The translations under genes and the position numbers were made by a program. Positions 1 to 64,000 of a stretch of DNA of 64,000 nucleotides are shown here, in pieces. Within the stretch, counting starts at the first letter, position 1. Each line of letters begins with the position of its first letter. The DNA comes from Neisseria sp. (GTDB lineage: Bacteria > Pseudomonadota > Gammaproteobacteria > Burkholderiales > Neisseriaceae). The notes under the pieces were generated by a model. It searched no databases. It was not told where the DNA came from and saw nothing but the letters and a program-made list of their open reading frames with translations. The stretch is taken from the NCBI RefSeq assembly GCF_030530745.1, contig NZ_JAUMUI010000006.1:1-64000 (forward strand). The letters are read 5' to 3'.

Positions 1-75
1 ATCCGTTAGGGGGAATTTAGAGGAGTTTTGGGATTTTTGCAAAGGTCTCAGGCCGCTTGAAATGCCTTAAATCCC

Positions 76-152
76 GTCATACCCGGGCTTGACCCGGGTA
101 TCTCTTTTTCTTTTGAAACAAACAGATGCTCGGGCTGGACCCGAGCATGACG
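76..152. repeat. Paired intergenic palindromes (GTCATACCCGGG family)
   Basis: Two imperfect palindromes lie about 20 bp apart. The first reads GTCATACCCGGG on its left and CCCGGGTAT on its right. The second starts GATGCTCGGG and ends CCCGAGCATGAC. The same paired arrangement recurs at 4968-5045 and 32993-33071, and single halves occur near 16343, 22786, 23290 and 34154. Just upstream, positions 38-52 hold a TTTTGCAAAGGTCTC end of the GAGACC repeat family. No gene is seen in positions 1-221. Confidence 0.7.
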
Positions 153-221
153 ATACTTGGGCGTTTCAGGCGGCCTCAATGAATTTTAAAAAAAAGCCTT
201 GCACCGCATGTTTCACTGCAT

Positions 222-1109
222 TCAAGCGGTAGTTTTCCCGCTTAAAAAATCGATAAAGCTGCGTACTTTCGCGCTTAAAAACGTGCGGTCTATATAGGCC
301 GCATATAGTTTGGTGGTGAAAATATGGTAATCCGGCAGCAGCTGCACCAGCCTGCCCGAAGCCAGATCTTCGTCCACGCACCATGCGGGTTGGTAGCCGA
401 TGCCGGCACCTGCACGGATCAGGCTGCCTGTCATCAGCGTGCTGTTGGAGCGGGTAACAGGGTTCAAGGCCAGTTTGGTTCGCCTGCCGCTGCCCTTGTG
501 GCGTATTTCGATGCCGCTCATATCTACATAAGAAGCCAGCACCGCCGGATGGTCGGCAAGCTCTTCAGGTGTTTTCGGCACGCCGTTGCGGCGCAGGTAA
601 TCGGGCGAGGCGAGCAGCAGAAATTCTATATCGGCCAGCGGTTTCACAATCAGCGAAGGATTGGGGGTATCGGATACGCGCAAGGCTAAGTCGTAACCTT
701 CGGCAATCAGATCGGCATGGCGGTTGCTCAAATCAAGATGGAGCGACACATCCGGATAATGTGCGGCATATTCGGCCAGCCAACTGCTGAAACGGGGGTT
801 GGCAAACCATTGCGGCATGGTGATGCGCAATATGCCCTGCGGTTTGCCGGTGCCGTTGGCGGCTTTGCGGGCGGCGGTTTCCAGCGTTTCGAGTGCATAG
901 CAGCATTGGCGGAAATATTCTTCGCCCGTTTCGGTTAAGTGCAGGTTACGGCTGTTGCGGTGCAGCAGCTTGGCCTGTATGGTGTTTTCAAGATGGCTGA
1001 TGTGTTTGCTGGCCATGGCGGTGGAAATGCCGAGCTGCCCGGCGGCACGGGTAAAGCTGCCGTTTTGCACCACTTGGCGGAATACTTTCAGGCTGAACAG
1101 GGTGTCCAT
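222..1109 (-). CDS. LysR-family transcriptional regulator (CrgA-like)
   Basis: This 295-residue protein has the standard LysR layout. A winged helix-turn-helix covers about residues 3-62 and includes FTRAAGQLGISTAMASKHIS and the linker helix LHLTETGEEYF. A periplasmic-binding-type effector domain covers about residues 88-291. Length is normal for the family. It resembles the CrgA/aminoethylphosphonate-type LysR group, in which regulators often control a divergent oxidoreductase gene. It is divergent from the DoxX and nitroreductase genes with a 107-bp AT-rich gap, so control of those genes is the natural inference. The inducer cannot be read from the sequence. Confidence 0.92.
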   Translation of the reverse strand: MDTLFSLKVFRQVVQNGSFTRAAGQLGISTAMASKHISHLENTIQAKLLHRNSRNLHLTETGEEYFRQCCYALETLETAARKAANGTGKPQGILRITMPQWFANPRFSSWLAEYAAHYPDVSLHLDLSNRHADLIAEGYDLALRVSDTPNPSLIVKPLADIEFLLLASPDYLRRNGVPKTPEELADHPAVLASYVDMSGIEIRHKGSGRRTKLALNPVTRSNSTLMTGSLIRAGAGIGYQPAWCVDEDLASGRLVQLLPDYHIFTTKLYAAYIDRTFLSAKVRSFIDFLSGKTTA

Positions 1110-1216
1110 GTTTTCTTATTAGTAAACGTTATTTCAATAAAAAGATTGTATATCAATTAATATTAAACAGCTATACTGCCGCCTTCTTTTAAAAACACAC
1201 ATTCAGGATTTGATTT

Positions 1217-1618
1217 ATGCATAATTTATCACGCTTTCAGCCGGTGATCCTTTCGATTCTGCGCATAGTTGCAGCCTATATGTTTATGCTGCACGGCACG
1301 GCCAAACTGTTTGCCTTGCCGCATATGGAAATGTTTGACGGTTTGCAGATTATGTCGGTTTACGGTTTGGCCGGCATACTCGAAACATTCGGCGGCCTGC
1401 TGCTGTTGCTGGGTTTGTTTACGCGGCCTGTTGCATTTGTGCTTTCAGGCCAGATGGCGGCAGCTTATTTTATGGCCCATATTTCTCCCAACCCTTTTAT
1501 ACCGCTGGTTAACGGCGGCGAACTGGCTGCTTTATACAGCTTTTTGTTCCTTTATTTGGCGGCGGCAGGCGGGGGTGCTTGGGCTTTAGACCATACATTT
1601 AAAAAAGAAACCCGTTAA
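1217..1618 (+). CDS. DoxX family inner membrane protein
   Basis: The 133-residue protein has about four hydrophobic segments and the DoxX signature near the N-terminus: an arginine in helix 1 (ILRIVAAYMF), then HGTAKL, and a glycine-rich second helix (FGGLLLLLGLFTRPVA). DoxX proteins are small membrane proteins associated with redox or quinone stress, but their biochemical role is unclear. It is the first gene of a likely two-gene unit, 47 bp before the nitroreductase start, and is divergent from a LysR regulator. The layout parallels the Bacillus mhq loci, where DoxX and nitroreductase genes respond to quinones; that parallel is inference. Confidence 0.88.
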   Translation: MHNLSRFQPVILSILRIVAAYMFMLHGTAKLFALPHMEMFDGLQIMSVYGLAGILETFGGLLLLLGLFTRPVAFVLSGQMAAAYFMAHISPNPFIPLVNGGELAALYSFLFLYLAAAGGGAWALDHTFKKETR

Positions 1619-1665
1619 TATTATTGAATCTGCATCATATATCTGTATTTATGAAAGGAAAAAAC

Positions 1666-2271
1666 ATGACTTATCAAAATATCCTGCAGGCAGCGGAAAC
1701 ACGCCGTTCGGTTTATGCCTTAAACAAAAACCTGCCGCTGCCTGCGGCGGAAGTGGCGGGCATCGTCGAGCACGCCGTTCTGCACACACCTTCTTCATTC
1801 AATTCGCAATCTACCCGCGTGGTGGTTCTGTTTGGTGCCGAACATGAAAAATTGTGGCAGTTTGCCGAAGATGCACTGCGCGCCATCGTTCCTGCCGATA
1901 AATTCGAACCCACCCGGGAAAAGCTTGAGATGTTTAAGGCTGCTGCCGGTTCGGTATTGTTTTTTGAAGATCAGCAAGTGGTAAAAAGCCTGCAGGCACA
2001 ATTTCCTTCCTATGCCGACAATTTTCCCGTGTGGGCGGAACAGGCCGACGCCATGCACCAATATGCTGTGTGGACAACACTGGCTGCCGCCGGCATCGGT
2101 GCCAACCTGCAACACTACAACCCGCTGATTGATGCGGCTGTTTCCGAAGAGTGGGGCATTCCTGCTTCATGGACTTTACGTGCGCAAATGGTGTTTGGAG
2201 GTATTGAGGCTGCAGCAGGCGAAAAAACATTTGCACTGCTGGAAGGCCGTTTCAAAGTGTTTGGTGCATAA
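1666..2271 (+). CDS. Nitroreductase family oxidoreductase
   Basis: The 201-residue protein is a probable FMN-dependent nitroreductase that uses NAD(P)H to reduce nitro compounds or quinones in the cytoplasm. The N-terminal segment AAETRRSVYALNK and the HTPSSFNSQSTRVV stretch match the FMN-binding region of this family. A further family region is WTTLAAAGIGANLQHYNP. The open frame extends upstream, but the ATG at 1666 has a good GAAAGGA ribosome site and starts at the conserved N-terminus, so it is preferred over 1624. It probably shares a transcript with doxX. An inverted DUS terminator follows the gene. Confidence 0.9.
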   Translation: MTYQNILQAAETRRSVYALNKNLPLPAAEVAGIVEHAVLHTPSSFNSQSTRVVVLFGAEHEKLWQFAEDALRAIVPADKFEPTREKLEMFKAAAGSVLFFEDQQVVKSLQAQFPSYADNFPVWAEQADAMHQYAVWTTLAAAGIGANLQHYNPLIDAAVSEEWGIPASWTLRAQMVFGGIEAAAGEKTFALLEGRFKVFGA

Positions 2272-2304
2272 CCTGCCGGATAAATGTTTGATTAGTGCCA
2301 GCCG

Positions 2305-2333
2305 GGCCGTCTGAAGTTTTCAGACGGCCTTTT
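2305..2333 (+). terminator. Inverted DUS terminator after the nitroreductase gene
   Basis: Two DUS copies in inverted orientation (GGCCGTCTGAA and TTCAGACGGCC) form a hairpin with a 2-4 base loop, followed by TTTT. It lies 33 bp after the stop codon. The rest of the gap to 2721 holds an AT-rich stretch and one miniature element. Confidence 0.8.
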
Positions 2334-2489
2334 GCTAATAATGTCAAATAATACAATTATTTGATTTTAAATAAAAAATAATTCGAAAATATCGATAATG
2401 ACATTCGGCCTAATGGAAATCCGGGTTGGTAAAAATCGCTGAAAGCCTTGCACGGTAATACTTTCAGCGATTTGTACCAACCCAAATGC

Positions 2490-2656
2490 CTAGGGGCTGT
2501 CGACATTTAACCGACGAAGCGGTTTTTTGAGGCAAAAACCGCGTATGCAAGGCAAAAAGCGCAGCAAGGTTGAACACCTTGCGAGCATTTTTAACGCCGC
2601 AGACGGGGTGTTTTGGCCAAAATACCGCCGTTGCGTTGAATGTCGACAGACCCTAT
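2490..2656 (+). mobile_element. CTAG-bordered miniature element, copy A
   Basis: The 167-bp element begins CTAGGGGCTGTCGACATT and ends AATGTCGACAGACCCTAT. Its internal part contains an AAGCGGTTTTTTGAGGC hairpin and a GCAAGGCAAAAAGCGCAGC stretch shared by all copies. It has no coding capacity. Related copies lie at 11405, 24228, 24391, 37667 and, as a short chimera, 58845. The terminal inverted repeats and the flanking CTAG suggest a non-autonomous transposon mobilised in trans. The right border here is CTAT, not CTAG. Confidence 0.8.
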
Positions 2657-2721
2657 TAAAACCCATATTCAGGCCGATGTTTGATAGGCCGCTACGGGCT
2701 CTGTAAAGGCTGCTGCCCCGG

Positions 2722-3813
2722 TTAAGGCTGCCCCTTCACATCAATAATCCACACTTCCGATTGCGAACCCAGGCGCAGCGGCACGCCCCAGAAGCCGTAG
2801 CCGGAGGTAACGAAGAAATGGCCGTTGCCGATTTGTTCGTATCCGTAATGCAAGCGGTTGAGAAAGCGCACGATCAAATTGGCGGGGGCAACCTGGCCGT
2901 TGTGCACATGACCCGATACCTGCACGTCGATCGGCAGCTTGGCATGGGTTTCGATATCGGTGGGGCGGTGGTCGAGCAGCAAAACAGGCAGGGCGGTGTT
3001 TTGGTTTTTCAGCAGTTCGGCGGTGGAGGGGCGCTTGGTGTCCAAATCGTCGTTACGGCCCACCACCAGCAGGCGGTTGTCGATCACCGTGCTTTCATTG
3101 GCGAGCACGCGTATGCCTGCTTTGGTTACTTCTTCGTAGATTTCGCGTTCGTGGCCGAACAGGTCGTGGTTGCCCAATGTGGCATACACGCCCAGCGGCG
3201 CGCGCAGTTTTTCAAGGCGGGGGCGCATGTTTTCGGCACGGTAGGCGATAACGTTGTCATCCATCAAATCGCCGGGCAGCAGTATGATGTCGACTTTTTC
3301 GCGGTTCATGATGGCGGCCAGTTCGTCTAGGCGTTTGGCGCCGAACAGTATGCCCAGATGCATATCGCTGGCCATGCCGATGCGCAGCGGCTGTTCAAGT
3401 TTTTTGTTGATGCTGATTTCGGCATGGCGGATAACCGGTGTGTAGGCATTATGCAGCGCCACGCCGAACAGGCCGATCACGAACAGCGGCGCAAACAGCC
3501 GCAGGCTGCGCGACATCGGCTTTTGCGGCATAAAGCGGCGCAGCACGAGATAGAGCAGAAACGTGGCCAGCGCGGCATACATCACAAACAGCAAAACCAC
3601 CATCCACAGCGCCGCCCAGCGGAAAACGGCATGCCCCAACTGCAGCAGCAGGCCGGCAATCAGCGAATTGGTTACCAGAAACGCCAGCCCCATCAGCCGG
3701 CGCCTGCCGCGCGCGCCGATAACAGGGGCGGACAGCCATTGCAGCGACCGCCCCAGGCCGAACGTGAAAAGCTGCATCAGCAGCAGCACGGCAATAAAAA
3801 ACACAATGCGCAT
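2722..3813 (-). CDS. Membrane-anchored calcineurin-like metallophosphoesterase
   Basis: The protein has 363 residues. The first 125 or so contain about four membrane helices. The C-terminal part is a calcineurin-like phosphoesterase with all metal-binding motifs: ASDMHLG (DxH), LPGDLMDD (GD), LGNHDLFG (GNHD), a GRNDD-type stretch, and SGHVHNGQ (GHxH). This is the YkuE-like group, whose physiological substrate is mostly unknown; lipid headgroup or nucleotide phosphoesters are candidates. The catalytic domain probably sits on one face of the inner membrane. The gene stands alone and is convergent with the nitroreductase gene across a miniature element. Confidence 0.9.
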   Translation of the reverse strand: MRIVFFIAVLLLMQLFTFGLGRSLQWLSAPVIGARGRRRLMGLAFLVTNSLIAGLLLQLGHAVFRWAALWMVVLLFVMYAALATFLLYLVLRRFMPQKPMSRSLRLFAPLFVIGLFGVALHNAYTPVIRHAEISINKKLEQPLRIGMASDMHLGILFGAKRLDELAAIMNREKVDIILLPGDLMDDNVIAYRAENMRPRLEKLRAPLGVYATLGNHDLFGHEREIYEEVTKAGIRVLANESTVIDNRLLVVGRNDDLDTKRPSTAELLKNQNTALPVLLLDHRPTDIETHAKLPIDVQVSGHVHNGQVAPANLIVRFLNRLHYGYEQIGNGHFFVTSGYGFWGVPLRLGSQSEVWIIDVKGQP

Positions 3814-3905
3814 AAACTATCCCGTATCAATAATGGCGGCGGATTTTAACACGCCGTTTCAGCAGAAAAACGCACGCGAAAGTAAAGAAAAGCAACCGCC
3901 GCATT

Positions 3906-3914
3906 TGTTATAAT
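3906..3914 (+). promoter_or_regulatory. Extended -10 promoter for the Dyp peroxidase gene
   Basis: TGTTATAAT is a perfect extended -10 element. It lies 74 bp upstream of the peroxidase start codon. No good -35 hexamer is visible, which extended -10 promoters tolerate. An inverted DUS pair lies between it and the start codon (3926-3961) and would be in the leader RNA. Confidence 0.55.
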
Positions 3915-3987
3915 CCATCATCAGATTTCAGACGGCCTCTATCATGATGAGGCCGTCTGAAAACACATTTATGAAAGGAACCCAACT

Positions 3988-4896
3988 ATGAACCAGCCGC
4001 AAAGCGCCATTATTCCCGAAAGCAGCAAAGCCGCCGTTTTTATCGAAGCCGACATCGTGCCGGGCGGCCTCGGGCACATCAAAACCGCCTGCGCGCAGAG
4101 CCTTGAAGCCTTGGCCGGACTGCAACGGCAATATCCCGACGCCGTATTGGGTCTGACCATCGCTTTCGGCAGCGAAGCATGGGCGGCGTTCGGGCATACG
4201 GAAGAAGGCAGCGAAATCAAACCCTTCCGCGTGCTTGGCAACGGCCTCGCTCCCGCCACCCAGCACGATATTATGTTCCATATCCAATCGCTGCGCCCTG
4301 ATGTCAATTTCACGCTGGCGATGGCGCTTTTGGAAATTTTCGGCGGCAGCATCAAAGTGGCCGACGAAACCCACGGTTTCCGCTGGATTGAAAACCGCGG
4401 CCTCGACGGCTTTGTGGACGGCACCGAAAACCCGCACGAAACCGACGACATCCGCCGTATCGGCACCATCGCCGCAGACAAGCCCGACGCGGGAGGCAGT
4501 TATGTGCTGCTGCAAAAATACCGCCACGATTTGAAAAAATGGAACCAGGTGCCGCTGGCCGAACAAGAAGCCGCCGTCGGCCGCACCAAACAGAGCGACG
4601 AAGAATTCGGCAAAGACGTGCGCCTGCCCGATTCGCACCTCGGGCGCGTCAACCTGAAAGAAAACGGCGTCGGCCTGAAAATCGTGCGCCGCAGCCTGCC
4701 TTACGGCACCGCATCGGGCGAACACGGCTTGATGTTTATCGCCTATTGCGGCACGCTGCACAACATCGAAGCCCAGCTTTTGAGCATGTTCGGCGAAACC
4801 GACGGCCAAACCGACCTGCTGCTCCAACACGTTACCGCCGCCGTGTCGGGCGCGTATTATTACGCCCCTCCGGTGGAAAGGTTGGCGCAGTTGTAA
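3988..4896 (+). CDS. Dyp-type haem peroxidase
   Basis: The 302-residue protein is a dye-decolorising peroxidase, probably class B (YfeX/DypB-like) by length. The catalytic GxxDG motif is present as DGFVDGTENPHE around residue 150. A conserved DSHLGRVN segment, with the expected haem-pocket arginine region, follows near residue 214. These enzymes use hydrogen peroxide at a haem to oxidise aromatic substrates, and some act on porphyrins. No signal peptide or Tat motif is present, so it is cytoplasmic. The start has a GAAAGGAACCC ribosome site. It appears to be a single-gene unit. Confidence 0.93.
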   Translation: MNQPQSAIIPESSKAAVFIEADIVPGGLGHIKTACAQSLEALAGLQRQYPDAVLGLTIAFGSEAWAAFGHTEEGSEIKPFRVLGNGLAPATQHDIMFHIQSLRPDVNFTLAMALLEIFGGSIKVADETHGFRWIENRGLDGFVDGTENPHETDDIRRIGTIAADKPDAGGSYVLLQKYRHDLKKWNQVPLAEQEAAVGRTKQSDEEFGKDVRLPDSHLGRVNLKENGVGLKIVRRSLPYGTASGEHGLMFIAYCGTLHNIEAQLLSMFGETDGQTDLLLQHVTAAVSGAYYYAPPVERLAQL

Positions 4897-4967
4897 CGGG
4901 GGCGGTTTGATGTTTCAGACGGCCTGAAACCTTTGTGAAATTCCTTTCCACATCTTAAAACCTCTGC

Positions 4968-5045
4968 GTCATGCCCGGGCTTTACCCGAACATCTTTTTG
5001 TTTCAAAAGAAATAACAGATACCCGGGTTAAGCCCGGGTATGACG
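4968..5045. repeat. Paired intergenic palindromes (GTCATACCCGGG family)
   Basis: This is a second copy of the paired palindrome seen at 76-152. The left half starts GTCATGCCCGGGC. The right half reads ACCCGGGTTAAGCCCGGG and ends in TATGACG. A TTTTTGCAAAGATC remnant follows near 5080, and an inverted DUS follows that, so three kinds of repeat sit in the same gene gap. Confidence 0.7.
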
Positions 5046-5117
5046 AAACATAAATAAATTCAGGATTAAAACATATTTTTGCAAAGATCCCGGCCTGAAA
5101 TCGGTTTGGCAAAAGTC

Positions 5118-5149
5118 GAGGCCGTCTGAAAATCGTTTCAGACGGCCTC
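5118..5149. terminator. Bidirectional inverted DUS terminator
   Basis: GAGGCCGTCTGAAAA and TTTCAGACGGCCTC pair perfectly around a short loop. The site lies between the convergent Dyp peroxidase gene and the export operon, so it can serve both strands. Confidence 0.8.
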
Positions 5150-5176
5150 AACAAACTTTGCAAAGGTTTCCCCGGT

Positions 5177-6571
5177 TTATCTCACACCTTTGGGCGTGTA
5201 GCGTCCGGCCATCGATTTATACACCATGTTTTCATATTTCAGTACTTCATAGCGCTGGTTGATCAGGTCTTGGGCAGACGAGTATTCGGTGTTGAGTGCC
5301 CCGAGCCAGTCTTTCAGCTCGTTTTTGCCGTATTGGTAGCGCATTTGGTAATAACGGCTGTTTTTTTGATCGAGTGCGTGTTTTTTACGAGTATTGTTCA
5401 GGTTTTCTTCAGCACGGGCGTATTTCTGGTAATTGCCGAACACTTCGTTTAAAGCGGAAACCAAGGTTTGCTCGAAATTCAAACCGGCATTTTCAAAATC
5501 GGCTTGGGCGTTTTTATTCTGCCATTTTAAAGTTTTCCAATTTAGGAAGGGCAGGTTGATTTGCACGGAACCGCCCAAAAAAGGCACATCAAATGCAGTT
5601 TTTGCCTTATCCGACGAACTGCTGAGTGTGGCACCCAGAGTAATACTCGGATACCAGCTGCGCTTTTGGGCATCCAAGCTTTTCAGAGAAGACTGCAGGC
5701 GGTATTCGGCGGCGCGCAGGTCGGGGCGGTTGGCCAGGGTGGCTACGGGCACGTTCAGGTCGACGCCTTTCGCATCGGGCAGGCGGAAGCTTGCAGGTTG
5801 GGCCGCCATGTTTTCGCCGGGTTTCAGGTTCAGCAGGTTGCGCAGGGTTTCTTCCAGCGTTTCGCGGCTGCCTTTAAGCTGGAGCAGGCTGCTTTGCGCC
5901 GCAAGCAGCGACTGCTGCGACTGGCGCGGTTCGGAAGAATCGGCTTTGCCGTATTTGTATTTGGCCGAGGCGATACGGTTAATGCTTTGGTATTGTTTGA
6001 TTGACTTTTCGGTGAGGGCGACGGCTTCGTTTAAATAGGCGATATTGAAATAGGCGTCGGCCACGTTGTTGGCGAGCGTGAGGCGGGCGGCTTCCAAATC
6101 CTGCCGGGTGGCACGGTATTCCCATACCTGCGCATCTGCCTGAGCCTTGAGCTTCTTCCACAAATCTATCTCATAACTCAGGCCGAGCTGGCTGCTGAAT
6201 GATTGGCTGCTGCCGCCGCTTTTCAGGTTTTTGGATTTGGACGCACCAAGCGAGCCGTTGAACCCGGGCACCAGCTCCGCCCCGACGATATTGGCCTGAT
6301 ACAGGGCTTTATTCACACTGACTGCCGCTTTTTTCAGATCGGCATTGTTGGCAAATGCCTGGCCGATCAGGCTGTTGAGGCGGCTGTCGCGGTAAATGCC
6401 CCACCATTCTGTGTTTAAGTCATAACGTTGTGCGGTTTCTTCGGCCGGAATCACGTTGCCGGTTGCTTCGAGCGTCAGCTCCGGGCGGGCGGAAGGGGTG
6501 CCGGCGCAGGCGCTCAGGGCGAGCAGCACGCCGATGCTTGCGGCCGTTTGGACAAACAGTTTGCGTTTCAT
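5177..6571 (-). CDS. Outer membrane efflux lipoprotein (TolC/NodT family)
   Basis: The 464-residue protein is a probable outer membrane channel of a tripartite pump. A lipoprotein signal ends with LLALSAC, giving an acylated cysteine at residue 22. The body has the two-repeat outer membrane efflux pattern with long helices, including TLANNVADAYFNIAYLNEAV and the equivalent segment in the second half. The open frame extends far upstream of this ATG, but the signal peptide and a GAAAGGAAACGAC-type ribosome site fix the start at 6571. It is the last gene of macA-macB-channel. A private channel is notable, because characterised MacAB pumps commonly borrow a shared TolC or MtrE. Confidence 0.9.
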   Translation of the reverse strand: MKRKLFVQTAASIGVLLALSACAGTPSARPELTLEATGNVIPAEETAQRYDLNTEWWGIYRDSRLNSLIGQAFANNADLKKAAVSVNKALYQANIVGAELVPGFNGSLGASKSKNLKSGGSSQSFSSQLGLSYEIDLWKKLKAQADAQVWEYRATRQDLEAARLTLANNVADAYFNIAYLNEAVALTEKSIKQYQSINRIASAKYKYGKADSSEPRQSQQSLLAAQSSLLQLKGSRETLEETLRNLLNLKPGENMAAQPASFRLPDAKGVDLNVPVATLANRPDLRAAEYRLQSSLKSLDAQKRSWYPSITLGATLSSSSDKAKTAFDVPFLGGSVQINLPFLNWKTLKWQNKNAQADFENAGLNFEQTLVSALNEVFGNYQKYARAEENLNNTRKKHALDQKNSRYYQMRYQYGKNELKDWLGALNTEYSSAQDLINQRYEVLKYENMVYKSMAGRYTPKGVR

Positions 6572-6630
6572 TGTCGTTTCCTTTTTTTTCAGACGGCCTT
6601 TTAGTGCTGCAAAGGCCGTCTGAAAACAGA

Positions 6631-8568
6631 TTAATCGTGTGCCAGTGCGTCGATGGGGTTCAGCTGCGAGGCGCGTTTGGCGGGCATAAAGCCGAACACC
6701 ACGCCGATGGCGGTGGAGCAGGTTACGGCGGCCACGATGGAGAGGGTTGAAAAAGACATGGCGAAATCTTTGACAAAATAATTGAACACCACGCTGATTC
6801 CGAAAGAAAACAGCACGCCTGCCAAACCGCCGATCAGGCAGATCAGCACGGCTTCTATCAGAAACTGCTGCAGGATATTGCTCTGCCGCGCCCCGATGGC
6901 CATGCGGATACCGATTTCTTTCGTGCGTTCGGTAACCGAAACCAGCATGATGTTCATCACGCCGATGCCGCCCACCACCAGCGAAATCAGGGCGATGCAC
7001 GAAATCAGCAGCGTCATGGTGCCGGTTGCGCTTTCAACGGTTTGTTTGATGCTGTCGCTGTTTTGCATAAAAAAGTCTTTTACGCCGTGGCGCGAGAGCA
7101 GAAGCTCGTCCAAGCTGTTTTCGGCAGCCTGCGAATTGACGTTGTCTTTGATTTTTACCGTAATCGAATTAATGTGCCGCTGGCCGCTTATCTGGTTGAT
7201 AACAGTGGTGTAGGGCGCCCATATCTGCAGGTTTTCGCTGCTGCCGAAACCGCTGTTGTCTTTTTCGGTGATGCCGATAACCTTCAGCGGGCGTTTTTTA
7301 AACAAAATGGTTTTGCCGATGGGGTTGGTGCCGTCTGAAAAAAACTTGTCTTTGGTGTTTTGGTCGATAACCGCCACCTGCGCATTGTTTTTCACGTCGT
7401 CATCGTTATACAGGCGGCCTTCGGCGATCTTGATGCCGCGCACGTCGAAATACTGTTCGCCCGCTCCGTAAAGCTGGGCGGTGGCGTCAATATTGCGGTA
7501 GGTGGCTGTGCCGCTTGATGAAACCATCGGCGTTACGCTGTCTACATAACCCTGTTTGGCAATCGCCTCGGCATCGCTGATGGTCAGTGTGCGTATCCTG
7601 CCCGAGCGGCGGTCGCCGAAGCCGCGCCCCGGATGTACGCTGATGGTGTTGGTGCCGATGGCGCTGATGTCGGCCAGGATTTTTTCCTGCGATCCGCGCC
7701 CCAAGGCAACCACCGACACCACCGAGGCAATGCCGATAATGATGCCGAGCATGGTCAGCAGCGAGCGCATTTTATGTGCCGTAATCGCCTGCACCGACAT
7801 GCGGAACGACTCCATAAACTGGTCTTTGAAAAACAGCCACGAGGTGTTTTCTTTGATGCTCTCCACGCTGCTGGGGGCGATTTCGGTGTTTTTGCTGGTG
7901 TCGGCAATGATTTCGCCGTCGCGGATTTCAATTACGCGGTTGGCATTGGCGGCAATGCCCGGATCGTGCGTTACCAAAATAATGGTATGACCCTGTTTGT
8001 GCAGGCCGTGAATGATTTCCATCACGTTTTCGCCCGATTGGGTATCCAGTGCGCCGGTGGGTTCGTCGGCCAAAATGATTTCCCCGCCGTTCATCAGCGC
8101 ACGGGCGATACTCACACGCTGCTGCTGGCCGCCTGAAAGTTCGCTGGGTTTGTTGTCTTCTTTGGTTTCCAAACCCAAATCATGCAAGAGGCTGTCGGCA
8201 CGCCTGTTACGTTCTGCATGTTCCATGCCCGCATACACCGAGGGCAGAGCCACATTGTCGCGGGCGTTGAGCGCGCTGATTAGATTGTAGCGCTGGAAAA
8301 TAAAGCCGAAGCGCTTGCGGCGCAGGCCTGCCAGTTCGTCGGCGGCCATTTTCGCCGTTTCCACCCCGTCTATTTTGTAAGACCCGGAAGTGGCGGTGTC
8401 CAAGCAGCCGAGAATATTCATCAGTGTGGATTTTCCCGAACCGGATTGGCCGATAATCGCCACGAAGTCGCCTTTTTCTATGGTGAGGCTGACATCTTTC
8501 AAAACGTGCACGCGGTTGTCGCCGCTGCCGAAATAACGGTTGATGTTTTTACATTCGATCAAACTCAT
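6631..8568 (-). CDS. macB: MacB-type ABC exporter, ATPase fused to permease
   Basis: The 645-residue protein starts with an ABC ATPase (about residues 1-230) containing Walker [10 protein letters not shown], signature LSGGQQQR and Walker B with DEPTGALD. A first membrane helix follows near residue 275 ([19 protein letters not shown]). Then come a large periplasmic MacB domain and three C-terminal membrane helices. MacB is a mechanotransmission exporter of macrolides, peptides or glycolipids with MacA and an outer membrane channel. The start at 8568 (MSLIEC) is chosen because the domain begins there. It is 13 bp downstream of macA, so the two are co-transcribed. A DUS lies inside the gene near 7331. 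Confidence 0.93.
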
Positions 8569-8581
8569 TGCCGGCCTCCCG

Positions 8582-9760
8582 TTACATCGGCCCCATCGGG
8601 CCTCCGCCGCGGCGGCCGTTATTTTTTGCATCGGCGGCGGTGGCTTCGGAAATAATCACGTTTTCGCCTTCTTTCACACCCGAAATAATCTGGGTGTTGG
8701 TGCCGTCGCTCAAACCGGTTTTTACTTCGCGTTCCTGCACTTGGTTTTTCGCTCCCAGGATGCGCACAACTTTCTTGCCGTTTTTGGTTTTAACGGCCAG
8801 GTTCGGCACGCTCAGCACATTATCCGCTTTATTAATGACGATGGTGTTTTCGGTGGTCATGCCGATATGCAGCGAGCCGTCTTCGTTCGGAACCAGTGAA
8901 CGGGCATAGTAGTAGACTGCCGTATCGGTTGTGTCGGTGCTGGTCGTATAAGAACCTTTCGACATCGTGGTCAGCCCCGGATCGACTGTGTCGATAACGG
9001 CGCTGCGGGGGGTGTCGGGCTGTGAAAGAATCGTGAACGTCAGATTCTGGCCGGCTTTAACCTTGCCCGCATCACCTTCTGCAATCTGCATTTTATTCAG
9101 CATTTTGCTTAAATCAGCCAATTGGATAACAGTGGGAATACTCTGCACGGCGGTAACCGTTTGGCCTTCTTCCACCGGAATGGACACTACGGTGCCGTCC
9201 ATGGTGGCTACGATGCGCGTATAGCCCAAATCCGTTTCGGCGGTATTGATTGAAATCTGGGTTTGTTTGATTGAAGACTTTAATTCGGCCACAGAGGCTT
9301 TTGCCGAAGCCAAAGCGTCTTCCGCGTCTTCAAGTTCCTGCCTCGAAGTGGCATCTTCCGCCCACAGCGCTTTTTCGCGCTTATATTTCTTTTCGGCGGT
9401 GCGCTGTTTGATTTCGGCGGAAACCAGCTGGGCTTTATAGGTTTCCAGCCTGGCCTTGTTGGTATTGAGTGTATTGATTTGCGTAGTCGAATCGATTTCG
9501 GCGATCAAATCGCCTTTTTTCACCTGCTGGCCGATTTTTACATGCAGTTTTTTAATCTGCCCTGTAGCCTGCGAACCCACGGTAACCAATTGTGCCGCCG
9601 AAATTTCTCCTGTTGCACTCACGGTTTGGCGGATGTTGATGCGGCTTACCGGCTGGGTAAGGTAGTTCACCTCGTTTTTAGGTTTGAAATAAGTCCATGC
9701 CGCAAAGCCCAATGCTGCTGCAGCAGCCAAACCTGCAATCCATTTAATCGCTTTTGCCAT
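8582..9760 (-). CDS. macA: MacA-type periplasmic adaptor subunit
   Basis: The 392-residue protein has an N-terminal membrane anchor (about residues 5-22), a lipoyl-like half-motif (VTVGSQATGQIKKLHVKIGQ), a helical hairpin rich in Lys, Glu and Ala (about 90-170) and beta-barrel domains. This is the HlyD/MacA fold. It joins MacB in the inner membrane to the outer channel. The C-terminus is glycine and methionine-rich (NNGRRGGGPMGPM). The frame continues upstream to 9817, but the anchor and a GGAAC ribosome site favour 9760. It is the first gene of the operon, divergent from the pilin genes. Confidence 0.92.
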   Translation of the reverse strand: MAKAIKWIAGLAAAAALGFAAWTYFKPKNEVNYLTQPVSRINIRQTVSATGEISAAQLVTVGSQATGQIKKLHVKIGQQVKKGDLIAEIDSTTQINTLNTNKARLETYKAQLVSAEIKQRTAEKKYKREKALWAEDATSRQELEDAEDALASAKASVAELKSSIKQTQISINTAETDLGYTRIVATMDGTVVSIPVEEGQTVTAVQSIPTVIQLADLSKMLNKMQIAEGDAGKVKAGQNLTFTILSQPDTPRSAVIDTVDPGLTTMSKGSYTTSTDTTDTAVYYYARSLVPNEDGSLHIGMTTENTIVINKADNVLSVPNLAVKTKNGKKVVRILGAKNQVQEREVKTGLSDGTNTQIISGVKEGENVIISEATAADAKNNGRRGGGPMGPM

Positions 9761-10011
9761 AATGTTCCAATATTTAAGATTATCAGTTACGGATATTTTT
9801 GAAAAACAAGCCAACAAACGGGCGAGAGTTTACTGCAAAAGAAGTGGGCCGCCAAGCGTAAAGCATAAAAAAATAAATATTAACTAATTGTTATTAAATG
9901 TATTTTTTTATTGCTTTTACACTGGCGGGGAGAAATTTTTACAAATTTTCCCGCTTGCCGTGCTTATCCGTAAACATAAAATACAACAGTTTCTTAATTA
10001 AATTGTTCCGC

Positions 10012-10112
10012 TTGGTATATTTACGATACCAAATATCGCATTTGCGCGCTAAAAAAATGAAATCAATTTATACTTTGCAATCTTAAGCATCTGGTTTAGT
10101 ATATTTATACTA
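10012..10112. promoter_or_regulatory. Two operator-like inverted repeats between macA and the pilin genes
   Basis: The 440-bp divergent gap (9761-10199) is very AT-rich and has no gene. It holds two inverted repeats with a shared core: TTGGTAT with ATACCAA (10012-10032) and TAGTAT with ATACTA (10097-10112). Both contain GTATATTTA. They could bind one regulator controlling macA or the pilin genes. No known regulator is recognised. Confidence 0.35.
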
Positions 10113-10199
10113 TACATGTTCGGCTTAGAAAGGTGCATGAGGCATACCCGCTTCTTTAATAAACAAACCGACGACTCACTTATCCGATACAGACACAAC

Positions 10200-10616
10200 A
10201 TGAAAACGCAACAACAAGGCTTTACCCTCATCGAACTGATGATTGCGGTGCTTATCTTGGCCATTCTGGCCACCATCGCCTATCCATCTTACGAAACCTA
10301 TGTCCGCCAAACACGCCTGGAAAGCGTGCGTGCCGATTTGATGATCAATGCTCAGATGATGGAGCGTTATTATGCGCAGAACCGCCGTTTCCCTCCTAGT
10401 CAAGCCGATGCATCAGATGTACAAGAATCTTTAAAGCAGAATGAGTATTTTGATATCAGCTACCAAGCAAGCGGCGAAAACAACTATATCTTGACTGCAA
10501 AGCACAACGATAAAAACCCCAATGAAAACCGCTATATGAAGATAGACGGTAACGGGGTGGTTACTTTATGCAAAGAAAATGCATCGGCAAACGAAGAATG
10601 CTATATGTATAAATAA
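10200..10616 (+). CDS. Type IV pilin-like protein, paralogue of ComP
   Basis: The 138-residue prepilin has a short leader ending in glycine 7 and the class III signature GFTLIELMIAVLILAILA, with the glutamate at mature position 5. PilD should cleave and methylate it. The segment after the helix (YVRQTRLESVRADL, then MMERYYAQNRRF) aligns with the same part of the ComP encoded next door. Only two cysteines are present, in CKENASANEEC near the C-terminus, versus four in ComP. It is shorter than typical major pilin PilE. The likely role is a minor pilin. The ATG at 10200 is chosen because it gives a standard leader. Confidence 0.88.
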   Translation: MKTQQQGFTLIELMIAVLILAILATIAYPSYETYVRQTRLESVRADLMINAQMMERYYAQNRRFPPSQADASDVQESLKQNEYFDISYQASGENNYILTAKHNDKNPNENRYMKIDGNGVVTLCKENASANEECYMYK

Positions 10617-10709
10617 TCATACAACAAGCTAAAAACACACGTTTTTTTCTTTACAACCGAACCGGGTGTGCGCATACTTTCCCGCAAACCGAAAATAAAG
10701 GGGAAAACC

Positions 10710-11174
10710 ATGCAGAATGCCTGCCGACAAGGATTCACATTGCTTGAACTGCTCGCTGTTATAGCCATATCGGCTGTTTTGGCCGTGATTGCGGTTCCCG
10801 CTTATCAAAAATATGTCCGCGACACCCGTTTGAACCATGCCCGCACGGTGCTGCTGCAAAACGCCCATTTTATGGAGCGCTTTTATCAGCAGCACCGTTC
10901 GTTTAAGCAAACCTCCACCACATGGCCGGTTTTGCCGCATACCGAAACAGAACATTTCTGTATCCGCCCGCAAGGAAACGCCCGCGGCGCGCGCGACGGC
11001 AAATTCACCTTGAAAGCCGTTGCATTCGATAAAAACGGCGAAGCCCGCGTTGTCAAAATCAACGAATCGCTCACTGCCGTGGTATGTGAAAGCAGCGCCA
11101 GTACCTGTGAGGACAAAGGTGGTTTTTTTGCCGGCGGCAGCAGGGTGGATAAAAAGTGCAGGGTATTCCAATAA
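10710..11174 (+). CDS. comP: ComP, minor pilin and DNA uptake sequence receptor
   Basis: The 154-residue prepilin has a leader ending at glycine 8 and the signature GFTLLELLAVIAISAVLAV. From memory of meningococcal ComP, the region NAHFMERFYQQHRSFKQTST, a FCIR motif, FTLKAVAFDKN and a C-terminal part with three more cysteines align closely, with the same four-cysteine pattern. ComP is the minor pilin that binds DUS DNA electrostatically during transformation. A GGGGAAAA ribosome site precedes the ATG at 10710. It lies 93 bp after the paralogous pilin gene and is probably co-transcribed. An inverted DUS terminates it. The assignment rests on remembered sequence, not a search. Confidence 0.88.
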   Translation: MQNACRQGFTLLELLAVIAISAVLAVIAVPAYQKYVRDTRLNHARTVLLQNAHFMERFYQQHRSFKQTSTTWPVLPHTETEHFCIRPQGNARGARDGKFTLKAVAFDKNGEARVVKINESLTAVVCESSASTCEDKGGFFAGGSRVDKKCRVFQ

Positions 11175-11184
11175 AAATTCAAAA

Positions 11185-11212
11185 CAGGCCGTCTGAAATT
11201 TCAGACGGCCTG
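11185..11212 (+). terminator. Inverted DUS terminator after comP
   Basis: CAGGCCGTCTGAAA and TTTCAGACGGCCTG form a perfect hairpin with almost no loop, followed by TTTC. It lies 10 bp after the comP stop codon. Confidence 0.8.
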
Positions 11213-11236
11213 TTTCATAGCTAAGCCATTTATTTA

Positions 11237-11382
11237 GAGACCTTTGCAACCCCCCCCCCGGATGCGGCGCATTTCTGCGTTGTGCGCTGCCCGCCCGCTT
11301 AGCTTTGTACTTGATATGCCTGCGCCCGCTGCACTGCTACGCCTTGAACTGCATCCACATCCGGAGGTTTTGCAAAGGTCTC
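11237..11382. mobile_element. GAGACC-ended miniature element, copy R1
   Basis: The 146-bp element starts GAGACCTTTGCAA and ends TTTTGCAAAGGTCTC, and is flanked on both sides by ATTTA, a likely 5-bp target duplication. A run of ten C (11250-11259) follows the left end. The interior shares TGCTACGCCTTGAACTGCAT with copies at 22512 and 59004. It carries no gene. Confidence 0.75.
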
Positions 11383-11404
11383 ATTTAGTAACCGTTCCGT
11401 CATG

Positions 11405-11597
11405 CTAGGGGCTGTTGACAATTGGCCGGCGAGGCGGTTTTTTGAGGCAAAAACCGCGTATGCCAGGCAAAAAGCGCAGCAAGGTTGAACACCTTGCGAG
11501 CATTTTAGCTTCGCAAGTCCGCTACGCTACCTAACGCCGCAGACGGGGATTTTTGACCAAAAATACCGCCGTTGCGCTAATTGTCAACAGACCCTAG
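11405..11597 (+). mobile_element. CTAG-bordered miniature element, copy B
   Basis: This copy is bordered by CTAG on both sides. It begins GGGCTGTTGACAATT and ends AATTGTCAACAGACC. It is the TTGACA/TGTCAA terminal subtype, unlike copy A with GTCGAC termini. It is about 26 bp longer than the others because of an insertion with GCTTCGCAAGTCCGC near 11510. The remaining gap to 11746 holds a half palindrome, one DUS and the yagU leader. Confidence 0.8.
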
Positions 11598-11746
11598 GGC
11601 TTGATCCGAGTATGACATGTTCTTTTTATTTGCTTTAGGTTAAACAACCGGCACCTTCCTGTTTCAGACGGCCTTATGCCGGGAACTTATTTGTATCCGG
11701 ATAGTCTAGCGGGCGCAATTATCATAAATGAAAAAGGATCTCAAAT

Positions 11747-12307
11747 ATGACTAAATTATGCGCTTCTCCAACCAACCGCAAAGTGATTCTTTGGACCACC
11801 CTGATCGGCGGCTTTTTCAGCTCGCTGGTGAAATGGGGGTCTGAAGTGAACATGCCGCCGCGCATGCCCGGCGAAATTTCGCCGCCCGGTGCAAATATTG
11901 ATGCATGGCTGGGTTGGCTCGGTTTCAACCAGCACTCGCTGGATTATGTGTATCAAGGCAACAGCGTGTTGGGCGCGGTAACGCTTTACCACTGGCTGTT
12001 CAGCTTTGTGTTTGCCTTTGTTTATGTGTGGGGTTCGGTGTATTGGCCGAAAATCCGCCTGTGGTACGGCGCGTTTTACGGTATTCTGATTACCGTGGTG
12101 ATGCACGGGCTGCTGATTCCGATGTTCGGTTTCCGCAACCCGGCCTATGCCGACGGCGCGGTAGGCTGGATGTGGAACCTCAATGCGGCGGAACACATCA
12201 GCGAGTTTCTCGGCCACATTTATTGGTCGGTGTCCATTGAAGTGTGCATGATTGCTGTGCTGGCTTATTATGCGCGGCCGATTAAGGGCGACTGGGCAGA
12301 GCATTGA
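11747..12307 (+). CDS. YagU family inner membrane protein (DUF1440)
   Basis: The 186-residue protein has four membrane segments. It aligns by eye with Escherichia coli YagU: SSLVKWGSEVNMPPR near the N-terminus, YWPKIRLWYGAFYGI in the middle, and AEHISEFLGHIYWSVSIEV near the end. YagU is an inner membrane protein linked to acid resistance, with no known activity. The ATG has an AAAGGATCTCAA ribosome site. The gene stands alone with a strong terminator downstream. Confidence 0.82.
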   Translation: MTKLCASPTNRKVILWTTLIGGFFSSLVKWGSEVNMPPRMPGEISPPGANIDAWLGWLGFNQHSLDYVYQGNSVLGAVTLYHWLFSFVFAFVYVWGSVYWPKIRLWYGAFYGILITVVMHGLLIPMFGFRNPAYADGAVGWMWNLNAAEHISEFLGHIYWSVSIEVCMIAVLAYYARPIKGDWAEH

Positions 12308-12330
12308 AGGGCACCTGTTAAGTGCCGATA

Positions 12331-12360
12331 AAAAAGCAGGATTTTGTCCTGCTTTTTTAT
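12331..12360 (+). terminator. Rho-independent terminator after the yagU-like gene
   Basis: AAAAAGCAGG and CCTGCTTTTTT pair around ATTTTGT, ending in a T run. It is 23 bp after the stop codon and does not use DUS. Confidence 0.85.
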
Positions 12361-12561
12361 ATTGGTTTATTAATAACAAGCGGTTAAATTTAAGCCTGTT
12401 CAAGCCTTTACGGTTTGCCCACAAAAGTTGTGGATAACTGTGTGGAAAGTTTGTGAAACCAGCGTGTTTTTCCCGAAAAATCGGGCTTCGGCAACGGTTG
12501 CACAAAAATTAAGCCATAATAAAAACATTATATTTATCAATATATTATAATAAAATTTAAG

Positions 12562-12690
12562 TTGTCAAGCTTGTCGGTAGAAACGGTCGTTTCCGTCGAT
12601 GCGGCCGATGTGGATAAAGAAATCCGACAGGTTAACAAAACGGATAAAGTCAGTAAATCTTCATCTGACAAAGGCTTGCAGTATTTTTAA
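12562..12690 (+). other. Possible gene remnant, C-terminal reading frame without a start
   Basis: An open frame of about 42 codons reads LSSLSVETVVSVDAADVDK, continues with a lysine and serine-rich stretch, and ends in LQYF before TAA. Codon use looks protein-like, but there is no ATG and no ribosome site, only TTG codons. It lies after a very AT-rich stretch (12510-12560). It may be the tail of a deleted gene. I cannot name a family. The rest of 12308-12809 holds a terminator, two TGTGGATAA motifs and a C tract. Confidence 0.3.
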
Positions 12691-12739
12691 CGGCACCGGC
12701 AGGCAAAGCATTTTTCTGCCCGCTGTGATAAAGCAGCCG

Positions 12740-12751
12740 CCCCCCCCCCCC
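12740..12751 (+). repeat. Homopolymeric C12 tract upstream of ygfZ
   Basis: Twelve C residues lie 58 bp before the ygfZ start codon. In Neisseria such tracts often slip during replication and change expression or reading frame. Here it is not inside an intact gene. A TTAAAAT -10-like sequence follows at about 12773-12779, so promoter modulation is possible but unproven. Confidence 0.6.
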
Positions 12752-12809
12752 TTTAAGCCGCAAAGCGCAGAGGTTAAAATGCAGGCTGCACACACAAAGG
12801 ATTTCCGCC

Positions 12810-13667
12810 ATGCAAACCCGCTTACCGTTTTTCAGCCTGATCCGCGTTACCGGCGACGACCGCGCCGCCTTTCTGCACGGTCAGCTTTCCAACGATATCA
12901 ACAACCTGCAACCCGGAGCAGCCTGTTACGCCACCTATAACACCCCCAAAGGCCGCGTGATTGCCAATATGCTGGTGCTCAACCGTGGCGGCGATTTGCT
13001 GCTGGTGCTGGCCGCTGATTTGGCCGAAACCGTAACCAAACGCCTGCGTATGTTTGTTTTGCGCGCCAAAGCCGTGTTCGAGCCGCTGCCGGATTTTGCC
13101 GCCGCCTGCGAACTGCCGCCGCAAACCCCGCCGCAACCCGCCGAAAGTCCTTCCCTTCCATTTTCCGCAGAAGAAAACAACGGCGTGTGGACTATTATGC
13201 TGCCCCATCAAGGCCGTCTGAAAATCGGCGTGGCGGCAGATCTGCCCACATATGACGCCGCTGCTGAAAACGCCTGGAACCTGCACGAAATCGAAAGCGG
13301 TTATCCGTGGATCAGCGCCGCCACCAGCGAAAGCTGCGTCGCCCAAATGCTCAACCAGCACACCATCGGCGGCGTGCATTTCAAAAAAGGCTGCTACCCC
13401 GGACAGGAAATCATCGCCCGCGCCCAATACAGAGGCCAGGTCAAACGCGGTTTGGCCGTACTCGAAAGCCCCTCGCTCGAAGCCGCCGGCACGGCGGTGC
13501 ACAGCGGCGGCGAAGAAGCCGGCATCATCATCAACAGTGCTTTAACCGGCAGCGGCAGCACCAATCTGGCCGTGATTAAATTTTCTGCCGCAGCAACCCC
13601 TTTGACCGATGCCGACGGCAACGCGCTGAAAACCGGCAAAGTATTTTTTAAAACCGGTAACGAATAA
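12810..13667 (+). CDS. ygfZ: YgfZ/GcvT-type folate-binding iron-sulfur repair protein
   Basis: The 285-residue protein has the aminomethyltransferase-like fold and the diagnostic KGCYPGQEIIAR motif (about residues 194-205), whose cysteine is essential in E. coli YgfZ. The N-terminal DDRAAFLHGQLSNDINNL matches the family. YgfZ uses tetrahydrofolate to maintain certain iron-sulfur enzymes, such as MiaB, under oxidative conditions. A DUS lies inside the gene (GRLKIG near 13211). It lies downstream of a C12 tract and before a hotdog-fold gene. Confidence 0.93.
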   Translation: MQTRLPFFSLIRVTGDDRAAFLHGQLSNDINNLQPGAACYATYNTPKGRVIANMLVLNRGGDLLLVLAADLAETVTKRLRMFVLRAKAVFEPLPDFAAACELPPQTPPQPAESPSLPFSAEENNGVWTIMLPHQGRLKIGVAADLPTYDAAAENAWNLHEIESGYPWISAATSESCVAQMLNQHTIGGVHFKKGCYPGQEIIARAQYRGQVKRGLAVLESPSLEAAGTAVHSGGEEAGIIINSALTGSGSTNLAVIKFSAAATPLTDADGNALKTGKVFFKTGNE

Positions 13668-13724
13668 GGCTGGGCCTTTGCAAGCCGCCCGGGCCGTCTG
13701 AAAACCCGCAACCCGTTCCCCACC

Positions 13725-14219
13725 ATGTTTCAAATGAGAATACGCACCGACAGTGCCCGCTGGACGCGCCTGATGCTGAACTTCTGGCCGCCGCTTTTTT
13801 TCAGCGGCATCCGCATCACCGAGCTTTCCGACGATTTCCGCTATATGAAGGCCACTCTGAAAGACTGGCCGGGCACCCGCAACGTACACGGCGCGCAGTT
13901 CGGCGGCAGCCTGTTCGCCCTAACCGACGCATCCTACTCGGCCATGCTCAACGGCATGATAGGCAAACGGTATTATGTGTGGGACAAATCCGCCCATATC
14001 GACTTTATCAAACCCGGCCGCGGCGCCGTGTTCATCGAATGCCGTATCACCGACGAAATGCTGCACGATATTTACGAGAACACCAAAAACGGCGAAAAAT
14101 ACCTGCCCGAAATCCCCGTGCGCGTGTTCGACAAAAACGGCGAAACCGTTGCCGTCGCCAAACGCACGCTTTATATCCGTTTGAAGCCCACGTTCAGGCC
14201 GAAAAAAGAAGCTGCCTGA
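13725..14219 (+). CDS. DUF4442 hotdog-fold protein, possible thioesterase
   Basis: The 164-residue protein matches the DUF4442/YiiD C-terminal group of hotdog-fold proteins. Supporting stretches are RNVHGAQFGGSLFALTDASY, with the helix that usually bears active-site residues, and the strand SAHIDFIKPGRG. It may act on acyl-CoA or acyl-carrier thioesters; the substrate is unknown. It follows ygfZ after 57 bp with a DUS in the gap, so co-transcription is possible. No clear ribosome site precedes the ATG. Confidence 0.75.
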   Translation: MFQMRIRTDSARWTRLMLNFWPPLFFSGIRITELSDDFRYMKATLKDWPGTRNVHGAQFGGSLFALTDASYSAMLNGMIGKRYYVWDKSAHIDFIKPGRGAVFIECRITDEMLHDIYENTKNGEKYLPEIPVRVFDKNGETVAVAKRTLYIRLKPTFRPKKEAA

Positions 14220-14290
14220 TCAGTTAAAACGACAGCATCGATACCGATATTTAAAATATTTTAAACTGCACTTTTTATCCGTTTTGAAAT

Positions 14291-14785
14291 ATGAACCGTT
14301 TACTGACACCGTTGCCGGTATGGCTGATATTGGCCGATATGGCATACACTTTTGCCGTCGGCATCCTGCAGAGTTTCAATCTGATTCAAACCCGTTTGCC
14401 GAAAGGCGGGCTGCCCGTTTCTCCCGATATTGCTTTCAGCGGCTTCCAGGTGGCGGTAAACGGCGGTATGGCGGTGATTATCGGCTTTGGTTTGTGGACT
14501 TTGCTGAAACTCAACCGCAGTGTGATGCAGCGGCAGATTCTGCCTATCGGCGTTTTCCGCACACTCGGCCTGGTGGCCGTGCTCGCTTTCAGCATACCGT
14601 CCCTTTGGCAGTGGGCGTGGGCTTTAATCAAGTTGGCAGGCGGCAGTGAAACCGTCGCTTCCGACTCCCCCCGATACCTGGTTATTGCCGTCTGCCAGCC
14701 CCTCGTTGCCTGCCTGTGCCTGTACCGTCTGACCGGTTGGTACCGGCTGCATAAACATGCTGTCCCGGAAGCACTTCACGAATGA
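14291..14785 (+). CDS. Small four-helix membrane protein of unknown function
   Basis: The 164-residue protein has four predicted membrane helices: about 9-30, 50-75, 90-115 and 130-150. It begins MNRLLTPLPVWLILADMAY. The general shape recalls DUF2975-type membrane proteins, but I do not recognise it with confidence. A helix-turn-helix gene, which often neighbours DUF2975, is absent here. It stands between the hotdog gene and recX, with 71 bp of AT-rich sequence upstream. No transport or enzyme motif is seen. Confidence 0.6.
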   Translation: MNRLLTPLPVWLILADMAYTFAVGILQSFNLIQTRLPKGGLPVSPDIAFSGFQVAVNGGMAVIIGFGLWTLLKLNRSVMQRQILPIGVFRTLGLVAVLAFSIPSLWQWAWALIKLAGGSETVASDSPRYLVIAVCQPLVACLCLYRLTGWYRLHKHAVPEALHE

Positions 14786-14934
14786 GTATGGCGGAAAGGC
14801 CCGACTGTGCTGCGGCACCTGCCTGTTTTTCTGTGCTGTTTGCGGCAGGCCGTTCTGTATAACGGGGCTTCGGTTGTACGTTTCAACTGACTGAAAGGCG
14901 GGCCGGGTTGCGGATATATTCTGAAAGTCTGAGG

Positions 14935-15393
14935 TTATTCTTGTTCTTCATCATCGTTCCAGCTGTTTTTTAAAGCGGTTTGAATGATGTCCGTATCAAA
15001 ACCCCGATAGGCGAGAAAGCGCGCCTGCTTTTGTTTTTCTTTCAAATCGGCGGCGGGGGCTTTGAACTTTTTGCGCAGCACGGCCACGGCGGTTTGCAGT
15101 TCGCTGTCGCGGTCGGGCAGGAAACTGCGCGCGGTGTCTTCGCTCACGCCTTTGGCCTGCAAAGCCTGTTGCAGGCGCAGGCGGCCGTGTTGGCGGCTTT
15201 TGCTGTGCACGTAGGTTTCGGCGAAACGCTCGTCGGACTGCCAGCGGCGTTCGGCCAGTTCGTTTAAAAGCAGCTCGAGTTCTTCTTCGCTTTCGGCGTG
15301 CGGGGTGAGCTTGCGTTTGAGTTCGGCGCGGCTGGTTTCTTGGCGGGAAAGAATGTCGAGGGCGCGGGCGCGCAGGGATTTTTGCGGTTTCAT
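14935..15393 (-). CDS. recX: Recombination regulator RecX
   Basis: The 152-residue protein has the three-helix repeats of RecX: RARALDILSRQETSRAELKR at the N-terminus, then ERRWQSDERFAETYVHSKSR and RFLAYRGFDTDIIQTAL. RecX binds RecA filaments and modulates strand exchange; in gonococcus it promotes RecA functions including transformation. Length is normal. recA is not adjacent. An inverted DUS separates it from gph upstream. Confidence 0.93.
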   Translation of the reverse strand: MKPQKSLRARALDILSRQETSRAELKRKLTPHAESEEELELLLNELAERRWQSDERFAETYVHSKSRQHGRLRLQQALQAKGVSEDTARSFLPDRDSELQTAVAVLRKKFKAPAADLKEKQKQARFLAYRGFDTDIIQTALKNSWNDDEEQE

Positions 15394-15426
15394 TGCGGGC
15401 TGGAAAAGGGTTTTTCAGGAATGTTT

Positions 15427-15458
15427 GAGGCCGTCTGAAAAGGATTTCAGACGGCCTC
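15427..15458 (-). terminator. Inverted DUS terminator between gph and recX
   Basis: GAGGCCGTCTGAAA and TTTCAGACGGCCTC pair around AGGA. It lies just after the gph stop codon on the minus strand and before recX. Confidence 0.7.
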
Positions 15459-15462
15459 AACG

Positions 15463-16173
15463 TTATTCGTCCTGCACTTTTTGCGGTTGCAGGTTTTCGT
15501 AGATTTCGGGCAGCGAGCCGATCAGCCAGTCGGGTTTGGTGGCAGGCTCTTGCGAGAGCAGGGTCATGTCGCCGTAGCCGAAGGTTACGCCCACGCTCAG
15601 GCAGCCCGCGGCTTTGGCGGCGAGGATGTCGTTGGCGGAGTCGCCCACCATCAGCATATCGGCGGGGGCGATGCCGAGCACTTCGGCGGCGTGCAGCAGC
15701 GGCAGCGGGCTGGGTTTTTTCTCGGGCAGGCTGTCGCCGCCGAGTATCAGGCTGAAATAGTCGGCCAAGTGCAGCTGTTTGAGCAGCTCGGCGGCCAGCA
15801 CTTCGTTTTTGTTGGTAATCACCACCAGCGGAATGCCCAGCGATTTGAGCAGGCCCAAGCCGGCTTCGGTTTCGGGATAGGGGTGGGTGAACACGCTCAG
15901 GTGTTCGCGGTAGTAGCGGATGAAAAAGGTAAACGCCTGCTCCCAGCGGTTTTGGTCTACTTGGCCGTCGCGGCTGTCGGTGAGCACGCGGTGGACGAGG
16001 TTGGCCAGCCCGTCGCCGACGTAGCTTTCCACGGTGTGTTCGGGCAGCGGCGGCAACCCCATGTGTTCGCGGGTGGCGTTGGCGGCGGCGGCGAGGTCTT
16101 GCACGGAATCGCAGAGCGTGCCGTCCAAATCAAAGGCAACGGCTTGAACGTGTTCGATGGCGGGTGCGGTCAT
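15463..16173 (-). CDS. gph: Phosphoglycolate phosphatase (HAD family)
   Basis: The 236-residue protein is a HAD hydrolase with motif I FDLDGTLCDS, motif II VITNKNE, a lysine in PEKKPSPLPL and motif IV VGDSANDILAAKAAG. A helical cap follows motif I, as in Gph. It dephosphorylates 2-phosphoglycolate formed during repair of oxidised DNA. It lies upstream of recX on the same strand, with an inverted DUS between. Other small HAD phosphatases share these motifs, but length and cap fit Gph best. Confidence 0.88.
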   Translation of the reverse strand: MTAPAIEHVQAVAFDLDGTLCDSVQDLAAAANATREHMGLPPLPEHTVESYVGDGLANLVHRVLTDSRDGQVDQNRWEQAFTFFIRYYREHLSVFTHPYPETEAGLGLLKSLGIPLVVITNKNEVLAAELLKQLHLADYFSLILGGDSLPEKKPSPLPLLHAAEVLGIAPADMLMVGDSANDILAAKAAGCLSVGVTFGYGDMTLLSQEPATKPDWLIGSLPEIYENLQPQKVQDE

Positions 16174-16266
16174 GGCGGTTTGCGGTGAAGTGGAAAAGGG
16201 AATGGAATTGTAGCACAGGGCGGGTAGGGCGGAACGGCTGCGGGCGGGGTTGTTTTTGAAAGGCGG

Positions 16267-16299
16267 CAGGCCGTCTGAAAATGATTTTCAGACGGCCTG
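16267..16299 (-). terminator. Inverted DUS terminator after yicC
   Basis: CAGGCCGTCTGAAAAT and TTTTCAGACGGCCTG form a hairpin in the gap between yicC and gph, both on the minus strand. A half palindrome follows at 16343-16372. Confidence 0.7.
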
Positions 16300-16342
16300 C
16301 ATGGGTTTGCAGAATCTCTGGTTTTATGTGGAAAACACAGCA

Positions 16343-16372
16343 GTCATACCCGGGTCAAGTCCGGGTATGACG
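16343..16372. repeat. Single GTCATACCCGGG palindrome
   Basis: One half of the paired palindrome family: GTCATACCCGGG then CCGGGTATGAC. It lies 44 bp after the yicC stop codon. Confidence 0.6.
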
Positions 16373-16415
16373 GCAAATAAATATGATAAAAATACAATAA
16401 ATCAGGGACAAGCGT

Positions 16416-17288
16416 TTATTCGATATTCTGCACCTGTTCGCGCATCTGCTCGATAAGCACTTTCAATTCCACCGATGCCTGCGTGCATTCGGCGGCGATG
16501 GCCTTGCTGCCCAGCGTGTTGGCTTCGCGGTTGAGTTCCTGCATCAGAAAATCCAAACGTTTGCCCACGCTGCCTTTGGCGGTGGTAACGATGCGGCGCA
16601 CTTCGCCGATGTGGGTGCGCAGGCGGCTGAATTCTTCGTCGACGTCGGACTTCTGCATAAACAGGGTGAATTCCTGTTGCAGGCGGTCGTTGTCGATGGT
16701 TGCCACCGCCTCTTTCAGACGGCCCCTCACTTTTTCCATATGCGCTTCGAGCAGGCCGGGGAAAATGCCGCTTAAGTTGTTGATGATGTTTTCCATTTCG
16801 TCTAAGCGGCCCAGCAGGTGCTGCGCCAGTTTTCCGCCTTCGCGCGCCCGGGCGGCGGCAAAATCGGTTAAGGCTTGGTTTAACAGTTGCTGCACGGTTT
16901 GGGCGAAGGCTTCTTCGTCTTCGTTTTGGCTGGCGAGCACGCCAGGAAACTTCAAAATATCGGCCACGGTGAGCTTGCCCAAGCCTTCGTGTTTTTTGCG
17001 CCATTTTTTGTTGATCTCGGCCAGTTGCGCCACCAAATCCTGATTCACGCTCAGGCTTTGCGCGCCTGATGCGATGTCTTGAATCTGGATGCGGCACTCG
17101 AGCTTGCCCCGGGCGGCGCACTTGGCGATGCTTTCGCGCAGGCTGCTTTCGAGATGGCGCAAATCGTCTGGCATACGGAACTGCACGTCGAGATAGCGGT
17201 GGTTGACGGCGCGCACTTCCAAGTTGATGCGTTTGGCGCCGCATTCGCCTGCGGCGTTGGCAAAGCCGGTCATGCTGTGGATGGTCAT
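16416..17288 (-). CDS. yicC: YicC/YloC family endoribonuclease
   Basis: The 290-residue protein starts MTIHSMTGFANAAGE, the hallmark of the YicC family, and ends in the conserved CTQASVELKVLIEQMREQVQNIE-type helix. The C-terminal domain contains GSVGKRLDFLMQELNREANT. E. coli YicC is an endoribonuclease reported to act in small RNA turnover. Length is normal. It is divergent from rph, with the two starts 101 bp apart, as in many proteobacteria. A DUS half lies within the gene near 16717. Confidence 0.93.
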   Translation of the reverse strand: MTIHSMTGFANAAGECGAKRINLEVRAVNHRYLDVQFRMPDDLRHLESSLRESIAKCAARGKLECRIQIQDIASGAQSLSVNQDLVAQLAEINKKWRKKHEGLGKLTVADILKFPGVLASQNEDEEAFAQTVQQLLNQALTDFAAARAREGGKLAQHLLGRLDEMENIINNLSGIFPGLLEAHMEKVRGRLKEAVATIDNDRLQQEFTLFMQKSDVDEEFSRLRTHIGEVRRIVTTAKGSVGKRLDFLMQELNREANTLGSKAIAAECTQASVELKVLIEQMREQVQNIE

Positions 17289-17349
17289 GGTGTTTTACTC
17301 CGTGTGGTGTTTGCGGGTGAAATCGGCCGAAATATACCATATCTGCGCA

Positions 17350-17358
17350 TGTTATAAT
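17350..17358 (+). promoter_or_regulatory. Extended -10 promoter for rph
   Basis: TGTTATAAT, a perfect extended -10, lies 32 bp before the rph start codon. The same TGTTATAAT sequence precedes the Dyp peroxidase gene, and related CTATAAT or GTTATAAT boxes precede psd and zipA. Confidence 0.6.
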
Positions 17359-17389
17359 CCGCGCGTATCGAATTTGAGGAATAAAACCG

Positions 17390-18136
17390 ATGACTGCCTA
17401 CACCCGCACTTCGCGCGCTGCCGACGCTTTGCGCGAAATCCGCATCACCCCCGGTTTTCTGCCCCATGCCGACGGCTCGGTGTTAATTGAATGCGGCAAC
17501 ACCAAAGTAATCTGCACTGCATCGGTTGACGAAAACGTGCCGCCGTTTCTGCGCGGTAAAGGGCAGGGCTGGGTAACGGCGGAATACGGCATGCTGCCCG
17601 CATCCACCGCTTCGCGTATGCGCCGCGAGGCTGCGGCGGGCAAACAGAGCGGGCGCACGCAGGAAATCCAGCGCCTGATCGGCCGCTCGCTGCGTGCGGT
17701 GGTGGATTTGGAAAGCTTGGGCGAGCGGCAGATTTTAATCGACTGCGACGTTATCCAAGCCGACGGCGGCACGCGCACCGCCGGCATCACGGGCGCATTT
17801 GTGGCTTTGCAGATGGCGGTGGATAAATTATTGGCGGCGGGTATGCTGCTGCACAACCCCGTGCGCGAAGCCGTGGCGGCGGTGTCGGCCGGCGTGGTCG
17901 GCGGCGTGCCGCTGCTGGATTTGGACTACCCCGAAGATTCCGGCTGCGAGAGCGATGTCAATATGGTGATGACCGCCTCGGGCAAAATCATCGAAATACA
18001 GGGCACGGCGGAAGGTGCGCCGTTCAGTGTGGCGGAACTGGGCGAGTTGATCAGATTGGGGCAGAAAGGCGTGGCCGAGCTGGTGCGGTACCAGCAGCAG
18101 GCTTTAGCGTCGATTACAGCCGTTTCCAACCGATAA
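17390..18136 (+). CDS. rph: Ribonuclease PH
   Basis: The 248-residue protein is a phosphorolytic 3'-5' exoribonuclease that trims tRNA 3' ends. The N-terminus [20 protein letters not shown], the phosphate-binding part [20 protein letters not shown] and [18 protein letters not shown] are typical. A TTGAGGA ribosome site precedes the ATG. It is followed after 75 bp by coaBC, with DUS copies in the gap. Confidence 0.96.
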
Positions 18137-18211
18137 GGCCGTCTGAAAAAGCGCAGGCCGTGTTTTTAGACGGCCAAAGGTTCCGGCTTTCACACCCAAA
18201 CAAAATTGATT

Positions 18212-19393
18212 ATGAGCAAACACATCCTACTCGGCATCAGCGGCGGCATTGCCGCCTATAAATCCTGCGAACTCGTGCGCCTCTTGAAAAAGCAGGGCCA
18301 CAGCGTAACCGTGGCGATGAGCCGCGCCGCCACCGAATTCGTTTCGCCGCTCACCTTTCAAGCCTTAAGCGGCAACCCCGTGCTGGCCGAAACACACAGC
18401 GGCGGGACCGGTGGCAACGGTATGGCGCACATCAACCTCACCCGCGAAGCCAATGTGTTTCTGATTGCCCCCGCAAGTGCCAATACCATCGCCAAAATCG
18501 CGTACGGCATCGCCGACAACCTGCTCACTAATCTGGCCGCCGCGCGCAAATGCCCGCTGGCCGTGGCACCCGCAATGAATGTGGAAATGTGGTTCAACCC
18601 CGCCAACCAACGCAATATCGCACAGCTGCTTGCAGACGGCATCACCGTGTTCCAGCCCGCCGAAGGCGAGCAGGCCTGCGGCGAAACCGGCGTAGGCCGT
18701 ATGCCCGAAGCCGCCGAGCTGGCCGACCTGCTGCCCGATATGTGGGCCGGCAAATTATTGCAGGGCAAAAAAGTGCTGATAACGGCAGGCGCAACGTTTG
18801 AAGCCATCGACCCCGTGCGCGGCATCACCAATATTTCCAGCGGCCGAATGGGCATGGCGCTCGCCCGATCCTGCCGCGCCGCCGGAGCGGAAGTGTCGCT
18901 GGTTTACGGCCAGATTCAAACAGGCATACCCGCCGGTTTGGCTCACACCGAGCAGGCCGTGAGCGCCGAAGCCATGTACCGCGCGGTGATGAACCGCATC
19001 GGCGGGCAAGACGTTTTCATTTCGGTGGCCGCCGTGGCCGACTACAAAGTGAAAAACAGCAGCGCGCAAAAGCTGAAGAAAAACCCCGCCGGCGCACCGC
19101 CCGTTATCGAACTGGCCGAAAACCCCGACATTCTCGCCGCCGTGGCCAAACTGGCCGATGCGCCTTTTTGCGTAGGCTTTGCCGCCGAAAGTGAAAACGT
19201 GCTCGAATACGCCCGCGCCAAGCGCCTGAAGAAAGGCATTCCCATGCTGGTAGCCAATGACGTGGCCGCCGCGATGGGCAAAGCCGTCAACCGCATCACC
19301 ATTATCGACGGATACGGTGAAACCGCGTTTCCCGAAACCGACAAAAACCGGGCCGCCACTGAGATTGTGAAACACTTGGCACAGCGGCTTTAG
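18212..19393 (+). CDS. coaBC: Bifunctional phosphopantothenoylcysteine decarboxylase/synthetase
   Basis: The 393-residue protein carries out two steps of coenzyme A synthesis. The CoaC flavoprotein domain (about 1-185) has GISGGIAAYKSCELVR, the PAMNVEMW motif and the substrate-clamp cysteine in QACGETGVGRM. The CoaB domain (about 190-393) has TAGATFEAIDPVRGITN and SSGRMG. The ATG at 18212 is used; an upstream TTG in frame gives only two more residues. A strong non-DUS terminator follows. Confidence 0.96.
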   Translation: MSKHILLGISGGIAAYKSCELVRLLKKQGHSVTVAMSRAATEFVSPLTFQALSGNPVLAETHSGGTGGNGMAHINLTREANVFLIAPASANTIAKIAYGIADNLLTNLAAARKCPLAVAPAMNVEMWFNPANQRNIAQLLADGITVFQPAEGEQACGETGVGRMPEAAELADLLPDMWAGKLLQGKKVLITAGATFEAIDPVRGITNISSGRMGMALARSCRAAGAEVSLVYGQIQTGIPAGLAHTEQAVSAEAMYRAVMNRIGGQDVFISVAAVADYKVKNSSAQKLKKNPAGAPPVIELAENPDILAAVAKLADAPFCVGFAAESENVLEYARAKRLKKGIPMLVANDVAAAMGKAVNRITIIDGYGETAFPETDKNRAATEIVKHLAQRL

Positions 19394-19428
19394 GTTGGCA
19401 AAAGGCCGTCTGAAAACGGTATTTTATC

Positions 19429-19476
19429 GGCTGTGTTTTGATACCCGTCAATCCACTATCAAAACACAGCCTTTTT
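19429..19476 (+). terminator. Strong terminator after coaBC
   Basis: GGCTGTGTTTTGAT and ATCAAAACACAGCC pair perfectly around a 16-base loop and are followed by TTTTT. It isolates coaBC from the bacteriocin-like gene. Confidence 0.9.
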
Positions 19477-19658
19477 ATATGTCCGGAGGGTTTTTACGAT
19501 ACTTATATCATTAAAAACCCTTAACCGGATTTAAATCGGAAAGCGGCTTCTTAAAAAAATGAAAATTCAAGAAACTTCTTAAAAACGAGGTTGTCGGAAA
19601 AGAACCATGTGAAGTTTATGTGGTTATTTATCAATCTGTTTTATAAAGGAGTGTGATT

Positions 19659-19889
19659 ATGCAAACTTTGGCAACACATGAGCTGCAGTATGTTTCCGGA
19701 GCAAGTCAGCCTGGCTGGGGTGTGACAATCGGCAGTATAGTAGGGGGATTTACCCGTTCTCCGTGGGGTGTTGCGGCCGGAGCGGCCATCGGGCATGGAA
19801 TTGAAACAACTGATTGGGATGCTGTGGCTCGAAATCGTATTAATTCGGTAGCCAAGGATATTAAAAACGGTAATATTCCTGCCGATTAA
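19659..19889 (+). CDS. Bacteriocin-like peptide with double-glycine-type leader
   Basis: The 76-residue precursor starts MQTLATHELQYVSGA, which fits a double-glycine-type leader with the hydrophobic pattern and a GA cleavage end in place of GG. The predicted mature part of about 61 residues is rich in glycine with GxxxG-like spacing (GSIVGGFTRSPWGVAAGAA), as in class II bacteriocins and microcin V-type toxins that insert in membranes. An AAAGGAG ribosome site precedes the ATG at 19659. A two-helix membrane protein follows 18 bp later. No dedicated export genes are near. Antibacterial activity is inferred. Confidence 0.65.
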   Translation: MQTLATHELQYVSGASQPGWGVTIGSIVGGFTRSPWGVAAGAAIGHGIETTDWDAVARNRINSVAKDIKNGNIPAD

Positions 19890-19907
19890 CCTTGAGAATC
19901 AAGTGCC

Positions 19908-20084
19908 ATGAAACTGACGGCTTTCATCATAACGGGCGCTTTGGCGGGTATGTCTGTATATTTCGTCATAAACAGGCTGACCGACTGGCCTGATCCTGTT
20001 TATGTCGCCCTATGCATTTCTTTGGCATTTGCAGGGTCTTATATTGCCCGGAAAATATATTTTTCTTCAAGAAAAAAATGTTGA
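19908..20084 (+). CDS. Putative bacteriocin immunity protein (two membrane helices)
   Basis: This 58-residue reading frame starts MKLTAFIITGALAGMSVYFV and ends in a basic tail with SSRKKC. Two hydrophobic helices (about residues 4-21 and 31-48) flank a short NRLTDWPDP loop. It lies 18 bp after the bacteriocin-like gene and is closed by an inverted DUS terminator, so the two form a unit. Small two-helix membrane proteins encoded next to class II bacteriocins usually give self-protection. The ribosome site is weak. Function is inferred from position and shape only. Confidence 0.5.
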   Translation: MKLTAFIITGALAGMSVYFVINRLTDWPDPVYVALCISLAFAGSYIARKIYFSSRKKC

Positions 20085-20102
20085 TTCCGGTTGTTTTTAC
20101 CC

Positions 20103-20130
20103 AGGCCGTCTGAATGCGTTCAGACGGCTT
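20103..20130 (+). terminator. Inverted DUS terminator after the bacteriocin unit
   Basis: AGGCCGTCTGAA and TTCAGACGGCTT pair around TGCG. It lies between the convergent immunity gene and relA. Confidence 0.75.
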
Positions 20131-20165
20131 TGGGGCTGCCGACAATTGACCCCAAACCCCCAAGA

Positions 20166-22379
20166 TTACAGCCGCGTAACGCTCAACACGCCTTTTACCT
20201 CGGCCAGGCTGGCCAGCACGCGCGGCAGGTCGCCTACTTGGCGCACTTCCAGCGTGAAACGCATACTCGCTTCCAAATCGCGGCTTTGGGTTTGCACGGC
20301 GGTAACGTTGAGTTTGTGGCGGGCGAGTGTGTCGGAAACGTCGCGCAGCAGGCCGCTGCGGTCTTGGGCGCGGATTTCCACGTCCACGGCGAAAACCTGC
20401 CCTTCCTGCGCCTGCGCCCAAGCGGCGGTGAGCACTTTGTCGGGCGACTGTTCGGCCAGATGCTTGAATGAAGGGCAGTTGCTGCGGTGCACCGAAATGC
20501 CCCGTTCGCGGGTAACGAAGCCGACGATGTTATCGGGCGGGGCGGGCTTGCAGCATTTGGCCAGCGTGGTCATCAGGCCGTCTTCGCCGTCGATCAGCAC
20601 GCCGTTTTTGCCGCCTTTTTTGATTTTAGACTGTTTGACGATAGTGGTTTCGTTTAGCGGCGGCGGGGGCGGCTCGACCAGTGTGCCACAGGCTTTCTGA
20701 ATGGCGCGCGGCGACACTTCGCCTTGGCCGACGGCGGTGTAGAGGTCGTCGGTTTTATTAAAGCCAAGTTTTTCGGCCAAGTCTTGCAGATTGGGTTTGG
20801 GTGATACTTTAACCAGTTGTTTTTCAAGCTGGTTGCGGCCGTTTTCGCGCACGGTGTCGGCATTTTGCTGGCGGATGAAGGCGCGGATTTTGCTGATGGC
20901 CCTGTTGGATTTCACCCAGCCTTCGTGAAGCCAGTTTACCGAAGGCGAGCCTTCTTTGGCGGTGATGATTTCTACGCGCTGGCCGTTTTCGAGCGGGGTG
21001 GAAAGCGGCACGATCTGGCCGTCGACTTTGGCGCCGCGGCAGCGGTCGCCGACACTGCTGTGCAGGGCGTAGGCGAAGTCGATGGGGGTGGAGCCGGCGG
21101 GCAGCGACAACACTTTACCGTGAGGCGTGAGTACGTAGATGGTGTCGTTGAAAAGTTCGGTGCGGAAGGCACCGGCCAAATCTTCGCGGCCGTTGTCGGC
21201 CATGTTTTCGCGCCATTCGAGCAGTTGGCGCAGCCAGGCGATTTTCTGCTCGTAGGCGCTGTCGCCCCTGCCGCCTTCTTTATAGCGCCAGTGGGCGGCC
21301 ACGCCGAATTCGTTGAACCGGTGCATATCGAAGGTGCGGATTTGCACTTCCACGCCTTTGTCTTCGGGGCCTACCACCACCGTGTGCAGGCTTTTGTAGC
21401 CGTTGCCTTTGGGCTGGGCGATATAGTCGTCGAACTCGCCCGGTACGGGCCGCCACAAGCTGTGGACGATGCCGAGCGTGGTGTAGCATTCCGGCACGGT
21501 TTCTACAAGGATGCGCACCGCGCGGATGTCGTACAAACCCTCAAAGCCGACCTTTTTCTTCACCATTTTTTTATAAATGGAATAAATATGCTTGGGGCGG
21601 CCGGCCACATCGTAACGGATGCCGTATTTGTCTAACTCGGTGCGAAGGCTGCTCAGAAAGCTGTTGATGTATTCGATCCGTTCTGTGCGCTTTTCGTCGA
21701 GCAGGCGGGCGATTTCTTTGTATTTTTCGGGATTTTGGTGGCGGAAGCCCAAATCTTCAAGTTGCCATTTGAGCTGCCACACGCCCAGGCGGTTGGCGAG
21801 CGGGGCGAAAATATCCAGCGTTTCTTTGGCCAGTGCTCGTTTGTCTCCGCTGTCGGGCAGCGTGCCGATAAACTGCATGGTGCGGGTGCGCAGCGCAAGC
21901 TTGATGAGTACCACGCGGATATCTCCCACCATCGCCAGCAGCATTTTGCGCATGGTTTCGGCCTGCTGGGCGCGCTCTTCCGGCGTAGCGAGGCTGTCGA
22001 CGCGGGCGAAGTGGGTGAGTTTCTGAACTTCGTCGATGCCTTTCACCAAACTGCATACGTTTGCGCCGCATTTTTCGGTAACCGTTTCCTGCCAGTTGGC
22101 GGCAAACGAAGAAATATCGGTGAGTATGGTGGCGGCCACCGCTTCGGGCAGCAAATCCATACCGGCCACCATCTGCGCCGCGCCCAGCACGTTGCTTAAC
22201 AGCGGTTCGCCGTTGGGGGTGAGGGCATCGACGGGGTAATGCGCTTCGGCCAGTTTGCGGGCGTTGAGCAGGATTTGGGCATCGTTGTCGTTCAGTTTGG
22301 CGGTGTAGCCGACTAGCCATTGGTGGTAATTATCGAGATTGGGCGCGATGCTGCTGGGCGTCTGCTTGACGTAGTTCAT
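20166..22379 (-). CDS. relA: RelA-type (p)ppGpp synthetase
   Basis: The 737-residue protein has the long RelA/SpoT layout: a pseudo-hydrolase domain (about 30-190), the synthetase domain (about 230-360, with GRPKHIYSIYKKM and YDIRAVRILV), a TGS domain (about 400-465, with LTPHGKVLSLPAGSTPIDFAY) and a C-terminal ACT domain. The hydrolase HD-ED motif is degraded: where SpoT has a HDVVEDT-type sequence, this protein reads LTDISSF. That makes it a ribosome-associated RelA rather than a bifunctional SpoT. The ATG at 22379 (MNYVKQT) is used; the longer upstream frame runs into repeat DNA. Confidence 0.93.
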   Translation of the reverse strand: MNYVKQTPSSIAPNLDNYHQWLVGYTAKLNDNDAQILLNARKLAEAHYPVDALTPNGEPLLSNVLGAAQMVAGMDLLPEAVAATILTDISSFAANWQETVTEKCGANVCSLVKGIDEVQKLTHFARVDSLATPEERAQQAETMRKMLLAMVGDIRVVLIKLALRTRTMQFIGTLPDSGDKRALAKETLDIFAPLANRLGVWQLKWQLEDLGFRHQNPEKYKEIARLLDEKRTERIEYINSFLSSLRTELDKYGIRYDVAGRPKHIYSIYKKMVKKKVGFEGLYDIRAVRILVETVPECYTTLGIVHSLWRPVPGEFDDYIAQPKGNGYKSLHTVVVGPEDKGVEVQIRTFDMHRFNEFGVAAHWRYKEGGRGDSAYEQKIAWLRQLLEWRENMADNGREDLAGAFRTELFNDTIYVLTPHGKVLSLPAGSTPIDFAYALHSSVGDRCRGAKVDGQIVPLSTPLENGQRVEIITAKEGSPSVNWLHEGWVKSNRAISKIRAFIRQQNADTVRENGRNQLEKQLVKVSPKPNLQDLAEKLGFNKTDDLYTAVGQGEVSPRAIQKACGTLVEPPPPPLNETTIVKQSKIKKGGKNGVLIDGEDGLMTTLAKCCKPAPPDNIVGFVTRERGISVHRSNCPSFKHLAEQSPDKVLTAAWAQAQEGQVFAVDVEIRAQDRSGLLRDVSDTLARHKLNVTAVQTQSRDLEASMRFTLEVRQVGDLPRVLASLAEVKGVLSVTRL

Positions 22380-22511
22380 AGAATTCCCCGATAAGGCTGA
22401 TATGGTGTGGCTATTGTATAGCATGGCCGGCGGGTTTTGAACCGATACCGCCGTGCGCCCTGATGATGAAAGCGGATAAGAACAACAGGCCGTTTGAGAA
22501 AGATTCTTAAC

Positions 22512-22653
22512 GAGACTTTTGCAAAATCCCCGTCTGCGGCGCATTTCTGCGTTGTGCGCTGCTCGCCCGCCCAGCCTTGTATTTGATATGTCTGCGCCCG
22601 CTGCGCTGCTACGCCTTGAACTGCATCCGTATCCGGGGGGGGGCAAAGGTTTC
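22512..22653. mobile_element. GAGACC-ended miniature element, copy R2
   Basis: The 142-bp element starts GAGACTTTTGCAAAA and ends GGGCAAAGGTTTC. It is flanked by TTAAC on both sides, a 5-bp target duplication. A G9 tract lies beside the right end (22635-22643), mirroring the C10 tract of copy R1. The rest of the 22380-22859 gap holds one DUS, a solo TTTTGCAAAGGTCTC end near 22712 and a half palindrome near 22786. No gene is seen there. Confidence 0.75.
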
Positions 22654-22859
22654 TTAACTTGTCCAAGTATTGGGGAACAGTTTATTTTTTCAGACGGCCT
22701 TTAGGTATTTTGCAAAGGTCTCGGCTTATTGAAAGGCGGGGTAGGGCGTTATAGTGAAACTGATCAAGTTTTTCATAACCGTTGCGTCATACTCGGGACA
22801 AGCCGGATTATGGCGCATGTGTTTTTTCTTGTGTTGGCTCACTATACATTGCTTGCCTG

Positions 22860-23180
22860 CTAAACATGGAAGCTTTCGCCGCAGCCGCATTCGTCTTTTA
22901 CGTTGGGGTTTTGGAACTTAAAACCTTCCTGCAAGCCTTCTTTGGTGTAGTCAAGCTCGGTGCCGTCGAGGTAAACGTGGCTTTTGGGGTCGACGAACAC
23001 TTTCACACCGAAGCCTTCAAATACCAAATCTTCGGGCTGCACGTCATCGACAAATTCCAAAGTATAGGCCATGCCGGAGCAGCCGCTGGTTTTCACGCCC
23101 AAGCGGATGCCTTCGCCTTTGCCGCGTTTGGCGAGGAAGGTTTGGATATGGTCGGCGGCTTTTTCGGTTAGGGTAATCAT
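22860..23180 (-). CDS. iscA: Iron-sulfur cluster assembly protein IscA
   Basis: The 106-residue protein has the three conserved cysteines of A-type carriers: [10 protein letters not shown] near residue 35, and CGCGESF at the C-terminus. A-type proteins bind iron or [4Fe-4S] clusters and deliver them to apo-enzymes. The start at 23180 ([12 protein letters not shown]) begins the domain; a longer frame upstream has no support. It is the last gene of the isc cluster on the minus strand, 173 bp after the small gene at 23354-23596. Confidence 0.93.
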
Positions 23181-23353
23181 TGTCTTAATCCTTGTGATGC
23201 CAAAATATGCAGACCGTGAGTCGGCCGGGCAAGGGTTTAAACGGGCGGGTAGGCAGTCAATCAACTTTAAGAAAAATCAGATTGCGTTATACTCGGACCC
23301 GCTCCGGGTATGACGGCACGGTTGCCAAATTAAGTGGAACCGTATTGCCCGCC

Positions 23354-23596
23354 TCAGACTTGGGTTTGCCGTTTCGCCCAAGCAACCGCCGCCGCAACGG
23401 CGGCTTTGGCCTGCGGGCTGTTTTTCCAGCAGCTCGATCCGGTCAGAGCTGCACCCTGCTGCAATATGTCTTCAGGGTCGGCGGCGGCAAGGGCGGACAC
23501 ATCGTCCAAGCCCATTTGCTGCAAACGCTGCAACACGGTTTTGCCTATGCCTTTTTCGGCCAATAGGGATTGGGTTTCTGCTTCGGTAAAGGGCAC
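23354..23596 (-). CDS. Small helix-hairpin-helix-like protein in the isc cluster
   Basis: The 80-residue protein starts MPFTEAETQSLLAEKGIGKT. It has a GIGKTVLQRLQQMGLDDVSAL stretch, broken here by wording only in that I describe it as a helix-hairpin-helix-like turn followed by a second helix, similar in look to the TfoX C-terminal or RadC-like hairpins. The C-terminal helix is alanine-rich. A single cysteine occurs in GSSCWKN. It sits between iscU and iscA on the same strand. I do not recognise a named family; a role in iron-sulfur assembly is only suggested by position. Confidence 0.6.
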   Translation of the reverse strand: MPFTEAETQSLLAEKGIGKTVLQRLQQMGLDDVSALAAADPEDILQQGAALTGSSCWKNSPQAKAAVAAAVAWAKRQTQV

Positions 23597-23667
23597 GGTG
23601 CTTCCTTTCTGAAATCTGCTTTCAGACGGCCTTGCATGTTTTAAACCGTTGCAGGCCGTCTGAACGG

Positions 23668-24051
23668 TTAAACGCCTTTTTTCTTTTTGTAGTCGGAAAC
23701 GGCGGCTTTAATCGCGTCTTCGGCCAGAATCGAGCAGTGCACTTTCACGGGCGGCAGTTCCAGCTCTTCGGCAATGGCGCTGTTTTTGATGGCCAGCGCT
23801 TCGTCAAGGCTTTTGCCTTTCACCCATTCGGTAATCAGGCTGGACGAGGCGATGGCCGAGCCGCAGCCGTAGGTTTTGAACTTTGCGTCTTCAATCACGC
23901 CTTGTTCGTTAACTTTGATTTGCAGCTTCATCACGTCGCCGCAGGCGGGCGCGCCGACCATGCCGGTGCCGACCGATTCGTCGTTTTTGTCGAACGAGCC
24001 GACGTTGCGGGGGTTTTCGTAGTGATCGATCACTTTGTCGCTGTATGCCAT
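23668..24051 (-). CDS. iscU: Iron-sulfur cluster scaffold IscU
   Basis: The 127-residue protein has the three cluster-ligating cysteines of IscU in GAPACGDVMKLQI, YGCGSAIASSS and VHCSILAEDAIKAA, plus the LPPVKVHC segment that matches the HscA-binding motif. It receives sulfur from IscS and builds the [2Fe-2S] cluster. Length is normal. The next gene upstream in a normal isc operon is iscS, but here two miniature elements and a vapBC pair intervene (24228-25200). How iscU is transcribed is therefore an open question. Confidence 0.96.
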   Translation of the reverse strand: MAYSDKVIDHYENPRNVGSFDKNDESVGTGMVGAPACGDVMKLQIKVNEQGVIEDAKFKTYGCGSAIASSSLITEWVKGKSLDEALAIKNSAIAEELELPPVKVHCSILAEDAIKAAVSDYKKKKGV

Positions 24052-24227
24052 GATGTGGTTCCTTGTGCGGATTTATCGGTTAATCGGTTTCTTTTGTTTC
24101 ATTTAAGGCCGTCTGAAAGGAATTCAAGACGGGTTGGGGGTAACTATTTGCTAGGTTGGGTTGTTAAACCCGACTTTGCAAAAAGCTTTTTATGGATTTG
24201 TCGGGTTTGCAACCCAACCCACGCTTG

Positions 24228-24394
24228 CTAGGGTCTGTCGACATTCAACGCAACGGCGGTATTTTTGGCCAAAATCCCCCGTCTGCGGCGTTAAAAATGC
24301 CCGCAGGTGTCCAACCTTGCTGCGCTTTTTGCCTTGCATACGCGGTTTTTGCCTCAAAAAACCGCTTCGTCGGTTAAATGTCGACAGCCCCTAG
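24228..24394 (-). mobile_element. CTAG-bordered miniature element, copy C
   Basis: This 167-bp copy has GTCGAC-type ends: CTAGGGTCTGTCGACATT on the left and AATGTCGACAGCCCCTAG on the right. It is inverted relative to copies A, B and E. Its right CTAG is also the left CTAG of copy D, so the two are head-to-tail with a shared border. Confidence 0.8.
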
Positions 24395-24557
24395 GGTCTG
24401 TTGACAATTAACGCAACGGCGGTGTTTTTGGTCAAAAATCCCCGTCTGCGGCGTTAAAAATGCCCGCAGGTGTCCAACCTTGCTGCGCTTTTTGCCTTGC
24501 ATACGCGGTTTTTGCCTCAAAAAACCGCTTCGCCGGTCAATTGTCAACAGACCCTAG
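24391..24557 (-). mobile_element. CTAG-bordered miniature element, copy D
   Basis: This 167-bp copy has the TTGACA-type ends: GGGTCTGTTGACAATT on the left and AATTGTCAACAGACCC on the right, with CTAG on both sides. Its interior is nearly identical to copy C. Its right CTAG border supplies the TAG stop codon of the vapC gene on the minus strand. Confidence 0.8.
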
Positions 24558-24952
24558 GGCTTTGTCCAGTCTTCTACATTTAAACCGGCGATTTGCCGGA
24601 AAGCGGCATCATTGCTGACCAATACCGCGCCGACAGCCGATGCGTGTGCGGCAATCATCATATCCAGTGGGGCGAGGCTTTTGCCTGCCTGCTCGGCTTG
24701 TGCTTTAAAACTTCCGTAACGGCTGCCTGCCTGTTCGTCGAACGGCAGTACAGCCACGCGCAGCAAAAATTCATGCACGGCGCGGTGCAGTTTGACCGCA
24801 TCGGGTTTCTTGGCCAAGCCGTACACCAACTCGGCGTGGGTAACCGCCGAGATATGCAGATCAGCCATCGGCACGCTTTGCAGTTTTGCCATCACATTGG
24901 GCTGCCGGCGCAGAATATGGCTGACCATATTGGTATCCAAAAGGTAAATCAC
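24554..24952 (-). CDS. vapC: VapC-type PIN-domain toxin
   Basis: The 132-residue protein is a PIN-domain ribonuclease. Conserved acidic residues are in IYLLDTNMVSHI (first Asp), AVTHAELVYG (Glu), SLAPLDMMIAAHA (Asp) and LVSNDAAF (Asp). VapC toxins cut tRNA or rRNA and are neutralised by VapB. Translation should begin at the GTG at 24952, which has a CAGGAG ribosome site and starts just 2 bp after the vapB stop codon. Its stop codon lies in the CTAG border of miniature element D, so the C-terminus may have been altered by that insertion. Confidence 0.9.
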   Translation of the reverse strand: MIYLLDTNMVSHILRRQPNVMAKLQSVPMADLHISAVTHAELVYGLAKKPDAVKLHRAVHEFLLRVAVLPFDEQAGSRYGSFKAQAEQAGKSLAPLDMMIAAHASAVGAVLVSNDAAFRQIAGLNVEDWTKP

Positions 24953-24954
24953 GG

Positions 24955-25200
24955 TTACTCCTGCCAGTCTGCAAACGGGTCGCGCTGCTGCGCGGCGGTA
25001 TCGCGCTCGATGACGTCGTGTTCGGACAGTTCTGCGGCGGCGGCGATAAAGCCCTGCCAATCGCTCGGGCGTTGCGACAAAATCACATCTCCCGTGGCTT
25101 CGTCGCGGCGGATATAAACTTCATCGCCCGAAAAGCGGAACGCCGCAGGCAGCCGCACGGCTTGGCTGCGGCCGTTTTGAAAGAGTTTGGCGGTTTGCAT
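24955..25200 (-). CDS. vapB: VapB-type antitoxin (AbrB/SpoVT fold)
   Basis: The 81-residue protein begins MQTAKLFQNGRSQAVRLPAA, the AbrB-like swapped-hairpin DNA-binding motif typical of VapB/VagC antitoxins. The C-terminal half is acidic and should wrap the toxin (ERDTAAQQRDPFADWQE). It binds VapC and represses its own promoter. It lies directly upstream of vapC. The pair sits between iscS and iscU, inside the isc cluster. A TATCAAGATATATATCA stretch upstream could be its operator. Confidence 0.9.
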   Translation of the reverse strand: MQTAKLFQNGRSQAVRLPAAFRFSGDEVYIRRDEATGDVILSQRPSDWQGFIAAAAELSEHDVIERDTAAQQRDPFADWQE

Positions 25201-25291
25201 GGTGCGCTCCTTTTTAAGGTTTTGTCGGATTAAAGTCTAACAAGTCAAACAGTAGTTATCAAGATATATATCACTTAGAGGGTGTTTTTCC

Positions 25292-25319
25292 GTAGGTCGG
25301 GCATAAATGCCCGACTTAC
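25292..25319. repeat. Inverted repeat between iscS and vapB
   Basis: GTCGGGCAT and ATGCCCGAC pair around AA, with GTA and TAC extending the stem. No T run follows on either strand. An inverted DUS pair spread over 25340-25401 lies between it and the iscS stop codon. Together they could end the iscRS transcript. Confidence 0.5.
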
Positions 25320-25413
25320 TGTTCAAATTTGTTTATTCAGGCCGTCTGAAAAATATGTTTCAGTCAGATTCAAGAATATGACCTGCCTTTTCAGACGGCC
25401 TCACGCACCAATT

Positions 25414-26628
25414 TTAATGTTCCGCCCATTCCACGGTATTCAAATCAATCCCTTCTTTAAACATCTCCCATAAGGGCGAGAGTTCGCGCAGTTTGCCGAT
25501 TTTCGATTTGATCAGTTCGGCGGCAAATTTCACTTCTTCTTCGGTGGTCATGCGGCCGAAGGTGATGCGCAGGGAAGAGTGGGCGAGTTCGTCGTTGCGG
25601 CCGAGGGCACGCAAAACGTAGCTGGGTTCCAACGAAGCGGAGGTGCAGGCGGAGCCGCTGGATACGGCCAGCTCTTTCACGGCCATAATCAGGCTTTCGC
25701 CTTCGACGAAGTTGAAGCTCACGTTGAGGTTGGTGGGCACGCGGCTTTCCAAATCGCCGTTGATATATACTTCTTCGATGCCTTCGATGCCTTTCAGGAA
25801 CAGTTCGCGCAGTTTGAGGGCGTGGGCGCGGTCTTGTTCCAATTCTTCGCGGGCGAGGCGGAAGGCTTCGCCCATGCCGACAATCTGGTGGGTGGGCAGG
25901 GTGCCCGAGCGGAAGCCGCGCTCGTGGCCGCCGCCGTGCATTTGCGCCTCGAGGCGCACGCGCGGTTTGCGGCGCACATACAGGGCACCGATGCCTTTGG
26001 GGCCGTAAATCTTGTGGGCGGAAAGGCTGAGCAGGTCGATTTTGGCGGCTTCCACGTCAATCGGGGTTTTGCCGGCGGCCTGGGCGGCGTCGACATGGAA
26101 GATGATTTTGTTTTCGCGGCAGATTTCACCGATAGCGGGAATATCCTGAATCACGCCGATTTCGTTGTTGACCCACATCACGGAAATCAGAATGGTGTCG
26201 TCGCGGATGGCGGCTTTGAGTTCGTTTAAATCAATCAGGCCGTTTTCCCGCACGCCCAGATAGGTTACTTCAAAGCCCTGGCGTTCGAGTTCGCGCATGG
26301 TGTCGAGCACGGCTTTGTGTTCGGTTTTCACGGTGATGAGGTGTTTGCCCTTGGTTTTGTAGAACTGCGCCGCACCTTTGATGGCGAGGTTGTTGGATTC
26401 GGTGGCGCCGCTGGTAAACACGATTTCTTTGGCGTCGGCGTTAAGCAGTTTGGCGATTTCGGCACGGGCGTTTTCTACGGCTTCTTCGGCCGTCCAGCCG
26501 AAGCTGTGGCTGCTGGAGGCGGGGTTGCCGAACTGTTCGGTTAAATAAGGAATCATTTTGGCGGCCACGCGCGGATCAACGGGGGTGGTGGCGGCATAGT
26601 CGAGGTAAATCGGGGTTTTAACGGTCAT
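25414..26628 (-). CDS. iscS: Cysteine desulfurase IscS
   Basis: The 404-residue protein is a PLP-dependent desulfurase that takes sulfur from cysteine for iron-sulfur cluster and tRNA thiolation. The N-terminus [15 protein letters not shown], the PLP lysine in [14 protein letters not shown] and the active-site loop [17 protein letters not shown] (catalytic cysteine) are all present. Length matches the group I family. It lies 28 bp downstream of iscR, so the two form an operon. A vapBC insertion separates it from iscU. Confidence 0.97.
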
Positions 26629-26656
26629 GGTTGTGTTCTTTCTTGATTATGGTTTT

Positions 26657-27106
26657 TTAATGGATGTGGGTATGGGTAAAGTCTACTACTTGGGTGTTGC
26701 CGGTGTTTTTTTGGTCGATAATGTGTTGCAGGGTAACGCTGCTGAGGTAGTTGTGGATGGTTTTGTTTAAGTTTTCCCACAGCTCGTGGGTGAGGCAGGG
26801 CGAGCCTTTGCGGCAGTCGGCCTTGCTGCTGCATTGGGTGGCATCCAAGCGGTCTTCGGCGGCGGCGATGATTTGGGCGATGTTAATTTCGGTTGCGGGG
26901 GAGGCGAGAACATAGCCGCCGCCGGGGCCGCGCAGGCTTTCCACCAGCTCGGCGCGGCGCAGCTTGCTGAAAAGTTGTTCTAAATAGGAAAGGGAAATAT
27001 GCTGCCGCTCGCTGATGGCGCTGAGCTTCACGGCGCCGTTTTGGGCGTTGAGCGCCAAATCTATCATGGCGGTAACGGCAAACCGCCCTTTTGTGGTGAG
27101 TCGCAT
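26657..27106 (-). CDS. iscR: Rrf2-type iron-sulfur regulator IscR
   Basis: The 149-residue protein has the Rrf2 winged helix (MRLTTKGRFAVTAMIDLAL, then ISLSYLEQLFSKLRRAELV) and the three cluster cysteines in CSSKADCRKGSPC, followed by LTHELWENLNKTI. Holo-IscR represses its own operon. A well-matched type 1 IscR site lies over its promoter at 27151-27175. The C-terminus is His-rich (FTHTHIH). Confidence 0.95.
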   Translation of the reverse strand: MRLTTKGRFAVTAMIDLALNAQNGAVKLSAISERQHISLSYLEQLFSKLRRAELVESLRGPGGGYVLASPATEINIAQIIAAAEDRLDATQCSSKADCRKGSPCLTHELWENLNKTIHNYLSSVTLQHIIDQKNTGNTQVVDFTHTHIH

Positions 27107-27142
27107 GGCAGTTGTTGGTGTTGTGGTGGTTGTGTTTGGCGG

Positions 27143-27175
27143 ATTGTCTAATATCTGAGTGTTTTAGTCAAGTAT
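27143..27175 (-). promoter_or_regulatory. iscR promoter with type 1 IscR-binding site
   Basis: On the minus strand, TTGACT (27171-27166) and GACAAT (27148-27143) form a promoter with 17-bp spacing, about 37 bp before the iscR start codon. The 25 bases at 27175-27151 read ATACTTGACT, AAAAC, then ACTCAGATAT. I count 23 of 25 agreements with the E. coli type 1 IscR consensus as I remember it. The site covers the -35 box, as expected for autorepression. Confidence 0.75.
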
Positions 27176-27310
27176 ATGTTTTCAGACGGCCCCGGGTGTT
27201 TGATATATCCGGCAGCTTGGTGTAAATTGATAAAGGTTCTCAAATAGTCTGTTTGATGATGGTTTTGAAAAGTATAAATAAATTAATTGGTTACCAAAGT
27301 GGAGTGAACT

Positions 27311-28480
27311 ATGAACCGTGATTTGAGTAAGATGACCTGCATCGAAGACCTGCGCCGCGTTGCCAAGCGCAAGGTGCCGAAAATGTTTTACGACTATGCC
27401 GATTCGGGTTCGTGGTCGGAAACCACTTACCGCGAAAACACTTCGGATTTTAAAAACATCAAGTTCCGCCAGCGCGTGCTGGTGGATATGGAAGGCCGCA
27501 GCCTGGCTACCAAGATGATCGGGCAGGATGTGAAAATGCCGGTGGCCATCGCGCCGACGGGCTTTACCGGCATGCAGCATGCCGACGGCGAAATTTTAGC
27601 CGCCCGCGCCGCCGAAAAATTCGGCATACCGTTTTCGCTTTCCACCATGTCGATTTGTTCGATTGAAGATGTGGCCGAAAACACCGGTGCGCCGTTTTGG
27701 TTTCAGCTTTATGTGATGCGCGACCGCGAGTTTATGGAAAACCTGATTAAGCGCGCGCAGGCGGCGAATTGTTCGGCGCTGATTCTCACCGCCGATTTGC
27801 AGGTGCTCGGCCAGCGCCACAAAGACATCAAAAACGGCCTTTCCGCGCCGCCGAAACCCACGCTCGCCAACTTAATCAATCTGGCTGCCAAGCCCGAATG
27901 GTGCCTGAAAATGCTCAACACCGAGCGGCGCACGTTCCGCAACATCGTCGGCCATGCCAAAAACGTGGGCGATTTGTCGTCGCTTTCTTCGTGGACTTCC
28001 GAACAGTTCGACCCGCGCTTAAGCTGGGACGACGTTGCCCGCATCAAAGATTTGTGGGGCGGCAAGCTGATTATCAAAGGTATTATGGAGCCGGAAGACG
28101 CCGAGCTGGCCGTGAAGAGCGGGGCGGATGCCATCGTGGTTTCCAACCACGGCGGCCGCCAGCTCGACGACACCGTTTCCACCATCAAAGCCCTGCCTGA
28201 TATTGTGGGCGCGGTGGGCAGCAACATCGAAGTGTGGCTCGACAGCGGCATCCGCAGCGGGCAGGATATCCTCAAAGCATGGGCGCTCGGCGCGCGCGGC
28301 ACCATGATAGGGCGGGCCTTCCTTTACGGCTTGGGCGCATACGGCGAAGAGGGCGTAACCCGCGCGCTGGAAATTTTATATAAAGAAATGGATATTTCGA
28401 TGGCGTTTACCGGCCACCGCGATATTCATCATGTAAACAAAGATATTCTGGTAAAAGGCACTTATCCCGAAGCGGATTGA
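27311..28480 (+). CDS. lldD: FMN-dependent L-lactate dehydrogenase
   Basis: The 389-residue protein oxidises L-lactate to pyruvate and feeds electrons to the respiratory chain at the membrane. It belongs to the FMN alpha-hydroxy acid dehydrogenases: PVAIAPTGFTGMQHADGE near residue 80, the lysine in GGKLIIKGIMEPEDAE, the catalytic histidine in VVSNHGGRQLDD, and the phosphate-binding DSGIRSGQDILKA region. An AGTGGAGTG ribosome site precedes it. It is divergent from iscR and closed by an inverted DUS. Confidence 0.95.
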   Translation: MNRDLSKMTCIEDLRRVAKRKVPKMFYDYADSGSWSETTYRENTSDFKNIKFRQRVLVDMEGRSLATKMIGQDVKMPVAIAPTGFTGMQHADGEILAARAAEKFGIPFSLSTMSICSIEDVAENTGAPFWFQLYVMRDREFMENLIKRAQAANCSALILTADLQVLGQRHKDIKNGLSAPPKPTLANLINLAAKPEWCLKMLNTERRTFRNIVGHAKNVGDLSSLSSWTSEQFDPRLSWDDVARIKDLWGGKLIIKGIMEPEDAELAVKSGADAIVVSNHGGRQLDDTVSTIKALPDIVGAVGSNIEVWLDSGIRSGQDILKAWALGARGTMIGRAFLYGLGAYGEEGVTRALEILYKEMDISMAFTGHRDIHHVNKDILVKGTYPEAD

Positions 28481-28501
28481 GTATTGAGTGAAGTTGCCGG
28501 A

Positions 28502-28534
28502 CAGGCCGTCTGAAAAGATTTTTTCAGACGGCCT
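28502..28534 (+). terminator. Inverted DUS terminator after lldD
   Basis: CAGGCCGTCTGAAAA and TTTTCAGACGGCCTG pair around GATT. It lies 21 bp after the lldD stop codon. Confidence 0.8.
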
Positions 28535-28639
28535 GATTGTTTTGAAAAACAGTAAACGGCGCGGAATCGGGTTTTTACACTATTGACGATGCCGTGTTTT
28601 TTTACATTGCAAAACTTGTCTTTTTCATAAATTAAATAT

Positions 28640-28665
28640 ATAAATACGAACCATTATCAATTATT
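28640..28665 (+). promoter_or_regulatory. Fur-box-like operator upstream of hmuR
   Basis: The stretch ATAAATACGAACCATTATCA followed by ATTATTT resembles the classical Fur box, built from GATAAT hexamer repeats. It lies in an AT-rich promoter region about 85-105 bp before the receptor gene, whose family is normally iron-repressed. The match is partial. Confidence 0.5.
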
Positions 28666-28747
28666 TTATCAGGAAGGCCGTCTGAAAAGAAGCGGGCGGT
28701 TACGAATCAAACTGTTTTAAATTATTGATTTTTATTGAGGAAAAGAC

Positions 28748-30949
28748 ATGAAGTTAAAACCCGCCGCCTGCGCCGTGGTGATGGCTTTTGCCGCCCCCGC
28801 ACTTTATGCCGAAACCGTGCAGCCTGAAATTGCCGAACTGGAAACCGTTACCGTAACCGCCGACCGCAACGCGCAGAAGCTCGACCTCGCCGCGCCGAAT
28901 GTGGCGGTGGTGTCGCGGCAAACCCTGAATCAGGCCGCCGCTGCGAATTTGGATGATGTGTTTTTATACGAGCCGGGCGTGTGGGTGCCGTCGGACAACA
29001 CGCGGCGCGGTAACGCGGGCGTAAATATCCGCGGCATCGACGGCAACCGCATCCTGATGATGGTGGACGGCGTGCGCCTGCCGGAGGCGTATGCAGGCGG
29101 CGGCAGCAACGGTGCGATTTCGGGCCGCGATTTGGTCGAACCCGATACGCTTAAGCAGGCGGACATTGTGAAAGGGCCGTATTCCGCGCTCTACGGCAGC
29201 GATGCGCTGGGCGGGGTGGTAAATCTGGCCACTTATTCGCCGCGCGATTTCGTCGATGCCGACAAGCCTTATCACTTCGGTCTGAAATACGGCTACCGCA
29301 GCCGCGACAACAGCCACGGCCTAACCGCCACGGCGGCCGGCCGCACCGAAAACGCCGAGGGGCTGCTGATGCTCACCCGCCGCCAAGGGCATGAAATCAA
29401 AAACAAAGGCAGCGCCGATACGCGCGACAGCAGCCGCACCAAAAACAATCCGCAAGACAACAACAGCTACAATATTCTGGCCAAAGGCAATATCGGCAAC
29501 GAAAACCACCGTCTCGAAGCCGTGTTCGAGCAGTTTTACCGCAAAAACGAAACCGAGTTGCTCAACACGCTGGGCAGCAGCAGCGTGGTGCGCGGCCCGA
29601 CCACGGTTACCGCCACGCAGAGCCTGGCCGAAGCGTATGATTCCGCCCGCCGCCAACGCTTCGGCTTGGGCTACCGTTATATGGGCGGAGGCCGTCTGAA
29701 AGAAGCCGAAATCATGTTTTACCGCCAGCAGCTCAAAGCGCAGGACGATGCGGTGAACACGAGCGAAACCGCGATTAACGGCCGCACCGTCGGCAGCGGC
29801 GTCCGTTATTCCGACTACGGCTTCGACCAAACCGCCAACGGTATCAGCAGCCGTGCGGTGGCCGAGTTTGACACCGGCCGTCTGAAACACACCGTGGTGG
29901 CGGGGGCGGAATTCAAACACGTCGACACCGAGCGCAGCCGCGACAGCCTCACGGTTAATTCGGACGGCAGCACCAGCAAAAGCTATGCCGGCAGCCTCTA
30001 TCCCAATAAAACCTTCCCCGACAGCAAACGGCGCACCTTCAGCGTGTATGCGCAAGACAGCATCGCCTTTGCCAACGGCGTGGTGCTCACGCCCGCGCTG
30101 CGCTACGAATACGAAAAGCTGAAGCCGCAAATCGACCAAGCCTATCTGAACGCCAATCCCGAAAGCCTGCCGCAAAACTTCAGCGACAGCGCCATCACGC
30201 CCAGCCTGCGCCTAAGCTGGCCGATGGGCGACGCGTTTACCGGTTTCGCCACCTATTCGCAGGGCTTCCGCACGCCGCCGTTCGATTCGGCCACCATGTC
30301 GTTTTCCAACACCCAATACGGCTACCAAATCGTGCCCAACAACAACCTCAAATCGGAGCATTCCAACAGCTTTGAATTGGGTTTGAAATACAAAGGCGGA
30401 AACAGCAGGGTGCAAGTTACCGCGTTCTACAACCGCTACCGCGACTTTATCTCCCGACAATTTGTCGGTATGGCAAACGGTTTGCAGATATTCCGCTTTG
30501 ATAATCTCGACAAAGTGAAAACCTACGGCATAGAAGCGGCCACATCCCACCGTTTTGGCGGTGCTTGGCACCTCAACGGCAGCATCGCCTGGATGCGCGG
30601 GGAGGACGGCAACGGCAATGCGCTCGACACCGCCTACCCGCTCAACGGTGTGCTCGGTGTGGATTATGCGCAGGAAAAATGGGGTGCAGGCACCAAGCTG
30701 CGCTGGGCGGCCAAGCAGAAACGCGTGAGCAGCGAAAGTTTCTTCAAAACGCCGGGCTACGGTGTGTGGGACATCGGTGCGTGGTACAAGCCGGTGAAAA
30801 ACGTCGAATTGGGGTTGAACCTCTACAACCTCGGCAACAAAAAATACTGGCAGCACGTTGATGTGGCCGGCATGGCCGATACCGGCGTGATGGATTTGTA
30901 CAGCATGAGCGGCCGCAACGTGGCGGCTACGGTGCAGGTGAAGTTTTAA
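28748..30949 (+). CDS. hmuR: TonB-dependent haem/haemoglobin receptor
   Basis: The 733-residue outer membrane protein begins with a signal peptide ending near ALYA. A TonB box-like ETVTVTA follows, then a plug domain with GVNIRGIDGNRILMMVDGVR and VKGPYSALYGSDALGGVVN, then a 22-strand barrel ending in VAATVQVKF. The YSQGFRTPPF and NNNLKSEHSNSFELG stretches are the FRAP/NPNL-like motifs of haem receptors. It heads a locus with HmuS, T, U and V, which supports haem as substrate. The name hmuR is by analogy. Two DUS copies lie in frame inside the gene (both encode GRLK). Confidence 0.88.
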   Translation: MKLKPAACAVVMAFAAPALYAETVQPEIAELETVTVTADRNAQKLDLAAPNVAVVSRQTLNQAAAANLDDVFLYEPGVWVPSDNTRRGNAGVNIRGIDGNRILMMVDGVRLPEAYAGGGSNGAISGRDLVEPDTLKQADIVKGPYSALYGSDALGGVVNLATYSPRDFVDADKPYHFGLKYGYRSRDNSHGLTATAAGRTENAEGLLMLTRRQGHEIKNKGSADTRDSSRTKNNPQDNNSYNILAKGNIGNENHRLEAVFEQFYRKNETELLNTLGSSSVVRGPTTVTATQSLAEAYDSARRQRFGLGYRYMGGGRLKEAEIMFYRQQLKAQDDAVNTSETAINGRTVGSGVRYSDYGFDQTANGISSRAVAEFDTGRLKHTVVAGAEFKHVDTERSRDSLTVNSDGSTSKSYAGSLYPNKTFPDSKRRTFSVYAQDSIAFANGVVLTPALRYEYEKLKPQIDQAYLNANPESLPQNFSDSAITPSLRLSWPMGDAFTGFATYSQGFRTPPFDSATMSFSNTQYGYQIVPNNNLKSEHSNSFELGLKYKGGNSRVQVTAFYNRYRDFISRQFVGMANGLQIFRFDNLDKVKTYGIEAATSHRFGGAWHLNGSIAWMRGEDGNGNALDTAYPLNGVLGVDYAQEKWGAGTKLRWAAKQKRVSSESFFKTPGYGVWDIGAWYKPVKNVELGLNLYNLGNKKYWQHVDVAGMADTGVMDLYSMSGRNVAATVQVKF

Positions 30950-30964
30950 AGGTAAGGAAAAGGC

Positions 30965-31005
30965 TTTTCAGACGGCCTTATGTTGTGAAACAGGCCGTCT
31001 GAAAA
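30965..31005 (+). terminator. Inverted DUS between hmuR and hmuS
   Basis: TTTTCAGACGGCC and GGCCGTCTGAAAA face each other across TTATGTTGTGAAACA. In this outward order it may attenuate rather than stop transcription, leaving more receptor than downstream mRNA. Confidence 0.5.
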
Positions 31006-31024
31006 ACATGAAAGGAAACAACTG

Positions 31025-32065
31025 ATGAATCTCTGGCAACAATACCAAGCCAACAAAGCCGGCAAACAAGGCGTGTATTTTCCCCGCGAAGGCGCGGCCG
31101 AATTGGGCGTAAGCGAGGGCGCGCTGATGGCCGACGCGCCCGAAAGCGTTTATCTCGGCGGCAAGGAAAACATCCGCGATATCGTATTGAAACTGCAAAC
31201 CTTGGGGCGGGTGCAGTGCGTGGTACGCAACAGCGTGTGCGTGCACGAAAAACAAGGCGTTTATGAAAACGTGAGCATGGCGCCCACCTCCGGCATCGCC
31301 CTCAATGTGGGCGGCATCGACCTGCGCATCTTCCCCGCGCGCTGGCATCATGCGCTGGCCGTTACCACCCGCGATGGCGGCAAGGTTTCGCGCTCGGTGC
31401 AGTTTTACGACGAGTTCGGCGTGGCGGTTCAGAAAGTGTTTTTAAAAGAAGAGAATAAAGAAGCCGAATGGCAGGCTTTGCTGGCCGCTTTCGGCCGCAG
31501 CGGCAAACCTGAATTCCAAAGCGGCGAATTGCCGCCTGTGGAGGCCGCCGCCGCATTAATGCCCGAAAAAGAGGCCGCATTTCAGGAACGCTGGCTCGAA
31601 TTGAAAGACATCCACTACTTCGGCGGCCTGCTCGAAACCTTCAATCTCGACCGCCAGACCGCCTACCGCCACGCGCCCGCAGGCCTCACCCGCCGGCTCG
31701 GCTCTGAAGTTTGGCAGCAGGTGCTGGAAGCAGCCAAGGCCAAGGGCTTGGAAATCATGATTTTTTCAGGCAACCGCGGCATCGTGCAGATTCAGACAGG
31801 CCGTGTGCACAACCTCGTGCGCGCACGCGGCTATCTGAACATTTTCGACAGCCAAGAAGAAGGCTTCAGCCTGCACCTGAAAGACGACGAAATCGCCGAA
31901 ACCTGGGTGGTGCGCCGCCCGACGCGCGACGGTTTCGTTACCTGCGTGGAAGGTTTCGACAGCCGCCGCAAAACCGTGATTCAGATTTTCGGCAAAAGGC
32001 AGGAAGGCGAACCTGAGCTGGCGGCCTGGCGGGAAATTACCGACGGTTTGCTGCAGGCCGTCTGA
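31025..32065 (+). CDS. hmuS: Haemin-degrading/haem-trafficking protein HmuS
   Basis: The 346-residue cytoplasmic protein has the two similar halves of the HemS/ChuS/HmuS family. Examples are RNSVCVHEKQGVYENV and LNVGGIDLRIFPARWHHALA in the first half, and MIFSGNRGIVQIQTG, LNIFDSQEEGFSLHLKDDEI in the second. These proteins accept haem from the ABC importer and can open the ring or pass it on. The stop codon TGA lies inside a DUS (GCCGTCTGAA), so the last two residues are dictated by it. It follows the receptor gene after 75 bp. Confidence 0.9.
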   Translation: MNLWQQYQANKAGKQGVYFPREGAAELGVSEGALMADAPESVYLGGKENIRDIVLKLQTLGRVQCVVRNSVCVHEKQGVYENVSMAPTSGIALNVGGIDLRIFPARWHHALAVTTRDGGKVSRSVQFYDEFGVAVQKVFLKEENKEAEWQALLAAFGRSGKPEFQSGELPPVEAAAALMPEKEAAFQERWLELKDIHYFGGLLETFNLDRQTAYRHAPAGLTRRLGSEVWQQVLEAAKAKGLEIMIFSGNRGIVQIQTGRVHNLVRARGYLNIFDSQEEGFSLHLKDDEIAETWVVRRPTRDGFVTCVEGFDSRRKTVIQIFGKRQEGEPELAAWREITDGLLQAV

Positions 32066-32147
32066 ACGGCACAACCCGAAACCAACCTTCCAAACAGGCC
32101 TTTGCGCCGAACATGCCTGTCTGAAAAAAGCAAAGGAAAGCATACCC

Positions 32148-32936
32148 ATGAAAAAATATTTATTCGCTGCCGTTTTACTGGCTGCCCTGCAAACCGCCCA
32201 CGCCCAGCGCATTGTGGTGCTGTCGCCCGATGTGGCCGATATTGCCGTGGCACTGGGCGCGGCCGGTGAAATCGTTGCCCGCGACCAAACCAGCCGCAAT
32301 CCCGCGCTGAAAAACAAATCAAGTATCGGTATCTACCGGCAGCTTTCCGTCGAACCGGTTATCGCCGCCAAGCCCGATTTGGCGGTCGGTTCGTGGATGG
32401 TGCAGCCCGCCGCGATTTACGGCCGTCTGAAAAGTGCCGGCATCAATGCCGTCAACATCGCGCCGGACGACAGCATTGCCGCCTATCCGCAAAGCATCCG
32501 CACGCTGGGCAAGCTGATTAACAAAACCGCCCAAGCCGATGCGTTGGCAAGCAAATGGCAGGCGGAAATGAAACAGCAGCCCGCCAGCGGCAAACGTTAC
32601 CTGTTCAGTTACGACGGCCGCATCGCGGCGGGGCGCAACACCGCCGCCGACGAAATCATCCGCCGCGCCGGCGGCACCAACGCCGCCGCCCATATCGACG
32701 GCATGAAACCGCTCAACCGCGAAGCGTGGCTGGCGGCCAAGCCCGATGTGATCGTGATTGCCGACCACAACGCCAAAGTCATCGGCGGCGCGCAACAGTT
32801 TGCCGCGCGCCCCGAAGTGGCCGCCAGCCCCGCCGCCAAAAACGGCAGAATTTACCTGTGGCCGGCCAACGATATGTTCCGCTACGGTTTGGATACGCCG
32901 CAAGTGGTGAGAAAACTGCATGATTTGGCCAAATAA
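32148..32936 (+). CDS. hmuT: Periplasmic haem-binding protein HmuT
   Basis: The 262-residue protein has a signal peptide (MKKYLFAAVLLAALQTAHA) and a cluster A-II/TroA-type binding fold with RIVVLSPDVADIAVALGA, KPDLAVGSWMVQPAAI and KPDVIVIADH. It carries haem from the receptor to the HmuUV importer. It follows hmuS after 82 bp. A DUS lies in frame inside the gene (GRLKSA near 32421). Confidence 0.9.
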   Translation: MKKYLFAAVLLAALQTAHAQRIVVLSPDVADIAVALGAAGEIVARDQTSRNPALKNKSSIGIYRQLSVEPVIAAKPDLAVGSWMVQPAAIYGRLKSAGINAVNIAPDDSIAAYPQSIRTLGKLINKTAQADALASKWQAEMKQQPASGKRYLFSYDGRIAAGRNTAADEIIRRAGGTNAAAHIDGMKPLNREAWLAAKPDVIVIADHNAKVIGGAQQFAARPEVAASPAAKNGRIYLWPANDMFRYGLDTPQVVRKLHDLAK

Positions 32937-32992
32937 CCATCAGGCCGGGAGCTTTATAAAAAGGCGCCTCCCCCCTGAAAATGTTTTTATCC

Positions 32993-33071
32993 CGTCATAC
33001 TCGGGCTTGGCCCGAGTATCTGCATATTTCTTTTGAAACCAAAAGATGCTCGGGTCAAGCCCGAGCATGAC
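32993..33071. repeat. Paired palindromes between hmuT and hmuU
   Basis: This is a third full copy of the GTCATAC palindrome pair: GTCATACTCGGG with CCCGAGTAT, then GATGCTCGGG with CCCGAGCATGAC. A solo TTTTGCAAAGGTTCC end and an inverted DUS pair follow up to 33151. The 250-bp insertion separates hmuT from hmuU within an otherwise co-directional operon. Confidence 0.7.
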
Positions 33072-33186
33072 ACAGAGGGTTGAAGATGTTAAAAGGAATT
33101 TTGCAAAGGTTCCAGGCCGTCTGAAAACCCTGCCGAAGGTGTTCAGACGGCCTATTCATCCGCTATTTACCTATTATTTCAATATC

Positions 33187-34128
33187 ATGAAACCCGTTTC
33201 CTTTATTCTCGCTGTAACCGCCACCGCCGCGCTGATTTGGTTCTGCACCGGCATCGGTTTCGGCGAATGGCAAATGCCGCACCAAGCGGACGAAACCGTG
33301 CAGGCCATCCGCCTGCCGCGCGTGTGGGCGGCGCTGTTGGTCGGTGCCGCGCTGGCGGCAGCGGGCGCGGCTTTGCAGGCGCTGTTTGAAAACCCGCTGG
33401 CCGACCCCAGCCTGATCGGCACTTCCGGCGGCGCGGCCTTGGGCGTGATCTGCGTGCTGGCTTTCGGCGTCGGCGGCATCGGCGTGCCGCTGGCGGCGTT
33501 TGCCGGCGCGCTGGCAGTGTGTCTGCTGATTCTGGCGGCGCACAAACTGCTGGGCGGCGGCATGCTAGGTTTGCTGGTGTTGGGCTTTGTGTTGAGCGCG
33601 TTTTCGGCGGCGCTGGTAAGCCTGATTCTGTTTTTGTCCGACGACTTGGTGTTGCGCAGCACCACCGTTTGGCTGTCGGGCAGCTTGGCCGAAGCGGGTT
33701 TTACGCCGCCCGCTTATGCCGCAGGTGTGATGCTGGCGGGTTTGGCGCTGCTGCTGGGTGCGGGCAGAAAACTGGATATTCTGATGCTGGGCGAAGACAC
33801 CGCCGTGAGCATGGGCATCTCGGTGCCGCGCGTGCGCCTGCAAACGGTGGCCGGCGCCGCGCTGCTGACCGGTGCGGCGGTGTCGTTGTCGGGCATCATC
33901 GGCTTTCTCGGTATGATGATTCCCAATGTGCTGGCACAAACGGTGGGCGGACGGCGCAGCAAGCTGATAGCGCTCTCCGCCTGGCTCGGCGCGGTATTCT
34001 TGTTGGCGGTAGACAGCGCCGCCCGCTGGCTTGCCTATCCGGTGGATTTGCCGGTGGGCATCGTGATTGCGCTGCTGGGCGGGCCGTTTTTTATGTGGCT
34101 GTTTCTGCGGCCGTTGCGCGGCAGCTGA
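33187..34128 (+). CDS. hmuU: Haem ABC importer permease HmuU
   Basis: The 313-residue protein is a FecCD-type permease with about nine or ten membrane helices. Family motifs are RLPRVWAALLVGAALAAAGA, NPLADPSLIGTSGGAALG and the coupling region SLSGIIGFLGMMIPNV. It forms the membrane channel that takes haem from HmuT, powered by HmuV. The ATG at 33187 is chosen because it starts the first helix; the upstream frame is repeat DNA. It is 250 bp downstream of hmuT and 112 bp upstream of hmuV. Confidence 0.92.
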   Translation: MKPVSFILAVTATAALIWFCTGIGFGEWQMPHQADETVQAIRLPRVWAALLVGAALAAAGAALQALFENPLADPSLIGTSGGAALGVICVLAFGVGGIGVPLAAFAGALAVCLLILAAHKLLGGGMLGLLVLGFVLSAFSAALVSLILFLSDDLVLRSTTVWLSGSLAEAGFTPPAYAAGVMLAGLALLLGAGRKLDILMLGEDTAVSMGISVPRVRLQTVAGAALLTGAAVSLSGIIGFLGMMIPNVLAQTVGGRRSKLIALSAWLGAVFLLAVDSAARWLAYPVDLPVGIVIALLGGPFFMWLFLRPLRGS

Positions 34129-34240
34129 GGCCGTCTGAAAAAATTCAGAATACCCGTCATACTCGTACTTGATCCGAGCATCTATCTGTTTCTTAATAGA
34201 AAAAGAAACTGTCATTATTTATTCCCCAATCCAACCGATT

Positions 34241-34987
34241 ATGGACAACATCTCTTTTTCCATCCGCAATTTAACCGTTTCCACCCGCAGCAAAACCCTG
34301 CTGTCGCTGGGCGGGCTGGACATTCCGCACGGCTGCCACACCGCCGTAATAGGCCCCAACGGCGCAGGCAAATCTACCCTGCTCAAAGCCTTAATCGGGC
34401 AGGCCGGGCAAGGGGAGATTACTTTGTTCGGGCAGGCCGCCGCCCCGCAGCTGAAACAGGGCAAGGTGGCTTGGGTGGGGCAGCACGGCAGTTACCGGAT
34501 GCCGCTTACCGTGCGCGAATACATTACCTTGGGGCAGAAAAACAGCGGCAAACTGTTTCAGACGGCCGCCAAACTGCCGCCCGAAGCACAGGCGCTGCTC
34601 GAAGATTTCGACCTTGCCGGTTTGGCCGGCAAACGCATCCACGACCTTTCCGGCGGCGAACAGCAGCGCGCCAACATCGTGCGCGCCCTGCTGCAAAACG
34701 CCCCCGTGCTGCTGCTCGATGAGCCGTGCAACCACCTTGATATCCGCCATCAACACAGCCTGATGCGCTATCTCAACCGCCACACGCAGCGTTTCAGCGC
34801 GCTGATGGTGCTGCACGATTTAAACCTGGCCGCGCAATACGCACAGCACATCGTGTTGTTAAACCAAGGAAAACTGGTAGCCGCCGGCACGGCCGAAGCC
34901 GTGATGCAGCCGGGGTTGCTGGCCGGGGTGTATCAATGGCCGATACGGCGTGTTTGCAGCGGAGGCCGGGTTTATTTCGGCAGTTAA
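34241..34987 (+). CDS. hmuV: Haem ABC importer ATPase HmuV
   Basis: The 248-residue ATPase has Walker A GPNGAGKSTLLKAL, a Q-loop in VAWVGQHGSYRMP, signature DLSGGEQQRANIV, Walker B VLLLDEPCNHLD and switch histidine MVLHDLNLA. It belongs to the FecE/HmuV class. It ends the haem locus and is followed by an inverted DUS terminator. A half palindrome (34154-34185) separates it from hmuU. Confidence 0.93.
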   Translation: MDNISFSIRNLTVSTRSKTLLSLGGLDIPHGCHTAVIGPNGAGKSTLLKALIGQAGQGEITLFGQAAAPQLKQGKVAWVGQHGSYRMPLTVREYITLGQKNSGKLFQTAAKLPPEAQALLEDFDLAGLAGKRIHDLSGGEQQRANIVRALLQNAPVLLLDEPCNHLDIRHQHSLMRYLNRHTQRFSALMVLHDLNLAAQYAQHIVLLNQGKLVAAGTAEAVMQPGLLAGVYQWPIRRVCSGGRVYFGS

Positions 34988-35009
34988 GGAGGAGGGGAAA
35001 AACAGTAAG

Positions 35010-35038
35010 CAGGCCGTCTGAAACGTTCAGACGGCCTG
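35010..35038 (+). terminator. Inverted DUS terminator after hmuV
   Basis: CAGGCCGTCTGAA and TTCAGACGGCCTG pair around ACG, 22 bp after the hmuV stop codon. The remaining gap to the hisC start (35324) is AT-rich and shows no gene. Confidence 0.8.
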
Positions 35039-35324
35039 AAACCTTTTGCCGGATCTATCGGCTTTTAAAACATCAGCCCTATAACGGCAGACAAATATTT
35101 TCAGCTTCAAGCAGGTTTTGCCGAACCGTCGCACCGTTAATGTTTACAGCAGTTTTGCCTTATTTTAAAGGTTTCTTTAAGCAAAACTGTGCAAAAATAA
35201 AATAAAAAATTAACTGACTGTAAAAAAAACATGTTATATTTGCGGAAATTTATGCAAAAATACTGAAATGCCTGTCGGGCATGTATTTTTCAAGCCGTCC
35301 GCAACTCTGAACAGCAACCGCGAT

Positions 35325-36404
35325 ATGACTGCCGTTTCCGATTTTATCCGTTCCGATATCAAAGCCTTAACCGCCTACCAGGTGGCCGATTTGCCTGAAG
35401 GCTTTATCAAGCTCGATGCAATGGAAAGCCCCTGCCATCCGTTTGCAGGCGATGAAGCATTGTTAAACGAATGGTTATGCTTGCTGAAAAAAGCGCCGAT
35501 ACACCTTTATCCCAACCCCGCAACCAGCGGCCTGCGGGAGGCCTTGCGCGAAGTGTTCGGCATTCCGCAGGCGGCCGAAATCGCATTGGGCAACGGTTCC
35601 GACGAGCTGATCCAACTGGTTACCATGCTGCTGGCCAAGCCCGGTGCGGCCATGCTGGCGGTGGAACCGGGTTTCGTGATGTATAAACACAATGCCGCTT
35701 TGTTCGGCATGGATTATATCGGCGTACCGCTGAACGAAGATTTCACGCTGAACCTGTCGGCGGTGCTGGCTGCGATTGAAAAGCATAACCCCGCGCTGGT
35801 TTTTATCGCTTATCCGAACAACCCCACCGGCACGGGTTTTAAGCGCGAAGAAGTGGAGGCCGTTATCCGCGCCGCCAAGGGCTTGGTGGTGGTGGATGAA
35901 GCCTACGGCGCGTTCAGCGGCGACAGCTTTCTGCCTCAGGCGGGCAGCATTGAAAATCTGCTGGTGATGCGCACCATCAGCAAAATCGGCTTTGCCGGCC
36001 TGCGCGTGGGCTATGCCTGCGGCTGTGCGGCGCTGATGCGCGAATTGGCGAAAATCGTGCCGCCCTACAATATGAACCAATTGTGTTTGGCAACGGCGAA
36101 ATTCGCCCTGCAACATGCAGATAGAATCGCACGCACTACCGCAGCCCTGAAAGCCGAGCGCGAACGCCTGTTTCGTGAGCTGTCTGCTATAGGCCGTTTG
36201 AAAGCCTTTCCGAGCGAAGCCAATTTCATTACCGTACGCGTACCCGATGCCGCAGAGACATACGAAGCCTTAAAGAAAAATAAAATCCTGGTGAAAAAGC
36301 TGCACGGTTCGCACCCGATCTTGGCTCAATGCCTGCGCCTTACCGTTGGTTCGCCGCAGCAGAACGATGCGGTTTTAAACGTTATCCGCAACCTGTATGT
36401 TTAG
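35325..36404 (+). CDS. hisC: Histidinol-phosphate aminotransferase
   Basis: The 359-residue PLP enzyme carries out the aminotransfer step of histidine synthesis. Motifs include the N-terminal KLDAMESP (family form LD-NENP), LGNGSDELIQL, AYPNNPTGTGF, the aspartate in VVVDEAYGAF and the PLP lysine in TISKIGFAGLRVGYA. The ATG at 35325 is preferred over an upstream TTG or ATG because family homology starts here. It is followed by hisB after 210 bp that contain a structured element. Confidence 0.94.
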   Translation: MTAVSDFIRSDIKALTAYQVADLPEGFIKLDAMESPCHPFAGDEALLNEWLCLLKKAPIHLYPNPATSGLREALREVFGIPQAAEIALGNGSDELIQLVTMLLAKPGAAMLAVEPGFVMYKHNAALFGMDYIGVPLNEDFTLNLSAVLAAIEKHNPALVFIAYPNNPTGTGFKREEVEAVIRAAKGLVVVDEAYGAFSGDSFLPQAGSIENLLVMRTISKIGFAGLRVGYACGCAALMRELAKIVPPYNMNQLCLATAKFALQHADRIARTTAALKAERERLFRELSAIGRLKAFPSEANFITVRVPDAAETYEALKKNKILVKKLHGSHPILAQCLRLTVGSPQQNDAVLNVIRNLYV

Positions 36405-36477
36405 AAAAAACGCCCGTTATGTTTTCAGACGGCATACCGTGGCAGCATTAATAATTTTAATCTGTTTTTTGTTAAAA

Positions 36478-36593
36478 GTTCCAATATGCGGGACGGCTCA
36501 TAAAGCACCGTCCTGTGTACTGCCCTGATAGGGAAGGTGCCCCCGCCTTCCTGTTTAAAGCCAAATCCCACCGCCATGTAAGTGGCGGGGTTT
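36478..36593 (+). ncRNA. Structured element, candidate small RNA, hisB copy
   Basis: The sequence can form three stem-loops: GGACGG with CCGTCC (36491-36513), GGAAGG with CCTTCC (36532-36551), and CCGCC with GGCGG (36571-36589) followed by TTT. A related element lies on the minus strand upstream of ndk (50161-50063). Both share GTTYCAAYATRCRGGACG, CATAAAGC and TGCCCTGATA, while the second stem differs in sequence but keeps pairing. It could be a small RNA, a leader, or a repeat such as the meningococcal REP2 type. Expression is unknown. Confidence 0.45.
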
Positions 36594-36614
36594 CAACCGT
36601 AAAGGAATATTCTG

Positions 36615-37559
36615 ATGAACAAAACCCAACTCCATCTTAAAAATCTGCAGCTGCTGATCAAAGAGGCCGGTTCTATGGCTGAATTGGCACGCCGCTGCGG
36701 CTACGATAACTCCGCTTCGCTCTCGCAAATCAAGCGTCGCCTGGAGCTTCAATCCGAAGATGAAAACGGCCGCGGTATCCGCCCCTCGCTTTTGTCGAAA
36801 TTCGAAACCGGCATGGGCAAGCGCAAAGGCTGGATGAACCGCGAGCATAATCCCGAAGAGGAACAGCGCCGCAAAGAAGCGGCAGCAGCCCGTGCCGCAG
36901 CGGCGGAACAGGCGGCATTTTCCGTACCCGCACCCGCAATCGATTTCAACCGTGCCGAAGGCCGCGTGGCCGCAGTCAGCCGCAATACCCGTGAAACCCA
37001 AATTACAGTGGCTGTCAATCTCGACGGAACGGGGCAAGGCCGCTTCGACACCGGCGTGCCTTTCTTGGAGCACATGCTTGAGCAAGTGGCCCGCCACAGC
37101 CTGATCGACATCGACATCACCTGCAAAGGCGATCTGCATATCGACGATCACCACACCGTCGAAGACATCGGCATCACTTTCGGCCAAGCATTAAAACAGG
37201 CGCTGGGCAACAAGGCGGGTATCCGCCGCTACGGCCATGCCTATGTGCCGCTCGACGAGGCTTTAAGCCGCGTGGTAATCGACCTGTCAGGCCGCCCCGG
37301 CTTGGTTTACAACATCGAATTCACCCGTGCCTTAATCGGCAGGTTTGATGTGGATTTGTTCAGCGAGTTTTTCACCGGCCTGGTCAACCACAGCATGATG
37401 ACGCTGCATATCGACAACTTCAGCGGCAAAAACGCCCACCACCAAGCCGAAACCGTGTTCAAAGCCTTCGGCCGTGCTTTGCACGCAGCGGTAGAGTTCG
37501 ATCCGCGCATGGCCGGGCAGATGCCTTCCACCAAGGGAATGCTCACCGAAGAAGAGTAA
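36615..37559 (+). CDS. hisB: Imidazoleglycerol-phosphate dehydratase with N-terminal extension
   Basis: The 314-residue protein has a normal HisB dehydratase from about residue 117 to the end, with metal-binding [13 protein letters not shown] and [12 protein letters not shown] and the [15 protein letters not shown] segment. The first 110 residues or so are extra. They contain a helix-turn-helix-like [20 protein letters not shown], a LKRRLE-type helix and [17 protein letters not shown] recall a similar extension in meningococcal HisB. Usual HisB is about 195 residues. A DNA-binding or regulatory role of the extension is inference. It follows hisC. Confidence 0.93.
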
Positions 37560-37666
37560 GCCGCAGCCGCCTGTTCTGCAGGAAAACATCGGGCGGCAGT
37601 GAAAACCGCCTGACGACGGGTTATGAAGAAAAACCGGTGTTTTCATCAGAAACTCCTTTACGGCGG

Positions 37667-37834
37667 TGGGGTCTGTTGATAATTGACCGGCGAAGCGGTT
37701 TTTTGAGGCAAAAATCCGCGTATGCAAGGCAAAAAGCGCAGCAAGGTTGGACACCTTGCGAGCATTTTTAACGCCGCAGACGGGGATTTTTGACCAAAAA
37801 CACCGCCGTTGTGTTAATTGTCAACAGGCCCTAG
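37667..37834 (+). mobile_element. CTAG-bordered miniature element, copy E
   Basis: This copy begins GGGTCTGTTGATAATTGACC and ends TTAATTGTCAACAGGCC followed by CTAG. The left border has lost CTAG. The interior matches copy A in the same orientation. The rest of the 37560-38021 gap has a G7 run near 37854, an inverted DUS and no gene. Confidence 0.75.
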
Positions 37835-37940
37835 AGTTCGGCCTGGTTTTGATGGGGGGGCAACCTTTCCAAATCAGGCAATACACAGGAAATCGCTTGA
37901 TGCCGCCCTGTGTTGAGATATTTTGCTGTTTGAATAAAAC

Positions 37941-37972
37941 AAGGCCGTCTGAAAAACTTTCAGACGGCCTTG
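37941..37972. terminator. Inverted DUS terminator between hisB and rluF
   Basis: AAGGCCGTCTGAAA and TTTCAGACGGCCTT pair around AAC. It lies in the convergent gap 49 bp beyond the rluF stop codon. Confidence 0.75.
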
Positions 37973-38021
37973 CAGTATGGGGTTCTGCTTTTTTTTGGGT
38001 TGTAGCGGCTGCAATTGGTGT

Positions 38022-38765
38022 TTAAAAAGTTTCGTCGTGCCGTAGATAGCGCCATTTGCCCGGCGGCAGCCTGCCCAGTTTCACTTTGCCCATGCGGATG
38101 CGCTTGAGGCCGGTTACGCGCAGGCCGACCAGTTCGCACATGCGGCGGATTTGGCGTTTTTTGCCCTGTTTTAACACAAAACGCAGCTGGTCTTCGTTTT
38201 GCCATTCCACCTTGGCGGGTTTGAGCTTTTCGCCGTCGAGGCTCAAGCCGTGGTTGAGCAGCCTTAAGCCTTCTTCGCCCAAGGTGCCGCGTACGCGCAC
38301 GAGGTATTCTTTTTCGCTGCCGCTGTTTTCGCCGATAAGCTGTTTGGCGATGCGGCCGTCTTGCGTGAGCACCAACAGGCCGACCGAGTCGATGTCCAAA
38401 CGTCCGGCAGGGGCGAGTCCGAATTTGTGTTTTTCGCTGAATTTGATGCGGCTGTCGTCGCCTTCCCAGCGGTTTTCGGGGGTGATTAGTTCGGCGGCGG
38501 ATTTATAGCCCTTTTCGGCCTGCGCGCTCACATAGCCTACGGGTTTGTTGAGCAGTATCGTTACCCGCTGCGCCTGTTTTTCGTGTGCCTGTTTGTCGAG
38601 GTCGATGCGGTCGGCGGGGGTAACTTTCTGGCCGAGCACGGCGGTTTTTCCGTTCACTTTCACCCAGCCCTGTTCGATATAGCCGTCGGCTTCGCGGCGC
38701 GAGCAGAGGCCGAGTTCGGCCATGCGTTTGGAAAGGCGTAGGGGTTCTTGCGGGGAATTGGGCAT
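38022..38765 (-). CDS. rluF: 23S rRNA pseudouridine synthase, RluF type
   Basis: The 247-residue protein has an N-terminal S4 RNA-binding domain ([31 protein letters not shown], given here as a description of residues 8-38) and a RsuA-type catalytic domain with the aspartate in [19 protein letters not shown]. The C-terminus has the [11 protein letters not shown] motif of the family. RluF modifies U2604 of 23S rRNA. RluB or RluE are less likely because of length and the [14 protein letters not shown] segment. It is divergent from psd. Confidence 0.85.
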
Positions 38766-38910
38766 TTCAGACGGCCTATTCGGTAAAAATAGTTATTTTA
38801 TTATAGCCGAGAAGCAGTTGCCGTTTTTTGTTTTCAGACGGCCTTTTCCCTTTATATACCGTTATCGGCTATAATCCGGAACCCTTTACAGACAACACAG
38901 AGGAAGCGCT

Positions 38911-39726
38911 ATGTCCCGTTTTTACCCGCACCCGATTATCGCCCGCGAAGGCTGGCCGTTTATCGGCGGCGGCCTGATTGCCGGTGTTTTGATAACTTTG
39001 TGGGCCGGTTGGTGGTCGCTGCCTTTCTGGCTGTTTACCGTGTTTGCGTTGCAGTTTTTCCGCGATCCGGCACGGACTGTGCCGCAGGATGCGGATGCGG
39101 TGTTAAGCCCGGTTGACGGCCGCATTGTGGTGGTGGAGCGCGCGCCCGACCCTTACCGCCGGGTGGAATCGCTGAAAATCAGCGTGTTTATGAACGTGTT
39201 TAACGTGCATTCGCAACGCTCGCCAGTCGACGGCACGGTAACGGCGGTGGAATACACGCCGGGCAAGTTTGTAAACGCCGATTTGGACAAGGCCAGTACC
39301 GAAAACGAGCGCAACGCCGTGTTGGCCACTACCCGCAGCGGCCGCGAAGTAACCTTTGTGCAGGTGGCGGGCTTGGTGGCGCGGCGGATTCTGTGCTATA
39401 CGCAGGTAGGCGACACATTGCGGCGCGGCGAACGTTACGGCTTTATCCGCTTCGGTTCGCGTGTTGACGTTTACCTGCCGGTTGATGCGCAGGCGCAGGT
39501 GGCCATCGGCGACAAAGTCAGCGCCACCGAAACCATCTTGGCTCGCTTGCCGTTAACCGCACCGCAGCCGGCCGCCACCGCAGAAACTGCTGCCGCAGCT
39601 GTGGCGGATAATCATGCAGAAGCCAACGGAACCGAACCCCTGCCCGGCACTGAAGTGGCGCAAGCTGAAATCGAAGCCTCTGCCGGAAAAGTGCGCAAGG
39701 CGGTTGAAAAAGAGTTTGGCGCTTAA
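38911..39726 (+). CDS. psd: Phosphatidylserine decarboxylase, short type
   Basis: The 271-residue proenzyme makes phosphatidylethanolamine at the inner membrane. Two N-terminal hydrophobic stretches ([19 protein letters not shown] and [14 protein letters not shown]) are followed by the catalytic part with [13 protein letters not shown] and [11 protein letters not shown], where cleavage between Gly and Ser forms the pyruvoyl group. This is the PSD-A-related short form. An alanine-rich C-terminal tail is variable. A GCTATAAT box lies 30-40 bp upstream. Confidence 0.93.
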
Positions 39727-39755
39727 CGTTAAGAGAATGTTTGACGTTTTCAAAC

Positions 39756-39844
39756 AGGCCGTCTGAAAAAAACGAACTGTACCCCCAACAAGTCGAATTT
39801 CTCCAACTTGAAAAGGTATAGTTCGTTTTTTTTTCAGACGGCCT
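39756..39844. repeat. Long compound hairpin bounded by DUS between psd and ppk
   Basis: An inverted DUS pair encloses a second, unrelated inverted repeat. ACGAACTGTACC pairs with GGTATAGTTCGT, and inside it CAAGT pairs with ACTTG around CGAATTTCTCCA. The outer DUS stem continues the pairing through A and T runs. The result is one long, nearly continuous stem with small interior loops. It would terminate psd. The central loop has no known function. Confidence 0.6.
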
Positions 39845-39926
39845 ATCGCTATGATTGTGAAAGTTATGCTGAAAAACGTTATACTATATGATTAACATCA
39901 ATACTTTCGAAGCATGGAGCAAATCA

Positions 39927-41984
39927 ATGTCTGAAACCAACCGTTTTTTATGCCGCGAGTTGGGCTTGCTGGCATTTAACCGTCGCGTATTGGCGCAGGC
40001 GCAGGATACGCGCGTGCCGCTTTTGGAGCGTTTGCGCTTTTTGTGCATCGTATCATCCAATCTCGACGAATTTTTCGAAGTGCGCATGGCTTACCTCAAG
40101 CGCGAGCAGAAACAGCGCCCCAATCTGATTCTTGACAGCGGCAAAACCCCTACTGAAACCATTGCTGCCGCCCGCGAAGAAGTACGGGCGCTGATACACG
40201 AGCAATACGCTCTGTTTAATGAAGAGCTGCAGCCTGCCTTAAGCAAAGAAGGCATACATTTCTACCGCCGCCGTAACTGGACGCCCGAACAGCGCGCATG
40301 GGTTCAGGACTATTTCGACCGCGAGCTGCTGCAAATCCTCACCCCCATCGGCCTCGACCCTTCGCACCCTTTCCCGCGCCCGCTCAACAAATCGCTCAAT
40401 TTTGCCGTCGAACTGGAAGGTAACGACGCTTTCGGTCGGGCTTCAGGTATGGCTATCGTGCAGGCGCCGCGTATCCTGCCCCGCGTTATCAAGCTGCCGT
40501 CCGAAATCTGCAACGGCGACGACGGCTTTGTGTTTTTATCGTCGATTCTGCACGAATATGTGGGCAAACTCTTCCCCGGTATGGAAGTCAAAGGCTGCCA
40601 CCAGTTCCGCCTCACGCGCGACAGCGATCTGACGGTAGACGAAGAAGACCTGAAAAACCTGCGCACTGCCATTCAGAGCGAGCTGAGAGACCGCGAATAC
40701 GGAGACGGCGTCCGCCTCGAAGTGGCAGAAACCTGTCCGCCGCATATTTATGAATTCCTGCTCGGCCATTTCAAGCTTGACGCATCCGAGCTTTATCAGG
40801 TGAGGGGACCTGTAAACCTGGTGCGCCTGATGGCAGTGCCCGATATGGTGGACCGCCCCGATTTAAAGTACCGGCCTCGCACGGCGGGGTTTCCCAGTAA
40901 CCTGAGCAAAGGCAAATCAGTATTGGCTGCCGCTGCAGCCGGCCCCGTTCTGCTGCATCACCCCTACCAGTCGTTTGAACCGGTGGTGCGCTTTATCCAA
41001 GAGGCCGCCGTCGATCCCGATGTTGTGGCCATCAAAATGACTATCTACCGTACCGGCAGTACATCCGAGCTGGTGAAGGCCCTGCTGCGCGCTACCCGGG
41101 CCGGCAAAATCGTTACCGTGGTGGTGGAACTGATGGCGCGCTTTGACGAAGCCAACAACGTCAATTGGGCGCAACAGCTCGAAAATGCCGGGGCACACGT
41201 GGTATACGGGGTGTTCGGCTATAAGGTCCACGCCAAAATGGCACTGGTAATCCGCCGCGAAAACGGTGTGCTCAAACGCTATGCCCACTTGGGTACGGGC
41301 AACTACCACCAAGGTACTTCGCGCATCTACACCGATTTCGGCCTGATTACCGCCGATGAAGACATGACTGCCGATGTGAACACCCTGTTTATGGAAATTA
41401 CGGGGCTGGGGCAGCCGGGGAGGCTGAACAAACTGTATCAAAGCCCGTTTACCCTGCAGCCCATGGTTATGGAAAGCATAGAGCGGGAAATGTGCCATGC
41501 CCAAGCGGGGAGGCCGGCGCGGATTATCGCCAAAATGAATTCGCTGATTGAGCCCAAGGTTATCGAAGCCCTTTATGCCGCCAGTGCCGCCGGCGTGCAG
41601 ATCGATCTGATTGTGCGCGGCATGTGCGCCCTGCGCCCCGAAGTGCCGGGTTTGTCAGACAATATCCGCGTGCGTTCCATCATCGGCCGCCAGCTCGAAC
41701 ACTCGCGCGTATATTATTTTTATAACAACGGTGAAGAAAACACCTATATTTCCAGCGCCGACTGGATGGGGCGCAACTTCTTCCGCCGCATCGAAACCTG
41801 CACACCCATCGAAGACGCCGCCCTGAAAGCCCGCGTGATACGCGAAGGCCTCACCCTTGCCCTGCAGGACAACCGGCAGGCATGGCTGATGCGCCCCGAC
41901 GGCAGCTACGTGCGCGCGGAGCCTGCCGAAGGCGGAGAAGAGGCGAGCCTGCAAGACCAACTGTGGGCGGAATACGGCACTTAA
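39927..41984 (+). CDS. ppk: Polyphosphate kinase 1
   Basis: The 685-residue enzyme reversibly makes inorganic polyphosphate from ATP. The four PPK1 domains are present: NRFLCRELGLLAFNRRVLAQ at the start, the CFRC-type tunnel region, the phosphorylated histidine in GYKVHAKMALVIRRE, and a second histidine region in RSIIGRQLEHSRVYYF. The ATG at 39927 has a GGAG ribosome site and gives the length I recall for the meningococcal enzyme; a longer frame starts at 39888. It stands alone with an inverted DUS after it. Confidence 0.95.
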   Translation: MSETNRFLCRELGLLAFNRRVLAQAQDTRVPLLERLRFLCIVSSNLDEFFEVRMAYLKREQKQRPNLILDSGKTPTETIAAAREEVRALIHEQYALFNEELQPALSKEGIHFYRRRNWTPEQRAWVQDYFDRELLQILTPIGLDPSHPFPRPLNKSLNFAVELEGNDAFGRASGMAIVQAPRILPRVIKLPSEICNGDDGFVFLSSILHEYVGKLFPGMEVKGCHQFRLTRDSDLTVDEEDLKNLRTAIQSELRDREYGDGVRLEVAETCPPHIYEFLLGHFKLDASELYQVRGPVNLVRLMAVPDMVDRPDLKYRPRTAGFPSNLSKGKSVLAAAAAGPVLLHHPYQSFEPVVRFIQEAAVDPDVVAIKMTIYRTGSTSELVKALLRATRAGKIVTVVVELMARFDEANNVNWAQQLENAGAHVVYGVFGYKVHAKMALVIRRENGVLKRYAHLGTGNYHQGTSRIYTDFGLITADEDMTADVNTLFMEITGLGQPGRLNKLYQSPFTLQPMVMESIEREMCHAQAGRPARIIAKMNSLIEPKVIEALYAASAAGVQIDLIVRGMCALRPEVPGLSDNIRVRSIIGRQLEHSRVYYFYNNGEENTYISSADWMGRNFFRRIETCTPIEDAALKARVIREGLTLALQDNRQAWLMRPDGSYVRAEPAEGGEEASLQDQLWAEYGT

Positions 41985-42027
41985 CAGAGCGGGCGCTGTG
42001 TAAACAACGCGGTTAATTCTTACATCG

Positions 42028-42058
42028 AGGCCGTCTGAAAAATTTTCAGACGGCCTTT
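42028..42058. terminator. Inverted DUS terminator between ppk and tmk
   Basis: GAGGCCGTCTGAAAAA and TTTTCAGACGGCCTTTC form a hairpin in the gap between convergent ppk and tmk. Confidence 0.8.
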
Positions 42059-42081
42059 CGGTATCTAATCAAAATTCACAA

Positions 42082-42702
42082 TCATAACCCGAAATGCCGG
42101 TTTAATGCGGCTTCGACAGACTGCCTCACGGCTTCGCGCCCGCGGTTGCTGTCGATAACCGCGTAGCGATCGGGGGCGGCGGCGGCGCGGTTAAGGTAAA
42201 CATCGCGCACGCGGGTGAAAAAGGCGGCTTCTTCCTGCTCAAAGCGGTCTTTTTCGCGGTTTCGGCTGATGCGTTCCATAGAAACTTCCAGCGGCACGTC
42301 GAGCAGGATGGTCAGATCGGGACGCAGGCTTCCTTGCACCCAGTTTTCAAGCGCGGCAATGTCGGCCGGCGGCATGCCGCGGCCGCCGCCCTGGTAGGCG
42401 AAGGTGGCATCGGTGAAGCGGTCGGAAACCACGTTCACGCCGCGTGCCAGCGCGGGGGCGATAACGCTTTCGATGTGTTGGCAGCGGGCGGCGAACATCA
42501 TCAGTGTTTCGGTGCGCAAACCGGCTTGGGTGGCGGGGTTGAGCAGGATTTCGCGCAAGGCCTCTCCCACCGGCGTGCCGCCCGGCTCGCGGGTAAACAG
42601 CACCGGCAGGTTGCGGGTTTCAAACCAATTTCGAATCACGGCAAGGTTGGTGGATTTGCCCGCGCCGTCGATGCCGTCAAGCGTGATAAATTGTGCCTGC
42701 AT
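42082..42702 (-). CDS. tmk: Thymidylate kinase
   Basis: The 206-residue kinase converts dTMP to dTDP. The P-loop is GIDGAGKST, the DR(Y/F)-type motif is in VSDRFTDATFAYQGGGRG, FTREPGGTPVGEALRE binds dTMP, and the lid region includes SRNREKDRFEQEE. It lies 132 bp downstream of mltG on the same strand; the gap holds an inverted DUS. The mltG-tmk order is widespread in proteobacteria. Confidence 0.96.
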   Translation of the reverse strand: MQAQFITLDGIDGAGKSTNLAVIRNWFETRNLPVLFTREPGGTPVGEALREILLNPATQAGLRTETLMMFAARCQHIESVIAPALARGVNVVSDRFTDATFAYQGGGRGMPPADIAALENWVQGSLRPDLTILLDVPLEVSMERISRNREKDRFEQEEAAFFTRVRDVYLNRAAAAPDRYAVIDSNRGREAVRQSVEAALNRHFGL

Positions 42703-42834
42703 GGTGTTTGCTTTTCAGGGGGGGATAGGCGGCATTATAAAAGAAAAGAAATCGAGTTAAAGGCCGTCTGAAAACATTTTTGTTAAGTTAAACAGAAGCA
42801 AAATATTTTCAGACGGCCTTTGCGGAGTTATGCC

Positions 42835-43830
42835 TTATTTTTTCAGAATATATTTGCGCACGGCGGCGTTGTGTTCGTCGAGCGTGTGGCTGAACTGGCT
42901 CAAGCCCGTGCCGTCCATTCTCGAAACGAAATACAGGTATTTTTCGGCGGAAGGATGGGCGGCGGCTTCGAGCGCGGCTTTGCCGGGCAGCGCAATCGGC
43001 GTGGGGGTGAGGCCCGCACGGGTGTAGGTGTTGTAGGGGGTGTCGCGCTGCAAATCGGCTTTGCGGATGCGGCCTTTATAGGCATCGCCCATGCCGTAAA
43101 TCACGCTGGGATCGGTTTGCAGGCGCATGCCGATGGCAAGGCGGTTGGTAAATACGGCGGAAACGTGGCGGCGGTCGTTTTTGTGGGCGGTTTCTTTTTC
43201 GATGATGCTGGCCATAATCAGCATTTCATAAGGGTTTTGATAGGGAAGCCCGCTCTGGCGCTCGTCCCACGCGGCTTGCAGGTTGCGCTGCATGGTCCGG
43301 TAGGCGGTTTTGTAAATTTGGATATCGCTGCTGCCCGCGTCGATTTCGTAGCTGTCGGGGAAAAACAGCCCTTCAGGGTTGCTGCTCGGCGCGTCGGGGG
43401 CGATTTCCTGCAGCAGTTTTTCATTGCTCCAGCCGCGCGTGGTGTGTTCGATGTCGTCGGTTCCGTTGATGATGCGGCGCATCTGCGAGAAGCGCATACC
43501 TTCCACGATACGCACCGTTACCGAATCGGGGCGGCCGCCGCGCAGGCGTTGCAGAATCTGCCAGGCGGAAACCTGTTTGGGCAGGCGGTAGGAGCCGGTG
43601 TGCAGGCGGTTGTGTACGCCCAACACATAAGCGGCAGCCAGCAGCGCATGGCGGCTGTACACCACGTCATCTTCGGCCAGCTTGCGGCTCACCGAGGCAA
43701 TACCTTGGTTTTTTTCCACTTTCAGGCGGTAGGTTTTTTCGTTGTTTTTCGGCGTAAATAACAGCCCTGCCCAAACGGCGGCGGACAAAATAAAAGCGGC
43801 CGAAAGCCATTTCAACAATTTTTTCAGCAT
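42835..43830 (-). CDS. mltG: Endolytic murein transglycosylase MltG
   Basis: The 331-residue protein has one N-terminal membrane helix (LLKWLSAAFILSAAVWAGLL) and a periplasmic YceG domain. The catalytic glutamate lies in LIMASIIEKETAH and the domain ends with YLYFVSRMDGTG and HNAAVRKYILKK. MltG cuts nascent glycan strands and helps set their length. The ATG at 43830 is chosen because it starts the anchor; the upstream frame overlaps DUS DNA. It is divergent from ampD and upstream of tmk. Confidence 0.93.
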   Translation of the reverse strand: MLKKLLKWLSAAFILSAAVWAGLLFTPKNNEKTYRLKVEKNQGIASVSRKLAEDDVVYSRHALLAAAYVLGVHNRLHTGSYRLPKQVSAWQILQRLRGGRPDSVTVRIVEGMRFSQMRRIINGTDDIEHTTRGWSNEKLLQEIAPDAPSSNPEGLFFPDSYEIDAGSSDIQIYKTAYRTMQRNLQAAWDERQSGLPYQNPYEMLIMASIIEKETAHKNDRRHVSAVFTNRLAIGMRLQTDPSVIYGMGDAYKGRIRKADLQRDTPYNTYTRAGLTPTPIALPGKAALEAAAHPSAEKYLYFVSRMDGTGLSQFSHTLDEHNAAVRKYILKK

Positions 43831-43967
43831 GGTAGGATTAGTGTGTGTCGGTTCAGACGGCAGTATAAAGCGAAAACGGCATTTTTTGCAGCGCCGCAGT
43901 TTTAGCGGCGGCGTTAAAAGTATGAAAGGCCGTCTGAAAAAGCGTAAAAACATTTCAAAGAACATTT

Positions 43968-44516
43968 ATGAACAACTGGCAACAAGGCTGGTGGCTGCCC
44001 GCACGGCGCACCGGTTCCCCAAATTTCAGCCCCAGGGAAAACGGCGAAACCGTTTCGCTGGTGGTGCTGCACAATATTTCCCTCCCTCCGTTCGAATACG
44101 GCACGGGAGCGGTGGAAAAGCTGTTTACCAACCGCATCAACCCCGCAGAGCATCCGTTTTTCAGCGTGATACACGAATTGCGTGTGTCCAGCCATTTTTT
44201 CATCAGCCGCACGGGCGAAACCGTACAGTTTGTTTCGTGCGACGATATTGCTTTTCACGCCGGAGTTTCGTCGTTTCGCGGGCGTGAAAAATGCAATGCG
44301 TTTTCAGTGGGCATCGAATTGGAAGGCTGCGATTTTGAACCTTTTGCCGATGCACAGTATCAATCATTAAACACCCTTTTGCGCGCGCTGGCGGCACGCT
44401 ACCCGATAGAGGCGGTTACCGGCCACCAGCACATCGCCCCGGGCCGCAAAAGCGACCCCGGGCACTTTTTCGATTGGGAGCGGGCAAAGGAAGGCGGCAT
44501 TGCAATCGTGCGCTGA
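43968..44516 (+). CDS. ampD: 1,6-anhydro-N-acetylmuramyl-L-alanine amidase AmpD
   Basis: The 182-residue zinc amidase recycles peptidoglycan in the cytoplasm. Zinc-binding histidines lie in SLVVLHNISLPP and in VTGHQHIAPGRKSDPGHFFDW, read here as residues 145-165. SSHFFISRTGETVQFV is the typical central strand. Length and lack of a signal peptide fit cytoplasmic AmpD and not the periplasmic AmiD. It is followed after 78 bp by zipA. Confidence 0.94.
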   Translation: MNNWQQGWWLPARRTGSPNFSPRENGETVSLVVLHNISLPPFEYGTGAVEKLFTNRINPAEHPFFSVIHELRVSSHFFISRTGETVQFVSCDDIAFHAGVSSFRGREKCNAFSVGIELEGCDFEPFADAQYQSLNTLLRALAARYPIEAVTGHQHIAPGRKSDPGHFFDWERAKEGGIAIVR

Positions 44517-44594
44517 AAGATGCTGCCAGAGCAGGCGATTTTCGTTATAATCGCCGCATTAAACCAAACCCCACGGACTAACGGATTATTACAT

Positions 44595-45869
44595 ATGAGT
44601 GAAACCACACTGATTATCGTCGTGCTTGTGCTCGCTGTTATTTTGGGCGTGATTGCCTACAATATGTATCAAGAAAACAAATACCGCCGGCAGGTGCGCG
44701 AGCAGTTCGGCCATTCCGATAAAGATGCCTTGATGGGCAGTAAAACCGATTTCGTGCGCGACGGCCAAACGCAAGACCGGTCGGGCGTGCCCCTGCGCGC
44801 CCTGAGGCAAAAAGACATTTCCGGACAGGAAGCCCCGGGCGGCGGCAAAGACGATTCATTTGCCGCCAAAGTTTCCGAAGCGGCGGCGGGCAAGCCCGAC
44901 GTGGAGTTTGAAATGGAAGACGACTTCACCGAAACCGTTATCCAGCCCGAAGTCAAACCCGCCGATGCCGCTTTCGACTTCAAAAAAATGGCCGCGCCGG
45001 TGTTTTCGCAAACCAAGCTGCAAGGTAAACGCAAACTGCTGCTTGATTTGAACGACCTCACCAAACTCGAGCTGCCGTGGTTCGACCACCGTTTCGACTA
45101 TATGGCCTATATCTCGTTGCACGAAGCGCAGGAGCTGCATTCCATCCCCCGCCTTTCCAGCCGCCACCGCTTCCAAATCGCCGGCTGCACCATGGACGAC
45201 CGCTTTCAAATTGCAGAACCGATTCCCAGCGTTTACTACCAAGGTTTCGTTATCGGCCTGCAGGCTGTCAGCCGCAGCGGCCTGGCCACGGTGCAGGAGC
45301 TTGAAAATTTCGGCGATCAGGTGAACCGGTTTGCCGAAAAAATGGACGGCAGCCTGCTGCTCACTGATGTAGAAACGTTTTTAAACATCGCCCGCCCGCT
45401 CGACGAATTGTGTGCCCGCGTCGATCAAACCATAGCCATGCACCTTGTTTCGCGCGGAACCGTCAGCGGCACCGAGCTGCGCGCCGCCGTTGAAAACCTC
45501 GGTTTCGAGCTGGGTGTCGACGGCGCTTTCCACCTGCCCGACGGGCAGGGCGAGCCGCTGTTCAGCATCATCACGCTCGACAATTCGCCTTTCACTTCCA
45601 GCCTGCTTGCCAACCAGGCCTACCGCGGTTTCAGCATGTTGTTTGATATCACCCATGTGCCCGCAGGCGAGAAACAGTTCAACCGCTTTATGGATTTGGC
45701 AGTGAAACTTTCCAGCGCGCTGGGCTTGGATTTGGTGAACGACAAACTCGAAGAGCTTTCCACCCAATGGCTCAAAGACGTGCGCAGCTATGTGCTGGCG
45801 CGTCAGGAAGAAATGCAGAAAGTGGGCATCGAGCCGGGCGGCACATTGTCGAAACGCCTGTTTTCCTAA
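44595..45869 (+). CDS. zipA: Cell division protein ZipA
   Basis: The 424-residue protein has an N-terminal membrane helix (TLIIVVLVLAVILGVIAYNMY), a long variable linker rich in charged residues and alanine (about 30-290), and a C-terminal FtsZ-binding ZipA domain (about 295-420) with DVETFLNIARPLDELCARVDQ-type and AYRGFSMLFDITHVPAGE segments. ZipA tethers FtsZ to the membrane. The ATG at 44595 starts the anchor. A GTTATAAT box lies about 45 bp upstream, inside the ampD-zipA gap. Confidence 0.9.
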   Translation: MSETTLIIVVLVLAVILGVIAYNMYQENKYRRQVREQFGHSDKDALMGSKTDFVRDGQTQDRSGVPLRALRQKDISGQEAPGGGKDDSFAAKVSEAAAGKPDVEFEMEDDFTETVIQPEVKPADAAFDFKKMAAPVFSQTKLQGKRKLLLDLNDLTKLELPWFDHRFDYMAYISLHEAQELHSIPRLSSRHRFQIAGCTMDDRFQIAEPIPSVYYQGFVIGLQAVSRSGLATVQELENFGDQVNRFAEKMDGSLLLTDVETFLNIARPLDELCARVDQTIAMHLVSRGTVSGTELRAAVENLGFELGVDGAFHLPDGQGEPLFSIITLDNSPFTSSLLANQAYRGFSMLFDITHVPAGEKQFNRFMDLAVKLSSALGLDLVNDKLEELSTQWLKDVRSYVLARQEEMQKVGIEPGGTLSKRLFS

Positions 45870-45890
45870 CCGCATTCCGGTATAAAGCGC

Positions 45891-45926
45891 AAGGCCGTCT
45901 GAAAGGAAAGTTTTCAGACGGCCTTT
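45891..45926 (+). terminator. Inverted DUS terminator after zipA
   Basis: AAGGCCGTCTGAAA and TTTTCAGACGGCCTTT pair around GGAAAG, 21 bp after the zipA stop codon. Further DUS copies lie at about 46022 and 46047, before the ACT-domain gene. Confidence 0.8.
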
Positions 45927-46101
45927 GGTTTGCGGTAAAGCAAACAAACCCCGGGCAACCGCAGATTAAAGCCGGCAAAGGCATGGCAGCTCCCCCCTTT
46001 TTCTATACAATAGGCTTATTTTTTCAGACGGCCTTTTGTTTAAAAGCAGGCCGTCTGAAACCCCGTTTCAAGCCTCAAGCCCAACATTAAGGAAATGCAA
46101 C

Positions 46102-46374
46102 ATGAGCAATTCAGTGATTACCGTTATCGGCAAAGACCGCGTCGGCATCGTTTACGACGTATCCAAAATCCTTGCAGAACACAAGCTCAACATCCTCAAC
46201 ATCAGCCAGCAGCTGATGGATGATTTTTTCACCATGATTATTCTGGTGGATACCGCCGAATGCCCGAAACCGCGCCAGGAGATGCTGGATTTGTTTGCCG
46301 AAGAGGGCAAAAGGCTGGCGCTGGACATCCGAATGCAGAACGAAGAAATCTTCAATGCCATGCACCGCATTTAA
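46102..46374 (+). CDS. ACT domain protein (UPF0237 family)
   Basis: The 90-residue protein is a single ACT domain: SVITVIGKDRVGIVYDVSKI at the start and IRMQNEEIFNAMHRI at the end. ACT domains bind amino acids or similar small ligands. UPF0237 genes are typically paired with UPF0210 (PFL) genes, as here, where the next start codon follows after 12 bp. The ATG at 46102 has an AAGGAAATGC ribosome site. Its ligand is unknown. Confidence 0.9.
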   Translation: MSNSVITVIGKDRVGIVYDVSKILAEHKLNILNISQQLMDDFFTMIILVDTAECPKPRQEMLDLFAEEGKRLALDIRMQNEEIFNAMHRI

Positions 46375-46386
46375 AGGGGTTGAATC

Positions 46387-47748
46387 ATGAGCAAAAGCAT
46401 ACAGTCCAACGAAATTCTCGAAACCGTGCGCATGGTGGCCGACCAGAATTTCGACGTGCGCACCATCACCATCGGCATCGACCTGCACGACTGCATCAGC
46501 AGCAATATCGACGAACTCAACCGCAACATCTACAACAAAATCACCCGCACCGGCAAAGATTTGGTTCAGACGGCCGCCTATCTTTCGGCCAAATACGGCG
46601 TGCCGATTGTGAACCAGCGCATTTCGGTAACGCCCATCGCCCAAATCGCCGCGGCCACCAAAGCCGATTCGTATGTGAGCGTGGCGCAAACCCTCGACCG
46701 CGCCGCGAAAGCCATCGGCGTGTCGTTTATCGGCGGCTTTTCCGCCTTGGTGCAGAAAGGCATGTCGCCCGCCGATGAAATCCTGATCCGTTCGATTCCC
46801 GAAGCCATGAAAACCACCGACATCGTGTGCAGCTCCATCAACATCGGCAGCACGCGCGCGGGCATCAATATGGATGCGGTGAAACTGGCGGGCGAAACCA
46901 TCAAACGTACCGCCGAAATCACGCCCGAAGGCTTCGGCTGCGCCAAAATCGTAGTGTTCTGCAACGCGGTGGAAGACAATCCATTTATGGCGGGCGCCTT
47001 CCACGGCTCGGGCGAGGCCGATGCCGTGATTAACGTGGGCGTGTCCGGCCCCGGTGTGGTAAAGGCCGCGCTGGAAAATTCCGACGCGCGCACCCTAACC
47101 GAAGTGGCCGAAGTGGTGAAGAAAACCGCCTTCAAAATTACCCGCGTAGGAGAGTTAATCGGCCGCGAAGCCGCCAAACGCCTGAACATTCCGTTCGGCA
47201 TTCTCGATTTGTCGCTTGCGCCCACGCCCGCCGTCGGCGATTCGGTGGCGCGCATCCTCGAACAAATGGGCTTGAGCGTGTGCGGCACCCACGGTACCAC
47301 TGCCGCGCTGGCATTATTGAACGATGCCGTGAAAAAAGGCGGCATGATGGCCTCCAGCGCGGTGGGCGGCTTAAGCGGCGCGTTTATCCCTGTTTCGGAA
47401 GACGAAGGCATGATTGCCGCCGCCGAAGCGGGCGTGCTGACGCTCGACAAGCTCGAAGCCATGACCGCTGTCTGCTCGGTGGGGCTGGATATGGTGGCCG
47501 TGCCCGGCACTACGTCGGCGGCCACCATTTCCGGCATCATCGCCGACGAAGCCGCCATCGGCATGATCAACAGCAAAACCACCGCCGTGCGTATTATTCC
47601 CGTGCCCGGCAAAGGCGTGGGCGAATCGGTGGAATTCGGCGGCCTGCTGGGTTATGCGCCGATTATGCCCGTGAAAGAAGGCTCGTGCGAAGTGTTTGTG
47701 AAGCGCGGCGGCCGTATTCCTGCGCCGGTGCAGTCAATGAAGAATTAA
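46387..47748 (+). CDS. PFL family protein (UPF0210/DUF711)
   Basis: The 453-residue protein matches the UPF0210 family, distantly related to pyruvate formate-lyase folds but without a glycyl radical site. Typical parts are [20 protein letters not shown] at the start, [20 protein letters not shown] in the middle and [19 protein letters not shown] near the end. Function is unknown; the conserved pairing with an ACT protein suggests ligand-controlled metabolism. The two genes form an operon, closed by an inverted DUS. Confidence 0.9.
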
Positions 47749-47821
47749 CCGGAAAGCAGGCGTTCTGCCGCTTGCCGCCAAGTTTTAATAGAGTTGTGAG
47801 AAACGGCATTTGAAAGTCATT

Positions 47822-47851
47822 GAGGCCGTCTGAAATATTTCAGACGGCCTC
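47822..47851 (+). terminator. Inverted DUS terminator after the PFL gene
   Basis: GAGGCCGTCTGAAA and TTTCAGACGGCCTC pair around TA. It separates the PFL operon from the Zur-type promoter 21 bp downstream. Confidence 0.8.
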
Positions 47852-47871
47852 GGTTTATTTTTAACTTTGTA

Positions 47872-47886
47872 TGTTATATTATAACA
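47872..47886 (+). promoter_or_regulatory. Zur-type operator (perfect palindrome)
   Basis: TGTTATATTATAACA is a perfect palindrome with a single central base. It fits the Neisseria Zur consensus as I remember it (TGTTATDNHATAACA) at every position. It lies 39 bp before the start codon of the DUF4198 gene and overlaps the likely -10 region, so zinc-bound Zur could repress the gene. Confidence 0.75.
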
Positions 47887-47925
47887 ATAATTTTAATCCC
47901 TCATTTCCAACCAAGCGAGAAAACC

Positions 47926-48732
47926 ATGAAAAAAGCAGCCTTGTTTACCTTAGCCGCCTTACTTTGCCCGGCAGCCGCCCACGCCCACCGCGTTTGGGTG
48001 GAAAGCGCCCACACCCACGGCGGCGAAATCCTTAAAGCCGAGCTTGGCTACGGCGAGTTTCCCGATATGGAGCCGATTGCCAAAGACCGCCTGCACATTT
48101 TTAGTAAACCCATGCAGCTTGTTACCGAAAAGGGCAAAGAAGATTTGGTGCAGAAAGGGCAGTATAACTATCAATACCAAAGCAAAAAGCCCGTGAAAGA
48201 AGGCAGCTATTTGGTTACCGCCGAATACCGGCCCACTTTCTGGTCGAAAAACAAAGCCGGCTGGAAGCAGGCCAGCATTAAAGAAATGCCCGATGCCGAG
48301 TATTGCGAGCAAACCCGTATGTACGGCAAAAACATTGTCAACGTCGGCCATGAAAGCGCCGGCACCAAAGTCATCACCCGCCCGGTAGGCCAGGGTTTGG
48401 AAATCGTGCCGCTCGACAACCCCGCCAATGTGCATGTGGGCGAGCGTTTCAAAGTGCGCGTGCTGTTTAACGGCGAGCCGCTGCCCGGTGCCGTTGTAAC
48501 CGCCACTTTCGACGGCTTCGATACCAGTGACCGCAGTAAAAACCACAAAGTGGAAGCGCAGGCGTTTTACGATAAAACCGGCGACGACGGCAGCGTAGAT
48601 ATTATCCCGCTGCGCCAAGGCTTCTGGAAAGCCAATGTCGAGCACAAAGTCGATTTCCCCGACCAGAAAACCTGCCAGAAACAGGCCAGCTACACCACAC
48701 TCACGTTCCAAATCGGCCATCAGGCACACTAA
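47926..48732 (+). CDS. Periplasmic DUF4198 protein, probably zinc-regulated
   Basis: The 268-residue protein has a signal peptide ending AAAHA. Its mature N-terminus is His-rich (HRVWVESAHTHGGEI). The rest has the beta-sandwich look of the DUF4198 family, often linked to metal uptake. Supporting stretches are GERFKVRVLFNGEPLPGAVV and KVDFPDQKTCQKQAS. A perfect Zur-type palindrome precedes the gene, so I infer a periplasmic role in zinc or related metal handling. It is a single-gene unit followed by inverted DUS copies. Confidence 0.85.
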   Translation: MKKAALFTLAALLCPAAAHAHRVWVESAHTHGGEILKAELGYGEFPDMEPIAKDRLHIFSKPMQLVTEKGKEDLVQKGQYNYQYQSKKPVKEGSYLVTAEYRPTFWSKNKAGWKQASIKEMPDAEYCEQTRMYGKNIVNVGHESAGTKVITRPVGQGLEIVPLDNPANVHVGERFKVRVLFNGEPLPGAVVTATFDGFDTSDRSKNHKVEAQAFYDKTGDDGSVDIIPLRQGFWKANVEHKVDFPDQKTCQKQASYTTLTFQIGHQAH

Positions 48733-48760
48733 TAACGGCGTGATTGCCTGCCCCAACCGT

Positions 48761-48806
48761 TTTCAGACGGCCTCTATTTTAAGAAACACTTGGAGGCCGT
48801 CTGAAA
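48761..48806 (+). terminator. Outward inverted DUS pair between the DUF4198 gene and zapE
   Basis: TTTCAGACGGCCTC and GAGGCCGTCTGAAA face each other across a 17-base loop. It lies 29 bp after the stop codon of the DUF4198 gene. Confidence 0.65.
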
Positions 48807-48849
48807 TCATTTATAATGCGCCCATATTGATTTGCATAAACATTTATAG

Positions 48850-50001
48850 ATGGATAATAAAAAAGGCCGGTTTGTTCCTCCCGATTTCGCCAACCACAGT
48901 CCGCTTACCTGGTATCAGGCAGCCTCGGAGCAGCCCGCGTTTATCCGCGACGCCGCCCAAGCCAAAGCCATCGAATATCTCGACCGGCTGTGGACAGAAT
49001 TAATGATGTTTAAGCGCAAGCGCAACCGTTTTCTGGGCCGCAGCCTGCGTTCGCCGCAACTGCCCAAAGGGCTGTATTTTTACGGTGGGGTAGGGCGCGG
49101 CAAGAGTTTTCTGATGGACGTGTTTTACGGCTGCCTGCCTTACCGCCGCAAACGCCGCGTACACTTCCACGCCTTCATGGCCGAAGTGCACCGGCGCATG
49201 AAAGCCCTGAAAAGCGAAGCCAACCCGCTCAAAGCGGTGGCGGCGGAAATTGCCAAAGAAACCCGCGTGCTGTGTTTCGACGAATTCCACGTCAGCGATA
49301 TTGCCGACGCCATGATTTTGGGGCGGTTGCTGGAAAACCTGTTTGAAGGCGGCGTGGTGCTGGTGGCAACCTCCAACTACGCACCCTCGGAACTCTACCC
49401 GCAAGGGCAGAACCGCAGCAGCTTTCTGCCCACCATCGCGCTGATTGAAAGCAAACTCACGGTTCTCAACGTGGACGGCGGCGAAGACTACCGCCTGCGC
49501 ACCTTGAAACCCGCCGAAGTATTTTATGTGCCCGACAGCGAAGAAAACGAAGGCAAACTCGCCTCGCTGTTTGCCCAAGTGGCGCACGGAAAAGCCAAAA
49601 ATCCCCGCCCGATTATCATACACGGGCGGGAACTGATGTGTAACGCGCACGACGACAAAGCCATCTGGTTCGATTTCCGCGCCCTGTGTTTCGGCCTCCG
49701 CTCGCAGGCCGACTATCTCTATTTGGCCGAGCGCTACGAAATGGTTTTTGTGTCGGGCATCGAGAAACTGAGCGAAGCCGAAAAGGCAGAGGCCCGCCGC
49801 CTCACTTGGCTGATAGACGTGTTATACGACTTCCGCGTTAAATTTTGCGCCACCAGCAAAGTTCCCGCCGAAGAAATCTATGTGGAAGGCGACTTCGCCC
49901 ACGAATTCGTGCGCACCGTCAGCCGTATGGTAGAGATGCAGTCGGAAGAATATCTGACTCTGCCCCATTTAACGCTCGGCAAAAAAAATGCCGATATTTA
50001 A
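48850..50001 (+). CDS. zapE: Cell division ATPase ZapE (AFG1-like)
   Basis: The 383-residue P-loop ATPase has Walker A YFYGGVGRGKSFLMD, Walker B VLCFDEFHVSDIADAM, and later family motifs such as FRALCFGLRSQADYLYLAE and TWLIDVLYDFRVKF. E. coli ZapE binds FtsZ and is needed for division under stress; mitochondrial AFG1 is the homologue. Length is normal. It stands between the DUF4198 gene and ndk. Confidence 0.93.
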   Translation: MDNKKGRFVPPDFANHSPLTWYQAASEQPAFIRDAAQAKAIEYLDRLWTELMMFKRKRNRFLGRSLRSPQLPKGLYFYGGVGRGKSFLMDVFYGCLPYRRKRRVHFHAFMAEVHRRMKALKSEANPLKAVAAEIAKETRVLCFDEFHVSDIADAMILGRLLENLFEGGVVLVATSNYAPSELYPQGQNRSSFLPTIALIESKLTVLNVDGGEDYRLRTLKPAEVFYVPDSEENEGKLASLFAQVAHGKAKNPRPIIIHGRELMCNAHDDKAIWFDFRALCFGLRSQADYLYLAERYEMVFVSGIEKLSEAEKAEARRLTWLIDVLYDFRVKFCATSKVPAEEIYVEGDFAHEFVRTVSRMVEMQSEEYLTLPHLTLGKKNADI

Positions 50002-50062
50002 CAAAATATTGGCAGAGTTTGATAAAATATGCGCCCCGATTTTTGTTTGAATCAAGAATAGA

Positions 50063-50161
50063 GAAAAGCAGGCGTTTGTGCCTGCCGGGAAACTTCATCA
50101 AGTTTCCTTATCAGGGCAACACGTAGGGCGGCGCTTTATGTGTCGTCCTGTATGTTGAAAC
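50063..50161 (-). ncRNA. Structured element, candidate small RNA, ndk copy
   Basis: Read on the minus strand, this 99-bp element has a first imperfect stem (GGACGACACATAAAGC with GCCGCCC), then GGAAACTT with AAGTTTCC, then GCAGGC with GCCTGC followed by TTTTC, a good terminator. It aligns with 36478-36593 upstream of hisB over its first 55 bases. It lies antisense in the zapE-ndk gap, ending near the zapE stop. A small RNA transcribed away from ndk is one reading; a shared repeat is another. Confidence 0.45.
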
Positions 50162-50181
50162 ATTAATTAAAGGAATTTTTC

Positions 50182-50607
50182 ATGGCTATCGAACGTACTA
50201 TTTCCATCATCAAACCCGATGCAGTTGCTAAAGATGTAATCGGCAAAATCTACAGCCGTTTCGAAAGCAACGGCCTGCGCATTATCGCCGCCAAAATGAA
50301 ACACCTGAGCACCAAAGAAGCCCAAGATTTCTACGCCGTGCATAAAGATCGCCCGTTCTTTGCCGACCTGGTTGCCTTTATGACCAGCGGCCCCGTGATG
50401 ATTCAAGTGCTCGAAGGCGAAAACGCCGTGGCTAAAAACCGCGAATTGATGGGTGCGACCAACCCGAAAGAAGCCGCCGCCGGCACCATCCGCGCCGACT
50501 TCGCAGAATCCATTGATGCCAACGCCGTACACGGTTCCGACAGTCTGGAAAACGCCGCTAAAGAAATTGCTTATTTCTTCAGCGAAAGCGAAATCTGCGT
50601 CCGCTAA
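50182..50607 (+). CDS. ndk: Nucleoside diphosphate kinase
   Basis: The 141-residue enzyme exchanges phosphate among nucleotides through a phosphohistidine. [20 protein letters not shown] begins the fold, [19 protein letters not shown] binds nucleotide, and [16 protein letters not shown] carries the active histidine. A TAAAGGAATTTTTC ribosome site precedes the ATG. It is followed by an inverted DUS and then rlmN. Confidence 0.97.
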
Positions 50608-50624
50608 GCGGCAGTGCGACTCTT

Positions 50625-50654
50625 CGGGCTGTCTGAATGCTTTCAGACGGCCTG
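50625..50654 (+). terminator. Inverted DUS terminator after ndk
   Basis: A slightly degenerate DUS (GGGCTGTCTGAA) pairs with TTCAGACGGCC around TGCT. It lies 17 bp after the ndk stop codon. Confidence 0.7.
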
Positions 50655-50744
50655 AAGGTTTTTAGCTTTAAATGGCAGCTTCTGCAACTGCGACGCTTGC
50701 TGCAACCCCATGATAAAGCTTCCATTTAAAAGCTTGTAACGAAC

Positions 50745-51845
50745 ATGAAAACCAATCTGCTGAATTTCGATTTAAACGGACTGACCGAGCATTTCGCGCA
50801 AATGGGCGAAAAGCCTTTCCGAGCCAAACAGGTGATGCGCTGGATACACCAAGCCGGTGCCGCCGGTTTCGACGAGATGACCGACCTGGCCAAATCCCTT
50901 CGATCCAAACTGCAAGAGCAGGCCGAAGTGGCCGTACCCGCTTTGATGGCCGCGCAAGAATCTTCAGACGGCACCCGCAAATGGCTGCTTGACGTGGGAA
51001 CCGGCAACGGCGTGGAAACCGTGTTTATTCCCGAAGCCGACCGCGGCACATTGTGTATTTCGTCGCAAGTGGGCTGTGCGTTGGAATGCACGTTCTGCTC
51101 CACCGGCAGGCAGGGCTTCAACCGAAACCTGAGTGCCGCCGAAATTATCGGCCAGCTTTGGTGGGCAAACAAAGCCATGGGCGTTACCCCGAAAAACGAG
51201 CGGGTTGTGTCCAATGTGGTGATGATGGGCATGGGCGAGCCACTGGCCAATTTCGACAATGTGGTTACCGCCTTGGGCATTATGCTTGACGACCACGGCT
51301 ACGGCTTGTCGCGCCGCAGGGTAACGGTGTCCACATCCGGCATGGTGCCGCAGATGGACAGGCTGCGCGACGTGATGCCGGTGGCGTTGGCTGTGTCGCT
51401 GCATGCCTCTAATGATGCCGTGCGTAACGAAATCGTGCCCCTGAATAAAAAATATCCGCTTGGCGAACTGATGGCGGCCTGCCGCCGCTATCTCGAAAAA
51501 GCCCCGCGCGATTTCGTTACTTTCGAATATGTGATGCTCGACGGCATTAACGACGAAGCGCAGCATGCAAGGGAATTAATCGAATTGGTGCGCGATGTGC
51601 CGTGCAAATTCAACCTGATACCGTTCAACCCGTTCCCGAATTCGGGTTACCAGCGCTCGAGCAATGAAAACATCCGCGTGTTCCGCGATATCCTGCAGCA
51701 GGCGGGCTTTGTGGTTACCGTGCGTAAAACCCGCGGCGACGATATCGACGCCGCCTGCGGCCAGCTCGCCGGCCAAGTGAAAGACAAAACACGCCGCCAG
51801 GAAAAATGGCAGCAGATTACCATGCAACCTAAGGGGGTAACATGA
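50745..51845 (+). CDS. rlmN: Dual-specificity 23S rRNA/tRNA methyltransferase RlmN
   Basis: The 366-residue radical-SAM enzyme methylates A2503 of 23S rRNA and A37 of some tRNAs. The CxxxCxxC motif is [11 protein letters not shown], and [18 protein letters not shown] and the cysteine pair with the C-terminal [14 protein letters not shown] loop fit the mechanism. The last codon overlaps the start of pilW by ATGA, so translation is coupled. It heads the rlmN-pilW-rodZ-ispG string common in proteobacteria. Confidence 0.96.
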
Positions 51846-52606
51846 CCATCAAAAAAACAGCGGGAATCATCTTAACGGCACTGGCGCTAAGCGCCTGCGC
51901 AAGTGGAGCTTCGCAGCCGAGTGCGCGCGAACGTGCCGGGCAGATATCGAATATAAAGACACAGCTTGCCGTGGAATATCTTCGCGGAAAAGATTACCGC
52001 CAGGCAGTCAGCAGCATAGATGAAGCATTGAAGGAAAATCCGAAAAATGAAAATGCCTGGCTGATCCGCGCCCAAATCTACCAATATTTGAAAGTTAACG
52101 ACAAAGCGCAGGAAAGTTTCCGAAAAGCCTTGTCTATCAAGCCGGACAGTGCGGAAATCAACAACAATTACGGTTGGTTTTTATGCAGTACGCAAAACCG
52201 CCCGAACGATGCGATGCCTTATTTCGATAAAGCACTGGCCGATCCCACCTATCCCAATCCGCATGTTGCCAACCTCAACAAAGGCATATGCAGTACTAAG
52301 ACGGGTCAGTATTCTCTGGCGGAAGCTTATTTCGAGCGCGCTTTGGCTGCCGCACCGCAGTTTTACCCTGTTTTGAAAGAAATGGCGCGCACCAAAATGC
52401 TGGCCGGCAATTTAAGCGACGCCGATTATTATTTCCGCCAATATCAAAGCAAAGTTGATGTTTTGGGTGCAGACGATTTACTCTTGGGTTGGCGCCTGTA
52501 CAGCGCCTTGGGCAATACGCAGGCGGCCTATGAATACGAGGCGCAGCTGCGTGCCAACTACCCCTATTCCGATGAACTGCAAACAATTACAACAGGACGT
52601 TTGTGA
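51842..52606 (+). CDS. pilW: Type IV pilus stability lipoprotein PilW (PilF)
   Basis: The 254-residue protein has a lipoprotein signal ending ALALSAC and about six tetratricopeptide repeats, for example [20 protein letters not shown] and [20 protein letters not shown]. In Neisseria this outer membrane lipoprotein (PilW) stabilises pilus fibres and the PilQ multimer. Its location between rlmN and rodZ is the standard pilF/pilW context. It overlaps rlmN by 4 bp and rodZ by 1 bp. Confidence 0.93.
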
Positions 52607-53475
52607 TGACCGATAACCAGCAACCAGAACAACACGCCTCCAACAGTGCTGCGGCCGAGTTGGGTTCGAAACTGCGCCGGGCTCGCGAGCAGAAAGGCTA
52701 TTCGATCGGTGAAGTAACCGAACGCCTGAAACTGTCGACCCACCAAATCGAAGGCTTGGAAAGCGGCAACTACGAAGGTTTGCCCGAATTGGTGTTTGTG
52801 CGCGGTTTTTTACGCACCTACGGTCGTTTTTTGGATTTGGACGATAATGAGATTGCCGTATTTTTAGACCGCATCGCGCCGCAAAACCGCAATAACCTCT
52901 ATGCAGTCGAACGCGGCGGCAGTCAAACTCTGAATTACCAGCAAACCGAAGTGAAAAAATCGTTCCCTACCTGGATCTTGGGTGTGCTGACGGCGGTGGT
53001 TGTCGGCGGCGGCATTTATGTATGGCAGAATAAGTCCAACCAAGAATACGTCAAGCAGAGCGACAATATGGAACGCCCCGAGCTGGCGGGTACGACGGCA
53101 GGCAATCTTCAAGCCGGCAATATTTCGGTAGTGGCGATGGGCAGCGGTGCCGCGGCTTCGTCCGTTTCCGACTCTTCCGCCTCCGCCCCCGTTTCTCAGG
53201 ATGCCGCTTCCGATGTCGTGCCGGTTGCCGCTGATGAATTGGCGGTTAAGGTGTTATACCGTTCCAACTTGGTTATCAAAGACAAAAACGGCGGTTTTGT
53301 CATCAACCGCATCGTGCCCGCCGGCAGCGAGCACCGCTTCAGAGGCGGCGCGCCGTATGAGGTTTGGATCGGCTATTCAATTGGTGCCACCGCCAATTAC
53401 GGCGGCCGGGAAATCAATGTGCGCCAGCACTTAACCGGTAAAACCACTTCATCTTTCACCGTAGGCCAGCAATGA
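52606..53475 (+). CDS. rodZ: RodZ-like helix-turn-helix membrane protein
   Basis: The 289-residue protein has an N-terminal cytoplasmic helix-turn-helix (about 14-80: [20 protein letters not shown]), a single membrane helix near 126-145 ([19 protein letters not shown]), a Ser/Ala-rich linker and a C-terminal DUF4115 beta domain. RodZ links MreB to cell shape control. The ATG at 52606 overlaps the pilW stop codon by one base; a GTG one codon earlier is also in frame. Cocci vary in MreB content, so its partner here is uncertain. Confidence 0.88.
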
Positions 53476-54743
53476 GTAATCCACCCTCCAACCGCCGCCA
53501 AACCCATCAAGTCCGCATCGACCATTTAACCGTAGGTTCTGATGCGCCTGTTGTGGTGCAGTCGATGACCAACACCGATACCGCCGATGCGGCGGGCACG
53601 GCGCAGCAGGTTAAAGAATTGAGCGATGCCGGCTCGGAGATGGTGCGGATTACCGTAAACAGCCCCGAAGCCGCCGCCAAGGTGGCGGAAATCAGAAGCC
53701 GCCTGGACGACATGGGCTGCAACACGCCGCTGGTGGGGGATTTTCACTTCAACGGCGAGCGCCTGCTGCAAGAGTTTCCCGACTGCGCCCGCGCATTGTC
53801 GAAATACCGTATCAACCCCGGTAATGTGGGCAAAGGCGCGAAAGGCGACGAAAAATTCGCCTATATGATCCGCACCGCCGCCGAACACGATAAAGCCGTA
53901 CGCATCGGCGTGAACTGGGGTTCGCTCGATCAAAGCCTCGCCAAACGCATGATGGATGCCAATTTGGCTTCGGCAGCACCTAAGCCGCCCGAAGAGGTAA
54001 TGAAAGAGACGCTGATTGTGTCGGCGTTGGAATCCGCACAAAAAGCGGTGGATTTGGGATTGCCCGAAAACAAAATTATTCTGTCGTGCAAGGTTAGCGC
54101 CGTGCAGGATTTGATTCAGGTTTACCGCGATTTGGGCGCACGCTGCGCTTACCCGCTGCACTTGGGCTTAACCGAAGCGGGCATGGGCAGCAAGGGCATT
54201 GTGGCTTCAACCGCCGCATTGGCCGTTTTGTTGCAGGAAGGCATAGGCGACACTATCCGCATTTCGCTCACCCCCGAGCCGGGCAGCCCGCGCACGCAGG
54301 AGGTGGTGGTGGCGCAGGAAATCCTGCAAACCATGGGTTTGCGTTCGTTTACGCCCATGGTTACCGCCTGCCCGGGCTGCGGACGCACCACCAGCACGGT
54401 GTTCCAAGAACTGGCGCGCGATATCCAGCAATACCTGCGCGACAAAATGACGGTTTGGCGCAGCCAATACCCCGGTGTGGAATCGTTGAACGTTGCCGTG
54501 ATGGGCTGCGTGGTCAACGGCCCGGGCGAGAGCAAACTGGCCGACATCGGCATCAGCCTGCCCGGCACGGGCGAAACCCCCGTCGCCCCCGTGTATGTGG
54601 ACGGCGAGCGAAAAGTAACGCTTAAAGGCGACAATATGGCCGCCGAATTTTTGGCTATTGTGCAGGAATACGTAGAAACCAACTATGGCGAAGGCGGTAA
54701 AAAACGCAACGAAAGCCGGGTGATTCCCATCAGCCCGGTGTAA
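53472..54743 (+). CDS. ispG: 4-hydroxy-3-methylbut-2-enyl diphosphate synthase IspG
   Basis: The 423-residue enzyme of the MEP isoprenoid pathway has the barrel start [20 protein letters not shown] and PLVGDFHFN. The [4Fe-4S] cluster cysteines are in [13 protein letters not shown] and [13 protein letters not shown]. It overlaps rodZ by 4 bp (ATGA). As an iron-sulfur enzyme it depends on the isc genes in this window. Confidence 0.96.
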
Positions 54744-54797
54744 AACCTGCCGTTATGTTTTCAGACGGCCTCAATATCCAAACCAGCGAGGTGGAAA

Positions 54798-55196
54798 ATG
54801 GCACCCGATTTACGCGAATTGCTGTTGCAGCTTTATCTGCTCAACAACCCGAAAGCAGAACACAAAGTGTTTATCTATACCTATCAGGGCGTGAGCGACA
54901 TGGCCGTGAACCCGTTTCAGTTTGTGGGCGCGGATTTGCTCGACAACGTTAAAAAAAGCCTGATTTTGCAGAACCTGCCCTCGGGAGAGATGATACAGGC
55001 CTTTGTTTCGCCGGCCGCTTCGGGCAAAAAACAGGCTTGGGAAGTTGAAAACACCATGCTTTACGGCAACAAAAGCGGCGTGTTGGTTTCTGTCGACCTC
55101 GATAAAGAAAGCATTGGTCAATCCGAAAAATACAAACAGTTTGCCGGTTTGACCACCAGTATGCTGCGTCAGTTTATCAACAGCGGCATCGAATAA
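54798..55196 (+). CDS. Hypothetical protein between ispG and hisS
   Basis: The 132-residue protein begins [20 protein letters not shown] and ends [15 protein letters not shown]. It looks soluble, with no signal peptide, membrane helix or clear motif. The middle ([19 protein letters not shown]) has alternating strands. A GCGAGGTGGAAA ribosome site precedes the ATG. It lies 54 bp after ispG and 38 bp before hisS, on the same strand, so it is probably co-expressed. I do not recognise the family. Confidence 0.75.
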
Positions 55197-55234
55197 CAGG
55201 CCGTCTGAAAAAAGAATGTGAAAATCAGAAAACT

Positions 55235-56530
55235 ATGGGACAAAAAATCCAAGCCGTTAAAGGCATGAACGATCTGCTGCCGGTGGAGCAGAAAGATTTC
55301 AAGCTCACCGCCGCTTTCTGGCAGGCGTTTGAAGATACCGTTGCCCGCTGGGCGCGCCGCTACGGCTACAACCAAATCCGCACCCCCATTTTGGAGCAGA
55401 CCGGCCTGTTTGTGCGCTCCATCGGCGAAGAAACCGATGTGGTCGGCAAAGAAATGTACACTTTTGCCGATTCCAACGACAGGCTCAGCCTGAGCCTGCG
55501 CCCCGAAGGCACGGCATCGTGCCTGCGCGCAGTGGTCGAACACAACCTGCTGTATAACGGCCCGCAGAAATTATGGTATATGGGGCCGATGTTCCGCCGC
55601 GAACGCCCGCAGAAAGGGCGTTACCGCCAGTTTCACCAAGTGGGGGTGGAGGCTTTGGGTTTCGAAGGCCCCGATATTGATGCCGAAATCGTCGCCATGT
55701 CGGCAGATTTATGGAAAGAATTGGGTATACGCGACCATCTGGTTTTAGAAATCAACAGCTTGGGTAACCGCGAAGAGCGCGCCGCACACCGTGCCGCGCT
55801 GGTGGCCTATTTGGGCAGCCACCAAGACAAGCTCGACGAAGACAGCAGGCGCCGCCTGCACACCAACCCTCTGCGCGTGCTTGACAGCAAAAATCCCGAT
55901 TTGCAGGAAATCTGCAACAACGCCCCGCACTTAACCGAATATTTGGGCGAAGCCTCGCGCGCGCACTATGCCGGCTTCAAAGCCATGCTCGACGGCCTGA
56001 ACATCACCTATGTGGAAAACCCCCGCCTGGTACGCGGTTTGGACTACTACAACCAAACCGTGTTCGAATGGACAACCGACAAACTCGGCGCGCAGGCCAC
56101 CGTTTGCGGCGGCGGCCGTTACGACGGCCTGATTGAAGAGCTGGGCGGCAAACCCGCGCCGTCCATCGGTTTTGCCATGGGCGTGGAACGCCTGCTGCTG
56201 CTGGTGCGCGACTACGGCTCGCTGGCGTATCAGGCCGCGCCGGATGTTTACGCCATGCACCAAGGCGAAGGCGCCGCTTTGCAGGCGATGAAACACGCCC
56301 AAACCCTGCGTGCCGCCGGATTCGATGTGTTGCAACACGCCGGCAGCCAAAGCCTGAAAGCGCAGATGAAAAAAGCCGATGCCAGCGGCGCGCGTTTCGC
56401 CCTGATTGTGGCGCAGAGCGAGCTTTCGGACGGCACCGTTACCCTTAAAGACCTCCAGGGCACCCACGGCCAAACCACCCTTGATGCCGCCCTGTTAACC
56501 TCCACCCTACAACAATGGAAGAATGATTAA
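55235..56530 (+). CDS. hisS: Histidyl-tRNA synthetase
   Basis: The 431-residue class II synthetase starts [15 protein letters not shown]. Motif 2 is [19 protein letters not shown], and the histidine A motifs are [15 protein letters not shown] and [15 protein letters not shown]. The anticodon-binding domain fills the last 100 residues. The stop codon is directly followed by the yfgM start, so the two are translationally coupled. Confidence 0.97.
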
Positions 56531-57160
56531 ATGGCTGCACACATTCAAGAACAGGAAGAACTCGAAAATTTCAAATATTTCTGGAAAAGCTGGGGCCGCT
56601 GGCTGTTTGCCGCGCTGGTAGCCGCCGCACTCGGTTATCTGGGTTATGTGCTTTATAAAAACCATCAGGTTAAAAAAGACCAGGAAGCCGCCGGTGTGCT
56701 GACGCAGCTGGTTGAAAAAGCGCAAAACAATGCCGATGCCAAAGCCGTAAATGCCGATTTGCAAAACCTCCAGCAAAACTATGCCGGCACGATTGCCGCC
56801 GCGCAGGCCACGTTTATGGTGGCGGGCACCGAGTTCGACAAAGGCAGCTACGACAATGCCGCCAACCATTTGAAATGGGTGCTGAAAAACCAGCAAAATC
56901 CAGTTGTGCAGGCAATGGCTGCCCAACGCTTGGCAGTTGTGCGCCTGCAGCAAAAAAAATACGAAGAAGCGCTGGATGTTTTAAACACCAAAGTAGATCC
57001 TGCTTTCGAGCCGCTGTTGCTTGAAACCAAAGGCGACATTTATCTGGCACAAGGCAAAAACAAAGAAGCCTTGCAGGTTTACGAACAGATTTTGGCGCAG
57101 CTGCCTAAAGATGCCGCCAACAGAGAGTCGGTGCAGTTTAAAGCCGACCAATTAAAATAA
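56531..57160 (+). CDS. yfgM: YfgM-like ancillary SecYEG translocon subunit
   Basis: The 209-residue protein has an N-terminal cytoplasmic part, one membrane helix (WLFAALVAAALGYLGYVLY, about 24-42) and a periplasmic tetratricopeptide-like domain (QAMAAQRLAVVRLQQKKYEE and following). YfgM joins PpiD at the Sec translocon. It starts at the base after the hisS stop. In E. coli, bamB lies between yfgM and der; here only 216 bp remain. Confidence 0.88.
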   Translation: MAAHIQEQEELENFKYFWKSWGRWLFAALVAAALGYLGYVLYKNHQVKKDQEAAGVLTQLVEKAQNNADAKAVNADLQNLQQNYAGTIAAAQATFMVAGTEFDKGSYDNAANHLKWVLKNQQNPVVQAMAAQRLAVVRLQQKKYEEALDVLNTKVDPAFEPLLLETKGDIYLAQGKNKEALQVYEQILAQLPKDAANRESVQFKADQLK

Positions 57161-57180
57161 AGGCCGTCTGAAAACAGCAG

Positions 57181-57212
57181 GCAGGCTTGCAGAAAGCTTT
57201 CTGCAAGCCTGC
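57181..57212 (+). terminator. Strong terminator after yfgM
   Basis: GCAGGCTTGCAGAAAG and its perfect complement CTTTCTGCAAGCCTGC form a 32-bp palindrome, followed by TTGTTT. It ends the hisS-yfgM transcript and isolates der. Confidence 0.8.
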
Positions 57213-57376
57213 TTGTTTGACGGCGTATAATCTTAAACCTCCGTGCTGCGGAATTACAGCTAACCCATTTTGAAACAAGCGAACCAACGCTGTAATGATT
57301 TTAAAGAGGGTAGACCATACAGCACCTGCTTGCCGCCCGAAACCTTTTCAGACGGCCTGACACAGAAAGAAAACCT

Positions 57377-58834
57377 ATGAAACCCACCATCGCCCTAGTC
57401 GGCCGCCCCAATGTGGGCAAATCCACCCTGTTCAACCGCCTCACGCGCAGCAAAGACGCGCTGGTGCACGACCTGCCCGGCCTCACGCGCGACCGCCACT
57501 ACGGCCACGGCCGGGTGGGCAGCAAACCCTATCTGGTTATCGATACCGGCGGCTTTGAACCGGTGGTTGACAGCGGCATTCTGCACGAAATGGCCAAGCA
57601 AACCCTGCAAGCGGTGGACGAAGCCGACGCCGTTGTGTTTTTGGTTGACGGCCGCACCGGCCTCACGCCGCAAGACAAAATCATCGCCGACCGCCTGCGC
57701 CAAAGCCCGCGCCCCGTTTATCTGGCCGTGAACAAAGGCGAGGGCGGCAATCAGGCCGTGCTGGCCGCCGAGTTTTACGAGCTGGCGCTGGGCGAGCCGC
57801 ACGTGATTTCCGGCGCGCACGGCGACGGCGTGTATTACCTGATAGAAGACATCTTAGAAAACTTTCCCGATACCGAAGAAGAAACCGCCGCGCCCAAACA
57901 CCCCGTATTTGCCGTTATCGGCCGCCCAAACGTGGGTAAATCCACGCTGGTGAACGCCATTCTCGGCGAAGAGCGCGTGATTGCCTTCGATATGGCCGGC
58001 ACCACCCGCGACAGCATCCACATCGACTTCGAGCGCGAGGGTAAACCCTTCACCATTATCGACACCGCCGGCGTGCGCCGCCGCGGCAAAGTGGCAGAGG
58101 CGGTGGAAAAGTTTTCGGTAATCAAAGCCATGCAGGCCATCGAAGCGGCCAACGTGGCGGTGCTGGTGTTGGACGCGCAGCAGGACATCGCCGACCAAGA
58201 CGCCACCATCGCCGGTTTCGCGCTCGAAGCGGGCAGGGCGCTGGTGGTGGCGGTGAACAAATGGGACGGTATCAGCGAAGAGCGGCGCGAACAGGTGAAA
58301 CGCGACATCGCCCGCAAACTCTATTTTCTCGATTTCGCCAAGTTCCACTACATTTCCGCCCTGAAAGAGCGCGGCATAGACGGCTTGTTCGAGAGCATCC
58401 AATCGGCCTATAACGCCGCCATGATTAAAATGCCTACGCCGAAAATCACCCGCGTGCTGCAATCGGCAATCGAACGCCAAGCCCCGCCGCGCGCCGGCTT
58501 GGTGCGCCCGAAAATGCGCTATGCCCACCAGGGCGGCATGAACCCGCCGGTTATCGTGGTGCACGGCAATTCGCTGCAAGCGGTTTCCGACAGCTACACC
58601 CGCTATCTCACCCAAACCTTCCGCAAAGCCTTCAATTTGCAGGGCACGCCGCTGCGCATCCAATACAACGTGTCGGAGAACCCCTACGAAGAAGCGCAAG
58701 ACAAGCCCAAGAAAAAACCGCTGCGCCGAGCCGCGTTGAGCAACCGCATCGAAAAACGCGAAGGGCGCAAAGAAGAAAAAAACCGCTTGAAAAAGAAAAC
58801 CAAAGTGAGCGTGAAAAAGCTGCACAATAAATAA
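57377..58834 (+). CDS. der: Ribosome biogenesis GTPase Der (EngA)
   Basis: The 485-residue protein has two G domains in tandem. The first has [16 protein letters not shown] and VIDTGGFEP; the second has [27 protein letters not shown] and [12 protein letters not shown]-like C-terminal domain follows, ending in a very basic tail with [20 protein letters not shown]. Der helps 50S subunit assembly. It has its own promoter region after the yfgM terminator. Confidence 0.96.
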
Positions 58835-58844
58835 ACGAAAGGCT

Positions 58845-58926
58845 CTAGGGGCTGTCGACATTTAACCGACGAAGCGGTTTTTTGAGGCAAAAACCGCTTC
58901 GCCGGCCAATTGTCAACAGACCCTAG
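58845..58926. mobile_element. 82-bp chimeric palindromic miniature element, copy F
   Basis: The element is bordered by CTAG on both sides. The left half is the GTCGAC-type left end (GGGGCTGTCGACATTTAACC). The right half is the reverse complement of a TTGACA-type left end (GGCCAATTGTCAACAGACCC). They meet in GCGGTTTTTTGAGGCAAAAA. The whole forms one long foldback. It appears built from two left ends of different subtypes and lies 10 bp after der, where it could act as a terminator. Confidence 0.8.
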
Positions 58927-58987
58927 TCTAGAGCCAACGAAATAAGCGCAGCATGAGGCCTTTGCAAAATTCGTCGGTATTTTTAAA

Positions 58988-59137
58988 CTTGCATTCGCAT
59001 TTCGAGACCTTTGTAAAACAGCCCGTTGCTCGCTCGTTTGCCTAACTCCATGTTATGTCTGCACTCGCTGCGCTACTGCGCCTTGAACTGCATCTAAATC
59101 TGGCTGTTTTACAAAGGTCTCGAAATGCGAATGCAAG
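58988..59137. mobile_element. GAGACC-ended miniature element R3 with long inverted repeats
   Basis: The core 59004-59121 starts GAGACCTTTGTAAAACAGC and ends GCTGTTTTACAAAGGTCTC. The flanks extend the pairing: CTTGCATTCGCATTTC on the left and GAAATGCGAATGCAAG on the right are perfect complements, so each terminal repeat is about 35 bp. The interior again has GCGCCTTGAACTGCAT. Unlike R1 and R2 there is no obvious target duplication. The gap 58835-59298 has no gene. Confidence 0.7.
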
Positions 59138-59298
59138 CGTCTGAAAACCAAACGGCAGTTAGGATAACACTCAAAACCAAGGCTTTTTACCTGAGCACAT
59201 TCCGTTTTCGGCACGATTGCGGTAAGGTTACGGCTTCAATCTAACGCCCGTGCAAACCGGCGTTTCAGGCCGCCTGAACCACTATCGGAAAGAACATC

Positions 59299-60486
59299 AT
59301 GCAAAACTATCTCACGCCCAATTTCGCTTTCGCCCCGATTATTCCCGACCACGCCGCCGGAAGCCGCGTGTGGGATACCGAAGGACGGGAATATATCGAC
59401 TTGGCAGGCGGCATCGCCGTTAACGCGCTCGGGCACTGCCACCCGCAATTGGTTGACGCCCTCAACCGCCAGGCTGCGAAGCTGTGGCATATTTCCAATA
59501 TCTACACCACTGCTCCGGCGCAAATGCTGGCGGAAAAACTCACCGAACACACATTTGCCGACAAAGTGTTTTTCTGCAATTCCGGAGCCGAAGCCAACGA
59601 AGCCGCCCTGAAACTGGCGCGCAAATACGCGCGCGACCATTTCGGCGAAGATAAAACCGAAATCATCGCCTGCACAAACGCCTTTCACGGGCGTACGCTG
59701 TTCACCGTGTCGGTGGGCGGCCAACCCAAATACAGCCGCGATTTCGCCCCGCTGCCGGGCGGCATCACCCATATCCCCTACAACGATGCCGATGCGCTGG
59801 CCGCCGCCATATCGGAAAAAACCTGCGCCGTGATTATCGAGCCGGTTCAGGGAGAAAGCGGCGTTCTGCCTGCCGACGTTGAGTTCTTGCAAGCCGCCCG
59901 CCGCCTGTGCGATGAAAACCATGCGCTGCTGGTGTTCGACGAAGTGCAAACCGGCATGGGGCGCACCGGCAAACTGTTTGCCTATGAACATTACGGCGTA
60001 CGCCCCGATATCCTCACCAGCGCCAAAGCCTTGGGTGGCGGCTTCCCCATCGGCGCAATGCTGACCACCGATGCCGTCGCACCCAGCTTCGCCCCCGGCA
60101 CGCACGGCTCCACCTTCGGCGGCAACCCGTTGGCATGCGCTGTGGGCAATTGCGCCTTCGACATTATCAACACGCCCGAAACCCTGCAAAACGCAGCCAA
60201 CCAAGGGAAAAAGCTGCAAACGGCGCTGGCCCGGCTGGGAGAAGAAACCGGCGTGTTTAAAGAAGTGCGCGGCATGGGGCTGTTGATCGGCTGCGTGCTG
60301 GCCGACGGTTATGCAGGCCGCGCGGGGGAGTTAACCCAAGCCGCACTGAAACACGGCCTGATGATTCTAGTGGCCGGCAGCAACGTAATCCGTTTTGCCC
60401 CAAGTCTGCTGCTGAACGATGAAGACCTGCAGGAGGGCATGGAACGCCTGCGTGCGGCGGTGTCGTCGTGGCGGCAGGGTGTGTAG
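59299..60486 (+). CDS. argD: Acetylornithine aminotransferase
   Basis: The 395-residue class III PLP aminotransferase takes part in arginine synthesis and may also act on succinyl-diaminopimelate. Motifs are GGIAVNALGHCHPQLV, FCNSGAEANEAALKLAR, the aspartate in LLVFDEVQTGMGRTGK and the PLP lysine in TSAKALGGGFPIGAM. Length fits ArgD. No other arg gene is adjacent, although a carbamoyltransferase homologue lies 2.5 kb downstream. Confidence 0.93.
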   Translation: MQNYLTPNFAFAPIIPDHAAGSRVWDTEGREYIDLAGGIAVNALGHCHPQLVDALNRQAAKLWHISNIYTTAPAQMLAEKLTEHTFADKVFFCNSGAEANEAALKLARKYARDHFGEDKTEIIACTNAFHGRTLFTVSVGGQPKYSRDFAPLPGGITHIPYNDADALAAAISEKTCAVIIEPVQGESGVLPADVEFLQAARRLCDENHALLVFDEVQTGMGRTGKLFAYEHYGVRPDILTSAKALGGGFPIGAMLTTDAVAPSFAPGTHGSTFGGNPLACAVGNCAFDIINTPETLQNAANQGKKLQTALARLGEETGVFKEVRGMGLLIGCVLADGYAGRAGELTQAALKHGLMILVAGSNVIRFAPSLLLNDEDLQEGMERLRAAVSSWRQGV

Positions 60487-60549
60487 ATACACAGTTTCAA
60501 ACCATCTTCAGACGGCCGAACAGGCCAACGGTAATAAGGAACCAGCAAT

Positions 60550-60744
60550 ATGAAATGGACCGACATCCAACGCATCGCCGAAGAACTTTACGACAACCAC
60601 CCCGACACAGACCCGAAAACCATACGCTTCACCCAATTGCGCGAGTTGATTATCAACCTGCCCGATTTTGACGACGACCCTGTGCGCAGCGGCGAAAAAA
60701 TCCTCGAAGCCGTGCAGCAGGCGTGGATAAATGAGGCCGGATGA
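60550..60744 (+). CDS. iscX: Iron-sulfur assembly protein IscX
   Basis: The 64-residue protein matches the IscX/YfhJ family: MKWTDIQRIAEELYDNHPD at the start, IRFTQLRELI, then acidic LPDFDDDP and GEKILEAVQQAW. IscX binds IscS and iron and modulates cluster assembly. It normally ends an isc-hsc-fdx operon, but here it stands about 33 kb from iscS, 63 bp after argD. A TAAGGAACCAGCAAT ribosome site precedes it. Confidence 0.92.
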   Translation: MKWTDIQRIAEELYDNHPDTDPKTIRFTQLRELIINLPDFDDDPVRSGEKILEAVQQAWINEAG

Positions 60745-60906
60745 TTTTATGAAGGCCGTCTGAAAAAGCATTTCTGCGTTTCAGACGGCCTGCACCGTTT
60801 CGATGCAGAATTTTGAAAAAATCAAACCAATCGGGGGAATGTCTTCCGGCCGAATTTTTCAGCCGGCCATATCTATCATTCCGACATCGGACAAACAGGA
60901 AAACAT

Positions 60907-61899
60907 ATGCAGAATTTAAAATCCATTTTCGTACTCTACACCGGCGGCACCATCGGCATGAGCCAAAGCGGGCAGGGCCTGCGCCCCGATACCGCGCTGG
61001 CGGGGAAGGCACTGGTGCCGTTTGCCGGCCGTTTCCGTTTCGACTGGCACTTATGCGATCCGTTAATCGACTCTTCGGCGGTTACGCTTGACGATTGGCA
61101 AGGCTGGCTGCAACTTGCGGCAGAAAAAATCCCGCAATACGACGGCGTGCTGGTGCTGCACGGCACCGACACGCTGGCCTATGCGGCCAACCTGTTCGCG
61201 CTCGCCCTGCAGGGTTTGGACAAGCCCGTGGTGCTGACCGGTTCGCAATGGCCTTACGATGCCGAAAACAGCGATGCGCCGCTTAATCTCGCCACCGCCG
61301 TGGCCGCTTTCGAGCTGGATTTGCGCGAAACTGTGATTGCCTTTAACGGCAAACTGTTCCCCGCCGTGGGCAGCAGCAAAATCAGCACCGAAAGTGCGGC
61401 GGGCTTCGGCAACCCGCATTTCGGCGTGTTGGCGGAATGGTCGCCCGAACAAAACTGGCACAACGTGCGCATCAGGCCGTCTGAAAAAACAGCGCAGGCT
61501 TTGCAGGTGCGCCCGTTGAGCGCGCAGGCCAAAGTGGTTTGCACCACCCTGATTCCCGGTTTTGCCGCACAAGCCTTTGCAAACGGCCTCGGCAGCAGCG
61601 GCGCAGATGCCGTGGTGCTGCAAAGCTACGGCCACGGCAACGCGCCCGCAGATGCCGGTTTTATCGAAGCCGTGCGGCAGTTCACCGCCAAAGGCGGCCT
61701 GCTGCTCAACATCAGCCAAGTGCAGCAAGGCAACGCCGCCGCCGTATATGCGCAGGGCAGTGCGCTGCGCCAAGCGGGCGTGGTGAACGGCGGCAAAGCC
61801 AATTTGGAAACCGCCGCCGTTTTGCTGACGCTGGCGGTCAGCGGCGGCTGGCAGGCTGAGCGCTTACGGCAGGAGTTGGTTGGTTTGGGGCTGGTGTAG
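60907..61899 (+). CDS. ansA: L-asparaginase, type I (cytoplasmic)
   Basis: The 330-residue enzyme hydrolyses asparagine to aspartate. The two catalytic threonine motifs are FVLYTGGTIGM and VLVLHGTDTLAYAANL. No signal peptide is present, so it is the cytoplasmic AnsA type. A DUS lies in frame in the gene (RPSEKT, near 61478). A strong compound terminator follows. Confidence 0.92.
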   Translation: MQNLKSIFVLYTGGTIGMSQSGQGLRPDTALAGKALVPFAGRFRFDWHLCDPLIDSSAVTLDDWQGWLQLAAEKIPQYDGVLVLHGTDTLAYAANLFALALQGLDKPVVLTGSQWPYDAENSDAPLNLATAVAAFELDLRETVIAFNGKLFPAVGSSKISTESAAGFGNPHFGVLAEWSPEQNWHNVRIRPSEKTAQALQVRPLSAQAKVVCTTLIPGFAAQAFANGLGSSGADAVVLQSYGHGNAPADAGFIEAVRQFTAKGGLLLNISQVQQGNAAAVYAQGSALRQAGVVNGGKANLETAAVLLTLAVSGGWQAERLRQELVGLGLV

Positions 61900-61917
61900 T
61901 TATCATTGTCTTGAGAT

Positions 61918-61975
61918 AAGGCCGTCTGAAAACAGGTTACGCATGGCGATGCGCCTGTTTTTCAGACGGCCTTTA
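61918..61975 (+). terminator. Compound DUS terminator after ansA
   Basis: AAGGCCGTCTGAAAACAGG pairs with CCTGTTTTTCAGACGGCCTT, and an inner GCAT/ATGC stem lies in the loop. A T-rich stretch follows. The gap up to 62107 holds the promoter region of the next gene. Confidence 0.85.
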
Positions 61976-62107
61976 TTTTATTTGGCTGTATTTGGCGCGC
62001 AAAGACAGTGGTTTGTCGCAGCAGACTAAAGCCTGCGGGAGAGCAGGGGGCTATATTGGCAGCAACAATCATGTGATTGCCGTTTGTTATGAGTCAGGAG
62101 AACGAAA

Positions 62108-62884
62108 ATGCCGGGTTATCCGCAAGATATTTTACAAAACCGTTCGGTAGTCAAACACGGAAATTATGCGGTTATTACACCGCAAGGCCGCGTAATCAAT
62201 GTGGTTCCGGGAATTGAAGACTGCCAGATGACCATTCTGGCCACACCGAAAATGGGTGCAAGTTTCGTCCAGTTAATCGGCCAATTGGGTGCAAATGCGA
62301 AAACCACACTGGCCTATGGTGCCAAGCCGCATGAAGAGGCCTTTATTTATCTGCTCGACGGCGAAGCCGAGCTGAAAGTAACGGTCGGTGGTGAAAGCCG
62401 TGTGCTGAAGCAGGGCGGTTATGCCTACGCGCCGCCCGGAGCGGGCATCGGTTTTGAAAACAGCAATCATCAGGCCGGACGCATTTTGCTCTACAAACAG
62501 CGTTATGTAGAGCATCCGGCGGGACTGAAACCTTATACGGTATTCGGCAGTGTACATGATATCGAATGGGCGGATTACGACGGTATGGCCAATGTGCATA
62601 TTAAAGATTTGCTGCCTATCGAGCAGAATTTCGATATGAATATGCATATTTTGAGCTTCGACCCGGGTGCCAGCCACAACATCATCGAAACCCATGTTCA
62701 GGAGCACGGTGCCTATGTGTATGAAGGGCAGGGCTGCTATCTGCTTGATGAAAACTGGTATTTGATTAAGGAAGAAGACTTTATCTGGTTCGGCCCGTAC
62801 TGCAAACAAGCTTCCTATGCCGTAGGACGCGGACCGTTTACCTATATTTATTCCAAAGACTGCCACCGCGACGTGGAAATTTGA
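62108..62884 (+). CDS. allE: (S)-ureidoglycine aminohydrolase (AllE/YlbA-like bicupin)
   Basis: The 258-residue protein has two cupin domains. The C-terminal one carries the metal site known from E. coli and plant ureidoglycine aminohydrolase: the ExHxxxH sequence in IIETHVQEHGAYV and the glutamine in GPYCKQASYAVG. The family removes ammonia from ureidoglycine during allantoin breakdown, giving ureidoglycolate. A CAGGAGAACGAAA ribosome site precedes the ATG. The next gene encodes an unusual carbamoyltransferase 68 bp later, so the two may form a purine-nitrogen unit that runs past the window. The symbol is by homology. Confidence 0.85.
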   Translation: MPGYPQDILQNRSVVKHGNYAVITPQGRVINVVPGIEDCQMTILATPKMGASFVQLIGQLGANAKTTLAYGAKPHEEAFIYLLDGEAELKVTVGGESRVLKQGGYAYAPPGAGIGFENSNHQAGRILLYKQRYVEHPAGLKPYTVFGSVHDIEWADYDGMANVHIKDLLPIEQNFDMNMHILSFDPGASHNIIETHVQEHGAYVYEGQGCYLLDENWYLIKEEDFIWFGPYCKQASYAVGRGPFTYIYSKDCHRDVEI

Positions 62885-62895
62885 ACAACCGCAAA

Positions 62896-62933
62896 CAGGC
62901 CGTCTGAAAGCCTGAAATTCTTTTCAGACGGCC
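62896..62933 (+). terminator. Inverted DUS between the ureidoglycine and carbamoyltransferase genes
   Basis: CAGGCCGTCTGAAAG and CTTTTCAGACGGCC-like sequences pair across a short loop (GGCCGTCTGAAA with TTTTCAGACGGCC). The co-directional genes around it may still be read through, as with other DUS pairs inside operons here. Confidence 0.6.
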
Positions 62934-62952
62934 ATCACAAAGGAGCATTATC

Positions 62953-63981
62953 ATGGCTTTAGACAAAAACTTCAAAACTTTAGATATCCGAGAAACCTTG
63001 GCCGCCACCAATATGCGCGGCAAAAACATCACTTTTTTGGACGATTTTAAGCGCGAAGAAATCCTTTCGCTGTTTAAGGCGGCCGAAATGATGGAGCCGT
63101 TTTTGCGCACGGGGCTCGACCTGCTGAAAGGCAAGGTGCTCTATACCCTGTTTTTCCAACCTTCCACGCGCACCCGCTGCAGCCACGAAAATGCCATGCT
63201 GCGTTTGGGCGGCGGCGTGATTACCGAGTCCGATCCGCAGCACAATGCCGCCGTGGCGAAAAACGAGAGCCTTTACGACACGCTGCGGGTAACGTCGGAA
63301 TACGCCGATGTAATCGTGATGCGCCACCCCGACGATAAAGAAGCCTTGGGCGCATTAGACGAGTTGGGCAGCTACGTTTCGCCGGTGATTTCGGGCGGCT
63401 ACGGCCACGTTACCCACCCGACGCAGGGCTTGCTCGACTGCTATACCTGCTGGCGCGCGTTCGGCGATTTGAGCAATGCCACGGTTGCCATTGCCACCCC
63501 CGATCTTTCACGCGCACGTTCCGGCCAGTCGTTTGCGCTGGCGCTGGCTTCGATGGGTGCCAAGATTATCTACACCGGTACCAGCGAGCTGCGAACCCCC
63601 GAAGTGGTGCGCGACAAGCTCAAAGCGATGGGTGCGCATTTCGAAGAACATTTCGACTTAACCGAAAAGCAAAACGAAGAGCTTTATGCCGAAAATGCGG
63701 TGGATTTGATTTATCTGCCGGGCTGTTCGGTGAAAAAAGACGACCCCAACCGCGAAGACTTCATGAAGAAAATGATGAACTATTATATTTCGCTCGATAT
63801 GCTGCAACGCATCAAAGCGAAAAGCGGCAAGGTAGTCGGCGTACACCACTCTTTACCGCGAAACCCGGGCGAATTTGATTTCAGCATCGACAACACCGAA
63901 CACCAGTTGTATTTCCGTGCGATCGGCTTCTCGGTAGCGGTGCGGATGGCACTGTTGAGCGCGGTTGTCGGCGTAGACTGA
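62953..63981 (+). CDS. Aspartate/ornithine carbamoyltransferase family protein, atypical
   Basis: The 342-residue protein has the carbamoyl-phosphate site of the family (FFQPSTRTRCSHENAMLRLGG, residues 68-88, stated as positions) and MRHPDD and THPTQGLLDCYT. It is not a normal PyrB or ArgF. The aspartate-binding TRVQ-type loop of PyrB is replaced by LPGCSVKKD, and neither the HPLPR of PyrB nor the HCLP of ArgF is present; the site reads HHSLPRNPGE. The second substrate is therefore probably different. Next to a ureidoglycine aminohydrolase, a ureido acid such as oxalurate is a candidate. An AAAGGAGCATTATC ribosome site precedes it. Confidence 0.8.
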   Translation: MALDKNFKTLDIRETLAATNMRGKNITFLDDFKREEILSLFKAAEMMEPFLRTGLDLLKGKVLYTLFFQPSTRTRCSHENAMLRLGGGVITESDPQHNAAVAKNESLYDTLRVTSEYADVIVMRHPDDKEALGALDELGSYVSPVISGGYGHVTHPTQGLLDCYTCWRAFGDLSNATVAIATPDLSRARSGQSFALALASMGAKIIYTGTSELRTPEVVRDKLKAMGAHFEEHFDLTEKQNEELYAENAVDLIYLPGCSVKKDDPNREDFMKKMMNYYISLDMLQRIKAKSGKVVGVHHSLPRNPGEFDFSIDNTEHQLYFRAIGFSVAVRMALLSAVVGVD

Positions 63982-64000
63982 ATCTGCCTCAGAGTAAGCC

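Follow-up and report, generated by a model that had tools for sequence, protein, structure and literature searches.

The window, a 64,000-nucleotide stretch of a Neisseria contig, contains a pilV-comP locus (Table 1) that probably encodes a DUS receptor and a rival subunit competing with it in one pilus. Both open reading frames are intact and lie on the forward strand, separated by 93 nt, and both products are class III prepilins, with the N-termini MKTQQQG/FTLIEL... (PilV) and MQNACRQG/FTLLEL... (ComP). The two proteins are 38% identical in a pairwise comparison over the pair. The shared pattern that an earlier note on this DNA had pointed out is present in both (YVRQTRL/MERYYAQNRRF in the first, YVRDTRL/MERFYQQHRSF in the second), and its description of the cysteines is also correct: the second protein has all four of ComP, plus a fifth in its leader, and the first has the C-terminal two (C124 and C134 of the prepilin), so that the ordinary pilin disulfide pair is kept. 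The Pfam family ComP_DUS (PF16732) matches both proteins (2e-14 and 3.5e-12), and there is a third, marginal match elsewhere in the same genome (27.4 bits, with a cut-off of 27.3), so the family name alone is no proof of DNA binding. The best NCBIfam match of the macA-like gene is MacA (1.2e-72), below the cut-off of that model. An alternative start of comP, GTG 10668, lies upstream. Right after comP, an inverted-repeat element occupies window positions 11237-11382, with GAGACCTTTGCAA followed by a C10 tract and with TTTTGCAAAGGTCTC at the opposite end; TTTGCAAAGGTCTC of this element recurs near window position 40.

Table 1. Features of the pilV-comP locus and its surroundings, in window coordinates
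Feature	Position	Strand	Basis or remark
macA-like gene	8582..9817	-	Open reading frame; divergent neighbour of pilV
macB-like gene, then outer-membrane efflux gene	8631 down to 5177		Open reading frames; past the macA-like gene
pilV, 138-aa prepilin, residue 5 Glu	10200..10616	+	2 cysteines (D-region disulfide), without DD region
PilV leader MKTQQQG, cleavage before FTLIE	10200..10220	+	Sequence; N_methyl PF07963, 8.8e-11
comP promoter-like site, TTTACA-17 nt-CATACT	10650..10678	+	Between pilV and comP; motif recurrence
AAAGGGG, likely ribosome-binding site of comP	10697..10703	+	Sequence; similar site in several relatives
comP, 154-aa DUS receptor prepilin, residue 5 Glu	10710..11174	+	4 conserved cysteines
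Inverted AG-DUS pair, terminator-like stem	11180..11217	.	Directly after comP

By tree and gene neighbourhood, the first gene is assigned as an orthologue of Neisseria PilV, not as a second DNA receptor. In a tree of 160 pilins (from stretches of 79 genomes, that of the window among them, and six more pilins of the window's genome), of the kind that the earlier note had proposed, the first protein falls within a PilV clade of 39 rows (SH-aLRT 96); the six own-genome pilins are all outside this clade. The clade consists of genes of the window's genus only, among them one of genome G028 that matches the structure 5v0m at 1.4e-56, a chain named PilV in passages of PMC6370729. Because the ComP of G028 is nearly identical to N. 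meningitidis ComP (2m3k, 8.5e-74), the PilV of this genome is called meningococcal-type here. A profile of 12 window-type PilV sequences among the 39 of the clade, meningococcal-type rows excluded, ranks 5v0m first among solved chains (1.2e-19, versus 1.9e-11 for ComP 2m3k); as a single sequence, the first protein finds a geopilin helix best (2.2e-8), 5v0m second (1e-7) and ComP at 1.4e-5.

In a subset of 49 rows the first protein groups with PilV, a position within ComP being rejected (p-AU 0.0098), and the ComP rows form one clade (support 95/94). The PilV and ComP rows together stand apart from three PilE-type rows of the window's own genome (95/98), which upholds the claim that the two genes are paralogues; PilE-type pilins were accordingly discarded as the closest relatives of the first gene. 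Support for a single PilV group is weak (22/69), and the AU test leaves standing, in the same subset, an alternative in which window-type PilV joins ComP and meningococcal-type PilV stays outside (p-AU 0.573), so rooting the family takes more than the tree. Three groupings, picked after the 160-row tree, were submitted to the AU test: one coincided with the tree, another survived and the third was rejected. The PilE and PilX labels of the own-genome pilins come from reading of the sequences, not from library names.

Since the tree leaves the step between window-type and meningococcal-type PilV weak, the identity of the first gene is decided by the shared macA locus: a macA-like gene lies divergently beside all 39 of the PilV-clade genes, at distances of 226-746 nt, with or without comP following. 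The first protein resembles Neisseria PilV (5v0m, 5v23) in sharing the clade and the macA-adjacent locus of the G028 gene, and in its one disulfide, its Glu5 and the absence of a DD region. It is 44% identical to the meningococcal-type PilV of G028, from which it differs in a later first cysteine (TLC versus ETC), in a more ComP-like C-terminus and in having comP as its direct neighbour. The ETC-like motif at the first cysteine is found in the meningococcal-type PilV of loci L101, L103, L106, L117, L129, L154 and others, and the TLC cysteine of window-type PilV comes about one strand later. The PilV of G011 (L074), alone among the 39, has four cysteines. The P. aeruginosa-type PilV (TIGR02523, of the FimU-PilVWXE set), which shares with the window PilV the name and the prepilin N-terminus, was rejected at 18.9 bits against a cut-off of 52.2.

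The second gene encodes ComP, as the earlier note had held and as its sequence indicates, and cognate DUS binding is predicted for its product. Over the soluble part the protein matches the solved structures 2m3k (2.9e-34), 5hz7 (1.8e-33) and 2nba (7.1e-30), and it resembles these ComP proteins of N. meningitidis and N. subflava in its four cysteines, its DD region, its equivalents of R78, K94 and K108 (R, K and K, respectively) and its DUS-rich genome. The disulfides of ComP are C76-C125 and C118-C139 in mature N. meningitidis numbering (passages of PMC4906244), and all four cysteines are kept in 69 of 69 ComP-clade genomes. The comP of the window adjoins pilV, whereas in the meningococcus- and subflava-like genomes examined the gene follows an rRNA operon and is next to a ComE-type gene.

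The ComP-specific cysteines C76 and C125 occur in 69 of 69 ComP and in none of 39 PilV. At C76, R78 and K94 the window PilV has Asp, Ser and Thr, with a gap at C125 and a Lys kept at K108; some basic residues at these ComP columns are kept by PilV elsewhere. With 11 residues from cysteine to cysteine (C124 to C134), the window PilV is devoid of the C76-C125 disulfide and the DD region; the corresponding stretch, from the penultimate cysteine column to the last, measures 21-30 residues in ComP (25 in 39 of 69) and 7-12 residues in 30 of the 39 PilV. The net charge from residue 29 to the end is +7 for the window ComP and -2 for the window PilV, and ComP is the more positive of the two in 37 of 39 genome pairs. 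Structure models that drew on an alignment of two rows were of poor quality (mean pLDDT 60.6 and 62.4); that of ComP still retrieves ComP in a structure search, and that of PilV has no structure match at E 0.001 or better.

The surrounding DNA uses the AG-DUS dialect, in agreement with the earlier note. The window has 67 exact copies of AG-DUS (mean 0.01 in shuffles), one of AT-DUS and none of AG-mucDUS, and the genome as a whole has 2134 of AG-DUS versus 155 of AT-DUS. No exact AG-DUS occurs in positions 6625-11185 (about 4.5 kb, comprising most of macB, macA, pilV and comP), the first beyond this stretch being the inverted pair that starts 12 bases after comP.

In passages of PMC3999279, ComP raises and PilV lowers transformability, PilV appears to compete for access to pilus assembly, and the antagonism is reported for gonococcus; passages of PMC3868556 and PMC3630211 also describe PilV as an antagonist of ComP, and mutation of pilV raised the competence of a meningococcal strain carrying the comP of N. 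subflava (PMC3868556, PMC3999279). A tip complex with either ComP or PilV has been proposed, the loss of both resulting in cells without pili (passages of PMC6370729). By analogy, we infer the same antagonism in the species of the window. Among the options that the earlier note had listed for the first gene, that of a competitor tuning uptake fits best because Neisseria PilV is reported to antagonize ComP, and that of a second receptor falls away. According to the proposed mechanism, the prepilin peptidase would process both PilV and ComP, which would then be built into one type IV pilus, where ComP would bind AG-DUS DNA through its DD region, its beta1-beta2 loop and a positive stripe, and PilV, the same pilin frame without the DNA-binding parts, would compete with it for places in the pilus; the PilV:ComP ratio would set the number of displayed DNA-binding sites, and a promoter of comP's own between the genes would allow this ratio to be set separately despite their adjacency. 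PilV seems to be dispensable; a PilV-clade gene was not found in 8 of the 47 genus members (some of them incomplete drafts), and ComP was found in 46 of the 47.

The reading of the first protein as a diverged second DNA-binding pilin that acts beside ComP was not borne out, and is now highly improbable: paralogy, the shared PF16732 match and the Lys at the K108 column would speak for it, but tree and macA-pilV locus make the protein a PilV orthologue, most of the DUS-binding features are absent (C76, C125, R78, K94 and the DD region), and its soluble part is net negative. It is unlikely, to a lesser degree, that PilV has some other role in the pilus (adhesion, pilin modification or pilus dynamics) and no effect on DNA uptake, its adjacency to comP being a leftover of the old duplication. 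PilV has been described as an adhesin subunit in pathogenic Neisseria (passages of PMC4471445), pilV and comP are unlinked in many genomes, and the intergenic promoter-like site suggests separate transcription; on the other side are the antagonism reported in gonococcus, the gain in competence of the subflava-comP meningococcal strain upon pilV mutation, and the presence of both proteins, built on the same frame, in the same filament.

The duplication proposed by the earlier note holds insofar as the two genes are paralogues, but it is old, not local, both clades spanning the genus. A recent local duplication of comP as the source of the first gene, to which adjacency and 38% identity might point, can be practically dismissed: it is contradicted by the trees, where ComP is a single clade (95/94). 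Both genes have nearer relatives in other genomes than in each other (with G019, 75% identity for PilV and 92% for ComP), and the pilin-comP tandem is found in seven genera. In the alignment from which the ComP identities were taken, one short row (L154:1-60) is an error; no count rests on this alignment, whose sole use was for percentages relative to its first row. The locus, which we read as one of receptor and competitor, may be compared with ComP and KK03_01180 of Kingella kingae, likewise a ComP plus a second minor pilin of similar size; in passages of PMC12607826, however, both of these promote transformation, KK03_01180 not opposing it, and their genes occupy different genomic sites, each distant from other pilus genes.

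Among 84 genomes of the family, the 69 with a ComP-clade gene were kept; the 15 excluded had no ComP match at 1e-12 (G007, G041, G057), a weak match (G005, G006, G008), single ComP-like pilins outside the ComP clade (G056, G059-G065) or only a PilV-like gene (G066). The lists of ComP and PilV were drawn by hand from the 160-row tree, 36 other pilins being set aside, of which 26 entered the comparison of residue 5 below. Pattern finders that demand Glu (or Asp) at position 5 missed many ComP and were not used for counts; a generic helix-pattern scan of named genomes returned at least 80 loci, none titled Neisseria among the matches listed. A pilin neighbour, which the earlier note had expected in close relatives, is present: a same-strand pilin lies directly upstream of comP in 29 of the 69 genomes, representing seven genera, with gaps of -1 to 202 nt, a recurrence that, together with the PF16732 match of both proteins, speaks against a chance pairing. 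Within the window's genus the tandem occurs in 21 of 47 genomes, with an upstream partner from the PilV clade, and outside it in eight genomes of six other genera, where the partner is on the PilV side of the tree without a firm placement. Parsimony on the ComP tree requires 7 changes of the tandem state. Being spread over seven genera, the pilV-comP tandem is likely to be the ancestral arrangement in the family. It is not tied to one dialect, since the tandem genomes use AG (15), wad (5), sim (4), eik (2) and king (1), with too few copies to say in 2, a tally that rests on 4-60 kb fetched per genome. In G025, G026, G039 and G050 (L098, L135, L138, L139), comP is 145-805 nt from macA and no pilV was detected between them, apparently a loss of pilV in each. 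The tandem has been rearranged locally in G024 (L087), where pilV and comP lie on opposite strands with 1.1 kb between them.

In the window genome, a separate promoter for comP seems to lie between the two genes. A site of the form TTTACA/TTGACA - ~17 nt - CATACT/CATAAT recurs between pilV and comP, its strict motif being found in 13 of 29 tandem genomes (0.1 expected in shuffles) and in 2 of 38 non-tandem genomes (0.2 expected), an excess that is overstated because the motif was defined after the alignment had been seen and the genomes are related. The count covers 67 of the 69 genomes (29 tandem and 38 not), G077 having been skipped and G046 having only 19 bases upstream. A generic scan counted 2 promoter-like sites in the region against 2.9 expected, hence no enrichment. 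We infer that the recurrent site is an active promoter. The strict motif is absent from 16 of the 29 tandem genomes, and G083, G067 and G001, with gaps of -1, 12 and 23 nt, respectively, have no room for it; since the genes of G083 overlap by one base, co-transcription is likely there.

In eight single-contig genomes (G015, G016, G017, G022, G028, G033, G044, G045), comP lies 0.57-0.96 kb behind a 5S rRNA gene on the same strand, and Rfam models detected rRNA in 9 of the 12 comP loci searched. The loci with comP behind a 16S-23S-5S operon are L102, L105, L116, L125-L128, L141, L143, L144, L146, L147 and L151-L153. A ComE-type small protein is encoded between the 5S gene and comP in the four loci that were read, and the one such protein tested matches the helix-hairpin-helix family PF12836 (2e-22). 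All four comP copies of G016 are behind rRNA operons, as are three of four in the subflava-like G033 (2nba match 4.7e-75) and two of four in both G022 and G044; G045 has one copy behind an rRNA operon and one elsewhere. In gonococcus, too, comE is presumably located behind rRNA operons. Helix-hairpin-helix matches of ComE size near rRNA operons are also found in five tandem genomes (G010, G019, G029, G047, G053), so comE was probably there before comP came. In the window's own draft genome, a single-protein search for comE gave no match, and a search with the helix-hairpin-helix family gave one, in an open frame of 734 aa; because single-contig relatives have ComE-size matches near rRNA operons, the gap is probably one of assembly. 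In five other drafts (G013, G023, G031, G046, G048), a contig ends 19-601 bases away from comP, consistent with assembly breakage at an rRNA repeat but no proof of it. G035 (L111, L112) and G027 (L130) each carry two comP copies, on opposite strands and separated by about 13 kb; the stretches fetched showed no rRNA operon. A literature search, largely outside the subscription literature, found no paper joining comP, rRNA operon, Neisseria and pilin, and novelty is unproven. The comparison suggests that the rRNA operon-comE-comP arrangement of meningococcus- and subflava-like genomes, sometimes in multiple copies, is derived, and some well-studied Neisseria appear to have lost the pilV-comP pairing through relocation of comP.

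Glu5 of a mature pilin docks the incoming subunit under its predecessor. In the ComP of the 69 genomes (L068-L187), residue 5 is mostly Gln (34) or Glu (31), with Asn in two genomes, Arg in one and His in one; it is thus other than Glu in 38 of 69 ComP, versus none of 39 PilV, and the 26 other pilins compared have Glu (17) or Asp (9). Residue 5 of ComP has changed at least 7 times on a 79-row tree and at least 11 times on a 69-row tree, both computed from alignments that leave out the first seven residues. Passages of PMC6370729 argue for a tip position of any pilin that lacks Glu5; this reading, taken strictly, is weakened by the distribution of ComP and PilV along the filament (passages of PMC10191384) and by the ability of Glu5 mutants to co-assemble with wild type (passages of PMC4471445). 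Glu5 in ComP goes unmentioned in the literature passages covered here, among them those of PMC10191384, PMC4471445 and PMC6370729. It is conceivable, if somewhat doubtful, that PilV and ComP are a decoy and receptor from one locus that compete for the same place in the pilus under different assembly rules, ComP without Glu5 acting as an initiator near the tip and PilV as a shaft-competent or alternative subunit. If so, where the receptor sits in the pilus would vary from species to species. In parallel, the lineages with broken linkage, in which comP came to lie next to comE downstream of rRNA operons and reached as many as four copies, would have tilted the balance of ComP to PilV in favour of uptake. 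As Glu5 was lost unevenly, comparing species could test whether ComP lies at the tip or along the shaft.

PilV and ComP are themselves already known kinds of protein, of which the window pair adds another instance; what deserves specialist attention is the age of the tandem, the relocation of comP to rRNA-comE loci and the pattern of Glu5. Receptor and antagonist have been studied in meningococcus and gonococcus (passages of the papers cited here). The comP and pilV genes are far apart in the meningococcus-like G028 and adjacent in the window, and comparison across the family suggests that adjacency is the original arrangement. The window offers one locus in which receptor, competitor and dialect may be studied jointly.
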